Shown piece after piece: positions 1 through 64,000 of a stretch of DNA of 64,000 nucleotides. This DNA comes from Runella sp. SP2 (GTDB lineage: Bacteria; Bacteroidota; Bacteroidia; Cytophagales; Spirosomataceae). A model generated the notes under the pieces. It saw only the letters and a program-made list of their open reading frames with translations, was not told where the DNA came from and did not search any database. Each line of letters begins with the position of its first letter. Within the stretch, counting starts at the first letter, position 1. A program made the translations under genes and the position numbers. The DNA lies in the NCBI RefSeq assembly GCF_003711225.1, contig NZ_CP031030.1, forward strand, positions 6,499,501-6,563,500, given 5' to 3'.

Positions 1-1
1 T

Positions 2-832
2 TTTTTGAAGATGGACTTTGGAATTGGGCTGTTGGCGGGCAAACCCGGTATGCTTATCGGGGACAATGTTTGGAAACTTTCGCACCGCGACAATAAAACC
101 AAAACCGTAGGAAACTATGGCATGACCAAGCACCCATTTACACGAATTCAGATTACGGACAAAGGCTTGGAATACATTGCCGAATACGTTAGCAAAATTC
201 GGGAAGGGGTAGGGTACAACATTCCTGTATCAGCCGACCACTTCGGGCATTTTGACGTCAATACGGCCATTCGCTTGGGTAAAGCCGTTGAAAAATACCA
301 GTTGGCGTGGCTCGAAGACTTGGTGCCGTGGTTTTATACCGACCAATGGAAGCAAATCTCAGACGCCATCGAAACGCCTACCCTCACGGGCGAAGATATT
401 TTCTTGAAAGAAGAGTTTATCAAACTCATTAATGCCAAAGCAGTTGACATGATTCACCCCGATTTGGCCTCGTCGGGTGGAATTTTGGAAACCAAAAAAA
501 TTGGAGACTACGCCGAAGAACACGGTATCCCAATGGCAATGCACTTTGCAGGTAGTCCGATTTCGTTTATGGCCAACGTACACTGTGCCGCTGCTACCGA
601 AAACTTCGTGGCATTGGAACACCACGGCGTGGACGTGGAAGGCTGGGAGGATATCGTAACGGGTAACAAACCTTTGGTTGTCAATGGCTTTGCTCCCGTT
701 CCTAATAAGCCAGGTTTAGGGGTAGAACTCAACGAAGAAGTAGCGAAGAAGTTTTTGATAAAAGACCAAAAATGGTTTGCTCCCACTGACGAATGGAACG
801 CCAAGGATTCGTGGGACAGAGATTGGAGCTAG
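2..832 (+). CDS. Enolase-superfamily (mandelate racemase/muconate lactonizing-like) enzyme, 5'-truncated
   Basis: This is the C-terminal 276 or so residues of an enzyme whose start lies upstream of the window, since the frame is open to the left edge. The visible part is the C-terminal half of the TIM barrel of the enolase superfamily. Metal-ligand acids are seen in WLEDLVPW and TGEDIF, an Asp in DMIHPDL, and an active-site His in MAMHFAGSP. The PNKPGLGVEL tail is typical of the C-terminal end in mandelate racemase-like members. Such enzymes abstract a proton next to a carboxylate, usually as sugar-acid dehydratases or racemases. The substrate cannot be told from this fragment. A hairpin terminator follows about 190 bp downstream. 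Confidence 0.85.
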   Translation, partial: FLKMDFGIGLLAGKPGMLIGDNVWKLSHRDNKTKTVGNYGMTKHPFTRIQITDKGLEYIAEYVSKIREGVGYNIPVSADHFGHFDVNTAIRLGKAVEKYQLAWLEDLVPWFYTDQWKQISDAIETPTLTGEDIFLKEEFIKLINAKAVDMIHPDLASSGGILETKKIGDYAEEHGIPMAMHFAGSPISFMANVHCAAATENFVALEHHGVDVEGWEDIVTGNKPLVVNGFAPVPNKPGLGVELNEEVAKKFLIKDQKWFAPTDEWNAKDSWDRDWS

Positions 833-1023
833 AGTTCTGGAGTGTCGAGTGATTGAATGCAGAATGTCGAATCCGTGCTGAGGGCTGCTTTCCGTGCTGA
901 GGGTTGCTCACAATCTGAATTTTTGTGTCGAAGGTTGCTCACAACCTGAATTTTTGTGTTGAGGGTTGCTCACAACCCGAATTTTTGTGTCGAAGTTTGC
1001 TCACAATCTGAGTTAAAGTAATT
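833..1023. repeat. Four 31-bp tandem repeats of the GGGTTGCTCACAACCC family
   Basis: The core GGTTGCTCACAA (last copy GTTTGCTCACAA) starts at 902, 933, 964 and 995, so the period is exactly 31 bp, with a degenerate extra copy just upstream near 880. Each core is a short inverted repeat (GGGTTG, loop CTCA, CAACCC) followed by GAATTTTTGTGT. Related single copies occur at 18664-18733 and 40363-40378. The region has no plausible gene. Confidence 0.85.
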
Positions 1024-1058
1024 AAACGTCGGTCGGTAAAACGGCTGACGTTTTTTTT
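1024..1058 (+). terminator. Intrinsic terminator after the enolase-superfamily gene
   Basis: A 12-bp stem (1024-1035 with 1042-1053, including two G-U pairs) has a GTAAAA loop and is followed by an eight-T run ending at 1058. Confidence 0.8.
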
Positions 1059-1112
1059 GTTTCCAACTATTTGGGGTGTTTGGGCGTCATTGGTTAACGA
1101 ATTGGAACACTA

Positions 1113-1285
1113 ATGACACTGATTGGACGGATTGTCACGGATAATCTGTGTTTTACTAACTAGGCCCAACCATTAAAAACTGTGAACTTGATGAAAAATG
1201 TTGTTTGGATTTTCTTTCTTGTTTTAGGTATTTTTTCGTGCAAAGAAAAGCAGCTTACCCCAGAAGAAATACAGCCTTTGGTAGG
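1113..1285 (+). repeat. 173-bp direct repeat, copy A (promoter plus signal-peptide region)
   Basis: This segment is identical to 1645-1817 except for one base (G at 1221, A at 1753, giving Val versus Ile). It covers the upstream region and the first 35 or so codons of the first lipoprotein gene. Its near-identity, next to the divergence just downstream, points to a recent duplication or gene conversion. Confidence 0.95.
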
Positions 1286-1610
1286 AAGATGGAAACTCAA
1301 TGCCATTGAACCAGCGGGAGATGTAAAAAAATGGGAGTCTGTAGCTTCTAAAGATGGCTACGTATTTGAAATTCGCTACGACGGGGTTATTCTGGATGCC
1401 AATGGCTTGCCTGCTTGCTGCGTTCCAAGCTACTTGGTATATCAGGGCAACAAGTTTACCATTGAACCCAAAGAAAAACTTGCACCTAATCCCTCGTGCG
1501 CGTTGGTGTTGTGCATGGCTTGTGATACGTGGTATTTGGAACTAGAAAACGGCCAGTTGATAACAAATGCCTGTAATTCGGGTGGTCGTAATAGATTTAC
1601 AAAACTTTGA
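1182..1610 (+). CDS. Lipocalin-like lipoprotein, paralog 1 of 3
   Basis: This 142-residue protein has a lipoprotein signal peptide with lipobox GIFSC, so it is probably anchored to a membrane by its N-terminal Cys (residue 20, or 17 if translation starts at Met4). The mature part begins PLVGRWKLNAIEP, the pattern of small lipocalin-like domains. It has six further cysteines: a CC pair, a C-x5-C-x2-C group and one near the end, all conserved in the two following paralogs. Its 5' part is nearly identical to paralog 2, but from VFEIRYDGV onward it matches paralog 3, so it is a mosaic. The function is unknown. Confidence 0.8.
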   Translation: MNLMKNVVWIFFLVLGIFSCKEKQLTPEEIQPLVGRWKLNAIEPAGDVKKWESVASKDGYVFEIRYDGVILDANGLPACCVPSYLVYQGNKFTIEPKEKLAPNPSCALVLCMACDTWYLELENGQLITNACNSGGRNRFTKL

Positions 1611-1644
1611 TTGTTAGAATATTATCCTGTATGATGGAATACGG

Positions 1645-1817
1645 ATGACACTGATTGGACGGATTGTCACGGATAATCTGTGTTTTACTAACTAGGCCCA
1701 ACCATTAAAAACTGTGAACTTGATGAAAAATGTTGTTTGGATTTTCTTTCTTATTTTAGGTATTTTTTCGTGCAAAGAAAAGCAGCTTACCCCAGAAGAA
1801 ATACAGCCTTTGGTAGG
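1645..1817 (+). repeat. 173-bp direct repeat, copy B (promoter plus signal-peptide region)
   Basis: This is the second copy of the 1113-1285 segment, 532 bp downstream with a single mismatch. It supplies the leader and signal peptide of the second lipoprotein gene. Confidence 0.95.
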
Positions 1818-2139
1818 CAAATGGCGAGTGACTGCCATTGAGCAGGCCGACAAAAAGGAATGGGGAGTTGTGACGCAAAGTGGTCAACACCAATTTGAAA
1901 TCCGCTATGATGGTGTCGTTCTTGATTCAGATGGTTTATCTACCTGCTGTGGCCCCCTATATCTCAATCTAAATGGTAAAAAATTTAGTATTGTTCCCAA
2001 AGAAACAGTTCCCGACAATCCGATGTGTGCTTTGATTAATTGTGTTTATTGTGAAACATGGAACATGGATTTGCAAGACAACGTACTAACGGTTAGTTAT
2101 TGCAATGGATTAGCACGGGTTCGGTATGTTAAGATTTGA
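1714..2139 (+). CDS. Lipocalin-like lipoprotein, paralog 2 of 3
   Basis: This 141-residue lipoprotein has the same signal peptide and lipobox (GIFSC) as paralog 1. After the shared leader the mature sequence diverges (GKWRVTAIEQ, then QFEIRYDGVVLDSDG), but the six-cysteine pattern is kept (TCCGP, C-x5-C-x2-C, and a last Cys in SYCNG). This is the most divergent mature domain of the three and may have a different ligand. The gene lies 103 bp after paralog 1 and 36 bp before paralog 3. Its function is unknown; it is only lipocalin-like in appearance. Confidence 0.8.
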   Translation: MNLMKNVVWIFFLILGIFSCKEKQLTPEEIQPLVGKWRVTAIEQADKKEWGVVTQSGQHQFEIRYDGVVLDSDGLSTCCGPLYLNLNGKKFSIVPKETVPDNPMCALINCVYCETWNMDLQDNVLTVSYCNGLARVRYVKI

Positions 2140-2175
2140 AAAATATAAGCCGCTGAATATCAAATAAATGAATCG

Positions 2176-2598
2176 ATGAAAGCGAAAGGACTACTGTTTT
2201 TTTTAGTAACGGTGATATTATGGTCGTGTGATGAAAAGCGTCTAGCTCCTGACGAAATAAAACCTGTAGTTGGAAAATGGATGCTCAATGCCGTAAAGCA
2301 AGGGGGCGATGCAAAACAATGGGAACTAATAGACCCCAAAGACGCCACCGTATTTGAAATCCGCTACGACGGCGTTGTTCTTGATGCCAACGGCTTGCCT
2401 GCTTGCTGCGCCCCAAAGTATTTGGTGTATCAGGGTAAAAAGTTTACCGTCGAACCGAAAAAAAAACTTGCTCCTAATCCCTCGTGTGCGTTGGTGCTGT
2501 GCTTGGCCTGTGATACGTGGTATTTAGAACTAGAAAACGGCCAACTGATAACCGACCTGTGCAACACAGGCGTTCGAAGTCGCTATACAAAACTCTGA
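2176..2598 (+). CDS. Lipocalin-like lipoprotein, paralog 3 of 3
   Basis: This 140-residue lipoprotein has its own distinct signal peptide (lipobox ILWSC), unlike the shared leader of paralogs 1 and 2. The mature domain has the same six cysteines and is very close to paralog 1 from VFEIRYDGV to the end (for example LAPNPSCALVLC and CDTWYLELENGQ). It follows paralog 2 by 36 bp, so the two are probably cotranscribed. The signal peptide suggests envelope localisation. The function is unknown. Confidence 0.8.
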   Translation: MKAKGLLFFLVTVILWSCDEKRLAPDEIKPVVGKWMLNAVKQGGDAKQWELIDPKDATVFEIRYDGVVLDANGLPACCAPKYLVYQGKKFTVEPKKKLAPNPSCALVLCLACDTWYLELENGQLITDLCNTGVRSRYTKL

Positions 2599-2695
2599 TT
2601 ACCTGCCGACTATGCCATCCAGTTTTCGGCGATGCAATTATTTACTGAACAATGTAATAAGTGGTAGGTTTAGTTAACTACTAGTGGGTTAATAC

Positions 2696-4120
2696 TTATC
2701 GTAAAATAAAGGATATTGGCAAATTATACTTAACCCGCACCTTTTTGCCGCGTTGTATGCCAGGTTGCCACATGCCACTCATTTCCTTCACTACCCGTAG
2801 CGCTTCTTCGTCGCAGCCACTTCCGATGCCTTTTAGTATTTCGTAATTACACAAAGAACCATCTTCACAAACGACAAACGTTAGATATACTTTCCCCGAA
2901 ACTTTTTTACGAGATGCCTCTGCGGGGTAGCGTAGGTTTTGGGCTAAAAACTGCCCTAATGCGGGGAATCCCCCTTTAAATTGAGCGTTTATTTCAGCTT
3001 CCGTGTATGTTCGTACCTCGTCTTTGTCATAAATTGTACCTTTGGTCAACACCCCTGCGGAGTAAAACTCCTCAATATACAAAGTACTATCGGCGAGCTT
3101 AGAGACCCACCGTCCTTCTTTCTTACCATTGACCAGCAATCCTTGCTCTCCTTCTTGTTTTACCGCCCAGCCGTTGCCGTCTTTGACGTACTGCTGCCCC
3201 GTTTTTGACCAAAGCGCTATCGTGCGAACTGTCGTGGAGCCTGATTCGTTTTTAGGCTCTCTCTGAATGATTTCAGCAATTTGCCCATTGTCGTACCAAT
3301 GTGTCTCCCTAAAATTGGGGCCATCAACCATCATGTTTTCTTTTAAAACTCCATTGAGGTAATAATGCGAATAGTTCGCTTTGGCAAGGCTATTTTTATA
3401 CTCTGTCGTGGAAAGCAACTGCCCATTGGTTTGAACTATCATTTCGGGGACGTACGAATTCCAGTCTTGGTCGCGAGCAGTGATACGGTACGCAGGCAAC
3501 GAATCAATCTTATTTCCGTTTTCAACTTTGTACATCATCGGCTTTTTGGAGTAGTTGGCCGACATATATGGTTTCCACTCTTTTTTCTTAAACTGTTCAA
3601 AAACCACGTCCGCAGTCAATACCCCATTGTTATCGACAGGAATCAAGCGGCGGAAGTGGTATTCCTTTGGTTCTTGGGTATATTGGAATTTATCATTGAA
3701 ATAATCAACCAAGCTGTGCGAAGTGCTGTCGTAATTGGTGATGGGGTTGTCGGGAAAAACGACCGAGTAATTAAACGCTTGTCGTACGGGTTTACCGTCT
3801 TTGACTGCTGGCTGCCACGCGCGATATAACCCTACTACCCGTAAGGCTTCTTTATCGGCTTGGGGTTGAATTCCTCTAGTCACTTTTAACTCCGACACAC
3901 TTCCGTCGGGTTCTATTACCCCGCTCAGAAATACGCGTCCTTTTACGCCCGCCACGCGCGTAGCAAATGGTACTTGTAAGTTGGCCTTGATGTATTCTTG
4001 AAACAATGGAGTTCCGCCTTGGGGAGTAGCGGCTTTGTCAACTTCTTGGGCCTGAAAGATGGTTTGGGCGTTGGCTGCTAGGTTTACGAAGCAGAGGAAT
4101 GCGAAGGTTATTTTTTTCAT
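2696..4120 (-). CDS. Protein with two TonB C-terminal-like domains
   Basis: This 474-residue protein has a cleavable signal peptide (ending ANAQ) and two TonB_C-type domains, one at about residues 35-125 (GRVFLSGVIEPDGSV...GLYRAWQPAVKDGKPV) and one at the end (GKVYLTFVVCEDGSL...MWQPGIQRGKKVRV). Between them is a middle part with MORN-like turns (YYLNGVLKENMM, VNGKKEGRW). True TonB energy transducers have an N-terminal membrane anchor, which is missing here. A periplasmic or envelope protein of the wider TonB-domain family is therefore more likely than the ExbB/ExbD partner. A promoter-like TTTG-N20-TAGTTTTA lies just upstream. Confidence 0.75.
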   Translation of the reverse strand: MKKITFAFLCFVNLAANAQTIFQAQEVDKAATPQGGTPLFQEYIKANLQVPFATRVAGVKGRVFLSGVIEPDGSVSELKVTRGIQPQADKEALRVVGLYRAWQPAVKDGKPVRQAFNYSVVFPDNPITNYDSTSHSLVDYFNDKFQYTQEPKEYHFRRLIPVDNNGVLTADVVFEQFKKKEWKPYMSANYSKKPMMYKVENGNKIDSLPAYRITARDQDWNSYVPEMIVQTNGQLLSTTEYKNSLAKANYSHYYLNGVLKENMMVDGPNFRETHWYDNGQIAEIIQREPKNESGSTTVRTIALWSKTGQQYVKDGNGWAVKQEGEQGLLVNGKKEGRWVSKLADSTLYIEEFYSAGVLTKGTIYDKDEVRTYTEAEINAQFKGGFPALGQFLAQNLRYPAEASRKKVSGKVYLTFVVCEDGSLCNYEILKGIGSGCDEEALRVVKEMSGMWQPGIQRGKKVRVKYNLPISFILR

Positions 4121-4142
4121 ACGTTTGATGACTGTTTAGACG

Positions 4143-4174
4143 TAAAACTAACACAACAGTAATAATGTACCAAA
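4143..4174 (-). promoter_or_regulatory. Bacteroidota-type promoter upstream of the TonB-domain gene
   Basis: On the minus strand TTTG (4171-4174) is followed, after exactly 20 nt, by TAGTTTTA (4143-4150), a 7/8 match to TAnnTTTG. It lies 23 bp from the start codon. Confidence 0.4.
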
Positions 4175-4270
4175 TTTTTCTTGATAACACGGATTTGGGG
4201 GTGTGAGTAATTTATATTTTTATTGTGATGACATTTACGGACGGGGACGTCCGTGACACAAACATTCCCC

Positions 4271-5545
4271 ATGAAAATCGGATTTGTCGTTTCTTTTTTT
4301 GATTTCCGCAACGATGTGCGGCGAGTTATTACGGAAGTTGCCCAGCAGCATGAGGTTACCATCTTTGGTCGTCCTGAGAACAAAGAGGAGATTTTACGTC
4401 ACTTGCCTTCGGGCGTGGAGTTTCGGCTCATCAACGAAAAAAAGGGAGGCTGGTGGAATAGCCTCTGGATAAAACTCTACATCCTCTTCCGACAAATTCC
4501 CGAAAGCCGTCACAATTTCTTTTTGATGGAGCTTTTTAAAGCATCGCTTGCTACGGACGCTGCCGTGCTGAAAAAAAATCACCAAATTTTGGCGTGGGTG
4601 CGTCGGTTGCCCAAAATCATTTCCTACGATTTTTATCTGAACCGACTTCGGTACCGAGCCCAAACCGACCTCACGGGCATCGACCAGTTTGTGTGTTTTA
4701 CGGCCATTGCCGACGATTTTTTGATGGCGCGTTTGGTTCACGAAAACCACCCTGTGAAGGTCTATGTCTATAGCTGGGACCACGCCTGTAAACATACCTG
4801 TTTTTCGTCGCGGGCGACCTACGTGTGTTGGAACGAGCGCATTCGCGAAGATTTGATTCATTTACAGCACGTATCGCCTTCACGTGCGAGTGTAGTGGGT
4901 GCCAGTCAGTTTGCCTATATCGACGAGTACCGCAAAGTGGCGGCTCAGTTGCCCCGTACCTACCATTTTCCTTACGTCTATGTCGGCTGCGCGATTGGCG
5001 TCGTTGACCTTGTCCGCGACGAAGTGAGTGTGGTCAAACAAGTGGCTGAAACCCTGCAACAAGCCCGCCCCGATTTGAAGTTGGTGGTTCGGCCGTATCC
5101 TGTGCAGGGTAATTGGGAGTTGTACGCACCGTTGCGCAGCTTACCCAATGTGGTGATGGACGACGGTTTCCGAACGTTGGATTTGTCGGTCAAAGACAGC
5201 CATATTCTGGAGAAATTTGAGAAGATTGCCAATGCCGATGCCTTTTTTCACATGGGAACGACCATGGGCTTGGAGGCTTGTTTTACCGACACGCCTTCGT
5301 TTATGCTCGACTTTGGCTATACTTCTACCGATGGTTTGAGTTTGTACGGTTTTATTCACCAATACCAAAACGACCGACATTTAATTGAACTCGCTCCTCA
5401 AAACGATGTACGTTCTACGGAGCAACTGGCAGACATCTTCAAAAACCTGTCTTCGCCTACTTATCGGGTACTCAACGGTTTGGTTCAAAGTCAATATCGA
5501 ATTAAGTCGTTTGAGGAGTTTGCAAATGACTTGATAGCTGTATAA
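4271..5545 (+). CDS. Glycosyltransferase-like (GT-B type) protein
   Basis: This is a soluble protein of 424 residues from the ATG at 4271; a GTG 18 bp upstream is possible but sits in a small hairpin (4237-4254). I do not recognise a specific family. The C-terminal third, with FFHMGTTMGLEACFTDTPSFML, resembles the donor-binding end of GT-B glycosyltransferases and of CDP-glycerol transferases, where a Gly/Ser-Thr-Thr stretch precedes a helix with Glu. The N-terminal MKIGFVVSFFDFRND fits a Rossmann-like start. A role in making a surface glycan is an inference. No other polysaccharide gene lies beside it. Confidence 0.55.
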   Translation: MKIGFVVSFFDFRNDVRRVITEVAQQHEVTIFGRPENKEEILRHLPSGVEFRLINEKKGGWWNSLWIKLYILFRQIPESRHNFFLMELFKASLATDAAVLKKNHQILAWVRRLPKIISYDFYLNRLRYRAQTDLTGIDQFVCFTAIADDFLMARLVHENHPVKVYVYSWDHACKHTCFSSRATYVCWNERIREDLIHLQHVSPSRASVVGASQFAYIDEYRKVAAQLPRTYHFPYVYVGCAIGVVDLVRDEVSVVKQVAETLQQARPDLKLVVRPYPVQGNWELYAPLRSLPNVVMDDGFRTLDLSVKDSHILEKFEKIANADAFFHMGTTMGLEACFTDTPSFMLDFGYTSTDGLSLYGFIHQYQNDRHLIELAPQNDVRSTEQLADIFKNLSSPTYRVLNGLVQSQYRIKSFEEFANDLIAV

Positions 5546-5576
5546 CTTTACTGACTATCAAACCTTAACCAATCAC

Positions 5577-6896
5577 ATGAATCTTCTGACTTTTTTTCGG
5601 ACGTCGGCGTTTGTAGCGTTGACAACTGCAACCGTTTTTGCCCAAACAGGCACCCAACAAAAACCACCTTTGCTGACTGCTGCTGCTCCCGAAACCGTCG
5701 GGATGTACAGCGAACGCCTCAGTCGCTTCGATGGCGTTTTGCAGTCGTACATCGACAAAGGCGCATTTCCTGGCGTGGCGGCCATCGTTGTTAGGGATGG
5801 AAAAATCGTTTACCACAAAGCCTTTGGCAAGGCCGACCTCGACGCCAACAAGCCTTTGAGCAAAGATGCCATGTACCGCATCGCGTCCATGACCAAGGCC
5901 ATTACGTCGCTGGCGGTGATGATGCTCCACGAAGAAGGCAAAATCATGCTCGACGACCCCATCAGCAAGTACATTCCTGAGTTTGCCAAGCCCGTCGTCA
6001 TTGACCAATTTAACCCCAAAGACAGCACCTACACGACCGTTCCTGCCAAACGCGAAATTTCGGTTCGGCATTTGTTGTCGCACATGTCGGGGATTAATTA
6101 CAACGCCATCGGGAGCGACGACCGCATCAAGGCCGTGTATTCAAAAGCGGGAATTGTGGATGCCTTCACGACCAAAAACCTGACCATTGGCGAAAACATC
6201 AAGAAATTAGCCAAGCTACCTCTCACGCATCAGCCAGGTGAAAAATGGACGTACGGCCTCAGCTCCGACGTGTTGGGGTACTTGGTAGAAGTGGTTTCGG
6301 GAGAAACGCTAGAACAGTATTTTCAGAAACACATTTTTGAACCCTTGGGCATGAAAGACACCCATTTTTATTTGCCCGATGCCAAGAAAGACCGCTTGGT
6401 GCCGATTTATTCCGAAACCAAAGAGAAAACCCTTATAAAAGGGTCGCTCGATAACCTTGGAAGCGACCCCGACTATCCCATCAAAGGGGCTAAATCGTAT
6501 TTTTCGGGCGGTGGCGGTCTCACCAGTACGGCCTACGACTACGCGGTTTTCTTGCAAATGTTGCTCAATGGAGGTACTTATAACGGCAAGCGCTTATTAA
6601 GTCGCCGAGGAGTAGAGTTGTTTACCAATACCAACCAAAGCGGTACGCTATTTCCCGACCCTCGTAATTATTTCAGCTTAGGTTTCAGCGTGATTAATGA
6701 AGCAGGGCGCGCCAACGACATTTACAGCAGCGTCGGCACCTTTAGCTGGGGCGGGGCCTTCAGTACGCATTATTTTGCTGACCCAAGGGAGAAAATTTGT
6801 GCCGTATTAATGAAGCAAATGTGGCCTACCAGCATGGGCGGCGAACTCGACCGCAAGTTTGATTTAATGATTTATCAAGCACTGGACGACAAGTAA
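5577..6896 (+). CDS. Secreted serine hydrolase of the class C beta-lactamase family
   Basis: This 439-residue protein has a signal peptide (to about residue 23, VFAQ). The beta-lactamase/esterase fold is shown by the nucleophile motif S104-M-T-K107 and by Tyr226 in WTYGLSSDVLG, the position of the YxN motif. The third motif is replaced by SWGGAFSTHYF, as in many EstB-like esterases and D-aminopeptidases. Hydrolysis of esters or amides in the periplasm or outside the cell is expected. True beta-lactamase activity cannot be claimed. The gene stands alone, 31 bp after the glycosyltransferase-like gene. Confidence 0.85.
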   Translation: MNLLTFFRTSAFVALTTATVFAQTGTQQKPPLLTAAAPETVGMYSERLSRFDGVLQSYIDKGAFPGVAAIVVRDGKIVYHKAFGKADLDANKPLSKDAMYRIASMTKAITSLAVMMLHEEGKIMLDDPISKYIPEFAKPVVIDQFNPKDSTYTTVPAKREISVRHLLSHMSGINYNAIGSDDRIKAVYSKAGIVDAFTTKNLTIGENIKKLAKLPLTHQPGEKWTYGLSSDVLGYLVEVVSGETLEQYFQKHIFEPLGMKDTHFYLPDAKKDRLVPIYSETKEKTLIKGSLDNLGSDPDYPIKGAKSYFSGGGGLTSTAYDYAVFLQMLLNGGTYNGKRLLSRRGVELFTNTNQSGTLFPDPRNYFSLGFSVINEAGRANDIYSSVGTFSWGGAFSTHYFADPREKICAVLMKQMWPTSMGGELDRKFDLMIYQALDDK

Positions 6897-6917
6897 AATT
6901 TGCAAGGGGGCAAATTG

Positions 6918-6959
6918 GCAAAGGGCAAGTTGACAAGTATAATAAAATTTGCCCTTTGC
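6918..6959. terminator. Hairpin between convergent genes
   Basis: An 11-bp perfect inverted repeat (GCAAAGGGCAA at 6918-6928 with its complement at 6949-6959, 20-nt loop) lies between the serine hydrolase and the convergent membrane protein gene. There is no strong T-run. Confidence 0.4.
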
Positions 6960-6976
6960 TAACTGTGCGCAAGCAT

Positions 6977-7858
6977 TTAAAACTCTTCTTCGCGTAAATC
7001 GGTGCGGGGAGTGTCTGTTTTGCCAATGTTGTCGATGGCGCCGAGGATGCCTGAGCCTTCGCGGCGCTCGACTAAATTGTAGTATTGAAATACAATGGCG
7101 ATTAGCACCAATGACCGTACCAGTCCGCCTCCAACGGTGGCAATGACCCCACTAATGGTCATCAATACTTCGGTGTTTGCCAGCTTAACCTGCAACGAAC
7201 TCATGATTGTCAGGATAAGGGTCGGAATTTGAAAAGCGTATCCAATGATGGATGACACAATGCCCATCACAAAGAGAAGTCCAAACGTGGACCACCATTT
7301 ATCTTTGATGAGGTAAAAACAGCGACGGAAAGTATCACCCAAATCGAGGTTTTCGCGCATCAAAATCATGGTCATGAGCGAAAGCGTGACGCCCAGATAA
7401 ATGCCAGGAAGTAAGAAAAATACAATACCAGCGACAACGGCGATACCCATCACAAAGTTGAAAATGAGCGCTTTGCCGATATAGCCTTTCAAACGATTCC
7501 AGACGATTTCGGGTGTGATGTTTCGATTTCCAGCTTCGTATTCCAAAAAGTAAGCCCCAATGACTAGGGACGAAATAATGTTGGCTAAAATCAAAAAGAA
7601 GCTCAACAAAAACACGGTTCCTACCATTTGATAGATACCATCAAAAGAAGAAGAGCCACTTTCGAGTACGCTTTTTTGCATTTCTAAGATACCCGATTGG
7701 TAAGAGCCCATAAAAAAACCACCCACCAACGAAAGAGGGCCTGCTATGTATAAAAGGCTAATTGCCAATGGTTTGAAGTTTTGGACAACAAAGTCGAACG
7801 TCGCGTTGATTTTTTGTCCAAAATCGCGTTGTTGGAGAAGTATAACAGGTGGTTTCAT
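6977..7858 (-). CDS. Multi-pass membrane protein cotranscribed with a SpoIIM-family gene
   Basis: This is a membrane protein of 293 residues from the ATG at 7858, which overlaps the stop of the upstream SpoIIM-family gene as ATGA; that overlap decides the start. It has about six hydrophobic segments and a short hydrophilic tail (TDTPRTDLREEEF). In layout it resembles the membrane domain of glycerophosphodiester phosphodiesterases and DUF975-like proteins, but no catalytic domain is present. In Bacteroidota such a gene commonly sits beside SpoIIM and RDD family genes, as it does here. The function is unknown. Confidence 0.75.
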   Translation of the reverse strand: MKPPVILLQQRDFGQKINATFDFVVQNFKPLAISLLYIAGPLSLVGGFFMGSYQSGILEMQKSVLESGSSSFDGIYQMVGTVFLLSFFLILANIISSLVIGAYFLEYEAGNRNITPEIVWNRLKGYIGKALIFNFVMGIAVVAGIVFFLLPGIYLGVTLSLMTMILMRENLDLGDTFRRCFYLIKDKWWSTFGLLFVMGIVSSIIGYAFQIPTLILTIMSSLQVKLANTEVLMTISGVIATVGGGLVRSLVLIAIVFQYYNLVERREGSGILGAIDNIGKTDTPRTDLREEEF

Positions 7859-8793
7859 TTGTGTTGAGAGAGTTGTCGAGGATAAATTACAAAATACCAA
7901 ATAATAAATACGGCCGAAATCAAAATAATGCTTCCGCTAACAAAAGCGGGCAAGGTGAGGCGTGTGACAAAACTTTCGAGAAAGCCTGCGGTGACAAAAA
8001 TAGGTACCAGGCCAATGACAATTTTTACCCCTTTTTTGGCACCTTGCTTGAAAGATTCGAGTCGGCTGTAAGTGCGTGGAAACAACAAACTGTGCCCCAT
8101 CACCAAGCCTGCCGCCCCTGCAATTACAATGGCCGAGATTTCGAGCGTCCCGTGAATCCAAATTTTTAGTACGGAGGTAAGCAGTAGTCCACGTTCAAAG
8201 AAAAAGAACTGAAACGCACCGAGCATGACCCCATTTTTGAACAAAATGACAATGGTACCAAATGAGTAAACAATGCCTAATACAAAAGCTACGAAGGAAA
8301 CCCGAATGTTGTTAAACGTAATTTGCAAAAACATACTTACTTGGCCCGTATGGCCATAGATGGCCAATGGGTCACCATTGTTGATGTTTTCGAGGGTTTG
8401 ATTGACGTAAGCATCGCCCAAAATAAGCCGAACGAAGGTGTCATCGTTGGCCGCCGAAACCCAACCTAATACGCAAGCCCCCATGAAAAACACAAAAGAA
8501 TACAAGAGCTTAAACCGCGATTCGTACATGAGCAGAGGCAGCTCCTCGCGCCAAAAACGGGCAACACGATTGCGGTCTTCGCGGCGGTTGGAATAAAGTT
8601 TTTGGTGAAACTGTGCCGTGATACCATTGAGGTAGCGCGTTACGTTTGCCTTGGGGTAAAACGTCCGAGCGTATGAAAGGTCGTCGGTCAGTTCGATAAA
8701 CCGTTCGGTGAGTTGGTCGGGGTCGTGGGTGGGCGTCGATTCGTACGCTTGCCACTTTTCGGTATTTCGTTTTACAAATACGGCTTCTTTCAT
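7855..8793 (-). CDS. SpoIIM-family (DUF95) membrane protein
   Basis: This 312-residue integral membrane protein has the SpoIIM/DUF95 pattern: a soluble N-terminal part (MKEAVFVKRNTEKWQAYE), a basic helix (RREDRNRVARFWREELP), and then several membrane segments with NNIRVSFVAFVLGI and a HGTLEISAIVIAGAAGL stretch typical of the family. In Bacillus, SpoIIM belongs to an engulfment peptidoglycan machine; in non-sporulating Bacteroidota the role is not known. It is divergent from the RDD gene (112 bp apart) and overlaps the next gene by 4 bp. Confidence 0.85.
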   Translation of the reverse strand: MKEAVFVKRNTEKWQAYESTPTHDPDQLTERFIELTDDLSYARTFYPKANVTRYLNGITAQFHQKLYSNRREDRNRVARFWREELPLLMYESRFKLLYSFVFFMGACVLGWVSAANDDTFVRLILGDAYVNQTLENINNGDPLAIYGHTGQVSMFLQITFNNIRVSFVAFVLGIVYSFGTIVILFKNGVMLGAFQFFFFERGLLLTSVLKIWIHGTLEISAIVIAGAAGLVMGHSLLFPRTYSRLESFKQGAKKGVKIVIGLVPIFVTAGFLESFVTRLTLPAFVSGSIILISAVFIIWYFVIYPRQLSQHK

Positions 8794-8838
8794 GAAAAAT
8801 GCGCAAATGAAGTAGTAACAAACTGCCTGATTTTTCTA

Positions 8839-8850
8839 TTTTGCGCAAAA
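8839..8850. promoter_or_regulatory. TTTTGCGCAAAA palindrome in the SpoIIM/RDD divergent region
   Basis: This perfect 12-nt palindrome lies between the divergent starts. The same 12-mer lies in the leader of the TPP-riboswitch gene (22480-22491). It may be an operator, but nothing else supports that. Confidence 0.3.
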
Positions 8851-8905
8851 GTTAGGAAAAACTCCTCACTCATTTGCTAATTGTTTACACACTCTTTATA
8901 AAAAT

Positions 8906-9616
8906 ATGTCTGTTAGAATCCAAACCTCCCAAAATGTCGATTTAGAATATGAACCTGCGAGCATTGGGGAACGAATCGCTGCCAATCTTATCGACCGCCT
9001 TATTTACATTGGTTGGGTGATTGCTTGGATAGTTGCCTACGGCGCAATGGGCAGAGGAAGCGGCACGAGTACGTTTGTGATGATTGTAATCGTTGTTTTG
9101 CCCATCATGCTGTACCCAATTTTAACAGAATATTTTTTGAATGGTCAAACCCTCGGTAAGCGCGCCATGCGAATCAGGGTAGTGTTGCTTGACGGAAGCC
9201 CAGCCACGCTGGGGGCGTATCTCTTGCGATGGTTGTTGATATTGGTCGATACCGAAATCTTGACGCCATTAGTGGCCATTATTACGATTGCGGCCAACGG
9301 AAAAGGGCAACGAATTGGGGACATTGCGGCGGGAACAACGGTGGTCAAAACCACCAAGCGTGTCTTGCTCAGTCAGGTGGTGTACCAAGAACTGCCAGAC
9401 GATTATTTGGTGACCTATGCCACTGCCAACCAGCTCAAAGACGCCGACATCGAAACCATTCGTCAGGTGTTGCGTACATCAAACGACGAACTGTTGGAAC
9501 GGACTGCTGAAAAAGTAGCCGAAGTATTGGAAATAACGTCTCCGTTAGAATACCGTACATTTTTGCTGACAGTCGTCAACGATTACGCCTATTTGGCAAA
9601 CAAAGAGGAACAGTAA
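8906..9616 (+). CDS. RDD family membrane protein
   Basis: This 236-residue protein carries an RDD domain at about residues 15-150. The family's Arg and Asp-Arg signature is seen in PASIGERIAANLIDRLIY, the second block in NGQTLGKRAMRIRVV, and the third in GQRIGDIAAGTTVV. The first two blocks are tied to membrane helices. After it comes a soluble tail of about 80 residues. RDD proteins are often transporters or membrane accessory proteins; the substrate is unknown. The thioesterase gene follows 12 bp downstream, so the two are likely cotranscribed. Confidence 0.85.
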   Translation: MSVRIQTSQNVDLEYEPASIGERIAANLIDRLIYIGWVIAWIVAYGAMGRGSGTSTFVMIVIVVLPIMLYPILTEYFLNGQTLGKRAMRIRVVLLDGSPATLGAYLLRWLLILVDTEILTPLVAIITIAANGKGQRIGDIAAGTTVVKTTKRVLLSQVVYQELPDDYLVTYATANQLKDADIETIRQVLRTSNDELLERTAEKVAEVLEITSPLEYRTFLLTVVNDYAYLANKEEQ

Positions 9617-9628
9617 GCTCAATATGTC

Positions 9629-10060
9629 ATGGAAATAGTAAAAGATCTCATCAAAGACTATCCTTCGTACGTAGAAATTCCCGTACAATGGGGCGATATG
9701 GACGCAATGCAACATGTCAACAATACGGTGTATTTGCGTTACATGGAATCGAGTCGGATTCGGTTTTTCTCAGATATTCTGCGCATTGGTTTTGCGCCAG
9801 ACGGTGTAGGGGCTATTTTGGCCGAAATCAGGTGTAAATACAAGTTCCCGCTAACTTATCCTGACACAGTCATTGTTACGTCACGTATTATCCCCGAAAG
9901 TTGGGATGAATTTAGCGTCCAAATTCAACATTTAGTAGTAAGTAAAACCTACGAGCGGGTAGCGGCAGAAGGGGTAGCTCGCATTGTTTTTTATGATTAT
10001 CTCAATAAACAAAAAGCGGCGATTCCCGACGCAATCAAAACGAGGTTATTGATGCCTTAG
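9629..10060 (+). CDS. Hotdog-fold acyl-CoA thioesterase (4HBT family)
   Basis: This 143-residue protein has the 4-hydroxybenzoyl-CoA thioesterase/YbgC-type pattern: VQWGDMDAMQHVNNTVYLRYMESSR, in which the Asp and the HVNN tract are the active-site signature, followed by the strand GAILAEIRCKYKFPLTYPD. The length is usual for the family. It hydrolyses acyl-CoA thioesters in the cytoplasm; the chain specificity is not visible. It sits between the RDD protein gene and the GMC oxidoreductase gene. Confidence 0.88.
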   Translation: MEIVKDLIKDYPSYVEIPVQWGDMDAMQHVNNTVYLRYMESSRIRFFSDILRIGFAPDGVGAILAEIRCKYKFPLTYPDTVIVTSRIIPESWDEFSVQIQHLVVSKTYERVAAEGVARIVFYDYLNKQKAAIPDAIKTRLLMP

Positions 10061-10112
10061 GAGAGAGTATTTTGTTTGTATTTACTACTTTGTCTTTATA
10101 AATCAGTACTTT

Positions 10113-11825
10113 ATGTATTTTAATATTGATGCTAAACAGGGGAATCAATACGACGCCATCGTGATTGGCTCGGGGATTTCGGGTGGATGGGCGGCCAAAG
10201 AATTGTGCGAAAAGGGTTTGCGTACCTTAGTACTTGACCGAGGGCGCAACGTTGACCATATTACTGACTATCCCACGGCCATGAAAAACCCGTGGGATTT
10301 GCCGCACCACAATCGGCTGCCTCCTTCGTTTCGGGAAAAAAATCCGATTGTAAGCCGCTGTTACGCACTAGATGAGGCTACGCAACAGTTTTTTACGAAA
10401 GATGACGAACAACCTTACATCCAAGAAAAGCCATTTGATTGGATTCGGGCGTATCAGGTAGGTGGCAAATCGCTGCTGTGGGCGCGGCAGGTGCAGCGCT
10501 GGGCCAAATACGATTTTGAAGGCCCTGCCCGTGATGGCTTTGCGGTGCCTTGGCCTGTCACTTACGACGAGCTCGCACCTTGGTACAGTTACGTGGAGCG
10601 TTTTGCGGGTATATCAGGAAATAAAGACGGACTCGAAGGGTTACCCGATGGGGAGTTTTTGCCACCTTGGGAGTTGAATTGCGTGGAAAAGCACCTTCAG
10701 CAGTCGTTTAAAAAACACTATACCGACCGTCATTTGATTATTGGGCGGTGTGCACACTTAACTAAGCCTCAGCCTTGGCATACAGCTTTGGGGAGGGCAC
10801 AGTGTCAAGCGCGGCATTTGTGCTACCGTGGCTGCCCGTTTGGGGCGTATTTTAGTTCGCAGTCGGCTACATTGCCTGCGGCTCGCAAAACGGGTAAACT
10901 GACCATTCGTCCGCATTCGGTGGTCCATTCTATTATTTATGATGAAAAAGCAGGGAAGGCGACAGGAGTACGAATCGTCGATGCCAATACGCTCGAAACG
11001 ATTGAGTATTACGCAAAAATCATCTTCCTAAATGCTTCCTGTTTGGCCTCCAACCAAATCTTGTTGAATTCTACCTCAAATCGTTTTTCCAACGGACTGG
11101 GCAACGACAATGGTATGCTGGGGCACCATGTAGCTTTTCATAATTACCGAGGTCATGTGTATGCCGACATCGACGGTTTTGAAGATAAATATTACTTTGG
11201 TCGCCGACCTACGTCGGGTTTTATGCCGAGGTATCAGAATGTGCACAAACAAGAAACCGACTTTTTGCGGGGTTACTTGGTGGCGATGAGTGCAGCAAGA
11301 GGCGGTTGGGGAAGCGCCGCTGGCGAAGAGGGTTTTGGGGCAGCTTGGAAAGAGGCCAATGCAAAACCTGGCCCTTGGCATTTGTCTGTGCAGATTCAGG
11401 CAGAGACCATTCCCAAGTACGAAAACCACGTGCGTTTGAGCCAAGATAAAAAAGATAAATACGGTATTCCGCAGTTAATTACGTCGATTGGCTACGATGA
11501 TAACGATGAGAAAATGTTGAAACATTTTTGGGAAACCAACGTTGAAATGCTAACCAAAGCAGGTTGTAAAAACATTCGGACGATTGATACCAAACAATCC
11601 CCTGGGCTTGACATTCACGAAATGGGTGGAGTTAGAATGGGCGCCGACCCCAAGACGTCGCTGGTCAATAAGTGGAATCAACTTCATGCTTGTAAAAACG
11701 TGTTTGTGACCGACGGTGCTGCGATGACTTCGATTAGTACCCAAAATCCCTCATTGACGTTTATGGCCTTTACGGCGCGGGCCGTTAATCATGCCGTTGC
11801 AGAATTAAAAAAGAAAAATTTATAA
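10113..11825 (+). CDS. GMC family FAD-dependent oxidoreductase
   Basis: This 570-residue flavoprotein has the FAD-binding GSGISGGWAAKELCEKG motif at residues 19-35 with LVLDRG at the end of the second strand. It also has the middle Cys-rich motif GRAQCQARHLCYRGCPFG and the C-terminal GMC signature around EMGGVRMGADPKTSLVNKW and VFVTDGAAMTSISTQNPSLT. Proteins of this type oxidise sugars or alcohols (gluconate 2-dehydrogenase-like large subunits). No small subunit gene is adjacent. It has no obvious signal peptide. It is followed 10 bp later by an NTF2-like protein gene. Confidence 0.88.
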   Translation: MYFNIDAKQGNQYDAIVIGSGISGGWAAKELCEKGLRTLVLDRGRNVDHITDYPTAMKNPWDLPHHNRLPPSFREKNPIVSRCYALDEATQQFFTKDDEQPYIQEKPFDWIRAYQVGGKSLLWARQVQRWAKYDFEGPARDGFAVPWPVTYDELAPWYSYVERFAGISGNKDGLEGLPDGEFLPPWELNCVEKHLQQSFKKHYTDRHLIIGRCAHLTKPQPWHTALGRAQCQARHLCYRGCPFGAYFSSQSATLPAARKTGKLTIRPHSVVHSIIYDEKAGKATGVRIVDANTLETIEYYAKIIFLNASCLASNQILLNSTSNRFSNGLGNDNGMLGHHVAFHNYRGHVYADIDGFEDKYYFGRRPTSGFMPRYQNVHKQETDFLRGYLVAMSAARGGWGSAAGEEGFGAAWKEANAKPGPWHLSVQIQAETIPKYENHVRLSQDKKDKYGIPQLITSIGYDDNDEKMLKHFWETNVEMLTKAGCKNIRTIDTKQSPGLDIHEMGGVRMGADPKTSLVNKWNQLHACKNVFVTDGAAMTSISTQNPSLTFMAFTARAVNHAVAELKKKNL

Positions 11826-11835
11826 ACCATCTCTT

Positions 11836-12285
11836 ATGAAAACCATCTCTCGTTTTACCCTCATTGCAGCTTTGCTAACGCTTTGGATATGTAAAAGCTA
11901 CGTGGTTTGGTCGCAAACTTCGACCGAAACTGCCGTTGCTACCATTGAAAAAGATCGTTTTGCTGCGCTGGTAAGCAAAGACTACGCTTATCTCGACAAA
12001 GTACTCGCCGAAGACCTATATTATTGCCATTCAAACGGGTTGATTGACACCAAAACGTCATTTGTACAATCTATTAAAGATGGAAAGCTTACTTACCAAG
12101 AAATGGTACCCGAAGATTTGAAGGTGCGTGTTTATGGTAAGACGGCTGTTATCACGGGTATGTGTGCGGCAAAAGTGCTGAGCAATGGCCAACAGCTCAA
12201 CACACGCTTTCGATTTACGGATGTCTATGTGAAAAATAAAGCAGGTTGGCAAATGGTAAGCTGGCAGTCGCTGAGAATGCCGTAA
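11836..12285 (+). CDS. Secreted NTF2-like (DUF4440/SnoaL-type) protein
   Basis: This 149-residue protein has a signal peptide (to about residue 27, WSQ) and one cone-shaped NTF2-like domain: IEKDRFAALVSKDYAYLDKVLAEDLYYCHSNG followed by RFRFTDVYVKNKAGWQMVSWQS, the typical end of DUF4440 proteins. The domain often binds or turns over small molecules, but no specific role can be assigned. It is 10 bp after the GMC oxidoreductase gene and is the last gene of that plus-strand run. Confidence 0.82.
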   Translation: MKTISRFTLIAALLTLWICKSYVVWSQTSTETAVATIEKDRFAALVSKDYAYLDKVLAEDLYYCHSNGLIDTKTSFVQSIKDGKLTYQEMVPEDLKVRVYGKTAVITGMCAAKVLSNGQQLNTRFRFTDVYVKNKAGWQMVSWQSLRMP

Positions 12286-12344
12286 TTTATTTTCTGAAGT
12301 AATTACAACCCCAGCGCTGTGGTTTACGTCTTTATTAAAACCCC

Positions 12345-12702
12345 GGTCAGACGGTAGTCAGACCGAAACTGGACGATAGTCAGACCGAAACTGAAAATGA
12401 AGAGCGACCAATAGCCGAACCAACGACGTCTGACTACCGTCTGACGTAAAGTAGGTCAGACGGTAGTCAGACCGAAACCGAAAATGAAGAGCGACCAATA
12501 GCCGAACCAACGACGTCTGACTACCGTCTGACGTAAAATAGGTCAGACGGTAGTCAGACCGAAACCGAAAATAAAGAGCGAATAGCCGAACCAATGACGT
12601 CTGACTACCGTCTGACGTAAAGTAGGTCAGACGATAGTCAGACCGAAACCGAAAATAAAGAGCGAATAGCCGAACCAATGACGTCTGACGACCGTCTGAC
12701 GT
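12345..12702. repeat. Array of four long-stem hairpin repeats (84-109 bp units)
   Basis: Units begin at 12345, 12454, 12541 and 12625. Each has a left arm GTCAGACGGTAGTCAGAC and, about 40 nt later, the exact complement GTCTGACTACCGTCTGAC (arms at 12346/12428, 12455/12515, 12542/12599); the last unit (12626/12683) has 16 of 18 pairs. The arm is itself a direct repeat of GTCAGAC. The first unit has an extra partial left arm. The 580-bp gap 12286-12865 holds nothing else that I can see. Confidence 0.92.
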
Positions 12703-12865
12703 TCAAAACGTTCAAAATAGGCGGTTAAACCTAGCTTTTACCGCAAAAACTTGCAGAATTTTCAAAAAAAACTGATATTCGGGCGCAATATTTAAGCTTT
12801 GGCTTAGGTTTTGTATGTATTGAGGTAGAAAGACACGGTTGTTTTTAAAACATAGCACAGAAAAC

Positions 12866-13318
12866 ATGACACGCATTTGTACATTCTTAGGAGCTGCAGT
12901 GGTAGGTATTTTCCTATTATCGGGGTGCAAGCCCAATGCCAAACCTCTCAGCGAAATTATAGGACGAGTTTGGAGTGCCCAGACCGTTAAAGAAGGCACG
13001 ACTACGGTTTATACCAAAGGTGGCGCGAGTAACGCCAAAGCGGGATACGTAAACTTTCGTTTGGATTTGAGTAGCCCAACGGCGGTGTCGTACAAAGAAT
13101 TTGACGGAAATACTTTTACAGGTCAGTGGGAAGTACAAGAAAGTGCGGCAGGAAATACCCTGACACTCAAAAGCTTGACGCCACAACCTACAGGAACTTC
13201 GGGCACGATTCAGTTTACGATTAATTCTGCTTCTGAAACGGAATTGGTACTTACTCGTACGACTGCCAGCCAAAAAACGGGCGGAACGATTAACAACTAT
13301 GCCTTGGTATCTCCTTAG
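12866..13318 (+). CDS. Small lipoprotein, lipocalin-like
   Basis: This protein has 150 residues from the ATG at 12866; an upstream in-frame TTG at 12839 is less likely. The signal peptide ends in a lipobox (FLLSGC), so it is a lipoprotein. The mature domain is Thr/Ser-rich, with beta-strand-like stretches (GRVWSAQTVKEG, GYVNFRLDLSS, FTGQWEVQES, LTLKSLTP), as in small lipocalin-like lipoproteins of Bacteroidota. It is unrelated in sequence to the three paralogs at 1.2-2.6 kb and lacks their cysteines. The function is unknown. A strong terminator follows. Confidence 0.7.
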   Translation: MTRICTFLGAAVVGIFLLSGCKPNAKPLSEIIGRVWSAQTVKEGTTTVYTKGGASNAKAGYVNFRLDLSSPTAVSYKEFDGNTFTGQWEVQESAAGNTLTLKSLTPQPTGTSGTIQFTINSASETELVLTRTTASQKTGGTINNYALVSP

Positions 13319-13340
13319 GATTTTAGAAAAAAATTCGTTA

Positions 13341-13367
13341 AGCCGCACTCAAAGTGCGGCTTTTTTT
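13341..13367 (+). terminator. Intrinsic terminator after the lipoprotein gene
   Basis: A 9-bp stem AGCCGCACT with its complement, loop CAA, is followed by a seven-T run. Confidence 0.9.
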
Positions 13368-13402
13368 GTGCCGACGCATCTATAACGCTCTCTTTTTCGT
13401 AG

Positions 13403-13414
13403 ATGTAGCTACAT
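13403..13414. promoter_or_regulatory. Perfect 12-nt palindrome ATGTAGCTACAT
   Basis: It lies 32 bp before the start of the b561-like membrane protein gene, where an operator would be placed. There is no other evidence for function. Confidence 0.25.
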
Positions 13415-13445
13415 ATATTTTACTACCCTACTTAATTGAAAACTT

Positions 13446-14063
13446 ATGAGAAAAGTGTTACTTCTGGCACTGCTGTGCCTGACGAGCAGCGCCTACGCCC
13501 AACTAAGTCTGACCGACACGCTGTTGGTGGACATCAAAGACAGCTTGCAATCTCCCGTTCTACTTCCGCAAAAAATGATTTTTACCCAAAAAATGCTTTG
13601 GGGACATCATGGGTTAATGCGCCACTGGATTCCGCTCAACCGCCAAAATCGCCAGCAAGAGTTTAAAATCCGTCGAACCATGTTCAATATCCACCAAGCA
13701 GCGGGTTTGCTGACCTTTGTGGGGATGGTGGCACAGGGAGTGGTAGGAGGAAAAATGTATAAAAACTACAGTGACGACCTCCGCGCTACCCACCGCGTCC
13801 TTGCCAAAGGCGTGAATATTGGTTATACCCTCACGGCAACGATGGCGCTTACCGCTCCTTCTGCCATCGTCCATCGAAAAGGATTTAGTAGCGCCAAAGT
13901 GCATCGAATGTTGGCCATGGTGCATTTATTGGGCATGATAGGTACCAACGTCCTAGGCCACCAAATTTCCAAAAATCCTGAGCTAAAACCCTATCACCGC
14001 GCGGTAGCCTATACTACCGTGGGGGCTTTTACGGCTAGTATCGTGGTGTTTCAGTTTCGATGA
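13446..14063 (+). CDS. Membrane protein with His-bearing helices (cytochrome b561-like)
   Basis: This 205-residue protein has a signal-peptide-like start (SSAYAQ) and then four membrane segments, each beginning or ending with a histidine: FNIHQAAGLLTFVGM, ATHRVLAKGVNIGYT, KVHRMLAMVHLLGMIGTNVLGH and YHRAVAYTTVGAFTAS. Four helices with paired His is the layout of b561-type dihaem proteins. It is followed 38 bp later by a YceI gene, and in many bacteria b561 and YceI genes are neighbours. Haem binding is an inference. Confidence 0.6.
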   Translation: MRKVLLLALLCLTSSAYAQLSLTDTLLVDIKDSLQSPVLLPQKMIFTQKMLWGHHGLMRHWIPLNRQNRQQEFKIRRTMFNIHQAAGLLTFVGMVAQGVVGGKMYKNYSDDLRATHRVLAKGVNIGYTLTATMALTAPSAIVHRKGFSSAKVHRMLAMVHLLGMIGTNVLGHQISKNPELKPYHRAVAYTTVGAFTASIVVFQFR

Positions 14064-14101
14064 TTGGTTTTATTGTTTCTTCCCTAATCGTGTAAATTAG
14101 T

Positions 14102-14662
14102 ATGAAAAAGATAATATTTTATGCTTTAGCAGCCATTGGGTTGCTATCGGGCTTTACGTTTGGCCCTAAAACACTTAAACGTAAATTATTCAGTAATAAA
14201 GCTAGCTCGTGGATTAGCTACGAAGGAAAACATCCATTGCATTCGTGGAAAGCTGTATGCCGCGAAGTGGATTGCGTAGTGACGTACGACGAAGACGAGG
14301 CGAAACTCGAAACTGTCGCCATTAGTGCCAAAGTAATGGCTTTTGATAGTCGCAATACCAACCGCGACTCGCACGCCTTGGAAGCGCTTGAAGCACTGAC
14401 GTACCCTAAAATCAATTTTACCAGCGCCCAACTTTCGCGAAATGAATCGAATTTAATCATCAATGGAAGTCTCAACTTTCATGGCGTGACTAAACCGATG
14501 AGCATCACGACAAAAACCTATACCGAAGGAAACACGATTCGGGTAGAGGGAGCTTTTCCCGTAAAGTTATCGGAGTTCAAGGTCGATCGGCCTTCGCTGC
14601 TTTTCGTAAAGATTGAGGACGAAATCACGATTCATTTTTCGTTTACTTTTCGGACGCAGTAG
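14102..14662 (+). CDS. YceI-family periplasmic protein
   Basis: This 186-residue secreted protein of the YceI lipocalin-like family (isoprenoid-binding in known structures) shows YEGKHPLHSWKAVC at the start of the barrel, the RNTNRDSHALEALEALTYPKINF block, and LIINGSLNFHGVTKPMSI. It has a signal peptide (about 20 residues). It is probably cotranscribed with the b561-like gene. A second YceI protein is encoded at 40462-41031. A terminator follows. Confidence 0.85.
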   Translation: MKKIIFYALAAIGLLSGFTFGPKTLKRKLFSNKASSWISYEGKHPLHSWKAVCREVDCVVTYDEDEAKLETVAISAKVMAFDSRNTNRDSHALEALEALTYPKINFTSAQLSRNESNLIINGSLNFHGVTKPMSITTKTYTEGNTIRVEGAFPVKLSEFKVDRPSLLFVKIEDEITIHFSFTFRTQ

Positions 14663-14705
14663 GGGATAAATTGAAATAAAAAGTTGTCAAAGCAAGATTT
14701 TTTGA

Positions 14706-14743
14706 TGTCGCCTGCTAACAAGCGGGCGACATTTTCTATTTTT
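14706..14743 (+). terminator. Intrinsic terminator after the YceI gene
   Basis: A 10-bp stem (14706-14715 with 14722-14731, one G-U pair) with loop TAACAA is followed by a T-rich tract. The same tract contains TATTTTTG (14737-14744), a possible -7 box for the next gene. Confidence 0.8.
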
Positions 14744-14793
14744 GTTCGACACTTTCGTTTCGTCAACACTAATTAAAAACCTAACAGTCACCC

Positions 14794-16887
14794 ATGTCCA
14801 AATCCTTTCTAGTCTTGGCGTTATTGTCCGCCACAGCTTCTGCTCAAATGATATACCCAACCACCCGTAAAGTAGATCACGTGGATGAATACCACGGAAC
14901 CAAAGTAACCGACACCTACCGCTGGCTCGAAGACGACCGCTCGGCCGAAACAGGCGCGTGGGTTAAAGCCCAAAATGAGGTGACGTTTGCGTACTTGAAT
15001 AAAATTCCGTTTAAAGGGAAGATATTCAGTGATTTAGAAAAAGCCTATAATTACCCTAAGTATTCGGCCCCCCGCAAAAAAGGCGAGTATTTTTATTTCT
15101 ACAAAAACGACGGTTTGCAAAATCAGTCGGTGTTGTATCGCCAAAAAGGGCTTAATGGAACGCCTGAATTGGTCATGGATCCTAACAAGCTTTCAGCCGA
15201 TGGTACGACGCGCTTGACGGTTTTTAATTTATCCAAAAATGGAAATTATGCCGTTTGTGGCTTCTCAAAAGGAGGCTCAGATTGGCAAGAATACCAAATT
15301 ATGGACATGAAAACCCTTCAAATGCTTTCTGATAAAATTGAATGGGTAAAGGTATCAGGCGCTTCTTGGCAGGGCGATGGCTTCTACTACAGCCGTTATC
15401 CCAAGCCTGAAGGAAGCGCTTTGGCGGCCAAAAATGAAAACCACCAAGTGTTTTACCACAAAGTAGGAACCGCACAAGCTGCCGACGAGTTGGTGTATGA
15501 AGACAAAGTAAACTTACAGCGTTTTCACGGGGTGTATGTGAGTGAAGATGAGCAATTTGCCTTCTTAAATCTCTCAGACCGTGGAAAAGGAAAAGACGGA
15601 AATGCGTTGTTTTATCGTGCCAAAGGCCAAAAGGAGTTTACGCCGATTGTGAGCGAGATTACTAATTTTAGTTACAGTGTGGTTGACAACGTGGCAGGTG
15701 GATTTTTGATTAATACCAACGAAAATGCCCCCAACGAAAAAGTAATGCTCTACGAAACCGCTACTAAAACGTGGAAACCGTTTTTGCCCGAAAAACCTGA
15801 ACCATTGACGGGTGTTGGTACGGCAGGTGGTAAGTTGTTTGCACTTTATTCAAAAGATGTGACGACGCGTGTGTATGTCTATAACATGAAAGGCCAATTG
15901 GAAAACGAAGTTCCGTTGCCAGGACTAGGTTCGGCAGGTGGTTTTGGGGGCGAAGACGACGATAAGTTTGTGTTTTATACCTACACTTCGTTTAATTATC
16001 CTCCTACGATTTTCCGCTACGACATCGCCACCAAGAAAAGCACGGTGTTCCGCGAGCCAGAGGTGAGTTTCAAACCTACCGACTACGAAACAAAACAAGT
16101 ATTTTATACCAGTAAAGACGGCACCAAAGTGCCAATGTTTATCACCTACAAAAAAGGATTGAAATTGGACGGTACTAACCCTACGGTTTTGTACGGTTAT
16201 GGCGGTTTTAACATTAGCTTGACGCCTTCATTTAGCCCAACGCGAATGCCGTTTTTGGATCAAGGTGGAGTGTATGCCCAAGCCAACTTACGCGGAGGAA
16301 GCGAGTACGGTGAAGAATGGCACAAACAAGGAATGAAACTAAAAAAGCAAAACGTATTTGACGATTTCATTGCCGCGGCTGAGTTTCTTATCAAAGAAAA
16401 ATATACTTCATCGGCGCGTTTGGCATTGCAAGGAGGCTCTAATGGGGGCTTGCTGGTAGGGGCTGTCATTAACCAACGCCCCGACTTGTGCAAAGTAGCC
16501 TTCCCTGCGGTGGGAGTAATGGACATGCTCCGCTTCCATAAGTTTACCATTGGTTGGAACTGGATTGCTGATTACGGCAGCAGCGATAATGCCGAAGAAT
16601 TCAAAGCGTTGTATGCGTATTCACCTTTGCACAACATCAAAACAGGAGTAAATTACCCTGCCACGCTCGTAACCACCGCCGACCACGACGACCGAGTAGT
16701 ACCTGCTCACTCGTTTAAGTACGCCGCCGAATTGCAAGAAAAAGCGGGAAAAAGTAGCACCAATCCGTTATTGATTCGGGTGGATGTGAACAGTGGACAC
16801 GGGGCAAGCAATACCAAAAAGGCGCTTGAAACTACTGCCGATACGTACGCGTTTATGTTCCAAAACATGGGACTTACGTGGAAGTAA
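14794..16887 (+). CDS. Prolyl oligopeptidase (S9A family)
   Basis: This 697-residue exported protease has a signal peptide (to about residue 17), an N-terminal YPTTRKVDHVDEYHGTKVTDTYRWLED typical of S9A, a propeller domain, and a C-terminal alpha/beta hydrolase domain. The catalytic residues are Ser549 in GGSNGGLL, Asp in the ADHDDRVVP motif (residues 632-633) and His669 in NSGHG. It cuts short peptides after proline, here probably in the periplasm. The length fits the family. It is monocistronic, since an inverted repeat and then pruA follow. Confidence 0.93.
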   Translation: MSKSFLVLALLSATASAQMIYPTTRKVDHVDEYHGTKVTDTYRWLEDDRSAETGAWVKAQNEVTFAYLNKIPFKGKIFSDLEKAYNYPKYSAPRKKGEYFYFYKNDGLQNQSVLYRQKGLNGTPELVMDPNKLSADGTTRLTVFNLSKNGNYAVCGFSKGGSDWQEYQIMDMKTLQMLSDKIEWVKVSGASWQGDGFYYSRYPKPEGSALAAKNENHQVFYHKVGTAQAADELVYEDKVNLQRFHGVYVSEDEQFAFLNLSDRGKGKDGNALFYRAKGQKEFTPIVSEITNFSYSVVDNVAGGFLINTNENAPNEKVMLYETATKTWKPFLPEKPEPLTGVGTAGGKLFALYSKDVTTRVYVYNMKGQLENEVPLPGLGSAGGFGGEDDDKFVFYTYTSFNYPPTIFRYDIATKKSTVFREPEVSFKPTDYETKQVFYTSKDGTKVPMFITYKKGLKLDGTNPTVLYGYGGFNISLTPSFSPTRMPFLDQGGVYAQANLRGGSEYGEEWHKQGMKLKKQNVFDDFIAAAEFLIKEKYTSSARLALQGGSNGGLLVGAVINQRPDLCKVAFPAVGVMDMLRFHKFTIGWNWIADYGSSDNAEEFKALYAYSPLHNIKTGVNYPATLVTTADHDDRVVPAHSFKYAAELQEKAGKSSTNPLLIRVDVNSGHGASNTKKALETTADTYAFMFQNMGLTWK

Positions 16888-16900
16888 ATGTAGTTGACAG

Positions 16901-16988
16901 TCGATAGTCCATGGTCGATGGTTAATAAAGCAGGATAATCATTAACCATGGACTATCGACCATGAACTGTGAATCATTAACCATGGAC
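16901..16988. repeat. Inverted repeat between the peptidase gene and pruA
   Basis: The 15-nt arm at 16901-16915 is exactly complementary to 16945-16959, with a 29-nt spacer. Pieces (ATTAACCATGGAC) recur once more at 16976-16988. No gene is present. Confidence 0.8.
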
Positions 16989-17019
16989 TTTTATAAAAAA
17001 CTTCAAACCAAACCAAATC

Positions 17020-18651
17020 ATGGCTACTGGATTTTTTAATGTACCAGCCCCTAAAAATGAACCTGTAAAATCGTATGCCCCCAATTCGCCCGAAAAAGCG
17101 GCTTTGAAAGCGGCTTTGGCGGAAGCACGGAGCAAACAAATTGATATTCCGATGTACATTGGAAGTGAGGAAATTATGACGGATGAAAAATACGCCGTAA
17201 CTCCCCCTCACGACCACCAACACGTGTTAGGGTATTATTCGTTGGGTGATGCGTCGCACGTGCAAAAGGCAATTGAGGCCGCTTTGGGCGCGCGCGAAAG
17301 ATGGGCAAACTTGAGCTGGGAACACCGTGCCAGTATTTTCCTAAAAGCAGCCGATTTGTTGGCAGGCCCATACCGCGCGGAAATCAACGCGGCAACCATG
17401 CTTGGACAATCAAAAAATGCGTACCAAGCCGAGATTGACGCGGCCTGCGAAATGATTGATTTTCTACGCTTTAACGTTTACTACGCTTCTCAAATTTACA
17501 AAGAACAACCGCAGTCGTCGGATGGTATCTGGAACCGCCTTGAGCACCGTCCGCTCGAAGGTTTTGTGTTTGCACTGACTCCGTTCAACTTTACGGCAAT
17601 TGCTGGAAATTTACCTACGTCAGCCGCTTTGATGGGCAACGTGTGCGTGTGGAAACCTGCCTTGACGCAAGTGTATGCGGCTAACGTCTTGATGAAAGTA
17701 TTCAAAGAGGCAGGTCTCCCCGACGGCGTCATCAACCTCATTTACGTGGATGGTCCCGTGGCGGGCGATGTGATTTTTAGTCACCCCGACTTTGCAGGAA
17801 TCCACTTTACGGGAAGTACAAAAGTATTTCAGCACATTTGGAAAACCATTGGCGAAAACCTTCCGCGTTATAAATCGTTTCCAAGAATTGTGGGCGAAAC
17901 GGGAGGAAAAGACTTTGTGGTAGCGCATTCGTCGGCCGATGCCAAAGCGGTAGCAGTAGGATTGGTGCGCGGAGCTTTTGAATACCAAGGCCAAAAATGT
18001 TCGGCTGCGTCGCGGGCGTATTTGCCTTCAAATCTGTGGGATAGCATCAAAAACTACATGGTGGAAGACCTTGCCACGATAAAAATGGGTGGAACCGAAG
18101 ATTTCTCCAATTTTGTGAATGCGGTGATTGACGAAAAATCGTTTGATAAAATTGCTACTTACATTGCCAACGCCAAAAACGACCCTCGGGTAACGGTCGT
18201 TACGGGTGGGAATTGTGATAAATCGAAGGGGTATTTTGTCGAACCCACGGTACTTCTAACCACTGACCCGAATTACACGACGATGTGTGAAGAAATCTTT
18301 GGCCCTGTGTTGACGATTTATGTCTATGAGCCAGAGAAATTTGAAGAGACATTGGCCTTGGTAGATGCGACGTCGCCGTACGCGTTGACGGGTTCGATTT
18401 TTGCCCAAGACCGCTATGCGATTGAGTTTGCCAGCAAGAAATTGGTGAATGCCGCAGGTAATTTTTACATCAATGATAAGCCAACGGGTGCCGTAGTGGG
18501 GCAACAGCCGTTTGGGGGAGCGAGAGCATCAGGCACCAACGACAAAGCAGGCTCTATCCTCAACTTGTTGCGTTGGGTATCGCCTCGTACGATTAAAGAA
18601 ACGTTTGTCTCGCCTATCGACTACCGCTATCCTTTCTTAGGAGAAGCTTAA
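17020..18651 (+). CDS. pruA: L-glutamate gamma-semialdehyde (1-pyrroline-5-carboxylate) dehydrogenase
   Basis: This 543-residue aldehyde dehydrogenase oxidises glutamate semialdehyde, the product of proline dehydrogenase, to glutamate with NAD+. The catalytic Glu293 lies in GETGGKD and the catalytic Cys327 in GQKCSAASR. The family-specific N-terminus and FTGSTKVFQHIW identify the stand-alone P5C dehydrogenase type of about 540 residues rather than the bifunctional PutA. No proline dehydrogenase gene is adjacent. It ends before a group of inverted repeats that may serve as a terminator. Confidence 0.93.
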   Translation: MATGFFNVPAPKNEPVKSYAPNSPEKAALKAALAEARSKQIDIPMYIGSEEIMTDEKYAVTPPHDHQHVLGYYSLGDASHVQKAIEAALGARERWANLSWEHRASIFLKAADLLAGPYRAEINAATMLGQSKNAYQAEIDAACEMIDFLRFNVYYASQIYKEQPQSSDGIWNRLEHRPLEGFVFALTPFNFTAIAGNLPTSAALMGNVCVWKPALTQVYAANVLMKVFKEAGLPDGVINLIYVDGPVAGDVIFSHPDFAGIHFTGSTKVFQHIWKTIGENLPRYKSFPRIVGETGGKDFVVAHSSADAKAVAVGLVRGAFEYQGQKCSAASRAYLPSNLWDSIKNYMVEDLATIKMGGTEDFSNFVNAVIDEKSFDKIATYIANAKNDPRVTVVTGGNCDKSKGYFVEPTVLLTTDPNYTTMCEEIFGPVLTIYVYEPEKFEETLALVDATSPYALTGSIFAQDRYAIEFASKKLVNAAGNFYINDKPTGAVVGQQPFGGARASGTNDKAGSILNLLRWVSPRTIKETFVSPIDYRYPFLGEA

Positions 18652-18663
18652 AAATAAGTGCTC

Positions 18664-18750
18664 GGGGTTGCTAAATATGTGCCTGGGGTTGCTCACAACC
18701 CCAGGCTGCGAGGGTCGGGTTGTGAGCAACCCGCCCACACTACCCGACCC
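18664..18750. repeat. Nested inverted repeats of the GGGTTGCTCACAACCC family
   Basis: Contains a 10-bp stem with CTCA loop (CCTGGGGTTG at 18682-18691 with 18696-18705), a second stem (18716-18722 with 18727-18733) in the opposite orientation, and GGGTCGGGT (18712-18720) complementary to 18742-18750. It lies between convergent genes and shares its core with 902-1010 and 40363-40378. Confidence 0.85.
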
Positions 18751-18757
18751 ACGATAT

Positions 18758-19045
18758 TTAGTCCATTTTCTTCTCTTTGAGCAGTTTCTCGTACTCTCGC
18801 TCGGTCGCTTTTTTAGTATCGAAGGCAAAGTAGGCGACGATGCCATGAATGGCTAGTCCAAATCCCCACGATAGCCACAAGCCTATGGGAAGTTTGCCAT
18901 CAGAAAATAAACAAAGCGCCGAAATAAAAGAGTTAACAAGAAGGTAAACAAAAGCGTGCGTTTGAAAACCTACCCGACGGCGAGCAGCTTTCATCAAAAA
19001 TTCATCGTAGTTGTTTTGATTGGCAGAAGTCATGTTAGTGTTCAT
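18758..19045 (-). CDS. 2TM domain-containing small membrane protein
   Basis: This 95-residue protein has two membrane helices (FVYLLVNSFISALCLF and WLSWGFGLAIHGIVAYFAF) flanked by charged ends, matching the 2TM domain common in Bacteroidota, often found fused to or near LytS-type kinases. The RRRVGFQTHAFVY lead-in and the AxEREYEKLLKE tail are typical. A start at Met5 is also possible. The function is unknown. Confidence 0.8.
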   Translation of the reverse strand: MNTNMTSANQNNYDEFLMKAARRRVGFQTHAFVYLLVNSFISALCLFSDGKLPIGLWLSWGFGLAIHGIVAYFAFDTKKATEREYEKLLKEKKMD

Positions 19046-19245
19046 GGTCGTAAGGATGTTTATAGTTTAGATTATTGAACGAGTTTGTGTTTTCTGGCTG
19101 TTTTGATGATTCAAAGGTAGAGCACAAAGAACAACTCTCTAGCCCTTTCCCGACGAAGTGTAGGTTTGGGCAGATGGAGTTTTTTGTTGAATAGATGAAG
19201 GAAACTTCTTTGTAAGAAATTGTATTTTTGTTAAAAAAATAAACT

Positions 19246-19506
19246 ATGGTACAAGCATCCAACCCGCGCAAATTAACTAATGGGCAAGCAATGTTGCTTC
19301 AATTATTCGAAAGAGACTTGCCAGAGGAAGAATTAGTAAATGTACGAAATGTACTCACTCAGTATTTTTTTCAAAAGGCTGAACAAGAAGCTGATAAGGC
19401 TATGAAAGCCAAAGGGAAAACAATCGCTCAGCTCGATGAAGAAATCCGTGAGTTAAATGAAAAAAGCCGTACTGATGCGCTTAAAAACCTGAGAAATAAA
19501 TCATGA
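19246..19506 (+). CDS. Antitoxin-like protein of a PIN toxin-antitoxin pair
   Basis: This is a small charged protein of 86 residues with a predicted coiled C-terminal helix (IAQLDEEIRELNEKSR). The stop codon overlaps the start of the PIN-domain gene as ATGA, the usual arrangement for an antitoxin upstream of its toxin. It shows no known DNA-binding motif, so the assignment rests on position, size and overlap. Confidence 0.65.
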   Translation: MVQASNPRKLTNGQAMLLQLFERDLPEEELVNVRNVLTQYFFQKAEQEADKAMKAKGKTIAQLDEEIRELNEKSRTDALKNLRNKS

Positions 19507-19919
19507 AAGTGGTTGTAGATACGAATGGTTTTTTGGCAGCAGTACCCTCTAAAGGACGTAATAAATGGCTTTACCACGCTTTTATGTCAGAGAAGTTTAT
19601 TTGGGTTTTAAGTAATGAAATTATTGAAGAATATACCGAGCAGGTGGGTGAGAAGTTTAGTAGTATTACCGCAGATTTTGTTATGAGCTCACTTTTAACT
19701 TCTGCGAATCATTTACGATATGAACCCTCTTATAAATGGCAATTAGTCGAACAAGACCCCGACGACAACAAGTTTGTAGATTGTGCCATCGGGGTAAATG
19801 CTGATTATCTCGTTTCAGATGATAGACACATACGTAATCTTCTGAAAGTAAAAGATTTATTTCCGCCTGTTCCTATTGTATCATTCAAAGAATTTAAACG
19901 AATCTTAAAATTGATCTAG
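19503..19919 (+). CDS. PIN-domain RNase, putative toxin
   Basis: This 138-residue protein of the 'putative toxin-antitoxin system toxin component, PIN family' group starts VVVDTNGFLAA, with the first metal-binding Asp in VDTN, has a conserved Glu in SNEIIEEY, and shows the acidic block DPDDNKFVDCAIGVNADYLVSDD that completes the metal site. PIN toxins cut RNA (tRNA, rRNA or mRNA) in a Mg2+-dependent way. The overlap with the upstream gene implies translational coupling. Confidence 0.8.
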   Translation: MKVVVDTNGFLAAVPSKGRNKWLYHAFMSEKFIWVLSNEIIEEYTEQVGEKFSSITADFVMSSLLTSANHLRYEPSYKWQLVEQDPDDNKFVDCAIGVNADYLVSDDRHIRNLLKVKDLFPPVPIVSFKEFKRILKLI

Positions 19920-19936
19920 GTAAGGCTACTCAGTTC

Positions 19937-22390
19937 CTAAAACTTCAACCCCAAACTCACTAAGAAGTTGCGTCCAGCTTGTGGATAATAGAAATTCTCA
20001 GTGTTAGTTTGCCCGCCATAGACGTAGCTATAGGTGTAGCCGTTTGATTCGTACAATTCATTTAAAACGTTGTTGGCCAACGCACTTACCGTGATTTCGT
20101 TCAACCACTTGGGTTTGATACGATACACCAAACGTAAATCGTTGGTAAAATATGCTTCCAATCGACGAGCCTCGTTAGAGGTGTTGTCGAGGTATTGCTT
20201 GCCTACGTATTTGCTCAACAAAGCCAATTCAAGATTTTTAGCAGGTGTAAAGACCAACTGACTTCCTACCACGACGTTGGGCGAAAAAGCAATGGTTGAG
20301 TTGCCATGATTCGTTATTTGGTAGCCGCCGTTTTCGTCGTCGTAGTTGATGACGTATTCGGTGAAATTCTTGATTTTGTTGCGGCTAAATGTCGCGTTTA
20401 CGTTCCATTTCCACTGCTTGTGAAGCTGGGCACCTGCCTCAATTTCAATCCCTGCGCGGAAACTTTCGGGAACGTTGATTTTGATGGGATTCCCGACGTC
20501 GTTCAATTGCCCCGAAACCACCAATTGGTTCTTGTAATTCATATAGTAACCTCCAATCGAAGCCGCTACCCGACCTTTCTGAAAACGATAGCCTAGTTCC
20601 AAATCCTGCAACATTTCAGGCTTGGGCTGGATTTGTTGCGTTGATTCCGTAAAGTCATCGCGATTGGGTTCGCGGTGGGCAATGCTGAAAGAAGCAAAAG
20701 CCGTACTGCTTTCCGATACTTGGTACGTCAAACCCGCTTTAGGGTTAAAGAAGTTGTAATTAACGTCGTGATTTTGCTGGCGACGCTGGTTATCGTCTCC
20801 TTTTACAAAATAGCCAATGGTGCGTAATTGGGCATCGCCAAACACGTTGAGCTTGTCGGTAAGTTGGTAATATACTTTTCCGTACAAGTTAAAGTCCGTT
20901 TTTAGCCCGACGTTTTCGTAATAGCGGTGACGGATGGCGCTGTTACTGGCGTAACGAGCCCAAATAACTTCGCCAAAGTGATCTCCGTCGTATTGGTTCC
21001 AACCTCCACCAATGTTGGCGGTGAGCTTTTTAAAACTGTTGTAATCCAACGAAAAGGTCGTTCCGTAAAATGAGTTATCCAACCAACGACGACGTACCAA
21101 ATCGCTCCGACTAATGGTTTGACTTCCTACCACTACGTCGGGCAATTTATAGTTGACTAGTCGGTCGTTGTCGCGGAATTGCTCATAAAAACCACGTCCT
21201 TTCACCATAAAACCATTGAGGTTAAATGTCCAGTTTTTAGAAAGTGTATGCGACGAAATCAGTTGATAGTGATCTTGTTGGTAGTTGTCCACTTGGTTGT
21301 CGTAGAGGTACAAATTGTACGTACGGCTGTTGGAATTAAGCAAATTTTGGGCGTCACGCTCGTTGAGGCCGTTGCGGTCAATGTAGGCCAAAATCCCTTC
21401 ACGGTCGCCTTTGAGGCGGGCTTCAGGAGTTCCTTCCCATGCTTGGTAGGTGATTTCTCGCCCTGAAAAAACATTGAGACGGACAGAGCTCTTTTTACCA
21501 AAATAAGCCCCTGACAAGTAAAACGATTTCAAGTCGGATTTGGCGCGGTCGATAAAACCATCGGAGGTGATTTTCGACAAACGAGCATCTACCGTAAAGT
21601 GGTTGTTGATAAGACCCGTTCCTGCCAATACGGTGTGCTTGAAGGTGTTAAATGAACCCGCCGAGTTGTTGATTTCGGCGTAGGCTTCTTTTCTAAATTC
21701 GTTGGTATTGACGTTGACGGTGGCTCCGAAGGCCGCCGCTCCGTTGGTGGATGTTCCGACGCCTCGCTGGATTTGTACGCTACTTACCGACGAGCCAAAG
21801 TCGGGCATATTAACCCAAAAAGTTCCTTGACTTTCGGCGTCATTGTACGGAATTCCGTTGATAGTCACGTTGATACGCGTCGCATCCGTTCCTCTGATGC
21901 GCATTCCTGTGTAGCCCACTCCCGCACCCGCATCGGAAGTAGTGACAAGCGACGGCGTAAAGTTGAGCAAAATAGGCAGGTCTTGCCCGAGGTTTTGTTT
22001 GCTGAGTTCAAGTTTGTCAACATTCGTAAAAGCCACGGCTGATTTCGCGTTGGCACGAGTCGCACTGATGACGACTTCGTCGGCGTTGAAAGTGCTACGT
22101 TGAAGTTTAATTACTTTGTCAACGTCCTGCACTTTGATAAAACTAGCTTCATAGCCAACGTATGAAACCTCCAGTAAATCAGTGTCTTTAGGTAAATCTT
22201 TGAGAGAGAACTCGCCTTTTTCGTTGGTTGCTGTTCCTCGAAAGCTCCCTGCCCGAACTGTAGCTCCTGGCAAAGGTTTTCCGTCTTCCGCGTCAACGAT
22301 TTTGCCCGAAACGCTAAGTTGGGCGAGTGCAGGCACGCATAGCAACACTCCCGTTGCTAGGGCCAAAAACCAAGATGTAAATTTTCGCAT
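19937..22390 (-). CDS. TonB-dependent outer-membrane receptor, predicted thiamine transporter
   Basis: This 817-residue protein has a signal peptide, a carboxypeptidase-regulatory-like beta-sandwich (VSGKIVDAEDGKPLPGATV at about 27-110), a plug domain (LPILLNFTPSLVTTSDAGAGVGYTGMRIRGTDATRINVTINGIPYND) and a long beta-barrel ending in an aromatic C-terminus (LVSLGLKF). A TPP riboswitch lies directly in front of the start codon, so the likely substrate is thiamine, its phosphates or a precursor. TPP-controlled TonB receptors are known in Bacteroidota. Import needs TonB/ExbB/ExbD; an ExbB/ExbD pair is at 25-26 kb. No other thiamine gene is in the window. Confidence 0.9.
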   Translation of the reverse strand: MRKFTSWFLALATGVLLCVPALAQLSVSGKIVDAEDGKPLPGATVRAGSFRGTATNEKGEFSLKDLPKDTDLLEVSYVGYEASFIKVQDVDKVIKLQRSTFNADEVVISATRANAKSAVAFTNVDKLELSKQNLGQDLPILLNFTPSLVTTSDAGAGVGYTGMRIRGTDATRINVTINGIPYNDAESQGTFWVNMPDFGSSVSSVQIQRGVGTSTNGAAAFGATVNVNTNEFRKEAYAEINNSAGSFNTFKHTVLAGTGLINNHFTVDARLSKITSDGFIDRAKSDLKSFYLSGAYFGKKSSVRLNVFSGREITYQAWEGTPEARLKGDREGILAYIDRNGLNERDAQNLLNSNSRTYNLYLYDNQVDNYQQDHYQLISSHTLSKNWTFNLNGFMVKGRGFYEQFRDNDRLVNYKLPDVVVGSQTISRSDLVRRRWLDNSFYGTTFSLDYNSFKKLTANIGGGWNQYDGDHFGEVIWARYASNSAIRHRYYENVGLKTDFNLYGKVYYQLTDKLNVFGDAQLRTIGYFVKGDDNQRRQQNHDVNYNFFNPKAGLTYQVSESSTAFASFSIAHREPNRDDFTESTQQIQPKPEMLQDLELGYRFQKGRVAASIGGYYMNYKNQLVVSGQLNDVGNPIKINVPESFRAGIEIEAGAQLHKQWKWNVNATFSRNKIKNFTEYVINYDDENGGYQITNHGNSTIAFSPNVVVGSQLVFTPAKNLELALLSKYVGKQYLDNTSNEARRLEAYFTNDLRLVYRIKPKWLNEITVSALANNVLNELYESNGYTYSYVYGGQTNTENFYYPQAGRNFLVSLGLKF

Positions 22391-22472
22391 TGTAACTTCC
22401 CTCCGCTGGCATTACCCAGATCAGGTTTTAGGGTATGATCTCAGCCCGTTATTTTGGGGCACCCCTTTTTGA
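22391..22472 (-). promoter_or_regulatory. TPP (thiamine pyrophosphate) riboswitch
   Basis: Read on the minus strand, the conserved THI-element blocks come in order: GGGGTGCCCC, GGGCTGAGAT with ACCC, then ACCTGATCTGGGTAATGCC and AGCGGAGGGA. The aptamer ends within about 8 nt of the ATG at 22390, so the expression platform probably overlaps the ribosome site and acts on translation initiation. Binding of TPP would switch the receptor off. Confidence 0.95.
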
Positions 22473-22477
22473 GATAT

Positions 22478-22493
22478 GCTTTTGCGCAAAAGC
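22478..22493. promoter_or_regulatory. Perfect 16-nt palindrome GCTTTTGCGCAAAAGC near the transcription start
   Basis: It lies between the -7 box and the TPP aptamer, close to the expected start of the transcript. It shares the TTTTGCGCAAAA core with 8839-8850. It could be a short hairpin at the RNA 5' end or an operator. Confidence 0.4.
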
Positions 22494-22497
22494 AACG

Positions 22498-22530
22498 CAA
22501 AGGTAAGCGCATAACTTAGAAAAATGCAAA
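22498..22530 (-). promoter_or_regulatory. Bacteroidota-type promoter of the TPP-riboswitch transcript
   Basis: On the minus strand TTTG (22527-22530), a 21-nt spacer, then TACCTTTG (22498-22505): a full match to TTTG-N19-21-TAnnTTTG. It places the start of transcription about 20 nt before the aptamer. Confidence 0.7.
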
Positions 22531-22538
22531 TATGTGCG

Positions 22539-23135
22539 CTATTTTGCTTTCCGACGTAGCCATTTTTGTTGGATTTTGTACGTCAGCCATGCACTTGCCG
22601 CTCCCGTCACTGCGCCCGCCAACACATCACTGGGGTAGTGAAGCCCCAATCTCATGCGCGAATACCCCACGGCACTGGCCCAAGCGTAGGCAGGAACCGC
22701 TACGTACCATTTTGGGTAATGTAAAGTCAGGGTAGTAGCGGCGTTGAAAGCCGTCGTAGCGTGCCCCGAGGGGAACGAATAGTTGATGTCTTCTTCTGGA
22801 ATGCGCGCGGTAAATCGTTGAGGTTCAGCAACGAATGGTCGTTCTCGCAATACAATTCGTTTGGTGATTTGGGTGATAGAACTGGCCACGACAAAACTCC
22901 CCAATGCGTGCCAGCCGTGTTGTTGTAAGGTTTTGTTTTTGGTGGCAAAACCCGAGGCTAAATAAACCACAGGAAGGCCAATTCCGATGGGCGTAGTGGT
23001 AGAAGAAATGAATTTCTCAAACCGAACGTCGGCAGGCTGTGGTGAACCATATACTTGCTCCAAAAGGCGAGAATCAAGCGTTTGGGCGTGGAGCTGGGAG
23101 GCAATTAGCCAACAAAATAAAAAGAGCTTTTTCAA
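22539..23135 (-). CDS. PAP2-family phosphatase
   Basis: This 198-residue protein has a signal peptide (FCWLIASQLHAQ) and the three PAP2 phosphatase motifs: KRIVLRERP, SFPSGHAT with the catalytic His, and SRMRLGLHYPSDV with the second His and Asp. It dephosphorylates lipid phosphates such as phosphatidate or undecaprenyl pyrophosphate at the periplasmic face. It lies 37 bp after the DUF58 gene on the same strand and upstream of the riboswitch transcript, which has its own promoter. Confidence 0.9.
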   Translation of the reverse strand: MKKLFLFCWLIASQLHAQTLDSRLLEQVYGSPQPADVRFEKFISSTTTPIGIGLPVVYLASGFATKNKTLQQHGWHALGSFVVASSITQITKRIVLRERPFVAEPQRFTARIPEEDINYSFPSGHATTAFNAATTLTLHYPKWYVAVPAYAWASAVGYSRMRLGLHYPSDVLAGAVTGAASAWLTYKIQQKWLRRKAK

Positions 23136-23172
23136 CTAATGTGGTGTTTAGGAGGGACTTTCCAAGTTTAAA

Positions 23173-24042
23173 TTAGCGTTGTCGTCGGACTTTAAAGAGC
23201 TTCACCAGCGGCCCAACGTAGTCCGCCTTGGAGTCGATACCGACGTAATTGATGTCGTTTTGTCGGGAAAACTGCTCCATTTTTTGACCCAATTGCGAAA
23301 ACTCATGGCGTATCCGTTTCCGAAACCAAGGCGAAGAGGTATTCACCCACGTCGTTTTATTAGTTTCAGGGTCGCGCATGGGGATGATACCCAGAGGAGG
23401 TAAATCAGTCTCGCGTTGGTCGCGCAAGTGAATCATCACCAAATCGTGTTTACGAGCAAGGGCGCGCAAGCTGTGTTCGTAGTTAGTGTCAATAAAGTCA
23501 GAAATGAAAATGACAACACTTCGGCGTTTGAGTACGTTAAGTGTAAACAAAATGGCGTCGGCAAGGTTTGTTTTAGTAGATTGTGGTTTCAGCTTGTAAA
23601 GTTCCGTAATAAACTGATACCCGTGTTTCATGCCGTTGGAGGGTCGAATGTATTTTTCTTTTTGGTCAGAAAAACACAGTAATCCCACGTGACTAGCCTC
23701 CTGAATGGCCGACAACGCCAACACCCCGCAAATCTCTTTGGCCGTGTTGAGTTTTGACTGGGTGGCGTCGCCTACTTGCTGAGAGCCACTGACGTCGAGC
23801 AGAAAAAACACGGTTTGTTCTTTTTCCTCGCGGAAGATTTTTACAAACGTCCCGTGGCCTTTGGCCGACACGTTCCAGTCAATCGTCCGAACGTCGTCAC
23901 CGTATTGGTATTCGCGAAGGTCGGTAAATTCCAGACCAGATCCCTTAAAAACCGAACGGAAACTGCCTCGCATGTCGGCATTGACCGCTTTGCGAATCCG
24001 AATTTCGTACTGGCGAATCTTCGTTATAAATTGCTCAATCAT
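23173..24042 (-). CDS. DUF58 (von Willebrand A-like) protein
   Basis: This 289-residue protein has the DUF58 signature RGSGLEFxDLREYxxGDDVRxIDWxxSAK (seen here as GSGLEFTDLREYQYGDD and IDWNVSAKGHG) and a vWA-like domain with the MIDAS-type DVSGS motif. Such proteins usually work with a MoxR AAA+ ATPase and BatA/BatD proteins in an envelope-stress or chaperone complex. Here MoxR is not adjacent, while a batD gene lies at 34-35.5 kb. It is divergent from the DUF4296 gene. Confidence 0.9.
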   Translation of the reverse strand: MIEQFITKIRQYEIRIRKAVNADMRGSFRSVFKGSGLEFTDLREYQYGDDVRTIDWNVSAKGHGTFVKIFREEKEQTVFFLLDVSGSQQVGDATQSKLNTAKEICGVLALSAIQEASHVGLLCFSDQKEKYIRPSNGMKHGYQFITELYKLKPQSTKTNLADAILFTLNVLKRRSVVIFISDFIDTNYEHSLRALARKHDLVMIHLRDQRETDLPPLGIIPMRDPETNKTTWVNTSSPWFRKRIRHEFSQLGQKMEQFSRQNDINYVGIDSKADYVGPLVKLFKVRRQR

Positions 24043-24087
24043 TCGTAATTTTGTCGCTGTAACTGTTCAAAAATACAAAAATCGGCC

Positions 24088-24447
24088 ATGATACCACGTC
24101 TTTTGTTTTCTTTTTTACTGCTTGGAGCTTTGTTTTCTGGATGCCAAGACGAACCCCAAGTTCCCGAAGGAACGCTTTCGGAAGAGAAAATGTCACAAAT
24201 CTTGACCGATATTCACTTGTTAGAAGCACGAATTGGGCGGCTCAACATGCCTTCACTCGATTCCTCGACGGTAATTACTGAGTATTTGAAAGGCAAAATT
24301 TTTAAGAAGTACGGAATAGACTCTGTAGCGTACAATCGCAGTTATAAATTCTATTCTACCAATCCAGCCTTTATGGAGCGTATCTACGGTGAGATTGTCA
24401 AGGAGTTAGAGAAACGACAGAAAAAGAAAGATTATAAAGGAATATAA
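24088..24447 (+). CDS. DUF4296 lipoprotein
   Basis: This 119-residue lipoprotein has lipobox GALFSGC and the DUF4296 pattern (EEKMSQILTDIHLLEARIG, then KYGIDSVAYNRSYKFYSTNPAFMERIYGEIV). The family is restricted to Bacteroidota and its role is unknown. It is followed by a 13-bp palindromic hairpin. Confidence 0.85.
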   Translation: MIPRLLFSFLLLGALFSGCQDEPQVPEGTLSEEKMSQILTDIHLLEARIGRLNMPSLDSSTVITEYLKGKIFKKYGIDSVAYNRSYKFYSTNPAFMERIYGEIVKELEKRQKKKDYKGI

Positions 24448-24459
24448 CATCAGAAGTAA

Positions 24460-24490
24460 GCTTCCCGAAAGTTTCAGACTTTCGGGAAGC
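24460..24490. repeat. CCCGAAAGT palindromic hairpin
   Basis: A perfect 13-bp stem (24460-24472 with 24478-24490), loop TTCAG, lies without a T-run. It shares TCCCGAAAGT/ACTTTCGGGA with the terminator at 56375-56410, so it is a dispersed family that may also act as a terminator. Confidence 0.8.
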
Positions 24491-24524
24491 TCACATTCTA
24501 TAGACAGTTCAAGAGAGTTAGCAG

Positions 24525-25073
24525 ATGGCGCTGGAAGACGAATTGAAGAGGGCTATTGTAGCCATGCCCCAAAAAGAAAAAGACAAACTCTTGTTGCGTT
24601 TGGTGGCAAAAGATGACATGTTGGTCAAACGTTTGGAGTTTGAATTGATAGAACAAGGAGATACCGTTCAGGAACGCCGTGACGACATCAAACGACGGAT
24701 TCTGAAAGTAGCCAAAATGACCCACGATAGCCCAGGTTGGATGATGATGGACATGCGGACTTTTAGCGGGGACATAAGCCAGCATATTAAGATTACGAAA
24801 GATAAGTACGGCGAAATTGAACTGACGATTTATTTGTTGCTCACGTTTTTTGAGTATCAGTCTGAGATGTTACGTGTTCATAACAGCAAGAGTGATTCGT
24901 GTGCGGAGTACATTGCGAAGAAGGCCGACGGTTTGATGAAAAAACTGGCCAAATTTGACACGGATTATTACGTGGACTTTGAAAGAGATGTGCAGCAGCT
25001 ACTCGATTATATACACAGCCACTGCCCCCGAAACTACGCGCGAACGCTAGATATTCCGAAGCAGTGGCCGTAA
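24525..25073 (+). CDS. Conserved hypothetical protein
   Basis: This is a soluble 182-residue protein with a helical N-terminal half (ELKRAIVAMPQKEKDKLLLRLVAKDDMLVKRLEFELIEQGD), probably a heat-repeat-like or coiled bundle, and no signal peptide or membrane segment. I do not recognise a family. It is transcribed toward the ExbD/ExbB operon. Confidence 0.65.
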   Translation: MALEDELKRAIVAMPQKEKDKLLLRLVAKDDMLVKRLEFELIEQGDTVQERRDDIKRRILKVAKMTHDSPGWMMMDMRTFSGDISQHIKITKDKYGEIELTIYLLLTFFEYQSEMLRVHNSKSDSCAEYIAKKADGLMKKLAKFDTDYYVDFERDVQQLLDYIHSHCPRNYARTLDIPKQWP

Positions 25074-25091
25074 TGTTTTAAAATCCTGTAC

Positions 25092-25484
25092 TTATTTCTT
25101 AACCGCCATCACCATTTTGATGTCGAGCTTGGCACCAATGGCCAATACATCTACGAGGTCTTGCACCGAAACCGTTTGATCGACTTGCAGAATGACCGTT
25201 TTATCTTCTACACCGTTAAAAATAGTGGCAAGTTGCGTCTCAAGTTGGTCTTTGGCAACGGGTTCGCGGTCGATAAAATAGTTCTTTTCAGAATCGACTG
25301 CCACGGTGGTTTGTTTTTTCTGCATTTGTTGGGCCGCCGACGCCTTGGGCAACATGAGCTTAATGACGTTGGGGTTGACCATGGTCGAAATAATGAGGAA
25401 AAACAACATCAAGAAAAACATGATGTCGTTCAAAGAATGGGTAAATACCTCGGGGGCAAATTTACTTTTACGGCGTATTTTCAT
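25092..25484 (-). CDS. exbD: Biopolymer transport protein ExbD
   Basis: This protein has 130 residues from the ATG at 25484; the frame is open further upstream but overlaps exbB. One N-terminal membrane helix (LNDIMFFLMLFFLIISTMV) carries the conserved Asp of the ExbD/TolR proton path, and a periplasmic domain follows. With ExbB it uses the proton gradient to energise TonB, or it belongs to a Tol-type system. It is 22 bp downstream of exbB. Confidence 0.88.
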   Translation of the reverse strand: MKIRRKSKFAPEVFTHSLNDIMFFLMLFFLIISTMVNPNVIKLMLPKASAAQQMQKKQTTVAVDSEKNYFIDREPVAKDQLETQLATIFNGVEDKTVILQVDQTVSVQDLVDVLAIGAKLDIKMVMAVKK

Positions 25485-25506
25485 GATAGCAATGCGTTTG
25501 ACAAAA

Positions 25507-26187
25507 TTAGCGAGTGATTGGCTTTTGCAACACATCCAAGAAATCAAACGCGCCTGATTGCAATTTAAGCGCAATGCGGTCGATTTTCATGTTCAGCAAG
25601 TGATAGCCCATGTAGGCAATCAAACCCACAATCAAACCTGCTCCCGACGTGACCATTTTTTCGTACATACCGCTTGCTACGGTGCTGATATTGAAGTCGT
25701 TGGATTGAGAAATGCTGTAGAAAATATTGATGATACCCGAAATCGTTCCGACGAACCCTAACATAGGGGCAATACCTGCCACAACCCCCAAATACGAAAG
25801 GTTACCTTCAAGACGAGACAACTCGATTTGGCTGGCGTTTTCGATGGTACTTTCGATGTCTTTGATTGAGTAACCGATGCGGCCAATGGCTCGTTCAAAG
25901 ATACGACCCGCTGCTGAACGTTGATTACGGCAAAGCGATTCGGCCGATTTGATGTTTCCCTGTTGAATAAAATCCTTTAAATTATCAATAAAGCTTTCGT
26001 CGAGCTTGCCGTTGGCGTTGATGGCGAGCCAGCGTTCAATAATCAAAAACAACGTCAGGAAAAACATGATGAGGAGGGGAATCATTACCCAACCACCTTT
26101 CATTACTAAATCAAATAGAGAAATTCCTTGTGCAGAGGCTGCGGTAGCTACAGAGTCAACGGCGGTTTGCGCTTGAAGTAGGATCAT
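25507..26187 (-). CDS. exbB: MotA/TolQ/ExbB proton channel protein
   Basis: This 226-residue protein has an N-terminal membrane helix (GGWVMIPLLIMFFLTLFLIIERWL) and two more in the MotA_ExbB domain, with LSYLGVVAGIAPMLGFVGTISGIINIF and the last helix VTSGAGLIVGLIAYMGYHLL. It forms the pentameric inner-membrane proton channel that works with ExbD. It is first in a two-gene operon. A possible -7 box (TATATTTG) lies at 26250-26257 on the minus strand. Confidence 0.9.
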   Translation of the reverse strand: MILLQAQTAVDSVATAASAQGISLFDLVMKGGWVMIPLLIMFFLTLFLIIERWLAINANGKLDESFIDNLKDFIQQGNIKSAESLCRNQRSAAGRIFERAIGRIGYSIKDIESTIENASQIELSRLEGNLSYLGVVAGIAPMLGFVGTISGIINIFYSISQSNDFNISTVASGMYEKMVTSGAGLIVGLIAYMGYHLLNMKIDRIALKLQSGAFDFLDVLQKPITR

Positions 26188-26398
26188 TACTGTTGGTTTT
26201 TTGCTGTGTCAAAAACGGAATGGAATAGGAGAATATTGTTTAGTGGCGTCAAATATACGAATTTCTAGCAGATGTGGCTTTTCCTGTACCGAAAGCCAAT
26301 AAATAGAAGCCGTTAGGCGCAGTGATTACTACTAAAAATACGGTATTTTTAAATTCATTGTAGCTTTTTAAGTCATCAACCTATCTGTATTCGGTTCC

Positions 26399-27160
26399 AT
26401 GCTCGATTCGTTCCCCGCTCGTTCGGCCTCTTCGGCTATTGCACAATTCCGTGATGCCTCTGCTAGTCCTCACTACCACCAAGGAGAGATAGGCTTACTC
26501 AATTCGGTCGATTGCGTTATTTTTGGTTTTTATGGCACTGAGTTACACGTGCTGTTGCACCGCTTTTTGTACGATCCATTCAAGGGCTATTGGGCGTTAT
26601 TGGGCGGGTTTGTGCATCCTGAAGAAAACATTGATGATGCCGCACGCAACACTGTAGAACGCCTCACGGGGCTCGATAATGTGTATATGGAGCAGGTATA
26701 TACGTTTGGGGCGGTGTATCGTGTGCCTACCGAGCGTGTAATAACGACTTGCTACTATGCTCTCATCGAAGTAGAGCCGACCTTGCCGAAGCTATCTCAC
26801 GAGTACGGTGCTACTTGGCATCCTATTTCCCAAATACCGCAACTTGACTTGGTCTATGACCACCTTCAGATGTTTCAAAAAGCCCTCGAACAACTCCGCC
26901 GCAAGGTGCGTTACCAGCCGATTGGGTTTGAGCTTTTGCCCGATAAATTTACCATGCTTGAGCTCCGAAATCTTTACGAGTCGATTTTGGGACGGCCGTT
27001 AGATAAACGAAATTTTAGTAAGAAGATTCTGAACATGAACCTGTTACAGAAACTAAAAGAGAAGCAAAAAGGGACTTCGCGGAGAGGAGCGTATTATTTT
27101 CGTTTTGATGAGAAACGTTATCAAGAATTAGCCGCTAAAGGTTTTTTATTTGAGATTTAG
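26399..27160 (+). CDS. Nudix-domain transcription regulator (NrtR/AraR type)
   Basis: This 253-residue protein has an N-terminal Nudix-like domain (about 30-165) and a C-terminal winged-helix domain (FTMLELRNLYESILGRPLDKRNFSKKIL). The Nudix box is degenerate: GGFVHPEENIDDAARNTVERLTGL lacks the REUXEE catalytic acids, so the domain probably binds an effector rather than hydrolysing it. In Bacteroidota, proteins of this layout control sugar-use genes, such as arabinose genes. No sugar operon is next to it here, so its target lies elsewhere. Confidence 0.8.
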   Translation: MLDSFPARSASSAIAQFRDASASPHYHQGEIGLLNSVDCVIFGFYGTELHVLLHRFLYDPFKGYWALLGGFVHPEENIDDAARNTVERLTGLDNVYMEQVYTFGAVYRVPTERVITTCYYALIEVEPTLPKLSHEYGATWHPISQIPQLDLVYDHLQMFQKALEQLRRKVRYQPIGFELLPDKFTMLELRNLYESILGRPLDKRNFSKKILNMNLLQKLKEKQKGTSRRGAYYFRFDEKRYQELAAKGFLFEI

Positions 27161-27195
27161 CCGCTAATTCTTGATGACACACTGTGCTTTCACTT

Positions 27196-27678
27196 TTAGC
27201 AAAACAGGGGTCCCCAATTGTCTTGAATGTCATTGGCTTTGTCAAACGAGGCAACCCATTGAATAAAAAGCAATCGAAAATCTTCGATGGCTTCGCGCAA
27301 TACTTCAAGGTAATGTACTTCCTTGAAATCCATCATTTCAAGGCCATAGGTGTGAGCCTCTAAGCTCCGTGCGTGAATCTTAACAAGAACGGCATTTTCC
27401 ATTCGTAGGCTGTACAAGTCAGCCCCTTCCGCTGCTGCAATTTTTGCGCGAATCAAGGCAGCATCCTGAAAAATGGTCTCGCGGTAGTGATCCATGAAAC
27501 AGCCGTCGTCTTCAATAAGAGACATTAATGAATCTACAATTTTGTAGATTTCACGGGCTTGTTTCATAATGGGAAGGCTCTCTACGCGACTTCTTTCTTG
27601 TTCATAGTTGTGTTTAGCTTCTTCAGGGTCGAAGTTCTCCTCAAAACTGAAGTTTTCATCATCGTTAAAATTAGACAT
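27196..27678 (-). CDS. Conserved hypothetical protein
   Basis: This soluble, acidic, mostly helical protein has 160 residues, with a very acidic N-terminus (FNDDENFSFEENFDPEEAKHNY) and a block EIYKIVDSLMSLIEDD. It has no signal peptide, membrane helix or motif I can name. It lies between the Nudix regulator and ggt and is convergent with the former. Confidence 0.65.
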   Translation of the reverse strand: MSNFNDDENFSFEENFDPEEAKHNYEQERSRVESLPIMKQAREIYKIVDSLMSLIEDDGCFMDHYRETIFQDAALIRAKIAAAEGADLYSLRMENAVLVKIHARSLEAHTYGLEMMDFKEVHYLEVLREAIEDFRLLFIQWVASFDKANDIQDNWGPLFC

Positions 27679-27895
27679 GTTTATGTTGTATGAGTAGGGT
27701 TATTAACGTGCAATTTGTAAAACTTTTCGTCTTGAAGCAAAATAGATGTAGATTAAGACAGATTAAAATTTGTGGTTAGAAGGGTAAATTTGGTGAAAGT
27801 CATTGATAGGGTATTTTACAGAACGAAAAAGCCTACTATCAGTAATAAAATACTTTTTGTAACTTGAAACCCGAAATATTCACCTTCGCACTTCT

Positions 27896-29656
27896 ATGAA
27901 CAAACTTTCCTATTTTTTGGTAGCAGCTACCTTCGTTAGCTCGCTTTCTTTGGCACAAGATGTGAAAGAAAGTAAAGGGTTTTACCAGTTCCTGACCGAA
28001 GACCCAACTCAAAAGCCCTTTTATTCTGACCGCCAAGGAGTTATTGCTTCCAATGGCATGGTGGCATCAGCGCATCCAGAAGCCTCTAGGGTAGGCGTTG
28101 AAATTTTAAAAATGGGAGGCAATGCCGCCGATGCTGCCGTGGCGGTACAGTTTGCCTTGGCGGTGGTGCATCCTTCGGCTGGAAATATCGGTGGTGGTGG
28201 TTTTTTTGTGTATCGCACCAAAAAAGGCAAAAATTATACCCTTGATTTTCGGGAAAAAGCCCCGCTCAAAGGCCATAAAGACATGTACCTCGATGCCGAC
28301 GGGAATGTCATCCAGGGGTTAAGCCTGTCGGGGCACTTGGCAAGTGGAGTACCTGGCTCGGTGGACGGAATGGTGGAAGTCCACAAAAAGTTTGGGAAAC
28401 TTGCGTGGGCTACGTTGCTCCAACCTGCCATTGATTTGGCCGAAAAGGGAGTTGTGCTGACCGTAAAAGAGGCTACGGGACTTAACCGAATTAAAAATGA
28501 CCTTAAAAAACTAAATACTGATACGACTTACTTCCGTCGCCCCGATGGTAAAGATTGGGTAGAAGGAGACTTGTTGGTGCAAAAAGACCTCGGACAAACC
28601 CTGCGCCGTATTCAACAAAAAGGCCGTGCAGGATTTTACGAAGGCGAAACGGCGGCTTTGTTAGTGGCCGAAATGGAGCGCGGAAAAGGTATTATTTCTT
28701 CCGAAGACCTTCTGCAATACCATGCCACTTGGCGTGAACCTTTAGTGGGGAAATTCAAAGATTATAAGCTCATTACGATGCCGCCAGTATCGAGTGGGGG
28801 CGTGGCGTTATTGCAATTGATGAAGTTTGTTCAGCCGTATCCACTCAAGCGTTGGGGCTGGCATTCCGATTCTACGATTCAAGTAATGATTGAAGCTGAG
28901 CGCCGCGTGTATGCCGATCGTGCGAAGTTTTTGGGTGATCCCGATTTTGTAAAAGTACCTATCAAAGAGTTGACATCAGACGAATATCTGAAAAACCGTT
29001 GGAAGGATTTTACGTTCAACAAGGCAACCAATAGCAAAGAAATTGACGGGGGGCTTATTCCTGGTTACGAAAGCTTAGAAACAACGCACTTTTCGATTGT
29101 GGACAAGGAAGGAAATGCGGTATCTATCACTACGACCCTCAATGGAGGTTATGGCAGCCGAGTGGTGGTCAAAGGCGGAGGATTTTTGATGAATAACGAA
29201 ATGGATGACTTTAGCATCAAACCTGGCGTTCCAAATATGTTTGGTCTGATTGGCAACGAAGCCAACGCCATTGCGCCCAGCAAACGAATGCTTTCATCAA
29301 TGACACCAACGATTTTGGAGAAAAACAAAAAACTGTACATGGTGGTAGGAACTCCAGGTGGCTCAACGATTATCACGTCGGTGTTTCAAACGATTTTGAA
29401 TGTCATTGAACACGGTATGACCATGCAGCAGGCTGTCAATGCCTACAAGTTTCACCACCAATGGCTGCCCGACAAAACGACGTTTGAAAATGGTGCGTTT
29501 ACGGAGTCGGTCATAAAACGTTTGCAGGATAAAGGATATATTCTTGAAATGCAACGAAATACCATTGGACGAATGGATTGTATTTTAATCCGTCCTGACG
29601 GAACAATGGAAGGAGGCTCTGACCCGCGTGGCGATGATACGAGCATCGGATACTAA
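27896..29656 (+). CDS. ggt: Gamma-glutamyltransferase
   Basis: This 586-residue exported enzyme breaks the gamma-glutamyl bond of glutathione. It has a signal peptide (to about residue 21, LSLAQ) and the family's N-terminal GGNAADAAVAVQFALAVVHP. The self-processing site is LETTHFS; by analogy with the E. coli enzyme, Thr396 (the first Thr) becomes the N-terminal nucleophile of the small subunit. STTIT-type substrate-loop sequences follow (VSITTTLNGGYGSR). The stop codon is inside the start region of the next gene, which suggests translational coupling. Confidence 0.93.
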   Translation: MNKLSYFLVAATFVSSLSLAQDVKESKGFYQFLTEDPTQKPFYSDRQGVIASNGMVASAHPEASRVGVEILKMGGNAADAAVAVQFALAVVHPSAGNIGGGGFFVYRTKKGKNYTLDFREKAPLKGHKDMYLDADGNVIQGLSLSGHLASGVPGSVDGMVEVHKKFGKLAWATLLQPAIDLAEKGVVLTVKEATGLNRIKNDLKKLNTDTTYFRRPDGKDWVEGDLLVQKDLGQTLRRIQQKGRAGFYEGETAALLVAEMERGKGIISSEDLLQYHATWREPLVGKFKDYKLITMPPVSSGGVALLQLMKFVQPYPLKRWGWHSDSTIQVMIEAERRVYADRAKFLGDPDFVKVPIKELTSDEYLKNRWKDFTFNKATNSKEIDGGLIPGYESLETTHFSIVDKEGNAVSITTTLNGGYGSRVVVKGGGFLMNNEMDDFSIKPGVPNMFGLIGNEANAIAPSKRMLSSMTPTILEKNKKLYMVVGTPGGSTIITSVFQTILNVIEHGMTMQQAVNAYKFHHQWLPDKTTFENGAFTESVIKRLQDKGYILEMQRNTIGRMDCILIRPDGTMEGGSDPRGDDTSIGY

Positions 29657-30455
29657 TGATTCTAACCCTCATTCTAAACCTTACAGGTTTCCAAAACCTG
29701 TAAGGTTTGTCCACGGACATGGCCCTAAAGTTATGTTTGCTTTTCACGGCATTGGCCAAGACCACCGTTGTTTTTTACCTTTGGTCGAAGTCTTAAAAGA
29801 ACAATACACCTTTTACCTTTTTGACCTACCTTTTCATGGTCAAAGCCCCGCCCTGACGGACGAAAAACTGTCGATGGAGGCGTGGAAAGCGTACATCCAA
29901 GAAGTATTGTCGGAAGAAGGTATTGAGCGATTTTCGGTGATGGGTTTTAGTATGGGTGGAAAGTTTGCCTTGGCGACCCTTCAGCTGTTAGCTCCTCAGA
30001 TAGAATCGTGTTGGTTACTAGCTCCCGACGGTATCACCGAAAGCCCGTGGTACCGTTTGGCAACGCGTTTTTGGGTGGCAAAAAAACTCTTCTCTTTCTT
30101 TGTTCATAACCTCTCTTCTTTTAAAACCTTGGCAAACATGCTCACTAAAATAGGTTTAGTGAACAAAAGTGCAGTCAAATTTGCCGAATCCACACTCGCT
30201 ACTCCCGCCCAACGTGAGCGCGTATATCGTTCGTGGATTGGTTTTAGTACAATTCGTCCCAATTGTGCGCTGATTGCGGAATTGGTAAAAAAAAATGACG
30301 TAGATGTACGTATTTTCTTGGGAAAATACGACGCTCTTTTGCCACAAAAATACATTTTACCCCTCACCAAACGCCTCCCTTCTATCCCCGTAGTGGTATT
30401 ATCCACAGGCCATCATCGACTTGTGGATAAAGTAGCGGAATGGTGGAAAAGTTAG
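29634..30455 (+). CDS. Alpha/beta hydrolase with a palindromic repeat in its 5' coding region
   Basis: This 273-residue alpha/beta hydrolase has an oxyanion motif FHGIGQDHRC, nucleophile GFSMGG, and a C-terminal His in STGHHRL. A start at 29634 overlaps ggt by 23 bp. The bases 29676-29708 form a 33-nt palindrome (15-bp stem) that reads in frame as KPYRFPKPVRF before the typical VHGHGPKV strand. The only in-frame alternative ATG (29733) would lose that strand. The substrate is unknown. It converges and overlaps with the next gene. Confidence 0.78.
   Translation: MIRASDTNDSNPHSKPYRFPKPVRFVHGHGPKVMFAFHGIGQDHRCFLPLVEVLKEQYTFYLFDLPFHGQSPALTDEKLSMEAWKAYIQEVLSEEGIERFSVMGFSMGGKFALATLQLLAPQIESCWLLAPDGITESPWYRLATRFWVAKKLFSFFVHNLSSFKTLANMLTKIGLVNKSAVKFAESTLATPAQRERVYRSWIGFSTIRPNCALIAELVKKNDVDVRIFLGKYDALLPQKYILPLTKRLPSIPVVVLSTGHHRLVDKVAEWWKS
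29676..29708. repeat. ACCTGTAAGGTTT palindrome inside a coding region
   Basis: AAACCTTACAGGTTT (29676-29690), loop CCA, then its exact complement (29694-29708). Half-sites of the same family lie at 56349-56361 and, three times, at 59491-59549. Confidence 0.9.
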
Positions 30456-31064
30456 CCCTTCCAAGTTTTCAAAACTTGGTACGCCTCGTCTAAAATTGAT
30501 CTCTTTGAAGTTATTTTTTACCTTCCAGTGATAATTAATGCCTAATTTAAGATAAGGAATCCTGTTGATAGGAAGGGTTTCAATTCGGCCCTTGAGAAGG
30601 GGGCGAATGTAGCAAAAATCAAGGGAAACAGAGGAGCCTATAAAATGAGTAAGTCCAAGGGTAAATGAACTTCCAAGGTTCCATTTATTATTTAGATTTT
30701 GCAACGAAGCGACTTTTGATTTAACCCGAAAAATATCAAAAGAACCCTGGATGAAAAATTGCCATTTGGCATCGTCAAATAGATACCGTCGGACAAATGG
30801 TGAAACGATTCCTTTGTTTTGGACATATTCATCGGGAGATAGAAACGTATTGAGAAGTGTTTGGCTTTTGTAGGAAGGTGGAAGCGAAGCCCCTACGAGC
30901 CATTTTTGACGCAAAAAATAGCCCACTTGGGGGCTATGACGGAACGAAACCCCGTTTTTAGAGGCGTGAATACTTTCGTGATAGCCTAGTAAAATTCCTT
31001 TTTTACTTTGGGCAAAGAGATAACCACTGATTAGGAGAAAGATACAAATAGTCGCAGTTTTCAT
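30399..31064 (-). CDS. Outer-membrane beta-barrel-like protein, extended by a palindrome
   Basis: This protein has 221 residues from the ATG at 31064. A signal peptide (LISGYLFAQ) is followed by alternating strands (GILLGYHESIH, PQVGYFLRQKWLVGASL, SSFTLGLTHFIGSSVSLDFCY, YLKLGINYHWKV) typical of an outer-membrane barrel. The natural end should be near LKLGINYHWKVKN. After that the frame runs through a palindrome (30461-30479, read as PSFENLE) and ends 57 bp inside the convergent hydrolase gene. The last 30 or so residues therefore look like a recent extension. The function is unknown. Confidence 0.6.
   Translation of the reverse strand: MKTATICIFLLISGYLFAQSKKGILLGYHESIHASKNGVSFRHSPQVGYFLRQKWLVGASLPPSYKSQTLLNTFLSPDEYVQNKGIVSPFVRRYLFDDAKWQFFIQGSFDIFRVKSKVASLQNLNNKWNLGSSFTLGLTHFIGSSVSLDFCYIRPLLKGRIETLPINRIPYLKLGINYHWKVKNNFKEINFRRGVPSFENLEGLTFPPFRYFIHKSMMACG
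30461..30479. repeat. CCAAGTTTT palindrome
   Basis: A 9-bp inverted repeat around a single central base, next to the stop codon of the alpha/beta hydrolase gene (30453-30455) and inside the minus-strand barrel-protein frame. Confidence 0.75.
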
Positions 31065-31112
31065 TGGCAAAGAGGTTTTGCTCTTTAACGCTTAATGATC
31101 GCTAGTAGTATC

Positions 31113-31781
31113 TTATTGATTTTTAGGAGCAACCACTCGAAGCAATCCAACGACGGAGAGAATGACTAAGCCAATGATGATAACCCTACTTTCAAGTCCT
31201 TGGTTGGGGTTTTGAAGGAGTTGTTTGATTTGTTGGGCTTCCATCCCGACCCACACCGCAAGCGCCGTGCGGGGAATCATGCCCAAAAATCCTCCCCAAA
31301 TGATGTTCCGAAAGCGGAGTCCCATCAATGCAAACATGAGATTGGTAAGGGCAAAAGGCAAGACAGGCGAAAGCTTGGTGAAAAATACAAATCGAATTTC
31401 ATCCCCGTGGATGCGTTGGAGAAAACGCGCTACTTTGGGAAACTGTGACAAGTAGCGCAGCAGACTGTCGCGGTTGAGGCGCTGCATGAAGGCGTACACC
31501 AGAGCGATAGCGGCGAGGTTTAGCAAGATCAATGGTAACAACGCAATCCAACCTAGAAAATACCCAAAAACAAAGGCCAAAAGGGTAGGAGGTGTGAGGG
31601 CCAAGGCACAAGCCAACGCGCATACCAACGACGCAATGAACCACTCGGTCGCGCTAAAACTCCGAATGTAACCTTCGTTCTGAACGAGCCACCAACCTAC
31701 CGCCGAACTGGTAATGAAAGGTAGCACGGTCAAAAAAAATGCCGAGAGACTCGGCATTAGTAATTCTTTTGATGATTTCAT
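31113..31781 (-). CDS. TVP38/TMEM64 (VTT/DedA-like) membrane protein
   Basis: This 222-residue protein has about six hydrophobic segments and the VTT-domain signature: FVFGYFLGWIALLPLILLN and then the loop FFTKLSPVLPFALTNLMFALMGLRFRNIIWGGFLGMIPRTALAVWVG. Family members affect membrane lipid handling or membrane potential and are thought to move lipids; the exact role is not known. The start lies 3 bp after the dnaN stop, so the two are probably cotranscribed. Confidence 0.85.
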   Translation of the reverse strand: MKSSKELLMPSLSAFFLTVLPFITSSAVGWWLVQNEGYIRSFSATEWFIASLVCALACALALTPPTLLAFVFGYFLGWIALLPLILLNLAAIALVYAFMQRLNRDSLLRYLSQFPKVARFLQRIHGDEIRFVFFTKLSPVLPFALTNLMFALMGLRFRNIIWGGFLGMIPRTALAVWVGMEAQQIKQLLQNPNQGLESRVIIIGLVILSVVGLLRVVAPKNQ

Positions 31782-31784
31782 CCC

Positions 31785-32909
31785 TTATGCGTAGGTATTG
31801 AGCATCACTGGCATCACGAGCATCAAAATCTCTTCGTCGTCTTCTTTTTCTAGCGGAACAACGATACCCGCGCGGTTGGGCGCCGACAATTCAAACGACA
31901 AGGAGTTTGAGTTAACGTTGTTAAGCATCTCAATCAAAAACTTCGCGTTGAATCCAATTTCCATTTCGTCACCATTGTACTCACAAAGCAAACGCTCGTT
32001 GGCTTCGTTTGAATAATCCAAGTCTTCGGCCGAAATGACCAATTCGTTAGGAGGCGTCAATTTAAGACGGATTTGGTGGGTCGTACGGTTTGAATAAATT
32101 GAAATACGACGAAGCGAGTTTAAGATTTCGCCGCGACTGATGGTCAGCACGTTCGGGTTATTGGTTGGGATGGCGTTTTCGTAATCTGGGAAACGCTCGT
32201 CAATCAACCGACAAATCATTTTGATATTGGCAAAGCTAAAAAACGCGTTTGATTGGCTAAACTCAGCCTTTACAGAAACGTTGTCAGGCAACGACGACTT
32301 GAGCAAGTTGAGCGCTTTGCGCGGAATAATCATCGTTGTATCTACGTTTGATTTGACATCAAAGCGACGGTAGCGAATCAAGCGGTGGCCGTCGGTAGCT
32401 ACAAACGTTGCGTGGTTGGCGCCTAGTTGCAAAAATACGCCCGTCATGGCAGGACGAAGTTCGTCGGTGCTAGTGGCGAAAATGGTATTTACAATGGCAC
32501 TCATAAGGGCGGTAGAAGACAACTCTACTGAAAACGCTCGATTGACCGAGGGAATCTTAGGGAAGTCAATCGGGTTTTCGCCCGAGAGTTTATAACGACC
32601 GTTTTCAGACACAATTTCAATCCCAAACGTATCACTATCTACTTTGATGGCGATGGGCTGTTCTGGAAGACCGCGTAAGGTATCTAAAAGTAATTTAGCA
32701 GGTATGGCAATCGCTCCTTTGTCCGACGACTCTACTTGGATTTCGGTAATCATTACGGTCTGTAAATCAGAAGCCGTAACGGTAAGCGAACCACCGTCGA
32801 GTTGGAATAAAAAATTCTCAAGAATCGGTACGATAGGGTTGGTTGAAACGACGCCGTTGATTGCGGCAAGTTGCTTTAGCAATACTGACGACGATACGGT
32901 AAATTTCAT
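31785..32909 (-). CDS. dnaN: DNA polymerase III beta subunit (sliding clamp)
   Basis: This 374-residue protein has the three-domain clamp layout and the family's typical start (MKFTVSSSVLLKQLAAINGVV) and end (LVMPVMLNTYA), the pattern of the beta subunit C-terminus. It encircles DNA and holds the polymerase. The gene has its own promoter, overlapping the end of aroC, and is followed 3 bp later by the VTT gene. No dnaA is beside it. Confidence 0.96.
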   Translation of the reverse strand: MKFTVSSSVLLKQLAAINGVVSTNPIVPILENFLFQLDGGSLTVTASDLQTVMITEIQVESSDKGAIAIPAKLLLDTLRGLPEQPIAIKVDSDTFGIEIVSENGRYKLSGENPIDFPKIPSVNRAFSVELSSTALMSAIVNTIFATSTDELRPAMTGVFLQLGANHATFVATDGHRLIRYRRFDVKSNVDTTMIIPRKALNLLKSSLPDNVSVKAEFSQSNAFFSFANIKMICRLIDERFPDYENAIPTNNPNVLTISRGEILNSLRRISIYSNRTTHQIRLKLTPPNELVISAEDLDYSNEANERLLCEYNGDEMEIGFNAKFLIEMLNNVNSNSLSFELSAPNRAGIVVPLEKEDDEEILMLVMPVMLNTYA

Positions 32910-32934
32910 AGTAAAACGTATGTTTAATAAACAA

Positions 32935-32965
32935 CAAATTTACGATAAAGTAGCATACTATCAAA
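32935..32965 (-). promoter_or_regulatory. Promoter of dnaN
   Basis: Minus strand: TTTG (32962-32965), 19-nt spacer, TAAATTTG (32935-32942), an exact TAnnTTTG box. It overlaps the last codons of aroC and sits 25 bp before the dnaN start codon. Confidence 0.65.
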
Positions 32966-34046
32966 AATTATGCCTAACGCTTTTATCGCGTAGATAGAAG
33001 TCAACCAGCACCAGTGCGGCCATGGCTTCGACAATCGGTACGGCCCGTGGCAATACGCATGGGTCGTGGCGGCCTTTTCCCTGAACCGTAATAGATTCGC
33101 CATTTTGATCCACACTTTCTTGGTCTTGCATAATGGTTGCTACGGGCTTAAAAGCCACGCGGAAGAAAATGTCTTCGCCGTTGGAAATACCGCCTTGGAT
33201 GCCGCCCGAATGGTTGGTACGGGTACGAACGCGGCCCGTTTCGTCGGTATAAAAAGCATCGTTGTGGGCTGAGCCTTGCAGTTCTACGCCAGCAAAACCA
33301 CTGCCGTACTCAAAGCCTTTGACGGCGTTGATGCTCAACATCGCTTTGCCCATTTCGGCATGGAGTTTGTCAAAAACGGGTTCTCCCCAACCTACGGGCG
33401 CGCCTGTGACGACACAACTGACCACTCCGCCAATCGAATCTCCTTGTTTGCGAATGTCGTCGATGTAATCAAACATCGTTTGCGCCATCTCGGGGTCAGG
33501 GCAGCGCACGGCGTTGGTATCGGTAAGCGATAGGTCGAGTTCGTGGTATTCTTTTTCAAGTTTGAGTTTTCCTACTTGCGATACGTATGCTTGTACATCG
33601 ACGCCGAGGTCTTTCAGTACCAATTTTGCCAAAGCGCCTGCGGCTACGCGGGCGGCCGTCTCGCGGGCCGAACTGCGCCCACCGCCGCGATAATCGCGAA
33701 CGCCGTATTTGGTTTGGTAGGTAAAATCGGCGTGAGAAGGACGAAACTGCTGCGCAATGTGCGAGTAGTCTTTGCTGCGTTGGTCTTCGTTCCAAATCAT
33801 CATGGCAATCGGCGTGCCTGTTGTTTTGTCTTCAAAAACGCCCGACAATACCTGCACGGTATCGGCTTCGCGGCGCTGGGTAGTGATGCGCGACTGGCCT
33901 GGTTTGCGGCGGTCGAGTTCTTGCTGAATAAAAGCCAAGTCGAAAGGAACACCCGCTGGGCAGCCTTCAACAACTACGCCGATGGCGGCGCCGTGTGATT
34001 CGCCAAAAGTGGCTATTTTGAAAAGTTTTCCGTAGGTACTACTCAT
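32961..34046 (-). CDS. aroC: Chorismate synthase
   Basis: This 361-residue enzyme carries out the last shikimate-pathway step, from EPSP to chorismate, using reduced FMN. The family signatures are [18 protein letters not shown] at the N-terminus, [14 protein letters not shown] in the middle and [13 protein letters not shown] further on. Length and end ([14 protein letters not shown]) are normal. The start overlaps the batD stop by 1 bp (TAATG), so translation is likely coupled. Confidence 0.97.
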
Positions 34047-35455
34047 TATTTCCGAAAGATAAGAAACATACTTATTAACATAAGGACGACCAAAACGTTG
34101 GCCACATTGCGAATGATTTTTTGGTAGTCAAACACAAACTTGGTGGTGTCCCAGTGTTCAATTCCGTTATAAATCGACTCCACCGTTTCCCCCGCTAGTT
34201 GGGTATTTTGAATGTTTTTTCCCGTAATGACCAGCTTTAAGGTTGAGTGCAACGTGTCGTATTTCTGCTTTTGAGGATTAAAAAATACCCAAAAAACGTT
34301 GTTGCTCAGATCAAAAGATCCGTTTTGTTTGGGGATGATTTGGTAACGAAATGTTTTTTCGCCCGCAATTTGCCCCTTTTTTCGCAAAATATTGTCCTCT
34401 ACATCGGGCGGATAAACATCAAACAGGGCTTTGTTGGTAAACGTAGGCTCTTGAATCGACTTGATATTGCCGTCGCCAATGATTTTAAAATCATAACGGT
34501 AGCTTTTGCCCGTTTCTAGTTGAGTCGTGCTAATTTTTTCTTCAAGCCGAAAATTTCCTACCAATACCTGATTGCGAAGCGGGTGAGTAGGCAGGGTTTG
34601 GACTTGGATTGACACGGGGCGCGACGAGAAACTAAGAAAGGAAGGTGTTTGTTCTTCGGATAAATTTTTGGCCATTACGCGCATCGTCAGCGTCACGGCG
34701 GGAATCCGAATAGCTTGATTATTAAGGGGGAAAAACGACGCTTGGTAAATGCGGTATTCGGTAAAAGCTTTGCCGCCAATTAGGATTGGAATGGCGGGAA
34801 TCTCTTGGATGCCGAAATTTTCTTCCCAACAGTTGGTAGGTTTGAGGGCTTTAAGGATTTTTTCGAGTTGTTTTTCTACCTCAAAAAAATCCATTTCAGT
34901 AGCATTACTTTCCGAAACAAGCAGCGAAAGCCGCAGGTTAAACCCTTCTTCGACATATACTTTGCGTTTATCTACCCGTACCGACAAGAACGCACCCGTA
35001 GTTGCTTCTTGCGCAAGTTCAGAATCTATGGCCTCCATTTCGTCAGCTGATTCTTCCGAATTGGCGGTTTTTCCTACTACCACCGACGTTCCTTCCGAAC
35101 GTAATACCTGTTTATTCACCAAAATTTCGAGCGGCCCCGTGAAGAATGTTCCCGTTTTGATGGGGTAGTAGTTTTGGGAAATGGTGTAGGTGATAACGGT
35201 TTTGCCTCCAACTTTGCTCGTAAAGCTCGATCGCGAACTTTCCCGCTTTTGAAAGTTTTTGATGTTATCAGGAAACGAAATAAGCGGGATTGGGTCAATG
35301 TCGGTGATTTTTACTGAGATGACAAAAGGCTCGTTAATACCTATTTCAGTCCCGCTAAATTCAACGGAAAAGGGGTTTTCGTCATTTTGCGCCCACGATG
35401 AAGATATAGTGCAAAAAAAAATTAAAAAAAGTATATATAAATTCCCCTGTTTCAT
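34046..35455 (-). CDS. batD: BatD-family protein
   Basis: This 469-residue protein has a signal peptide (SSSWAQ), a large extracytoplasmic part with beta-sandwich stretches ([22 protein letters not shown]) and a C-terminal membrane helix ([18 protein letters not shown]), the BatD/oxygen-tolerance layout. Bat proteins with DUF58 and MoxR proteins protect the envelope in some Bacteroides; the molecular job is not known. A DUF58 gene is at 23-24 kb, so the usual cluster seems to be split. It overlaps aroC. TAATTTTG at 35470-35477 may be its -7 box. Confidence 0.85.
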
Positions 35456-35575
35456 CGTTATCTTTAATGCAAAATTAACATACTGGGCGTATAAAACTCC
35501 TAACCTTTGACGTTAATTTTGTGAAAGTACTTATTCCATCATTCTCTTAGCGTTCGTTAAAATCCTGTTATGATT

Positions 35576-35785
35576 ATGGCAACTATGTTAGAGTTCATCA
35601 AAACCGTGCTTGTGAAAGTGAGTTTTGACAAGAAACTGTTTGAAAAAGAGTTACGTAAGGCATTAAAGGTGCTTTTGCCGGAAGATGTTAAGCAATTACG
35701 TGCTTGGTGCTATGAACGTTTTAGTGACAAGTACACCTTCATCCTTAATCAGTATTTTAGGAGGCGACGTTTGTCGCTTAACTAG
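35576..35785 (+). CDS. Small conserved hypothetical protein
   Basis: This basic helical protein has 69 residues from the ATG at 35576 (or 66 from 35585). FIKTVLVKVSFDKKLFEKELRKALKVLLPEDVKQLRAWCYERF is a clear amphipathic pattern, and the reading frame ends right before a strong terminator. No family is recognised. TAATTTTG at 35514-35521 could be its -7 box. Confidence 0.65.
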   Translation: MATMLEFIKTVLVKVSFDKKLFEKELRKALKVLLPEDVKQLRAWCYERFSDKYTFILNQYFRRRRLSLN

Positions 35786-35786
35786 C

Positions 35787-35819
35787 AAAAGAGCCGCTCT
35801 GTTCGAGAGCGGCTCTTTT
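35787..35819. terminator. Bidirectional terminator
   Basis: A perfect 14-bp stem (AAAAGAGCCGCTCT at 35787-35800 with 35806-35819), loop GTTCG, has T-runs in both directions and lies between convergent genes. Confidence 0.92.
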
Positions 35820-35823
35820 GTTT

Positions 35824-37932
35824 TTATAAGGCTAATCCATCGCGTTTTAGCATGGCATTGGGTTTTGGTTCCCGACCTCTGAAACGCTTGTACAATACCA
35901 TCGGCTTTTCGGTTCCTCCTTTTGAAAGGATATTGTCGCGGAACGATTTAGCAACGTCTTTGTTGAAAACGCCTTTCTCCTTAAAGGCTTCAAACGCATC
36001 GGCATCCAATACTGACGACCACATGTACGAATAGTATCCTGCCGAGTATCCTCCCGCAAAAATGTGCGAGAACGACGTACTCACCGCCGTACCAGGCACG
36101 ATTGGGTAAAGGTCGGTTTTCTCGGCTACTTTTTTCTCTACTTCAGCTACTGATGCACCCGTAGGTTCGCCGTTGTGCCACGCCATGTCGGTTAGGCCAA
36201 GGTTGATTTGGCGCGCCATTCCTAAGCCCGAAAGGAAGTTTGACGAGGCTTTGATTTTCTCAATCAACTCATTAGGAATTACTTCGCCCGTTTGATAGTG
36301 TTTCGCAAAAAGCTTCAATACTTCTGGTTCAGTACAGAAGTTTTCCATAAACTGGCTTGGAAGCTCCACAAAATCCCACGATACGCTGGTACCGCTCACA
36401 GTTTCGTATTTCACGTGCGACATCATGCTGTGCAAAGCGTGACCAAACTCATGGAAGAGCGTTTGCACCTCGCGGAAGGTCAACAACGATGGCTGAGAAT
36501 CAGTTGGGCGAGTGAAATTACAAACGTTTACCACGTGCGGACGAACATCTTTCGTTCCTTCAAAATGCTGCGAAAGCGTGGTGTTGTTCCAAGCACCCGC
36601 ACGTTTTCCTGCGCGTGGGAAGTAGTCGCCATACCATACCGAAAGTAATTGGCCTTTTTCGTCAAAAATTTCGTAGGCTTTTACTTCTGGATGCCATACT
36701 GGAATGTTTTTGTTTTCCTTGAAAGTAAGTCCGTACAGCTTGTTGGTAAGCGTAAATAAGCCATCAAGTACGTTTTCGAGTTTGAAGTAAGGCTTCAATA
36801 GCTCGTCGTTGATGCTGTATTTCTCTTTTTTGAGTTTTTCGGCATAATAACTCGCATCCCAACGCTGCAACACATCTTCCGAGAAACCGTTTTTCTTGGC
36901 GTAATCGGTCAATTCTTTCAACTCACGCTGGGCGGCAGGTTTGGCGTAGCTGAGGATTTCGGTTTCAAAGGCCAATACTTTTTCGGGCGTTTCGGCCATG
37001 CGCTCTTCCAAAATGTAATTTGCCCACGTTTTGTACCCCAACAACTTGGCTTTTTCGTGGCGGAGTTTTACCACTTTTTGAATAATGGCTTGGTTATCGT
37101 TTTTGTCGCCGTTAAAACCGCGTTTGTTGTAAGCCAACCAAAGTTTTTTACGAAGCTCACGGTTGTCGGCATATTGCATAAACGGCCCGTAGCTAGGCGC
37201 TTGAAGCGTAAATACCCAGCCTTCTTTGTTGAGGCGTTTCGCAGTAGCTTTGGCACCATCTTTTACAAACGCAGGGAGGCCAGCCAAGTCTTTTTCGTCC
37301 GTAATTTGGAGTGCGTACTCGTTGGTTTCGGCCAAATTATGTTCGCTAAATTCAATAGAAAGTTGTGAAAGCTCTTTGTTCATGCCGCGAAGTTTTTCTT
37401 TGTCGGCGGCGTTGAGGTTAGCACCGTTACGTGAGAACGACTTGTAGCTTTTTTCGAGCAACATGGCTTCCTCTGTCCCAAGCTTGAGTTTATCGCGTTG
37501 GTCCCAAACGGCTTTTACCCGAGCAAACAGCTTCTCATTGAGCGAAATATCGTTGCCATATTCGGTCAACAATGGACTAACTTCGCGAATGGACTTTTGG
37601 AGGTCGGGCGTAGTTTCGGCACCGTTTAAGTGGAACATGATGGGCGTAATACGGCTCAATAAGTCGCCTGCGCGCTCAAGCGCCACGATGGTATTGTCGA
37701 ACGTCGGCTTGGCAGGATTATTGACGATGGCGTCGATTTCCTTGCGGCCTTCTACCATGGCTTCTTTGACGGCGGGCAAAAAGTGCTCAACTTTAATTTT
37801 GTCGTAAGGCGGTGTCTGGTGCAGCGTTGGAAAGGGCTGCAAAAGTGGATTATCACTCATGATTGGCGGATTAGTTTGCGCAAAGGCCATACTGCTAACG
37901 AGCAGACCCGCGAGTAAACAGTTTGTTTTCAT
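35824..37932 (-). CDS. M3-family metallopeptidase (peptidyl-dipeptidase Dcp type)
   Basis: This 702-residue zinc protease has a signal peptide (SSMAFAQ) and the HEFGH zinc motif (His494, Glu495, His498), with the third ligand Glu in the following helix. The N-terminal NPLLQPFPTLHQTPPYDKIKVEHFLPAVKEAM is typical of the Dcp/oligopeptidase A branch. It removes dipeptides or cuts oligopeptides, here probably in the periplasm because of the signal peptide. A -7-like box TAAATTTG is at 37988-37995. No partner genes are adjacent. Confidence 0.92.
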   Translation of the reverse strand: MKTNCLLAGLLVSSMAFAQTNPPIMSDNPLLQPFPTLHQTPPYDKIKVEHFLPAVKEAMVEGRKEIDAIVNNPAKPTFDNTIVALERAGDLLSRITPIMFHLNGAETTPDLQKSIREVSPLLTEYGNDISLNEKLFARVKAVWDQRDKLKLGTEEAMLLEKSYKSFSRNGANLNAADKEKLRGMNKELSQLSIEFSEHNLAETNEYALQITDEKDLAGLPAFVKDGAKATAKRLNKEGWVFTLQAPSYGPFMQYADNRELRKKLWLAYNKRGFNGDKNDNQAIIQKVVKLRHEKAKLLGYKTWANYILEERMAETPEKVLAFETEILSYAKPAAQRELKELTDYAKKNGFSEDVLQRWDASYYAEKLKKEKYSINDELLKPYFKLENVLDGLFTLTNKLYGLTFKENKNIPVWHPEVKAYEIFDEKGQLLSVWYGDYFPRAGKRAGAWNNTTLSQHFEGTKDVRPHVVNVCNFTRPTDSQPSLLTFREVQTLFHEFGHALHSMMSHVKYETVSGTSVSWDFVELPSQFMENFCTEPEVLKLFAKHYQTGEVIPNELIEKIKASSNFLSGLGMARQINLGLTDMAWHNGEPTGASVAEVEKKVAEKTDLYPIVPGTAVSTSFSHIFAGGYSAGYYSYMWSSVLDADAFEAFKEKGVFNKDVAKSFRDNILSKGGTEKPMVLYKRFRGREPKPNAMLKRDGLAL

Positions 37933-38026
37933 GGAACAAATAAAGTGGTTAGTTGAAAAAGTGCAGCAATTTAGGGCAGATTCTGTACAAATTTATCACC
38001 CAAAGTGAGGGATTAGCCCTTGAAAA

Positions 38027-38728
38027 CTAGGCATCTTCTTTCAAAACATAGCCCATTCCCGACTTGGTATGAATGAGTTTGGTTTCAAAATCACGGTCAA
38101 TTTTCTTGCGGAGAAAGTTAATATATACCTCAACGACGTTGGTGCCGCTGTCGAAATTCATGTCCCACACCTTTTCGGCGATGTCGGCTTTGGACACAAT
38201 GCGGCCTTTGTTGCGTACCAAGTATTCGAGCAAGGCTAGTTCTTTGGGCGTAAGGTCAACGGTCTGGCCTGAGCGCGTAACGGCTTTGGTATCGACATTG
38301 ATTTCGAGGTCGGCCACGCGAAGGGTGTTGCCGCCTGCGGGTTCGGTATCCGAATGTGAGCGTTTGAGAAATACGTTAACCCGTGCCAGTAGTTCCCGAA
38401 AGTCGAATGGTTTGACAATGTAGTCATCAGCTCCGACGTTGAAACCTTCTATTTTGTCATCGGCTTCGCCCAGTGCCGTTAGCATCAAAATAGGAACATT
38501 GGGATTGCGTTGACGAATATTTTTACAAACCTCGTAGCCGTTCATCGACGGCAGGTTGATATCGAGGATAATTAAATCAAAATGATTGGCCGACGCGATT
38601 TTGCTACCAATCAGCCCGTCGTAGGCTACTTCGGTATCAAAACCCTTTTCGCGCAGTCCTTTGCTGATGTTCTGGGCAATGCGGGAGTCGTCTTCGACGA
38701 TGAGTATTCTCTTTAAATCTGTATTCAT
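38027..38728 (-). CDS. OmpR/PhoB-type response regulator
   Basis: This 233-residue protein has a receiver domain (residues 8-120; phospho-acceptor Asp56 in LIILDINLP, switch Lys106 in VKPFDF) and a winged-helix DNA-binding domain (LTPKELALLEYLVRNKGRIVSK, VEVYINFLRKKID). No sensor kinase lies beside it in the window, so it is an orphan here. Confidence 0.93.
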   Translation of the reverse strand: MNTDLKRILIVEDDSRIAQNISKGLREKGFDTEVAYDGLIGSKIASANHFDLIILDINLPSMNGYEVCKNIRQRNPNVPILMLTALGEADDKIEGFNVGADDYIVKPFDFRELLARVNVFLKRSHSDTEPAGGNTLRVADLEINVDTKAVTRSGQTVDLTPKELALLEYLVRNKGRIVSKADIAEKVWDMNFDSGTNVVEVYINFLRKKIDRDFETKLIHTKSGMGYVLKEDA

Positions 38729-38783
38729 TCAGTTAATGAAAGTAAGCAATAGGCAAACCGCAAATTGACAATGTAATCAAACT

Positions 38784-39392
38784 TTAACGCAAAAGACGGA
38801 GTGGAAATTCAAAATTGGGCAGGACATCTTCACCTGAGAGCGTTTGGTCAAAAGTGTTTACTTTGCTAATGGTGCCATCGGCGCGGTAAATAAAAACGGT
38901 TTCGGAGCTGGGTTGAATCAACCAACCGAGTCGAACGCCATTTTCGATGTATTCGAGCATTTTTTCTTGGGCTTTTTTGAGATGATCACTGGCCGACATG
39001 AGTTCAACAACGAAATCGGGGGCAATGGGCGGAAAACGTTCTTGCTCCTCGTCACTCAATTCATTCCAACGTTCATCGCTTACCCAAGCGGCGTCAGGCG
39101 AGCGAGTGGCGAAGTTGGGAAGCTTAAATGCCGTTGATGAATCAAATACTTTTCCATCGTGGGATTCAGACCACATGTCTAGGCGAGAAACAATCTTTGT
39201 GTTTCTAATGCCTGTTTTTCCTCCAGTGTTTGGCATGATTAAGATGGTTCCGTCTGGATTACGTTCAAAGCGAAGGTGGTCGTTGCGGCGGCAAAACCGA
39301 TAGAACGCCACATCGTCCATGTCGTCTTCTAACTCCAAGGTAAAAGCCTCGGTTTGTCCAGGTGCAAAGTCATTTACAAGTACCGCTGTCAT
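38784..39392 (-). CDS. Uma2-family (DUF820) endonuclease-like protein
   Basis: This 202-residue protein has the PD-(D/E)XK-type core of Uma2/DUF820: TRSPDAAWVSDERW, then PPIAPDFVVELMSASDHLKKAQEKMLEYIENGVRLGWLI, with an Asp and a Glu-Leu for metal binding. The family is widespread; nuclease activity is predicted from fold and seldom tested. It is divergent from the MBL-fold gene. Confidence 0.82.
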   Translation of the reverse strand: MTAVLVNDFAPGQTEAFTLELEDDMDDVAFYRFCRRNDHLRFERNPDGTILIMPNTGGKTGIRNTKIVSRLDMWSESHDGKVFDSSTAFKLPNFATRSPDAAWVSDERWNELSDEEQERFPPIAPDFVVELMSASDHLKKAQEKMLEYIENGVRLGWLIQPSSETVFIYRADGTISKVNTFDQTLSGEDVLPNFEFPLRLLR

Positions 39393-39503
39393 CGGAAAGT
39401 AATTTTTATACGGTAAATATAACGAGTTTTGGGAGAATTTAGTTGTTTTGAGCCAATTACACCTTCACAAACTCATCCATCACTCTTATCCTTTTTTGCA
39501 CAT

Positions 39504-40349
39504 ATGAATTTACACGTGATTGACGCAGGACATTTTAAACTCGACGGCGGGGCTATGTTTGGCGTAGTGCCCAAAACGATTTGGAATCGGTTGGTTCCTG
39601 CCGATGAAAATAACCTTTGTAGTTGGGACATGCGCTGCTTACTGGTCGAAGATGGCAACCGACTCATGCTCATTGATACAGGAATGGGCGACAAACAAGA
39701 CCCCAAATGGCAAGCCTTTTATTATCGCCACGGGGAAGGAGAACTGGTGAAATCTATCGAAAAAGCAGGTTTTGGCGCACACGAGGTGACGGACGTGATT
39801 TTCTCGCACCTACACTTCGACCATTGCGGTGGGGGCGTCAAGTGGAACCGCGACCGAACGGGCTACGAACTTACTTTTTCCAAGGCCAAGTATTGGACAC
39901 ATTCGGACCATTGGCAAACGGCGACTCAGCCAAACGCCCGTGAGAAAGCAACGTTTTTTAAGGAAAACATTTTGCCGATTCAGGAAGCGGGGCAATTGTT
40001 TTTTTCGGATAAAATTGAAAATCCATTCGGTTCCAATGTGCAGCCTGTTTACGTAGATGGGCATACCGAAAAGATGACCATGCTGAAAATTGCGTACAAA
40101 GGTCAAACGGTCGTGTTTATGGCCGATACCATTCCGTCTCATGCGCACATTCCGCTGCCGTACGTGATGGGTTACGACGTGCGCCCGCTTGAAACAATGA
40201 AAGAGAAAGAAAAGCTACTCAAAGAAGCTTTGGACGAAAAGTACATTTTATTTTTTGACCACGATCCACTGCACGATTGCTGTACCGTAGAAATGACCGA
40301 AAAAGGGATTCGAGTCCAGAACAAAGGCGCACTAGGGGAGTTTTTTTGA
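39504..40349 (+). CDS. MBL-fold metallo-hydrolase
   Basis: This metallo-hydrolase has 281 residues from the ATG at 39504; the in-frame upstream start at 39429 has no alignment support. The zinc motif HLHFDH, the upstream Asp in LIDTGMGD, the later His in VYVDGHTEKM and the Asp in VFMADTIPSHAHI are all present. The enzyme is soluble; the substrate is unknown, although quorum-signal lactonases and glyoxalase II proteins share this fold. A palindromic repeat and a terminator follow. Confidence 0.85.
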   Translation: MNLHVIDAGHFKLDGGAMFGVVPKTIWNRLVPADENNLCSWDMRCLLVEDGNRLMLIDTGMGDKQDPKWQAFYYRHGEGELVKSIEKAGFGAHEVTDVIFSHLHFDHCGGGVKWNRDRTGYELTFSKAKYWTHSDHWQTATQPNAREKATFFKENILPIQEAGQLFFSDKIENPFGSNVQPVYVDGHTEKMTMLKIAYKGQTVVFMADTIPSHAHIPLPYVMGYDVRPLETMKEKEKLLKEALDEKYILFFDHDPLHDCCTVEMTEKGIRVQNKGALGEFF

Positions 40350-40362
40350 AAACTCGTGCCGA

Positions 40363-40378
40363 GGGTTGCTCACAACCC
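40363..40378. repeat. Single copy of the GGGTTGCTCACAACCC hairpin
   Basis: This 6-bp stem with CTCA loop is preceded by GTGCCGA, exactly as in the tandem copies at 895-1010. Confidence 0.85.
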
Positions 40379-40400
40379 GACCGTCAGGGGAAGAAACAAA

Positions 40401-40432
40401 AAAGCGTCGGAAGCTAAGCTATCCGACGCTTT
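40401..40432. terminator. Terminator between convergent genes
   Basis: An 11-bp stem (AAAGCGTCGGA with its complement), 10-nt loop, lies between the MBL-fold and YceI genes. Confidence 0.7.
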
Positions 40433-40461
40433 GAGTCAAGACTTTGGTAAGTGAAAATGGG

Positions 40462-41031
40462 TTATTGTTGGTTAAATTCGCCCAACGCTCTTAGTTCTAC
40501 TTCTTCACTAACAACTGCCGATGGCATACCGCCTACGCCAAAATCGGTGCGCTTGATAGTGCCTACTGCTTTAAAACCTACTTTGGGTTTTTGAGTACGG
40601 CCATCTTTGCCAACCCCTGTCAATGTAAGGTCAAGCGATACAGGTTTTGTTACGCCTTTGATGGTAAGATTTCCGTTCAATTTGTATTTTTTGTCAGCTA
40701 CTTTTGAGATAGATGTGCTTTTGAAAGTCAACGTTGGGTGGTTAGCAACATCAAACATATCCGCTCTTTTCAAGTGCGCATCGCGGCCTTCATTGTCTGT
40801 ATTGGCAGTAGCTAAGTCGGCCGTCAATTCAAAAGACGCATCGCTAAAATCTTCCTTAGAAGAAGTGATAGTGGCGTCAAACGTTTTGAAGTTTCCATCT
40901 ACTTCCGACATTAAAAGGTGGGTGACAGTAAACCCTAACTTTGCGTGAGCTTTGTCAACTTTCCACGTGGTTTGAGCAAAAGTGGCAAACGATACCAACA
41001 AGGCTGAGGCTACTAAAGTGATTCTTTTCAT
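40462..41031 (-). CDS. YceI-family protein
   Basis: This protein has 189 residues from the ATG at 41031; the open frame further upstream is not coding. It has a signal peptide (SFATFAQ) and the YceI pattern: TTWKVDKAHAKLGFTVTHLLMSEVDGNFKTFDATI, RDAHLKRADMFDVANHPTLTF, LNGNLTIKGVTKPVSL and FGVGGMPSAVVSEEVEL. It resembles polyisoprenoid-binding YceI proteins and keeps the usual length. It stands alone, unlike the YceI gene at 14.1 kb. Confidence 0.9.
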   Translation of the reverse strand: MKRITLVASALLVSFATFAQTTWKVDKAHAKLGFTVTHLLMSEVDGNFKTFDATITSSKEDFSDASFELTADLATANTDNEGRDAHLKRADMFDVANHPTLTFKSTSISKVADKKYKLNGNLTIKGVTKPVSLDLTLTGVGKDGRTQKPKVGFKAVGTIKRTDFGVGGMPSAVVSEEVELRALGEFNQQ

Positions 41032-41364
41032 TGTGATTGAAATTGATTTGTGAGTCGAAACGAATTTTTGGTTCGAGACAAAACAAGAACAAAGAATTGA
41101 CATCAAAGGGGAGATTTCGACGGTTATCCGAAAATTATCGGCTGTTCGGTTAGGGGGGCGGCAAGTCGGAGAGGTAGAAAATTTGGGATAAATGGTCGAT
41201 TGAAAAAGAAAGAAAGTAGAAAACTTAGCACAGGACAGGGGGTAACTAAAAATCAGGCACTTATTTTTCGGACTTTTTACCGTAATTTTACTTTTCAATT
41301 CACACGCAATCTGTGTTCCTCCTTTTAATTAGATGACAAGTGTTACGCACTTTACCCTGCTCTG
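41032..41364. other. 333-bp gap with no gene recognised
   Basis: This region separates the divergent YceI and histidine kinase genes. A TAATTTTA sequence (41283-41290) is close to a -7 box for the kinase. I see no repeat of the families listed and no reading frame worth reporting. Confidence 0.5.
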
Positions 41365-42408
41365 ATGCAACCGTTCATTAAACGCTACCGAATCTTACTG
41401 CTACACCTTTCATTTTGGTGCGTTTATTTTTCGTTTTTCTTCTACCAAATTCGTTTCCCGATTCGAGGGCAAGAAGTGACTTTTTGGGATGCTTTTAAGA
41501 ATACTTCGTTTGAGGTGTTGTTTATGATGTTGGTGGTATATCTCAATTATTTCTTTTTCTTATCCCGTTATCTCAAGCATAAAAGCCTACTCCGATACAT
41601 ATTGGAGTTTTCGGTGCCGTTTGCGGTGCTGGTGCGGGCGTTTATTTTGTTAAAACGCCATTTAATCGACGGTAATACCCACAAAATCTGCTATTTCTAC
41701 GAAGATAAGTTTACCGTAAACGTGGTGTTGACGACGCTTTTTATTGTGATTTTTGTCGGAATGCTCAAATTTGCGGAAGGCTGGCTTGAACTCGAAGCCA
41801 AGAAAAAAGAGATTGAAAATGAGAAACTTACGTCGGAGCTTCGGTTTTTGAAGGCACAGATAAACCCACATTTTTTGTTTAATACCCTCAACAACCTCTA
41901 TTATTTAGCCTTTACCAATTCTCCCAATACGACCGAAGTGATTGCGAAATTATCGCAAATGATGCGGTACATGATTTATGATTCCAACCACCCCAAAGTG
42001 CCGTTGGTCAAGGAGATTGAGTACATGGAAAACTACATTAGTCTCGAAAAACTACGTCTCAACGAGCCGATTCCAATTCTTTTTGAAGTCAAAGGCAACA
42101 TTGATGGCGTGCTGATTGCGCCTCTAATTCTGATTAGTTTTTTGGAAAATGCCTTCAAACACGGCGTGAGTAACAATTTTTCGGGGTCGTGGATCAAAGC
42201 TGATTTGGTGATTGAAGGCATGGCGTGTGTCTATACGGTGGCCAACAGTAAATTGCCTATTAATGCGACTCACTCCGACGAATCGTCGGGAATAGGGCTA
42301 CAAAATGTAAAACGGCGTTTGGAATTAAGTTATCCCGATAACTTTGAATTAGAGGTCGAAGACACTACCGATGAGTACTGTGTACGCCTAAAACTGAACT
42401 TAGTATGA
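41365..42408 (+). CDS. LytS-type sensor histidine kinase
   Basis: This 347-residue protein has an N-terminal set of membrane helices (about residues 9-30, 48-68, 78-95, 118-135) and a cytoplasmic His_kinase/HATPase part. The phospho-acceptor His169 lies in AQINPHFLFNTLNNLYY, followed by LEKLRLNEPI, LILISFLENAFKHG and ESSGIGLQNVKRRL. The input is unknown. Its stop overlaps the start of the LytTR regulator as ATGA, so they form a coupled pair. Confidence 0.92.
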   Translation: MQPFIKRYRILLLHLSFWCVYFSFFFYQIRFPIRGQEVTFWDAFKNTSFEVLFMMLVVYLNYFFFLSRYLKHKSLLRYILEFSVPFAVLVRAFILLKRHLIDGNTHKICYFYEDKFTVNVVLTTLFIVIFVGMLKFAEGWLELEAKKKEIENEKLTSELRFLKAQINPHFLFNTLNNLYYLAFTNSPNTTEVIAKLSQMMRYMIYDSNHPKVPLVKEIEYMENYISLEKLRLNEPIPILFEVKGNIDGVLIAPLILISFLENAFKHGVSNNFSGSWIKADLVIEGMACVYTVANSKLPINATHSDESSGIGLQNVKRRLELSYPDNFELEVEDTTDEYCVRLKLNLV

Positions 42409-43145
42409 CCCTTACCTGCGTGGTGGTAGAAGATGAGCCTTTGGCCCGAAACCTCCTAGAACAATACATCCTAAAATTGCCTCATTTGAAGCTTGTAAAA
42501 TCATTTTCAAATCCGCTGGCGGCGTTTGATTTTTTGCGGACAAATACGGTGGATGTCTTGTTTTCGGATATTCAAATGCCTGAAATTACTGGGATTTCGT
42601 TGCTGAAAATTTTGCCCAAAAAACCACTTGTCATTCTGACAACGGCTTATTCGGAATACGCGCTTGAAGGCTACGAACTGGATGTGGTCGATTATCTTTT
42701 GAAGCCAATTACGCTAGAGCGTTTTTTGAAGGCGGTCGAAAAAGTGACGCAGCGGCTAGGTGCTTCGGTTTCACAAATGCCCGCGACGCTGCCCGATATT
42801 GTGCCAGCGGCTGTTGAAACACCTATTTTACCCTCAATTTTTGTCAAAGACGGGACAAAGCTGGTGAAGATTCGCCTGTGCGATGTGCTGTACATCGAGG
42901 GGCTCAAAGATTATGTCGCGATTTATACCAAAGAAAAGAAAATCGTGACGCTCCAAACCCTCAAGTCGCTCGAGGTACAGCTCAGTGCGCATCAGTTTAT
43001 TCGGGTGCATCACTCGTACATTGTCTCTTTTGACGCCATCGAAGCGATTGACAAAGAGAAAATCCAGATTGGTAAAAACTGGATTCCCATCAGTGATACG
43101 TACCGCAAAAGCTTCAAAGAATTTCTGGACAAACACCAATCTTAG
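42405..43145 (+). CDS. LytTR-type response regulator
   Basis: This 246-residue protein has a receiver domain with Asp55 in LFSDIQMPE and a Lys in LLKPITL, and a C-terminal LytTR DNA-binding domain ([30 protein letters not shown]...[18 protein letters not shown]). It forms a pair with the upstream kinase. Its stop codon overlaps the stop of hisF on the other strand by 4 bp. Confidence 0.92.
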
Positions 43146-43972
43146 CGCGACATCCGCATCGGTACGCCACGCTCGTGGAGGTACTGCTTCAGGGCAGGAA
43201 TTTCGATTTCTTTGAAGTGAAAAATGCTGGCTGCGAGTCCTGCATCGGCATATCCTTCCGTAAACACATCGTAAAAATGTTCCATCGAACCCGCCCCTCC
43301 CGAAGCAATGACGGGGATGTTGGCGTTTTTGGAAATAGCCGCTGTTAGCTCCAAAGAAAAGCCATTTTTGGTGCCATCGGCATCCATCGACGTAAGCAAA
43401 ATTTCGCCCGCACCGCGCTCTTCCACCTCTTTGGCCCAGTCGAGGGTGTGGAGTTCGGTAGGTTTGCGGCCGCCGTGGGTGTGGACGAGGTGAACCTCAT
43501 CCCCTTGCCCCTTCTCCTTCCAAGAGAAGGGGGAATCTGACTCCTTCTCCTGAAAGGAGAGGGTTGGGGTGAGGTTTCTTGTATCAATCGCCACCACAAT
43601 GCACTGACTCCCAAATTCTAACGCCAATTCGTTGATTAAGTCGGGGTTGCGTACGGCCGAGGAGTTGATAGATACCTTGTCGGCGCCTGCGTTGAGAAGA
43701 GCCGATACGTCGGCTTTGGACGAAATCCCTCCGCCTACTGTAAACGGAATATTGATGGTATGTGCCACACGGCGTACCAATTCAAGAAGCGTTCCGCGGC
43801 CTTCGACCGTGGCCGTAATGTCAAGAAATACCAATTCGTCGGCGCCTTGTTCGGCATAAACGGCGGCCAATTCAACGGCGTCACCTGCGTCGCGAAGATT
43901 AACAAAATTGACTCCCTTTACAGTACGTCCATCTTTGACGTCGAGGCAGGGAATGATGCGTTTGGTAAGCAT
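43142..43972 (-). CDS. hisF: Imidazole glycerol phosphate synthase subunit HisF, with an in-frame repeat insertion
   Basis: This 276-residue synthase subunit makes IGP and AICAR from PRFAR and ammonia. The catalytic Asp11 (CLDVKDG) and Asp130 (VVAIDTRN) are present, as are the phosphate-binding TVGGGISS and VIASGGAGS motifs. Usual length is about 251-253. The excess is a block from about residue 133 to 160 in the loop after beta-strand 5 (Asp130), where other HisF proteins have a short hairpin before the THGGRKPT motif. That block is translated from a palindromic repeat. The rest is normal, so activity may be kept. No other his gene is adjacent; the PHP histidinol-phosphatase is at 47-48 kb. 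Confidence 0.93.
43493..43577. repeat. Palindromic element inserted in hisF
   Basis: Two imperfect arms of 27 or so bases face each other: AACCTCATCCCCTTGCCCC on the plus strand, and on the minus strand AACCTCACCCCAACCCTCTC, each followed by an inner CTTCTCC/GGAGAAG hairpin. The element carries 28 codons in the hisF frame without a stop. Confidence 0.85.
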
Positions 43973-43987
43973 ATTTGCTCTTTTGAA

Positions 43988-44446
43988 TTAATATTTCGTA
44001 AAGTTAACTTTTTCCATCATGCGCTCAGGGCGGGCGAGGTTCGTAAATCCGTATTGCTCGTACAAGCCGTGGGCGTCGGCCGTTGCCAGCGTCCAGCGTC
44101 GGAAGCCTTGTAGTTCAGGAATTTGATTGAAAATGCAATCCATCAGCCACTTAGAAAGCCCTTGGCCACGATAGTCCGATAAAATAAATACATCGCCCAA
44201 ATACCCATACGTAGCAAAATCCGTAATGACGCGGGCAAAACCGATTTGGGTTTGGTGGTGATACACCCCAAAAGTAAAAGAGTTCTGAATGGAGCGCTCG
44301 ATGATGTCGAGTGGAATGTTTTCGGCCCAGTACGATTGGGTGGACAGAAAGGGAAGAATCACCGAAGTATCAAGCTTTGATTTGTCTGTTGAAATCAAAA
44401 AATCTTCTTTTTGAAATTCATAAACGAGGGTGTCGAGCAGCGCCAT
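43988..44446 (-). CDS. GNAT-family N-acetyltransferase
   Basis: This 152-residue acetyltransferase has the acetyl-CoA loop VFILSDYRGQGLSKWLM and the C-terminal YEQYGFTN motif. The N-terminal half (SYWAENIPLDIIERSIQNSFTFGVY) is the pattern of the small GNAT group widespread in bacteria. The substrate is unknown. It ends 15 bp before hisF on the same strand. Confidence 0.88.
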   Translation of the reverse strand: MALLDTLVYEFQKEDFLISTDKSKLDTSVILPFLSTQSYWAENIPLDIIERSIQNSFTFGVYHHQTQIGFARVITDFATYGYLGDVFILSDYRGQGLSKWLMDCIFNQIPELQGFRRWTLATADAHGLYEQYGFTNLARPERMMEKVNFTKY

Positions 44447-44523
44447 GGCGTATGAGGGTCATTGAGGCTGCAAATAACCGAAAAAATGACGGTTTTTGTG
44501 CGATTTTACTGGTAGAAGGTCGT

Positions 44524-45197
44524 CTAATTCGTTTTTACTTTTCCAAAATTTTGCACAAATCGCCCAAAAGGAGCACGGCATTCTTGGTAAGGATTTTTAG
44601 AAAGCCGAGCGGCGCATCCCAAATGGGTATAAGTAGAATCAAGTACATTGTGACGGTGCGAAGGTGAATTCATCCATTCATTGACGGCGTATTGGGCAAA
44701 ATCGAGGTAATTAAATACTTTTAGCAAATGCTTATTGTCACAGTTAAAATACTCAAAACTTCCGTCGCGTTTTCGGCGGCAACAATATTCGGGCGGCGTA
44801 TCGACCAATTGGTATTGACCAATGTTTTCGGCTACTCGGCTGTATTCTAGGGTGAAGGTTTCAACACGCTGGGTAAGTTTGGCAAAAGAAGGACTGTAGA
44901 GGTGGACATGATTATAAAACCCATCTGAATCATGTCGGAGGCAAATTGCTGAGCTGCTTGTTGCAATCCCAATCCATGTTGAAGTGGGGAGAGTCCGTGC
45001 GTACGACGGGCGATGTTGGTGGTATGGAAGATAGCCGCATCGAGCAACGCGTAGTTGGGGTGCTTGGCATTGATAGTTTGAGTGACTTCGGGGAGTTTTA
45101 AAAAATCATCGGAAGACAGTGAATAGTAGTTGACTGACCCCGTTTGGAAGCTAACCAACAAACCAAAAAGAAATAAAAAGCAAATGGCTCGGCTCAT
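44524..45197 (-). pseudogene. CAP-superfamily (SCP/PR1-like) secreted protein, disrupted by a one-base deletion
   Basis: The first frame (45197-44847) has a signal peptide and HTTNIARRTHGLSPLQHGLGLQQAAQQFASDMIQMGF. It then shifts. The second frame continues with DTPPEYCCRRKRDG and the CAP hallmark WMNSPSHRHNVLDSTYTHLGCA, reaching a stop at 44524. Adding one T to the TTTT run (AAAA at 44916-44919 on the plus strand) restores GFYNHVHLYSPSFA, the expected continuation. It is either a real frameshift in the strain or a homopolymer sequencing error. Confidence 0.85.
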
Positions 45198-45285
45198 GAT
45201 GGTTGTTAGAAGGAGTTCGATATTGAAAATAACAACTTATTGACGAAGTTGTCAAGAGGTGCCCGTAAGAATGGCCTTTTTGTGG

Positions 45286-45293
45286 TAACTTTG
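45286..45293 (+). promoter_or_regulatory. TAACTTTG -7 box upstream of gltX
   Basis: An exact TAnnTTTG match lies 33 bp before the gltX start codon. I find no clear -33 element at 19-21 nt. Confidence 0.45.
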
Positions 45294-45325
45294 CGGCCTT
45301 TAACGGATAACCATTAACGACTAAC

Positions 45326-46864
45326 ATGTCAGTAAGAGTTCGCTTTGCACCTAGTCCTACGGGGCCGCTTCACATTGGAGGGGTTCGTACGGCATTGTAT
45401 AATTATTTGTTTGCCCGTAAAAATGGCGGAAAAATGCTCCTTCGTATTGAAGATACCGACCAAAATCGGTACGTGCCTGGAGCAGAAGAATATATTTTGG
45501 AGGCGTTGAAATGGGTAGGAATTGAAATCGACGAAGGACAAGGCGTCGGTGGGCCACACGCGCCTTACCGTCAGTCGGAGCGAAAAGAAATGTATCGTCA
45601 GTACGCCGACCAGTTGATTAACTCGGGAAAAGCGTACTATGCGTTTGATACCGCCGAAGAAATTGAGGCCATGCGGAAGCGTTTGGAAGAAGCAGGGGCC
45701 GATGCCGCTCAGTACAACGCCATCACGCGTTTGCAAATGACCAACTCCCTTACGTTGTCGGCCGAAGAAGTGGCTAGTCGGATAGCCAACGGCGACCCGT
45801 ACGTGGTGCGTATCAAAATTGACCCCAAGCAAGACATTCGTTTCAAAGACATCATTCGTGAGTGGGTGGTTGTTCACGCATCGACGCTTGATGATAAAGT
45901 ATTGTTGAAATCGGACGGAATGCCGACCTACCACCTTGCCAACATTGTGGACGACCATTTGATGGGAATCACGCACGTGATTCGCGGAGAAGAGTGGTTG
46001 CCGTCGGCACCGTTGCACGTGTTGTTGTATCAGTATTTTGGGTGGACTGCTCCGCAGTTTGCGCATTTGCCGTTGTTGCTCAAACCCGAAGGGAATGGCA
46101 AACTTTCAAAGCGCGACGCCGACTTGGGCGGCTTCCCGATTTTCCCATTGCAGTGGACCGACCCTAGCACGGGCACGGTAGCACGTGGTTTCCGTGAAGA
46201 CGGGTATTTGAAAGATGCGGTGGTCAACTTTTTGGCGTTTTTGGGTTGGAACCCAGGCACCGAGCAAGAAATGTTTACCATGGACGAATTGATTCAAGCC
46301 TTTTCGTTGGAGCGTATTCACAAAGCAGGAGCGCGTTTTGATATTACCAAAGCCAAGTGGTTTAACCAGCAGTACATCAAGCAATTGAGCGACGAAGCGT
46401 TAGTTTCGAGTTTACAGCTCACAACGGATGGCTCAACCTCTCAACCCCAAACTGGAAACGGTAAACCGATTGACTTGTTGAAAGTTGTCCATTTGATGAA
46501 AGACCGTGTGACGTTCCCGCAAGAAATTTTGAGTGAGGCGTCGTTCTTATTTGAAATGCCTGCGGAGTACGAAGAGGCCGTGGTGGCTAGTAAATGGAAT
46601 GCCGATGCTATCAAGGCCATTACGGCTTATGTAGAAGATTTGAAAGTCTATGAAGGCGACTTTTTAGCGGAGTCGGCCAAAGCAATATGGGCTGCTGCGG
46701 CAGAACGAGTAGGAGTAAAAATGGGAAAAGTGATGCAGGCACTTCGCTTGGCCGCCACTGGCGCAGGCCACGGCCCCGATTTGATGCTTGCGATGGAGAT
46801 TTTAGGCAAAGACGAAGTCATCGCTCGTTTGGAGAAGGCATTGGAGACGTTGCCACAAAAGTAA
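45326..46864 (+). CDS. gltX: Glutamyl-tRNA synthetase
   Basis: This 512-residue class I synthetase has the HIGH-type motif PSPTGPLHIGGVRTALYN and the KMSKS-type motif GKLSKRDADLGGF, and the middle IEDTDQNRYVPGAEEYI segment of GluRS. It attaches glutamate to tRNA(Glu). The length is normal and the helical C-terminal anticodon-binding part is present. An exact -7 box lies upstream. Confidence 0.96.
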   Translation: MSVRVRFAPSPTGPLHIGGVRTALYNYLFARKNGGKMLLRIEDTDQNRYVPGAEEYILEALKWVGIEIDEGQGVGGPHAPYRQSERKEMYRQYADQLINSGKAYYAFDTAEEIEAMRKRLEEAGADAAQYNAITRLQMTNSLTLSAEEVASRIANGDPYVVRIKIDPKQDIRFKDIIREWVVVHASTLDDKVLLKSDGMPTYHLANIVDDHLMGITHVIRGEEWLPSAPLHVLLYQYFGWTAPQFAHLPLLLKPEGNGKLSKRDADLGGFPIFPLQWTDPSTGTVARGFREDGYLKDAVVNFLAFLGWNPGTEQEMFTMDELIQAFSLERIHKAGARFDITKAKWFNQQYIKQLSDEALVSSLQLTTDGSTSQPQTGNGKPIDLLKVVHLMKDRVTFPQEILSEASFLFEMPAEYEEAVVASKWNADAIKAITAYVEDLKVYEGDFLAESAKAIWAAAAERVGVKMGKVMQALRLAATGAGHGPDLMLAMEILGKDEVIARLEKALETLPQK

Positions 46865-46941
46865 GAACCAGATGAACGAGTCTTATTATCCATTTGGTCA
46901 GCCTCAGATACAATATCGTTATGCCGCTTTATCATAAAACG

Positions 46942-47088
46942 ATGAAAACGAACATTTCAAAAGAAACTACAGTGCGAAAAAGTAATGAGCAAGTAGTAGA
47001 AGAAAAGCTGAAGGCGGCGAATACGTTTTTAAAAAAAGCGGATTTGAGTATTGTTCGTAAAGCAATGCTCAAAGAAAAAATGCCGTAA
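46942..47088 (+). CDS. Possible small protein upstream of the PHP phosphatase
   Basis: This is a possible protein of 48 residues, MKTNISKETTVRKSNEQVVEEKL and so on; the frame continues upstream to 46894. It is lysine-rich and amphipathic, with no family recognised. It ends 4 bp before the likely GTG start of the next gene. Coding status is uncertain. Confidence 0.4.
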   Translation: MKTNISKETTVRKSNEQVVEEKLKAANTFLKKADLSIVRKAMLKEKMP

Positions 47089-47092
47089 AATC

Positions 47093-48007
47093 GTGAAGCT
47101 TAAAACTACTGAAGTGATAATCACCAATTACCACAGCCACAGCCATTATTGTGATGGCAAAGGCTCTTTAGAACAACAAGTACAAGGCGCGATAGCTCAA
47201 GGGCTTCGCGCCTTTGGATTTTCGTCGCATTGCCCCGTTCCGTTTGAAAACCAATGGAGCATGAAAGCCGCTCGCCTCGACGATTATTTGCGCGAAACTG
47301 CCGCACTTAAAGAAAAATACAAGGGCCAAATCGAACTGTACATTGGCTTAGAAGTAGATTTTTTGCCCGAAACCCCACCCCCTGCCCCTCCCCAGTTAGG
47401 GAGGGGTGAAATAACAGCACCTTTTTCCTCAGCAGGGATAGGGCCTAAAGACTTTCCGATGCTTGATTATTGCGTTGGTTCGGTGCATTATGTGGAGTTA
47501 AACCAATTTGGGCAACCTTGGGAAATCGACGGTAGTTCGGTAGAGTTTTTGGCTTGTTTGGATACCCTTTATGACGGGAATATTCAGGTTGCTTTAGAAA
47601 AATACTACGGTATCATTCGGCAAATGGTCGAAACCGATGCACCGCCCATTGTGGGGCACTTAGACAAAATCAAAATGCACAACGAAGCACGTCCGCTGTT
47701 CGACGAATCGGAAGAATGGTACGTGGCTTTGATGGAAGAAACGCTTCAAACAATTAAAAAAGCGGGCTGTATTGTCGAAATCAACACCCGAGGCAATTAC
47801 AAACGTGGGCTGGAGTTGTACCCTTCTCCGTGGATTATTGCGCGTATGAATGCGCTCAACATTCCCATTTGTATCAACTCCGACAGCCATCGACCCGAAG
47901 AAATTACGGCTTCGTTTCCGTTGGCTTTTGAGGCAGCACGGGCGGCGGGTTATACCCATCAACGGGTTTTGTTAGAAGGAAAATGGCAAGATGTGGAGTT
48001 GAATTAA
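47093..48007 (+). CDS. PHP-type histidinol-phosphatase-like protein, with an in-frame repeat insertion
   Basis: This protein has 304 residues from the GTG at 47093 (47114 is an alternative; no ATG is available before the PHP motif). The PHP metal site is seen in NYHSHSHYCDG, SSHCPVPF, GLEVDF, GSVHYVEL, VGHLDKIKM, VEINTRGNYKRG and SDSHRPEEI, the arrangement of PHP histidinol-phosphatases. Between VDFLPE and GIGPKD the sequence is enlarged by about 21 codons rich in Pro and Gly, which come from a repeat element (47372-47434). The enzyme would make histidinol, next to last in histidine synthesis. A general phosphoesterase role is possible. Confidence 0.72.
   Translation: MKLKTTEVIITNYHSHSHYCDGKGSLEQQVQGAIAQGLRAFGFSSHCPVPFENQWSMKAARLDDYLRETAALKEKYKGQIELYIGLEVDFLPETPPPAPPQLGRGEITAPFSSAGIGPKDFPMLDYCVGSVHYVELNQFGQPWEIDGSSVEFLACLDTLYDGNIQVALEKYYGIIRQMVETDAPPIVGHLDKIKMHNEARPLFDESEEWYVALMEETLQTIKKAGCIVEINTRGNYKRGLELYPSPWIIARMNALNIPICINSDSHRPEEITASFPLAFEAARAAGYTHQRVLLEGKWQDVELN
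47372..47434. repeat. C/G-rich repeat inserted in the PHP phosphatase gene
   Basis: About 63 nt, starting CCCCACCCCCTGCCCC and containing CTCCCC-AGTTAG-GGGAG as an inner hairpin. It is an exact multiple of three and carries no stop in the coding frame. It resembles the CCCCACCCCC and AACCCTCTCC elements that are dispersed between genes in many bacterial genomes. Confidence 0.7.
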
Positions 48008-48067
48008 AATAATTGACGAGATTAGCGTCAGTATTATTTTCCTAAACTTCATACATTCCAAAAACCG

Positions 48068-49045
48068 ATGGCAAAAGTACCTTTTATTGATGCGCTCTCG
48101 CTACCAGCAGTAGCCGCACCCATGTTTCTTATTTCTGGCCCTCAGCTAGTTATCGAATGTTGTAAAAATGGAGTCGTTGGCACTTTTCCTGCCCTCAACC
48201 AACGTACCACCGAAGGTTTTGAAGAATGGGTGGTTCAAATCAAAGACGAATTGGCTCGTTTTGAGCAAGAAACGGGAAAAAAAGCGGCTCCTTTTGGCGT
48301 AAACCTCATTGTGCACCATTCCAATCCACGGGTACAGGCTGATTTGATGGTGTGTATCAAACACAAAGTGCCGTTGATTATCACTTCGTTGGGCGCGGTG
48401 TCAATGCTGGTCGATGCCGTTCACAGCTACGGTGGATTAGTTTTCCACGATGTTATCAAAAAACGCCACGCCGAAAAAGCAGCCGAAGCAGGAGTGGATG
48501 GCTTGATTTTGGTAGCGGCAGGCGCGGGTGGCCACGCGGGAACGATTAACCCGATGTCGTTGGTCGCCGAAATTCGTAGCTTTTTTGACAAAACTATTTT
48601 GCTTTCAGGTTGCATCAGTACGGGGCGCGACATTGCGTCGGCCTTGCAAATGGGCGCTGATTTGGCCTACATGGGTACACGTTTTATCAATACTTCCGAA
48701 AGTATGGCCGATGAAGCTTACCGTCAGATGATTATCGACAGCGGTGCCAGTGACATCGTTTATACGGCGGCGGTATCAGGCGTTAATGCGAACTTTTTAC
48801 GACCCAGCCTTGAAGCCATGGGCATTACGGAAGAACTTTGGGGTAAATCAAAAAAAATTGATTTTGGCGAAGAACTTGACGCCGCAAAGGCCGAAGCCAA
48901 AGCGTGGAAAACGATTTGGTCGGCAGGGCAGGGTGTGACAACCATCAAAGATAATTTGCCAACGGCGGACTTGATTGCCCGCTTGAGGGCTGAATTTATA
49001 GAGGCGCTTCAGCAGCAAGCCAAGGTGCTGGCTAAGTACAGCTAA
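48068..49045 (+). CDS. Nitronate monooxygenase
   Basis: This 325-residue FMN enzyme of the 2-nitropropane dioxygenase type has an N-terminal SLPAVAAPMFLISGPQLV, the VAAGAGGHAG motif with the active-site His, the phosphate-binding LSGCISTGRDIASALQMGAD and GTRFINTSES. It oxidises alkyl nitronates; related proteins are enoyl reductases. It is followed by a 12-bp hairpin. Confidence 0.9.
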   Translation: MAKVPFIDALSLPAVAAPMFLISGPQLVIECCKNGVVGTFPALNQRTTEGFEEWVVQIKDELARFEQETGKKAAPFGVNLIVHHSNPRVQADLMVCIKHKVPLIITSLGAVSMLVDAVHSYGGLVFHDVIKKRHAEKAAEAGVDGLILVAAGAGGHAGTINPMSLVAEIRSFFDKTILLSGCISTGRDIASALQMGADLAYMGTRFINTSESMADEAYRQMIIDSGASDIVYTAAVSGVNANFLRPSLEAMGITEELWGKSKKIDFGEELDAAKAEAKAWKTIWSAGQGVTTIKDNLPTADLIARLRAEFIEALQQQAKVLAKYS

Positions 49046-49058
49046 ACACTTTCACAGA

Positions 49059-49101
49059 ACCCCACAAGATATTATAAGCCTTCTTACACATCTTGTGGGG
49101 T
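49059..49101 (+). terminator. Hairpin after the nitronate monooxygenase gene
   Basis: A 12-bp stem (ACCCCACAAGAT at 49059-49070 with 49090-49101) with a 19-nt loop is followed by TAATTATTATG. It lies between convergent genes and may serve both. Confidence 0.6.
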
Positions 49102-49121
49102 AATTATTATGATTTAAAAAG

Positions 49122-51044
49122 CTATTTCTTCAAAAACTCTTTCACCAGCTCCAACTGATCGGTACTTATGAAATCAGCGCCTGCTTCGCGGAGCTTGGCC
49201 CAGACGGTAGGGTCTTCGGGGCACGCCCATAAACGGAGTTTTTTACCTTCTTTGTGCACCCGTTGTACCAACGCCTGTAACTTCTGAAACTGCTCGGCGG
49301 GTATCTCGTCTTTGCCGCGCCATGTCAGATGATTGTTGTAATTATCACTGACGACAGGCATGAGTTCGGGACTCAGTTTTTTGCCTAAATCAGCAGGTCG
49401 GCCATCCAAAGAAGCCAACCGCGTTTTGGCCTTTTGAAGCGTTTCAATGGGGCGATTTCCCGAAATAAAGACAGTGACAGCTCCTTTGGTGGGTGTGTTT
49501 CCTTTGTGCGAGGTAAGGATACCACGGTATGACTGCAACAAGTTATCCAAGGCTTTGTAGGTATTTTCTGCTTCCGTCTTAAAGTCAATCATCAAATAAA
49601 CGGGGCCTTTGTAGTTGGGATAAACAAGGCCATTGTTTTGGTTAATGTGTTCAGTAAGAGGTTTTAAGTATAAGTTTTCGAGTGTGGTAGCGGGGTTGTT
49701 GAAGGTTGGGCGTTCGTGCGAGACAAACAACGTATCGTTGATGAGATACACGTCGGCTTCGATGCTCGTGAAGCCTTGTTCAAGGGCATCCCACAATGGC
49801 CGCGACTGTTCGTAGTCATTGTGGGCATGGGCGTTTGGCAAGGGTACTACATCGGAGGGAAGCGTAGGCGTTTGTAAGCGTGCAATGGGTTGAATCCAAG
49901 CGGTTTCTAGCTCGCCCGCGCTGTACGGATTGTACTTGGCTTTAGAAGAAATAATCTTGGCGCGCACCCATAAATCATCATCAGTTAGGGTATAGCTTGC
50001 TTCTGTGCTTTTGAATTCCCGCAAGATTTCCGCTTTGTCTTTTCCTTTTTTAAGGCCAATCAATTGGATGGTGTACGAAATGTCAGGTTCGGTTTTAATC
50101 CGAAACGAAAACGACGTGGGTGTTTGGTGTAAAAAAGTAAGTTCGACGCCCGAAGTAGCATAAAATCGCCCTGCTTCCATAGCTTCAATAATGCTACGAG
50201 GAGCAAGCGAAGGAGCGTTGACCATCACCCAACCACGCCCTGTGTTGCTGTATTCTAGCCCAAAAAACTGATAATTGTGGCTATCGTCGGTGGCAAGACC
50301 GTACATAAGCGGGCGTCCTTGGCGTACAAAATGCGTATTGATTTTATCCCACATCGACTCGGTGCCTTCGCGTTTGGCATCGCCGTAATTGTTGACCAGC
50401 GGGTGGCCGTTGTGCACCTCAAAAAAACGCTCGTGTCGTAGCTTCATGAGGTCGTCGGCGGTGATGGCGTAGAAGAAATTGGGATGGTTGATGTGCGGAA
50501 ACATCGGCTGGCCCGTTTGGCGACGCTGCGCAACGAGCAGGTCGATGTTGTTTTGCATTACTTCGGCTACACTATTACCGCGTTGGGGACGAATGAGGTT
50601 TTGCACATTCGTCATGTTGATGTGAATCGGCTTGCTGTCGTAGCTTGTCGATACTTCCTCGCTCTTCAAAATGAGAAATTTGCCTGCTTCATCAAAATAC
50701 GAGCGGTATTCGCTCAGGTTTTTGAGCCGAACTTTTAGGGAATCATTCGGCCCTTTTTTATACTGTACCCAATCGGGGCCAAAGGTGCGAAGATAACGCT
50801 CAAACGTGCGTCGGCGCTCAGGAACGCGGGGCACATTAACCCATTTTTCGCCTTCTTGAAACGTATTGTGGTCAGACAAGCCTACGAAATGATAGCCATT
50901 GTTTTTGTACCAATCCATGATCATTTCGGGGTAGTCGTCGCCGTCGCTCCAGAGCGAGTGCGTGTGCAAATTGCCTTTGTACCAGTTTTGAGAAAAACCC
51001 AAATGGCAACAACAAATAGCGAAAGAAAGAAGAAACAGACGCAT
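49122..51044 (-). CDS. PHP metallophosphoesterase fused to an AIM6/GDPD-like phosphodiesterase domain
   Basis: This protein has 640 residues from the ATG at 51044 (51050 is also possible). A signal peptide (CCCHLGFSQ) is followed by a PHP domain (about residues 22-385) starting NWYKGNLHTHSLWSDGDDYPEMI with SDHN, a later His cluster (FPHINHPN, VHNGHP) and ATDDSHNYQF. The second half begins LPNAHAHNDYEQSRPLWDALEQGFTSIEADVYL, with the HAHNDYE and EADV motifs of the glycerophosphodiester phosphodiesterase/PLC-like superfamily seen in AIM6 proteins, and ends ADFISTDQLELVKEFLKK. Two phosphoesterase domains in one exported chain suggest stepwise removal of phosphate from a lipid-derived or sugar phosphate. 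The substrate is unknown. Confidence 0.83.
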   Translation of the reverse strand: MRLFLLSFAICCCHLGFSQNWYKGNLHTHSLWSDGDDYPEMIMDWYKNNGYHFVGLSDHNTFQEGEKWVNVPRVPERRRTFERYLRTFGPDWVQYKKGPNDSLKVRLKNLSEYRSYFDEAGKFLILKSEEVSTSYDSKPIHINMTNVQNLIRPQRGNSVAEVMQNNIDLLVAQRRQTGQPMFPHINHPNFFYAITADDLMKLRHERFFEVHNGHPLVNNYGDAKREGTESMWDKINTHFVRQGRPLMYGLATDDSHNYQFFGLEYSNTGRGWVMVNAPSLAPRSIIEAMEAGRFYATSGVELTFLHQTPTSFSFRIKTEPDISYTIQLIGLKKGKDKAEILREFKSTEASYTLTDDDLWVRAKIISSKAKYNPYSAGELETAWIQPIARLQTPTLPSDVVPLPNAHAHNDYEQSRPLWDALEQGFTSIEADVYLINDTLFVSHERPTFNNPATTLENLYLKPLTEHINQNNGLVYPNYKGPVYLMIDFKTEAENTYKALDNLLQSYRGILTSHKGNTPTKGAVTVFISGNRPIETLQKAKTRLASLDGRPADLGKKLSPELMPVVSDNYNNHLTWRGKDEIPAEQFQKLQALVQRVHKEGKKLRLWACPEDPTVWAKLREAGADFISTDQLELVKEFLKK

Positions 51045-51105
51045 GAGCATAGAAAGTAAGAGGTTTAGTACCATAAGAAACGAACCTCTGTTTTCTAACA
51101 CTACG

Positions 51106-51588
51106 CTATGGAAACACTGCTACCAGCTCAATTTCGATGAATTTGTCAGGATGCGTAAGCGCCATAATCCCAAGCGTAGAGCGGGTGGGTTTGGTGGGGT
51201 TTTCTTTGGTACCAAAATACTGAGCATACGCGTCGAACCAACCTTGATAATCGTGTTTGTTGCCTTTAAAATGGTCGGGAGTGACATAAATGCGAAGCAT
51301 CAAAACGTCTTTGAACGTAAGACCTTTGGCTTTTACGGCTTTCTCAAGGTTTTTTAAAATGTTGATGGCCTGCGTTTTAGTGTCTCCAAAACGGGCATAA
51401 GAACCTTCCGCCGCAGTACTGTCGGCTACTCCTGCCGTTACTCCACTGGTCCAGAGGAGTTGTTTGCCCGCAGGTACTACGGCTCCCGAAGAAATAGGAG
51501 AGGTAGGGCTTCCATAAAAGGAGACTGTTTGAGCGATGGCTTGAAAGGTAACTGAACTGAGAAAAAGCAAAAGTAGCAAAGGTTTCAT
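51106..51588 (-). CDS. RidA-family protein, secreted
   Basis: This protein has 160 residues from the ATG at 51588. A signal peptide (TFQAIAQ) precedes the RidA (YjgF/YER057c) domain with GDTKTQAINILKNLEKAVKAKG and LRIYVTPDHF; the conserved trimer-face Arg lies in KPTRSTLGIMALTHPDKFIEIELVA. RidA hydrolyses reactive enamines/imines made by amino-acid enzymes. A signal peptide is unusual for the cytoplasmic type but common in Bacteroidota. Its neighbour on the other strand is the D-amino-acid-oxidase-like gene, a source of imines. Confidence 0.82.
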   Translation of the reverse strand: MKPLLLLLFLSSVTFQAIAQTVSFYGSPTSPISSGAVVPAGKQLLWTSGVTAGVADSTAAEGSYARFGDTKTQAINILKNLEKAVKAKGLTFKDVLMLRIYVTPDHFKGNKHDYQGWFDAYAQYFGTKENPTKPTRSTLGIMALTHPDKFIEIELVAVFP

Positions 51589-51759
51589 TAGGGCTAAAAT
51601 TGGAGTGAATGGATAAAAAATTGTACGTTTTTGATTTATAAACAAAATAAAATTTTTTGTTTATCGAAAATAACAATAAAATCATTTGAGATGCTTGGGC
51701 AAGATGTTATTTTTGTTTGGCCGCAACCACCATCTAACCTTTCACACACTTCGACTATG

Positions 51760-52887
51760 ATGAATCGTCGTCATTTTATCAGTGCGGCTGCCCTAACAGG
51801 CATGGGAGCTGCGTCAGCAATGGCCAGTTGTGCAACAAAACCCAGTACAAATACAACCTATCACTCGATTCCAAAACTCAAACTTTCTCTTGATCGTATT
51901 GTCAAAGAAACAGTAGGGTTACGCCCTTTTCGGGCATCAGGGCCTCGAATAGCGAAAGAAGAGTTGGGGGCAAAAACCATTGTACACAACTACGGGCACG
52001 GTGGCAGCGGTTGGTCGTTGTCGTGGGGAACGGGTAACATGGCGCGTCAGTTGGTCTTGACAACAGGAGAGAAAAAAATAGCCGTCATTGGTTGTGGAAC
52101 GGTTGGACTCGCAACGGCTCGCTTGCTCCAAGAAAAAGGGTGTGAAGTAACGATTTATACCAAAGATTTACCGCCCAACGTCACCAGTAGTGTGGCGACA
52201 GGAACGTGGTCGCCTGCCTCGCGCGTGTGCGATCCCAAAATAGCTAAACCAGAATTTAAACAACTGTGGGAAGAAGCTACCCGTTTTTCGTTTCGTACGT
52301 TTCAGTTTTTGTTGGGAATCAACGACATCGCCATGTGGGTGGACGAGTACAATGTATTTCCCGAACGTCAATTAGGCCCTACGGATTTGGCGCAGGGCGG
52401 AGAGGCGTTTCATTTATCAGGTCTGATTCCCGAACGCCAAGAGCTTTCCTCTAAACAACATCCCTTCAAGGATAAACACGTCAGTTGGCGGTCCAACATG
52501 ATGTTCAACATTCCGAGCTATCTACACCACCAAATGAGCACTTTTGTGATGTTGGGAGGGAAAATTAAGGTGCATGAAATCAAGAAGTTGGAAGATTTGG
52601 ATGCACTTCCTGAAAAATGTATCGTAAACTGCATGGGATTAGGCGCCAAGCCCATTTTCAACGACGAAGAGCTTACGCCGATTTCGGGGCAGTTGGCCTG
52701 CTTGATTCCGCAACCCGAAATTAATTATAAGCTTACGACCAAAGGGGCGAGTATCATTGCCCGCAAAGACGGAATTTATTTGGGAGGAAACGGCCTCGTG
52801 GGCAACTGGGATACCACGCCCAAACGCGAATACACGGAGAAGTTTGTGGATGTACTCCAACAATTGATGAAGGAAATGAAAAGCTAG
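51760..52887 (+). CDS. Circularly permuted D-amino-acid-oxidase-like FAD oxidoreductase with Tat signal
   Basis: This protein has 375 residues from the ATG at 51760 (one codon earlier is an equal choice). It begins MNRRHFIS, a twin-arginine signal, with a Cys (Ser-Cys) that may be lipidated. Then, at residues 43-100, come GLRPFRASGPRI and TIVHNYGHGGSGWSLSWGTG, which in known D-amino-acid oxidases form the C-terminal end. Only after that comes the FAD-binding VIGCGTVGLATARLLQEKG (GCGTVG at 111-116). The chain ends GNGLVGNWDTTPKREYTEKF, matching the normal sequence just before the GFRP segment. The fold is thus probably circularly permuted. Its stop overlaps the convergent GNAT gene by 4 bp. 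Confidence 0.85.
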   Translation: MNRRHFISAAALTGMGAASAMASCATKPSTNTTYHSIPKLKLSLDRIVKETVGLRPFRASGPRIAKEELGAKTIVHNYGHGGSGWSLSWGTGNMARQLVLTTGEKKIAVIGCGTVGLATARLLQEKGCEVTIYTKDLPPNVTSSVATGTWSPASRVCDPKIAKPEFKQLWEEATRFSFRTFQFLLGINDIAMWVDEYNVFPERQLGPTDLAQGGEAFHLSGLIPERQELSSKQHPFKDKHVSWRSNMMFNIPSYLHHQMSTFVMLGGKIKVHEIKKLEDLDALPEKCIVNCMGLGAKPIFNDEELTPISGQLACLIPQPEINYKLTTKGASIIARKDGIYLGGNGLVGNWDTTPKREYTEKFVDVLQQLMKEMKS

Positions 52888-53288
52888 AAGGAAATAGCCA
52901 TTTTGACGTAAGGAATTTCACCTTTGTAAAAAACTTCCCCCTCGGATTTCATGTCAAAGCGTTCGTAAAAAGGCTGGGTATCGAGGCGGGCGTCGCACCA
53001 AAGAATGGAGGCTCCTGCGGATTGTGCTCGTTCAAAAGTGGCTTTCAGTAATTGACTACCAATGCCCTTGCGTTGGATGTCGGGATGGGTGGCGAATTTT
53101 CTAAATCGCGCGATTTTGTGCTCATCTATAAACAACGAAATGACTGAAACCAGCTTTTCATCCAAAAAATAACCCAAATGAATCCCTTGTTCATCGTCGG
53201 GTACTTTTACAAACTCAACAGGCTTGTCAGGCCATAATACTTGGTGGCGAAGTGGGTAGGTTTGAGTGGCCGTAATTTCTTGAATCAT
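52884..53288 (-). CDS. GNAT-family acetyltransferase
   Basis: This protein has 134 residues from the ATG at 53288. The GNAT core is ISLFIDEHKIARFRKFATHPDIQRKGIGSQLLKATFERAQ, with the acetyl-CoA P-loop RKGIGS, followed by PFYERFDM. The N-terminal LRHQVLWPDKP pattern is typical of a small group in Bacteroidota. The substrate is unknown. It ends overlapping the flavoprotein stop codon. Confidence 0.85.
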   Translation of the reverse strand: MIQEITATQTYPLRHQVLWPDKPVEFVKVPDDEQGIHLGYFLDEKLVSVISLFIDEHKIARFRKFATHPDIQRKGIGSQLLKATFERAQSAGASILWCDARLDTQPFYERFDMKSEGEVFYKGEIPYVKMAISF

Positions 53289-53302
53289 TATGGTGTAAAA
53301 TG

Positions 53303-53334
53303 ACAGAGGCACCGTTTTTAAGCGGTGCCTCTGT
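53303..53334 (-). terminator. Hairpin after the TPR gene
   Basis: A perfect 12-bp stem (53303-53314 with 53323-53334), 8-nt loop, directly follows the TPR gene stop codon on the minus strand. The T-run is weak. Confidence 0.65.
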
Positions 53335-53335
53335 G

Positions 53336-54112
53336 CTAGTTTTGTGTGCTAAATATTCCCTGCGGGTCACATTTTTTGGCCAGCAGTTCTCTCATAAACT
53401 CGTAGTCGAGCAATTCAATATCGAGTAGCCTTGTCTTATGAAGATTGGCCCATGCAGCGTCATAGTTGCCTTTATGAAATTCCAAGACCGATAGTTTAAG
53501 ATAAACATTGGCCGAAGCGGAGTCTAATTTTGAAGCCCGTTTTAAGATTTGTTCCGCTTCTATAAGTTCCCAATTTTCTTTGGTTTCTTTGAAGTGAATC
53601 AAATCAACGGTGGCCAAATCCACCAACAATCCTACGTTGTTCGAATCAATATCAGCTCCTTTGCGAAGCATTCTTTCGGCATCGGTGAGGTGTCCTTTTT
53701 GGAAGCAAACGACGCCTAATCCCCAAAAGCAATCGCTGTTTTTGTTGTCGAGCAAGTATGCCAAATTAAAACGATAACAAGCCGTATCCAAATCGCCTTC
53801 CTGCAAATATTCCCAACCACGTGCCGAGAAAAACTGACTTGCTTCGGCGCGGCTGGTAAAGTTTTGATCACACTCGCTCAGGAAATTAATCTCAAACTCG
53901 ATGTGTTCGATGCTTTTACTGGTTTCCCCAAAAAGCGGCATTAAGTGAAGATTCTTCACCACCGTAGTGGCTTCAGCAGAGGTTTTTGTGCTAGTGTCGG
54001 CAGGACGATTACTACTTACAAATTGCATCGTCTGCGCTTCGGTCCAAAACGGAACCAACATCACCACTAATGACCCAATAACTAATTGACTAAATGACAG
54101 TATCTCTTTCAT
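53336..54112 (-). CDS. Secreted TPR-repeat protein
   Basis: This 258-residue protein has a signal peptide (PFWTEAQ) and three or four TPR-like helical repeats from about residue 95 (ARGWEYLQEGDLDTACYRFNLAYLLDNKNSDCFWGLGVVCFQKGHLTDAERML and AEQILKRASKLDSASANVYLKLSVLEFHKGNYDAAW). A protein-binding scaffold role is expected. No partner is identified. It lies upstream of the GNAT gene on the same strand, separated by a terminator. Confidence 0.82.
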   Translation of the reverse strand: MKEILSFSQLVIGSLVVMLVPFWTEAQTMQFVSSNRPADTSTKTSAEATTVVKNLHLMPLFGETSKSIEHIEFEINFLSECDQNFTSRAEASQFFSARGWEYLQEGDLDTACYRFNLAYLLDNKNSDCFWGLGVVCFQKGHLTDAERMLRKGADIDSNNVGLLVDLATVDLIHFKETKENWELIEAEQILKRASKLDSASANVYLKLSVLEFHKGNYDAAWANLHKTRLLDIELLDYEFMRELLAKKCDPQGIFSTQN

Positions 54113-54175
54113 CGCTACCTTCTCGTCGGAACGTCATTGAAAACGCTCATTGTTAATTTGTTATTGTATGGACTG

Positions 54176-55552
54176 TTACTTTTTTCGTCGGTCGTACTTT
54201 TTATGCTTCTTTGTGGGTGTGGATGTCTTCTTTGTGGGCTTCGAATTTACAACTTTTTTGTTTTTCTTTTCATGAAAAGCGCCCTTAAATGTGGGGTCTT
54301 CTTTTTTACGTTGTGCGTCGATTTCGCGCAAATATTCCTGTTGTTCTTCAAAAGGCGTTTCGGGAACGTCAATTTCGGCAGGAAGTGGTACACGCGGAAT
54401 CTTCATCCGAATGATGGTTTCGATTTTGGCAATGTGGTATTCGTCCGCAATCGTCATAAACGTAATCGCGTTTCCTTCCTGATTGGCGCGCCCTGTCCGC
54501 CCAATGCGGTGAACATAGTCTTCATAAATCAGCGGCACGTCAAAATTAATCACGTGGCTTACCTGAGAAACGTCGATACCGCGAGCCGCAACGTCGGTGG
54601 CAATCAGGAGGCGAACGTTGCCATCTTTGAAAGCCTCCATCGAGTTGATGCGCGTATTTTGTCCTTTGTTGGCATGAATAACGCGTACCTCTTCTTCATT
54701 AACGACCTTACGCTTCAAAAACTTATAAATGTTCTCCGCAGTTTCGCGAGAACGGGCAAAAATGATGACGCGTTGAAACTCTTCGGCATGTTGAGCAAAA
54801 TGCTCTACGAGGTTGATTTTGGTTCTAAAATTGGGAACCTCGTACATGACCTGCTCCACCCGTGAGGCAGTGGTAGCTTGAGGCGTTACTTCAACGCGTA
54901 CAGGGGCTTCGAGGAAGTTTTCTGAAAGCCGTTCTACTTTGGGAGGAAAGGTGGCCGAGAACAACAAATTCTGGCGCTTGCGCGGAATCACTTCCAAAAT
55001 ACGGTTGATTTGGGGCATAAAGCCCATGTCCATCATTTTATCGGCTTCGTCGAGTACGAGTACCGAAAGTTGTTTTACCCCAATTTCACCTCTTAGGTAC
55101 AAATCCAAGAAGCGACCTGGAGTGGCAACGATGATGTCTATTCCTTTTTGAAGCGTTTCAATTTGGGTTTTAGGGCCGAGGCCACCGTATAATGCCAAAT
55201 GGCGCAAGTCAGTATATTTGCCTAATTCTGAAACAGCAGCATCAATCTGCATTACCAGTTCGCGGGTAGGAGCTAGAATAAGCGCACGAGGGGTTTGGCC
55301 TTGTGCGTACTTGATTTTCATTAGGATAGGCAACAAATAAGCCGCTGTTTTTCCCGTGCCCGTTTGGGCAATTCCTAACACATCATGGCCTTGTAATACC
55401 AGCGGAATCGCCTTCTCTTGGATAGGGGAAGGCGTCTCGTAACCTGCATCGGCGATGGCGTTGAGAAGTTGACGGTTGAGGTTAAATTCTTCGAAAGTCA
55501 CTATAAAACGATTGTTTGTATTGTCTTTTAACGTACTCTTTTTGAAATACAT
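54176..55552 (-). CDS. DEAD-box RNA helicase (RhlE type)
   Basis: This 458-residue protein has all helicase motifs: the Q motif (TFEEFNLNRQLLNAIADAGYETPSPIQ), GTGKT, PTRELVMQ, DEAD, SAT, and the C-terminal HRIGRTGR. The tail is lysine-rich (PTKKTSTPTKKHKKYDRRKK) and probably binds RNA. It unwinds short RNA duplexes in ribosome assembly or RNA decay. The real start may be at a codon closer to the Q motif, since the first 18 residues are not conserved. Confidence 0.93.
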   Translation of the reverse strand: MYFKKSTLKDNTNNRFIVTFEEFNLNRQLLNAIADAGYETPSPIQEKAIPLVLQGHDVLGIAQTGTGKTAAYLLPILMKIKYAQGQTPRALILAPTRELVMQIDAAVSELGKYTDLRHLALYGGLGPKTQIETLQKGIDIIVATPGRFLDLYLRGEIGVKQLSVLVLDEADKMMDMGFMPQINRILEVIPRKRQNLLFSATFPPKVERLSENFLEAPVRVEVTPQATTASRVEQVMYEVPNFRTKINLVEHFAQHAEEFQRVIIFARSRETAENIYKFLKRKVVNEEEVRVIHANKGQNTRINSMEAFKDGNVRLLIATDVAARGIDVSQVSHVINFDVPLIYEDYVHRIGRTGRANQEGNAITFMTIADEYHIAKIETIIRMKIPRVPLPAEIDVPETPFEEQQEYLREIDAQRKKEDPTFKGAFHEKKNKKVVNSKPTKKTSTPTKKHKKYDRRKK

Positions 55553-55597
55553 TCAAAGTTACGTGAAGTTTTGTTATCAATCACCCACCGAAAACCG

Positions 55598-55605
55598 TAA
55601 CTTTG
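55598..55605 (+). promoter_or_regulatory. TAACTTTG -7 box upstream of purQ
   Basis: An exact TAnnTTTG match lies 46 bp before the start codon, with TTTTG 24 nt upstream, a slightly long spacer. Confidence 0.45.
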
Positions 55606-55651
55606 CAGCAGCAAGTTAATCACTCATCTGCTCAATCTATTCGATTATTCT

Positions 55652-56338
55652 ATGAAATTCGGCGTAGTAGTTTTCCCTGGTTCCAATTGCGACGATGATA
55701 CCGTGTACACGCTGCGGGTCAATTTAGGACAAGAAGTTATCAAACTCTGGCACAAAGACCACGACCTTCAAGGGTGTGATTTTGTCATCTTGCCAGGTGG
55801 GTTTTCGTACGGCGATTACCTTCGTACGGGCGCTATTGCGCGTTTTTCTCCCATTATGAATGAGGTTATTGCTCATGCCAATCGCGGAGGCTACGTGATG
55901 GGTATCTGCAATGGCTTCCAAATTTTGGCAGAAGCAGGGCTTGTTCCGGGCGTATTGCTTCGTAACAGCTCTCAAAAATATATTTGTCGTAATGTGTATT
56001 TGCAACCTCAAAGCCAATCGACGTTGTTGACGGCAGGCTTGGAGCCAAAGGCGTATAAAATTCCGATTGCCCACGGCGAAGGACGTTATTTTGCAGATGC
56101 CGATACGCTCAAAAGCCTCAACGACAACGACCAAGTGTTGTTCCGTTACTGCGACGAAAATGGCCTTATTACAGACCTAGCTAACCCGAACGGTAGTTTG
56201 GAAAATATTGCGGGCGTCACCAACGCGGGCAAAAATGTATTCGGAATGATGCCTCACCCTGAGCGCGCTTCGGATGAAGCCTTGGGCAACATCGACGGGC
56301 GTTTTATTTTGGAACAACTTGTGGCTGTTACAGCTTAG
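55652..56338 (+). CDS. purQ: Phosphoribosylformylglycinamidine synthase, glutaminase subunit
   Basis: This 228-residue class I glutamine amidotransferase supplies ammonia to PurL in purine synthesis. The catalytic Cys86 lies in MGICNGFQ, with His in IAHGEGRYF and MPHPERASD; the family start (MKFGVVVFPGSNCDDD) is clear. In Bacteroidota purL is often a single large protein, so a separate purQ is notable; PurS/PurL are not in the window. A 16-bp stem terminator follows. Confidence 0.92.
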   Translation: MKFGVVVFPGSNCDDDTVYTLRVNLGQEVIKLWHKDHDLQGCDFVILPGGFSYGDYLRTGAIARFSPIMNEVIAHANRGGYVMGICNGFQILAEAGLVPGVLLRNSSQKYICRNVYLQPQSQSTLLTAGLEPKAYKIPIAHGEGRYFADADTLKSLNDNDQVLFRYCDENGLITDLANPNGSLENIAGVTNAGKNVFGMMPHPERASDEALGNIDGRFILEQLVAVTA

Positions 56339-56374
56339 ACCGTTTTAGAAACCTCACAGGTCTAACGTATCGTC

Positions 56375-56415
56375 AAACCTCCCGAAAGTTACAAAACTTT
56401 CGGGAGGTTTTTTTT
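56375..56415 (+). terminator. Terminator with CCCGAAAGTT palindrome
   Basis: A 16-bp perfect stem (56375-56390 with 56395-56410), loop ACAA, then eight T. It belongs to the same sequence family as 24460-24490. An ACCTCACAGGT half-site of another family lies just upstream at 56349-56361. Confidence 0.93.
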
Positions 56416-56419
56416 ATGA

Positions 56420-57280
56420 CTACTTTGGTGAAAATTTGAGCAAATAACCATCTTTCCCATCGCCTTCACTCGAAATGTAAAGCGTTCCGTCGGGTGAAAA
56501 ACAAATGCCTTCGGGTTGGCGGTACAGCGCGGGGTCGAGCGGGATGTTTTGAAGTAAGCCCCCTTCACGTGTCATGACAATGAGCCGATGCCCCGCCGAA
56601 CTCAGCAAATATACTTCGCCCGTTTTAGGGTGAAACGCAATCCCTGAGGGTTTGAAATCACGTACTTCTTTGCCTTTTAACCCAAAACCTTCGAGATTTT
56701 TTTCGGTTATTTCTTGCTGCTGATAAACGGCACGGCGTTTTAGGTCAAACGAATAAATGACCTTTCCCTCTTCTTTTTTGTCTTTTTTGAGGTTTTCTTT
56801 CACTGCCAACCATAACCTTTTAGTAACGGGGTCGTAAGTCAAACCCTCAACGTCCAGTTTTTTAGGCAGACTGGTTTCAATGTCGCGGGTTTCTTTGCTA
56901 CCCATGGTAAAATTGAGCAGTTTTCCATCACTGCGTAAGACGTAGATTTCTCCTTCGGCTACTTCTACCCCTTCGTAGTCGCCAGGTTTGTCAAAAAGGT
57001 GCTTCTCAACAATGTCTTGTTTATCCAAGTCATAGACAAATACTTCGCCTTTCTCATCTTGGACGCACAGGAGTTGGTTGTCTTTGTAAAATGACAATCC
57101 AGAAATTTCCCGTAAAACTTTCGGAAGGTCGTAGCGTTGGGTAGGTGTGGCAAAGTCGTAGGTAAAAGTTTCGACTTCGGTTGTGGTGGTTGCGTCGTTT
57201 TTTTCTTCTTTGGAAGTACAACCCACGAACGAACTGAGGAGGACTGCTAGGGCGAAGGAATAGCTGAGTTTTTTGGTCAT
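56420..57280 (-). CDS. SdiA-regulated/NHL-like lipoprotein
   Basis: This 286-residue lipoprotein has lipobox SSFVGC and a beta-propeller pattern: REISGLSFYKDNQLLCVQDEKGEVFVYDL, EGVEVAEGEIYVLRSDGKL, DVEGLTYDPVTKRLWLAVKE, PSGIAFHPKTGEVYLLSSAGHRLIVM and QPEGICFSPDGTLYISSEGDG. This is the SdiA-regulated family of predicted periplasmic esterase-like propellers. The substrate is unknown. Confidence 0.85.
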   Translation of the reverse strand: MTKKLSYSFALAVLLSSFVGCTSKEEKNDATTTTEVETFTYDFATPTQRYDLPKVLREISGLSFYKDNQLLCVQDEKGEVFVYDLDKQDIVEKHLFDKPGDYEGVEVAEGEIYVLRSDGKLLNFTMGSKETRDIETSLPKKLDVEGLTYDPVTKRLWLAVKENLKKDKKEEGKVIYSFDLKRRAVYQQQEITEKNLEGFGLKGKEVRDFKPSGIAFHPKTGEVYLLSSAGHRLIVMTREGGLLQNIPLDPALYRQPEGICFSPDGTLYISSEGDGKDGYLLKFSPK

Positions 57281-57344
57281 GGCGGTGTTTTTGAGCCAAT
57301 ATACAAAAAACTTCGGTATTCAAACTAGGTTTTAAGAAATCTAG

Positions 57345-57370
57345 GAGTGGGGTTTTGAGAAACCCCACTC
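57345..57370. terminator. Hairpin between the cytochrome and propeller genes
   Basis: An 11-bp perfect stem (GAGTGGGGTTT at 57345-57355 with its complement at 57360-57370), loop TGAG, follows the cytochrome gene stop on the minus strand. The T-run is weak. Confidence 0.55.
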
Positions 57371-57391
57371 ACAACACTTTTCAAAGGAGGG

Positions 57392-58384
57392 CTAGCGCAT
57401 TGAGATTGTATTGGCTTTGAATTTGGTAGGAATAGCGTTTTTGACGGGTTTGAGCGACATAAAATAAGCGTACATGGCTTCCAAATCTTTGGGTTCCATA
57501 CCACCGTACATCGTCCAAGGCATCATGGTTTGAAACTCCCCAGCGGCTATTTTGTGCGGTTTGTAAGAACTGTCGGCATAGGCCCTAAAACGAGCTACAA
57601 ACGATTCTTTCGTCCAGCTACCAATTCCAGTTTCTTTGTCGGGAGTGATATTAGGGGTAATGACTGTACCCGTAGGCATTGGGAACTCACGACCGCCAGA
57701 AAACATTTTTTCGGCGATAATTTGACCGTTTTCTGCGGGGGTATGGCATTCGGCACAACCTGCGATGTGTACTAAGTACTTTCCTGTTGCCACAAGATCT
57801 GTTTCGGCTGGGCGCTTGGTGGGTTGGGCGTTTTTGGGAATGGTGTTTAGAATAAAATTAAACGGGAAATCGGCTTTAGAGTCAGCAGGTTTGTTGTCGA
57901 TGGCAGGAAGCGTGCGTAAATACGCCACAATACTTTTGGCATCTTCATCGTCCATGCTGCTATAATAAGGGTAGGGCATAACTGGGAAGAACGCGTGGCC
58001 GTCGCGGCTAACTCCCGTGGTGATGGCGCGGTAAATTTCGCCGTCGGTCCAGTTGCCGATGCCAGCAGGGGTGATATTTTTGGAAGTAAAAGCACCAGGG
58101 AAGCCCATCGTTTGGTCAAAACGTTCACCTCCTTTGCCAAGCGTACCAGCAACTACAGGCCCCGAAAACAAGCTAAAGTCGCGCGTGCTGTGGCAGTCCA
58201 TACATACAGTTACGTGATTGGCCAAGTATTCGCCACGTTTGATGCGTGCGGGTGTTTGTTCAATTTTCATGTCGGCGGCAGCGTCCACATTTGGCAGGGC
58301 AAATTTTACGTAGGCCATTACGCAAAGCAGACCAACAACGGCAACGCCCACGACGATGCCGAGGATTTTGAAGAGTTTTTTCAT
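57392..58384 (-). CDS. Membrane-anchored dihaem cytochrome c
   Basis: This 330-residue protein has an N-terminal membrane helix (IVVGVAVVGLLCVMAYV) and two class I haem domains, each with CXXCH: Cys61-His65 (CMDCH) and Cys210-His214 (CAECH). Axial Met candidates follow in the FPVMPYPYYSSM and TMMPWTMYGGM segments. The pattern is that of the cytochrome subunit of alcohol or gluconate dehydrogenases. It would carry electrons from periplasmic oxidation to the respiratory chain. The GMC oxidoreductase at 10-12 kb could be a partner but is not adjacent. Confidence 0.9.
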   Translation of the reverse strand: MKKLFKILGIVVGVAVVGLLCVMAYVKFALPNVDAAADMKIEQTPARIKRGEYLANHVTVCMDCHSTRDFSLFSGPVVAGTLGKGGERFDQTMGFPGAFTSKNITPAGIGNWTDGEIYRAITTGVSRDGHAFFPVMPYPYYSSMDDEDAKSIVAYLRTLPAIDNKPADSKADFPFNFILNTIPKNAQPTKRPAETDLVATGKYLVHIAGCAECHTPAENGQIIAEKMFSGGREFPMPTGTVITPNITPDKETGIGSWTKESFVARFRAYADSSYKPHKIAAGEFQTMMPWTMYGGMEPKDLEAMYAYFMSLKPVKNAIPTKFKANTISMR

Positions 58385-58492
58385 ACTACGAGAAAAGGAG
58401 TTAGAGGTTTAGATAAAGTTGGGTAAAAAATGATGTACCAAAAATACACATTTCCCTGACAAATAGACTACTGAAATTTAGCAAACGGTTAT

Positions 58493-58522
58493 AAAAAATA
58501 AGGCCCGCAACTTGCGGGCCTT
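58493..58522 (-). terminator. Terminator after the GDP-fucose synthase gene
   Basis: A 10-bp stem (58500-58509 with 58513-58522), 3-nt loop, is followed on the minus strand by a T-rich run. Confidence 0.8.
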
Positions 58523-58531
58523 AAAAAGCTG

Positions 58532-59473
58532 TTAAACAGCGTATTCTTCTATTTTTTGGAGGAAATCTTGGTAGGTGATTCGGATACCTTCTTCGAGGCC
58601 GTAGCGGTGTTTCCAACCCATGCTGTGTAGTTTCGAAACATCCATTAATTTGCGAGGTGTACCGTCGGGCTTGTCGGTGTTCCAGCGCAATTCGCCCTCG
58701 TAGCCAACGGTCGCTTTGATTAATTCTGCCAAATTTTTAATGGTAATATCTTCGCCTACTCCGATGTTGACAAACTGCTCGCCATCGTAATTTTTCATTA
58801 AGTAAACGCAAGCGTCGGCCAAATCATCGGCGTGGAGAAATTCGCGCAAAGGTGAACCTGTTCCCCAAAGCTCTACGAAAGGTTTATTTTCTGTTTTTGC
58901 CTCGTGAAATTTACGAATCATCGCAGGAAGTACGTGCGAATTGTTCAAATCGTAATTATCGTTGGGGCCGTATAAGTTGGTTGGCATCACCGAAATATAA
59001 TTGCGGCCGTATTGTTTGCGGTACGATTCACACATTTTAATGCCCGCAATTTTGGCGATGGCATACGGTTCGTTGGTGTATTCGAGCGGCCCCGTAAGGA
59101 GCGAATCTTCTTGGAGCGGTTGGGGTGCCAATTTAGGATAAATGCAAGACGAGCCCAAAAACATCAACTTTTCCACACCTTCCACGTGAGCACTGTGGAT
59201 AACGTTGTTTTGAATTTGTAGGTTTTCGTACAAAAAATCAGCGCGATAGATATTATTCGCCATGATACCTCCTACTTTGGCTGCGGCCAAAAACACATAG
59301 TCAGGTTTTTCGGCGGCAAAAAAGTCAGCCACGGCTTGTTGGTTGCGTAAGTCCAATTCGCGCGAAGTACGCACGATGATGTTTTGATAGCCCTCTGACT
59401 CCAAACGGCGTACCAAAGCCGAGCCTACCATTCCTCGGTGGCCCGCTACGTAGATTTTTGCATTTTTTTCCAT
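58532..59473 (-). CDS. fcl: GDP-L-fucose synthase
   Basis: This protein has 313 residues from the ATG at 59473. The NAD(P)-binding motif [18 protein letters not shown] begins at residue 11, and the catalytic Tyr-Lys pair lies in [17 protein letters not shown]. It converts GDP-4-keto-6-deoxymannose to GDP-L-fucose for surface glycans. The frame is open further upstream (to 59572) but only through repeat half-sites (59491-59549), so those residues are not part of the protein. No other fucose gene is adjacent. A terminator follows the stop. Confidence 0.93.
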
Positions 59474-59490
59474 ATCACAAAAATAACTAA

Positions 59491-59549
59491 ACCTGTGAGG
59501 TTTCACAACAGACCTGCAAGGTTTTGAGAACTTAGACCTGTAAGGTTTT
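59491..59549. repeat. Three ACCTGTAAGGTTT-type half-sites
   Basis: ACCTGTGAGGTTT at 59491, ACCTGCAAGGTTT at 59512 and ACCTGTAAGGTTT at 59537, all in one orientation, lie between the LytTR regulator stop and the fucose synthase start. They belong to the same family as the palindrome at 29676-29708. Confidence 0.85.
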
Positions 59550-59561
59550 TGAAACGTCTGG

Positions 59562-60332
59562 TTATTCCTCAAACCACACCCGAAAACTTGCGGCGCGGTC
59601 TTTACTGATGACTATTTCATCTTTGGAGGGAACACTCAGTACAAGTTCGATTTTGCCCGAATAATGCGTGCGATAACTCTCAATTGCCTCTTTTCGGACG
59701 ATATATTGCCGATTGGCACGCACAAACTGAACAGGGTCAAGGAGTTCTTCTATTTCGTCGAGCGATTGGTAATCGGTAATGAGACGTTGGTGGTCGGTGG
59801 TCACCAGCCAAATGACTTCATCACGGACAAAATAGGCAATGCGAACATCAGCCACCGCGACTACCGAACGTTGGTGGTGGGCCGTAAAGCGGTGTTTGTA
59901 TTTCTTTTGAGAATGAGGTTTCAAGTCATTCAGTAAGTCCCGAAGTTGTGAAGGGAAAAAGTCGGTGGAGGTAGTCTTTTGCCAACGTTGAAATTTATCG
60001 AAAGAGGTTGTAAGTTCTTGTTTGTCAATAGGTTTTAATAAATAGTCAATACTGTTGAGCTTAAATGCCCGAATGGCGTATTCGTCGTAGGCGGTTGTGA
60101 AGATGATGGGACAATGGAGTGTTCGTTCCTGAAAAATGTCAAAACTAACCCCGTCCGCCAACTGAATATCTGCCAAAATTAAATCAGGTTCGGGATGCTC
60201 ATCAAACCACTTTAACGCGTTTTCGACACTCGCCAAAGGGCCATGCAGCAGGGCGTTGGGGTGGAGTTCCCTCACGAGTTTTTCGATATTTTTGGCCACC
60301 AAAGGCTCATCTTCAATGATTAGAATGGTCAT
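59562..60332 (-). CDS. LytTR-type response regulator
   Basis: This 256-residue protein has a receiver domain with Asp55 in [10 protein letters not shown] and Lys in [10 protein letters not shown], and a C-terminal LytTR domain ([32 protein letters not shown]...[17 protein letters not shown]). It is cotranscribed 17 bp after its kinase. Regulatory targets are unknown. Confidence 0.92.
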
Positions 60333-60349
60333 AGGGCGGGTTGGGTGGT

Positions 60350-61381
60350 TTAATCAATTAACGGCACATAAGCGACAAATTTCCCATTAAGCTCAATGGT
60401 TTCAAATGAGCTATCGGTAAGAAAACCATACAGCGTTCGGAGGTTTTGTAAGCCAAGTTTGTTGGAGGTTTCGACTTTCTTTTTGAGTTGGAGGTTGTTT
60501 TCTACTTTCAAGTAAGCACCATCCGTACTGATCCGAATCGTCAGGGGGCGTTCTTGGCTAATGATGTTATGTTTGAGCGCATTTTCAATTAAGATTTGTA
60601 GCGTAACGGGGACAATTTTTTTATCATAACTATCTGATTGAATCTGAAAATCAATGAATAATGTGCTTTCAAAGCGTGTTTTGAGCAAAAAAACGTAATT
60701 TTTGATAAACTCCAACTCCGTCTGGAGCGACACCAAACCCTTGTCTTTGTGCTGCAAAACGTAGCGAAAAACCTTGGATAATTGTTGCAAAAACTGTCGT
60801 GCAAGTTCGGGGCTATCTTGGATGAGGCTATCGAGGGAGGTTAGGCTATTGAACAGAAAATGGGGGTTCAACTGATTTTTGAGGTTGTCGAATTGCACTT
60901 GAGCTTTTTCCTTTTCGAGTTCGGCCGCCCGCAGCGCATTTTCGCGCCATTTACGAAACAAATACTCGGCCAAGTGAAGCACATTCAGTAAAACTACCAC
61001 TACAAATTGGGCAAAATAACCCGCTACTTGTGCCAAAGTTGTGTATTGTTTGTTGATAATATCTTCAAAATTAAACAAACTTATTACCCGCCACATGACA
61101 AACCAAGAGAGCATATAAACCACTCCAAAGGTGATTAATACTTGAGGAATAATGCGTAAAAAAATGCCACGTTCATAGGGAAAAACTTTGTCTAAATAAC
61201 GGTGAAATTGACTAAAAAATCCCCACGAAATAGTCATCATACTCCCCGAAATTAGCATCAAAATAAGGTTGATGTGCCATTGGATGCCAAACACATACCA
61301 TCGCATGAGAAAAGACAAAAAAAGCATTACGGCGATTACCGTGGCTATAATGCGGGTTTGGGGAGATAGCTTGGCGAACAT
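60350..61381 (-). CDS. LytS-type sensor histidine kinase
   Basis: This 343-residue protein has four membrane helices in the first 140 residues and a His_kinase domain with phospho-acceptor His174 in NQLNPHFLFNSLTSLDSL, then the N-box ILIENALKHN and GLQNLRTLYG. It lacks a recognisable extracellular sensor domain. It forms a pair with the LytTR regulator just downstream. The second such pair of the window is at 41-43 kb. Confidence 0.92.
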   Translation of the reverse strand: MFAKLSPQTRIIATVIAVMLFLSFLMRWYVFGIQWHINLILMLISGSMMTISWGFFSQFHRYLDKVFPYERGIFLRIIPQVLITFGVVYMLSWFVMWRVISLFNFEDIINKQYTTLAQVAGYFAQFVVVVLLNVLHLAEYLFRKWRENALRAAELEKEKAQVQFDNLKNQLNPHFLFNSLTSLDSLIQDSPELARQFLQQLSKVFRYVLQHKDKGLVSLQTELEFIKNYVFLLKTRFESTLFIDFQIQSDSYDKKIVPVTLQILIENALKHNIISQERPLTIRISTDGAYLKVENNLQLKKKVETSNKLGLQNLRTLYGFLTDSSFETIELNGKFVAYVPLID

Positions 61382-61515
61382 TCAAAAGAATTTTTGTCAA
61401 AGGAAAAAAGTTAGTCTTGAACCACCAACAGTTGGTTTGTAAAGTCCCTAAAAATTGATAGGAAACGGAATTAAACGCGCATGACTACTATATTTGTAAA
61501 AATTCGACAATCACT

Positions 61516-62034
61516 ATGGCACTTATTAAATCTGTTCGCGGGCTTTCTCCAAAATATGGTTCAACGTGTTGGTTTGCCGACAATGCTACGGTGGTCGGGG
61601 AGGTCATCATGGGCGAACATTGTACGGTTTGGTTTAATGCCGTCGTACGCGGGGACGTCAACACCATTCAAATGGGCGACTATGTCAATATCCAGGATGG
61701 GGCGGTGATTCACTGCACTTACCAAAAGACCAAGACGATTATTGGCAATCACGTTTCTATTGCTCACAACGCCATTGTGCATGGTTGTACGATTGAAGAC
61801 AAGGTGTTGATTGGAATGGGGGCGATTGTGATGGACAATGTACACATCGGAACAGGCTCCATCATTGCCGCAGGAGCAGTGGTAACGCAAGGGAAAGTCA
61901 TCCCATCAGGGACGATTTGGGCAGGAAACCCCGCCAAATACCTCAAAGATGTCACGCCTGATTTGGGTGAAGTATTTATGCGCACCGCCAACAATTACGT
62001 CATGTATGCGGGTTGGTTTCGGGAGGGGGAGTGA
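61516..62034 (+). CDS. Gamma-carbonic anhydrase-like protein
   Basis: This 172-residue left-handed beta-helix protein carries hexapeptide repeats and three zinc-binding His (His66, His84 and His89: VIHCTY, SIAHNAIVHG), the normal gamma-class arrangement. Trimers hydrate CO2 or act as acyl carriers; activity needs checking, because many of this group (YrdA type) are not active in standard assays. It is divergent from the kinase gene. Confidence 0.9.
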   Translation: MALIKSVRGLSPKYGSTCWFADNATVVGEVIMGEHCTVWFNAVVRGDVNTIQMGDYVNIQDGAVIHCTYQKTKTIIGNHVSIAHNAIVHGCTIEDKVLIGMGAIVMDNVHIGTGSIIAAGAVVTQGKVIPSGTIWAGNPAKYLKDVTPDLGEVFMRTANNYVMYAGWFREGE

Positions 62035-62102
62035 ACAGTTAAAATACAAAATTTGACTTGACTTCAGTTTGAGAAAAGTTTCCATTATTTAAAAAAATAG
62101 GT

Positions 62103-64000
62103 ATGAGAGTTTTTTTACTAATCGCCTTGTTTTTTGTTGCTTGGAGCTCTGCTACGTATGCCCAAAATACGTTTGAACTGACAGGGTCTGAAAGCACTTG
62201 TGCTGGTGTTCCTATTACCCTCACGGCTAACAATTGTACAGGAAGTCTGCGCTGGAATACGGGAGAAACAAGTACGACCATTACTGTCGTTCCTACAGTG
62301 ACGACCACTTACTATGCTACCTGTACTGTCAACGAAGTAAAGACCGTATCAAGCATTTCCCCAATTGTGTTGCCTGTTATTACAGTGAGTTCCAGCACTG
62401 GACAGTGCTTTACACCAGGGAACACTACTCTTACTGCCAGCGGAGCACCTAGTGGATTTTCCTTGGTATGGAAAAAAGATGGAAATGTCATTGACGGGGT
62501 ATCAGGTAATACTTATATCCCTACGCAAGCAGGTAGCTATACGGTCGAACTTCCTCACCAAGGAGAGTGGGTGTTCCAAAGCCACCTCCCTCATGGTCAT
62601 AGTCTTAACGATATACACATGGCTGACGCCAATATAGGAGTCGCCGTGGGCGATTTAGGCATAATAGAGCGTACGACCGATGGCGGTATCACTTGGAATC
62701 CAGTTAGCTCTCCTACTACTAATAATCTTCTAAGTGTTCATTTTATTAATGCTTCAGTCGGTTGGATTGCTGGGGAATACATTCTTTTAAGAACCACCGA
62801 TGGTGGACTAAGTTGGAATAGTGTAAATAGTGTGAGCACAAGTTATAGCGGATATTATGAGGAGATTACCTTCATAGATGCCAATAATGGTTGGATAGTA
62901 GTCAATTCTCCTATGGGTACTCTTTTGAGAACCACCAATGGGGGAGCCACATGGACTATCCAAAATACGGGTATGTACCACCAAAGAGATATTCACTTTA
63001 TCTCTTCCTTGGAAGGATGGGTAGTGGGATTCGGCACGGCCAAAAAGACTACCGACGGCGGGAGAACGTGGGTGACTATGAATCTGGGGGAGACAGGTCT
63101 TCTGAATGATGTATTTTTTGTTTCATCTACGCATGGTTGGATTATTTCTGATGATAAAGTATATCGAACCACTGATGGAGGAAATACGTGGAGTTCAAGT
63201 TCCAATGGAGGATCTTCGGTCTTCTTTACAAGTACAATGGAGGGGTGGTTAACGTCTGGAAACGCTATTTACAAGACCATCAATGGGGGGGCAACTTGGG
63301 AAATATCTAATCAAAACTCCTCGCCATTGCAAGCTATTTATGCCAGTAGTACAACTAATGTTGTTGCAGCGGGCATTGCTGGGACAATCCTTCAATCAAC
63401 AAACTCGGGTACTAATTGGGTGAATACATTCAGCCAAACACTTACCTCAGCTATTTCAAGCATAAAGGCAATAAATGCTACGCAAGCCTATTTAGGAGGA
63501 GAAAATGGCACAGTCTATAAAACCATCAACGGAGGAAAAACGTGGTTGTCTTTAAATAGTGGTACAAGCAATTATCTAAGAGGTATTGATTTTGTGGATG
63601 CCAATACTGGCTGGGTAGTAGGAGATAGTGGGACTATTAGAAAAACAACCAATGGAGGCGCTACGTGGGCTTCTCAAAATGCAGGTTCAGGCTGGAGTTT
63701 TAAGAAAGTACAATTTATCAATGCGATAACGGGATGGATATCGCATTCTGGAACCAATATATTTAAAACGGTTGATGGAGGGGCTACGTGGAGCATGGTT
63801 AGTACAGGTTACAGCATCAACGACTTTCATTTTGTGGATGCCAATACTGGTTGGGTGGTATCAAGCAATGGTATATTGCTTAAAACTACGGATGGCGGGC
63901 AAAACTGGGCAACTGTGCCCTCTGGTACATCAAATTATTTGTCCTTGGTTTATTTTAAAGACATTAACAATGGTTGGGTGGGTGGTGATATTGTTATGAA
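62103..64000 (+). CDS. Secreted Ycf48-like/BNR beta-propeller protein, 3'-truncated
   Basis: The frame is open from the ATG at 62103 to the end of the window (632 codons seen) and continues beyond. A signal peptide (FFVAWSSATYAQ) is followed by two small Ig-like/PKD-like domains to about residue 150 (CAGVPITLTANNC, CFTPGNTTLTASG). Then repeats of about 40-50 residues each carry an Asp-box (TTDGGxTW) preceded by a DANxGWxVG strand; I count eleven Asp-boxes in the window, which would be at least one and perhaps two propellers. Such proteins are exported by the type IX secretion system in many Bacteroidota. The C-terminal domain that would show this is outside the window. Confidence 0.88.
   Translation, partial: MRVFLLIALFFVAWSSATYAQNTFELTGSESTCAGVPITLTANNCTGSLRWNTGETSTTITVVPTVTTTYYATCTVNEVKTVSSISPIVLPVITVSSSTGQCFTPGNTTLTASGAPSGFSLVWKKDGNVIDGVSGNTYIPTQAGSYTVELPHQGEWVFQSHLPHGHSLNDIHMADANIGVAVGDLGIIERTTDGGITWNPVSSPTTNNLLSVHFINASVGWIAGEYILLRTTDGGLSWNSVNSVSTSYSGYYEEITFIDANNGWIVVNSPMGTLLRTTNGGATWTIQNTGMYHQRDIHFISSLEGWVVGFGTAKKTTDGGRTWVTMNLGETGLLNDVFFVSSTHGWIISDDKVYRTTDGGNTWSSSSNGGSSVFFTSTMEGWLTSGNAIYKTINGGATWEISNQNSSPLQAIYASSTTNVVAAGIAGTILQSTNSGTNWVNTFSQTLTSAISSIKAINATQAYLGGENGTVYKTINGGKTWLSLNSGTSNYLRGIDFVDANTGWVVGDSGTIRKTTNGGATWASQNAGSGWSFKKVQFINAITGWISHSGTNIFKTVDGGATWSMVSTGYSINDFHFVDANTGWVVSSNGILLKTTDGGQNWATVPSGTSNYLSLVYFKDINNGWVGGDIVM

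Follow-up and report, generated by a model that had tools for sequence, protein, structure and literature searches.

The window analysed, a stretch of 64,000 nucleotides from the genome of Runella sp. SP2 (contig NZ_CP031030.1, positions 6,499,501 to 6,563,500; genome G000 in the comparisons), carries hisF on the minus strand at 43142..43972. The open reading frame encodes 276 amino acids without a stop and matches TIGR00735 with 365 bits (cut-off 294.55), and the catalytic residues D11 and D130 are invariant in a 34-row alignment. In relatives with an 18-residue Ile129-to-GGR segment, HisF is 251-253 amino acids long. Apart from an insert of 84 bp the gene is intact, and the 28 codons of the insert are read through with the frame kept. 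The insert is a complete, imperfect palindromic element (43493..43576, minus strand; family A) that corresponds exactly to HisF codons 133-160, with T131 and R132 separating it from Asp130. A first-pass annotation of the window had described a palindromic repeat translated without a stop or a frame change at 43493-43577, in a HisF that was otherwise intact; these data and the dispersed full-length relatives described below confirm that description and the start of the element, whose end was found at 43576 and not at 43577.

As single-stranded DNA, the 84-bp palindrome folds at -24.9 kcal/mol (z -4.40), and none of 200 shuffled sequences folded as well. Scanning with a class-II triplex rule (three blocks of at least 8, loops of 1-6 and at most one mismatch, after the accessible part of PMC4666352) revealed that the element is made of two inverted class-II intrastrand-triplex motifs, one per strand: a 9-bp motif on the plus strand (43543..43575; CCTTCTCCT-GAA-AGGAGAGGG-TTG-GGGTGAGGT) and an inverted 11-bp motif on the minus strand (43494..43532; CCCCTTCTCTT-GGA-AGGAGAAGGGG-CAA-GGGGATGAGGT), both with one mismatch or less. 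With stems of at least 8 and up to one mismatch, the rest of the window held no further triplex site on the plus strand and a single one on the minus strand, at 47371-47406.

This last site lies in frame within a hisJ-like histidinol-phosphatase gene (47051..48007, plus strand; hisJ_fam 146.2 bits, cut-off 90.2) and represents a half-element with one triplex motif (47371..47406, minus strand), as judged from its sequence, the triplex scan and the relatives. A second gene of the histidine pathway in the same window therefore carries an in-frame palindrome. The extra stretch around the half-element occurs in both G000 and G001, and G004, G008, G010, G011 and G012 lack it; the site of G007 holds a different palindrome (4 of 300 shuffles as good) and the stretch of G003 is no longer significantly palindromic in the shuffle test; the comparison excludes the G005 site, and G002 gave no hisJ match. 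The hisJ site thus tells the same story as hisF, that of one site with differing repeats between species.

Within the window, a YC variant of the terminal 11-mer AACCTCACCCC was found five times with up to one mismatch, compared to 1.81 expected, but 4 of 100 shuffles also reached five, so the window is by itself insufficient to prove a repeat; the proof comes from full-length relatives at other genomic places. A genome search for further copies, as suggested in the first-pass annotation, located such relatives: BLAST with the hisF element identified five other places, and the exact 11-mer occurred 17 times versus four times for a reversed control pattern, two of the 17 sites (L118 and L129) not being palindromes by profile. 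Combining the 11-mer, the profile and ORF reading, 15 whole or partial copies were counted, which is a lower bound given by one BLAST search, the exact 11-mer and the profile applied to fetched loci. A profile of the genomic palindromes built without hisF copies matched the hisF element end to end. The proposed repeat origin of the HisF loop is supported by these dispersed copies and by the fold statistics, which together with the presence of the element in a second genome (G008) rule out chance or an assembly error as the source of the insert.

Four of the 15 copies lie in frame inside conserved ORFs, one in hisF, one in an IcmF-like methylmalonyl-CoA-mutase ORF and two in mnmE, the remaining copies being intergenic or at ORF ends. 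Among nine copies whose lengths were checked, those of hisF (84) and icmF (93) are divisible by three and the other seven are not, including both mnmE copies, although the mnmE insertion as a whole keeps the frame. Each copy has one to three of its six frames open against a shuffle mean of 1.87, so the openness of the copies is unexceptional. Several additional features were observed around these sites. The IcmF-like ORF (L128, minus strand) has a second repeat-like linker stretch (ESRGEGQGAKGKRQWAKGEGQGASGKKTDQTHHSSLISHHS) that by eye resembles a HisF loop family of other species (family C). At about 1400-1600 of loci L122, L125, L127 and L130, the palindromes are found within larger inverted structures with ends like GAGGCTGTCTCAAAAG, which are perhaps MITE-like. 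A palindrome at 1501-1588 of L119 makes up the N-terminus of a frame of 423 aa whose start codon is uncertain, before a signal-peptide-like hydrophobic stretch, and a partial palindrome at 1467-1511 of L132 lies a few bases upstream of the likely start of an ORF that by eye is HisH-like.

The HisF loop was then compared among relatives, using 95 distinct HisF sequences from 102 of 110 loci (the other 8 gave no HisF by pattern). In the 83 sequences from outside Runella, the Ile129-to-GGR segment has 18 residues in 51; it does not exceed 27 residues in 74 and is longer than that in nine. Of these nine, five correspond to a 47-residue Siphonobacter-type segment (L026, L066, L067, L069 and L074) that is conserved between species and gives no repeat signal, and is thus a route to a longer HisF loop that does not involve a repeat. 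The 12 Runella segments range from 26 to 44 residues. Family A occupies the loop in G000 and G008, family B in G001 and G004, and family C in G003, G010 and G012; the loops of G005, G007 and G011 have other sequences, and those of G006 and G009 have 26 residues and no repeat. In another genus, the HisF of G018 carries a palindrome of a further family (E). When 300 shuffles were made of each loop, those of G005, G007 and G018 were palindromic (2, 5 and 2 shuffles as good, respectively), whereas those of G006, G010, G011 and G012 were not; for family C, 57 and 104 of the 300 shuffles scored as well, with the G003 copy outside this test.

A search of nine genomes with five of the HisF loops returned at least 219 matches, self-matches included. 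Among the matches listed, four of the five loops were wholly or partly dispersed (family B, the 3' part of family C, the G005 loop and family E), and the G007 loop matched only itself, apart from the tails of neighbouring matches. The unrelated families found at the same site across Runella thus indicate that a single HisF loop has been filled by different repeats. The alignment of relatives had been proposed in the first-pass annotation as a check, with a single conserved loop as the refuting outcome; the 18-residue segments in 51 of 83 sequences from outside Runella and the differing Runella repeats rule out such a loop.

In the mnmE ORF of G000 (634 aa), a DUF559 domain is encoded in frame between two palindromes, and the Pfam MnmE_helical match (132-631) runs end to end across it. 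Searches of 13 Runella genomes gave 20 DUF559 matches in 11 genomes, 15 of them strong, and no match in G008 or G012. Eight of the 15 strong matches lie inside conserved ORFs: four in mnmE (L146, L141, L142 and L150, from G000, G005, G007 and G009) and two in uvrA (L134 and L135, from G001 and G004), all with palindromes at the junctions, and two between fused CoA-transferase subunits (L138 and L145, from G000 and G007). In Bacteroidota, 222 of 395 genomes had a DUF559 match, and among the best 150 matches listed, a sample biased to strong ones, 50 were in open frames of at least 300 aa. A Pfam scan of nine long DUF559 ORFs identified as hosts MnmE, UvrA, CoA-transferase, LeuRS (L225), MetH (L234), HsdR (L230), a type ISP enzyme and a DNA methylase, and in L226 no domain besides DUF559. 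Further hosts in other Bacteroidota were recognised by eye as LeuRS (L228 and L249), MetH (L242 and L250) and HsdR (L233 and L238). In the LeuRS, MetH and HsdR cases repeat-like peptides flank the domain, which is in frame, the insertion status having been checked within Runella.

The flanks of the DUF559 genes were assayed with a profile made from seven palindrome copies located outside hisF and away from DUF559, counting matches of at least 13 bits within 600 bases. Ten of the 15 Runella DUF559 loci had such a match in their flanks, eight of them on both sides, compared to none of 30 Y1-transposase loci and none of 19 control loci (DUF559 versus Y1, Fisher p 9e-7). The DUF559 loci are partly orthologous, with at most five independent two-sided sites (mnmE, uvrA, L136, L137 and L139). 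The controls of this test, taken from Runella sites without an insert, and those of the following one were hand-picked, which makes them a soft control, the Y1 loci being cleaner. In a sequence-free test for repeats shared between the left and right flanks, 26 of 38 DUF559 loci were positive (9 of 14 from Runella, 17 of 24 from the phylum), as were 15 of 25 Y1 loci, with other repeats, and none of 26 controls; left-right pairs from different loci scored as high in 9-18% of cases. This test covered 14 of the 15 Runella DUF559 loci (L136 being left out) and skipped loci shorter than 3100 bases (6 of 30 phylum DUF559 loci and 5 of 30 Y1 loci).

The HisF loop families were also compared with the DUF559 loci. 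Like family A, two other palindrome families of the HisF loop accompany DUF559: family B, from hisF of G001 and G004, surrounds the domain in uvrA of these two genomes, and family E, from hisF of G018, flanks it in L145, L232, L240 and L250, whereas family C and the G007 loop gave no DUF559 link in this comparison. None of the 30 Y1 loci matched any HisF-loop family, and G000 has a single weak Y1 match (E 2.9e-5). A Y1 transposase is thus unsupported as the mobiliser, as none of its 30 loci carries the palindrome profile or a HisF-loop family. In G009, an open frame of 503 aa contains a Y1 transposase domain (L253), and its flank is self-complementary over a very long distance (score 264).

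The same sites were found in different states between species. Among 12 genomes, the mnmE site is full in four (G000, G005, G007 and G009), holds a solo palindrome in two (G006 and G012; 0 of 300 shuffles as good) and a termini-only remnant in three (G001, G004 and G008), and is free of any insert in three where the region is locally divergent (G003, G010 and G011). The translated solo copy of G006 is nearly identical to the downstream copy of its sister G009, a pair with support of 100 in a four-gene tree, which was used for this pair only, since 9 of its 13 genomes are represented without icmF, some nodes are weak and the branch of G003 is oddly long. At the uvrA site, two of 13 genomes are full, ten have no insert and one, G005, has a short, weakly palindromic insert (7 of 300 shuffles as good) that resembles family E by eye but without BLAST support. 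At the CoA-transferase site two genomes are full and three have a short insert of different sequence that is not clearly palindromic (G001, G004 and G008, with 257, 75 and 21 of 300 shuffles as good), the remaining genomes having a 45-47% paralogue or none among the matches listed. The icmF site of 13 genomes holds an A/B-type repeat in four (G000, G001, G004 and G007), another palindrome in G008 (2 of 300 shuffles as good) and none in eight. In three pairs, the pN of DUF559 in mnmE was 0.108-0.202, compared to 0.104-0.155 for the host, with synonymous sites near saturation; this DUF559 is therefore old and constrained.

In-frame palindromes are best known from Rickettsia. The palindromic elements of this genus (RPE) are, in the accessible parts of PMC10969869 and PMC3733652, short multicopy palindromes in frame in unrelated genes with intact products, and in G000 in-frame palindromes were likewise found in hisF, icmF, mnmE and hisJ, none of which is broken. 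In contrast, the Runella element belongs to another phylum, probably differs in sequence, is associated with a DUF559 nuclease domain and is 84 bp long, compared to about 150 bp reported for RPE in those texts. By its mode of insertion the hisF element can be likened to RPE, and it probably works in the same way, but it is not filed as one. With the G/C-rich intrastrand triplex motifs of E. coli it shares the two inverted class-II motifs seen in some pairs; the K-12 motifs, however, are always intergenic with no mobility gene nearby, according to the available portion of PMC4666352, whereas Runella copies occur in coding sequence and beside DUF559. With E values as high as 10 allowed, blastn of the hisF element against 20,395 E. 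coli records gave no match.

The REP sequences associated with RAYT or TIRYT transposases are also dispersed palindromes, some of them within genes, and the end of the Runella element (GGGGTGAG) fits the GGGGWSAS consensus of TIR-associated tyrosine transposases, as far as the accessible text of PMC3733652 goes. Unlike them, the 84-bp hisF element lacks a GTAG or CGTC tag, and none of the 30 Y1 loci is accompanied by its palindrome. Finally, EDxHD (Vsr-like) homing endonucleases and inteins resemble the DUF559 insertions in that a conserved protein carries a nuclease domain within its reading frame, and one DUF559 gene has been assigned to the EDxHD family in the part of PMC9403480 available. 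Nevertheless, no Pfam intein domain was matched at E 1e-8 in the nine chimeric DUF559 ORFs, the palindromic junctions of Runella remain in the reading frame, unlike those of inteins, and the hisF insert has only 28 codons. Among the open-access papers searched, none was found that connects DUF559 with palindromes or with insertion in frame.

The above results lead us to propose, with a probability of about 60%, that the hisF insert represents a dispersed palindromic element in its solo form, and that DUF559 is the candidate mobiliser of its palindrome-DUF559-palindrome form. The latter would be autonomous: its Vsr-like nuclease, DUF559, would cleave DNA at the palindromes or close to them, with repair copying the element; once the stretch between the two flanking copies is deleted, a solo palindrome would remain, and later a termini-only remnant, and the loops in hisF, icmF, hisJ, mnmE and uvrA would have been repeatedly filled or overwritten by repeats. 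Movement by the DUF559 nuclease is inferred from its association with the palindromes, as is the order from full to solo to remnant. More tentatively, and with slightly less than even odds in our view, DUF559 may serve as the nuclease in a class of mobile elements that has yet to be described, in which palindrome-DUF559-palindrome units insert into linkers or loops of conserved enzymes with the frame maintained and no splicing involved (MnmE, UvrA and CoA-transferase, and elsewhere in the phylum LeuRS, MetH and HsdR) and decay to solo palindromes, as in HisF, and then to termini-only remnants; the spread of at least a part of the widespread G/C-rich triplex palindromes, for which a mobiliser is missing, may likewise be due to this nuclease.

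Several observations count against the DUF559 reading: G008 and G012 hold hisF or mnmE copies without a DUF559 match; no link to DUF559 was seen for family C or the G007 loop, and non-palindromic repeats are also found at the hisF site; the short CoA-transferase inserts are not clearly palindromic; and E. coli, for which triplex motifs are reported, had no DUF559 match as one of 14 control genomes. In addition, as the DUF559 of mnmE is old and constrained, it may be retained for another reason. The palindromes could instead spread by template switching, gene conversion or an unknown transposase acting in trans, with DUF559 genes hitch-hiking by landing at palindromes or recombining between them. 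Copies in genomes without a DUF559 match and the filling of the hisF loop by non-palindromic repeats agree with such passive carriage, as do the fit of the element end to the transposase consensus and the fact that Runella Y1 loci have flank repeats of their own; a Y1 enzyme as the hidden transposase is opposed, however, by the lack of palindromes and HisF-loop families at all Y1 loci assayed and by the single weak Y1 match of G000. We regard this other route of spread, with DUF559 hitch-hiking, as unlikely, though as an alternative to be taken seriously.

An AlphaFold2 model of HisF built from 34 sequences (mean pLDDT 82.6, pTM 0.83) had its ten best PDB matches all among HisF structures (TM 0.91-0.95 by target length), with residues 137-157 below a pLDDT of 50 between strands 125-134 and 160-164. 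As the insert is predicted to be disordered and the modelled barrel is intact, it appears as a tolerated loop at the beta5-alpha5 hairpin, in line with the tolerance suggested in the first-pass annotation, and its retention is attributable to an open frame and to the hairpin tip being a surface loop. The same prediction of disorder leaves unsupported the other effect suggested there, an altered interface or ammonia-channel closure. In HisH-HisF structures, the beta5-alpha5 loop sits on the catalytic face of HisF and HisH docks on the opposite face.

Between G000 and G008, the hisF insert had pN 0.100 and pS 0.305, compared to 0.023 and 0.402 for the rest of the gene, so constraint on the insert is looser than on the rest, yet not absent. 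Between G001 and G004, one synonymous change was found in about 24 sites of the insert versus 69 in about 180 of the rest (Fisher p 4e-4), and the insert was 97% identical, with 82-92% identity in its 300-base flanks, although other parts of the locus reached 95-100%. The icmF copies of G000 and G001 were 99% identical versus 86-95% nearby, whereas a family C pair in hisF showed no identity peak (94-100% just upstream, 88-89% within). The identity and synonymous data suit a recent exchange of some inserts but are not proof of it. The pN/pS ratio below 1 and the persistence of the palindrome between G000 and G008 could also reflect co-option of the insert, either as a protein loop that tunes HisF or as a DNA or RNA hairpin acting as a pause or regulatory structure; nevertheless, pN in the remainder of HisF is only a quarter of that in the insert, unrelated sequences occupy the site in sister species and the loop is predicted to be disordered, making co-option very improbable. 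That the insert is an ordinary variable loop of skewed composition that merely looks like a repeat, as the length variation outside Runella and the genus-wide conservation of the 47-residue Siphonobacter version might suggest, is hardly credible, being refuted by the dispersed copies with their end-to-end match, the shuffled folds and the same element in G008.

The repeated filling of the hisF site by different repeats and the DUF559 link go beyond the first-pass annotation. Runella, a genus of Bacteroidota with genomes of 4-8 Mb, carries in-frame palindromes in several core enzymes, and since the states of these sites differ between sister species, their gain, exchange and loss can be traced. 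The inserts also constitute a natural collection of tolerated loop insertions. Finally, the DUF559 link offers a testable answer both to the role of a common domain of unknown function and to the question of what spreads G/C-rich triplex palindromes.
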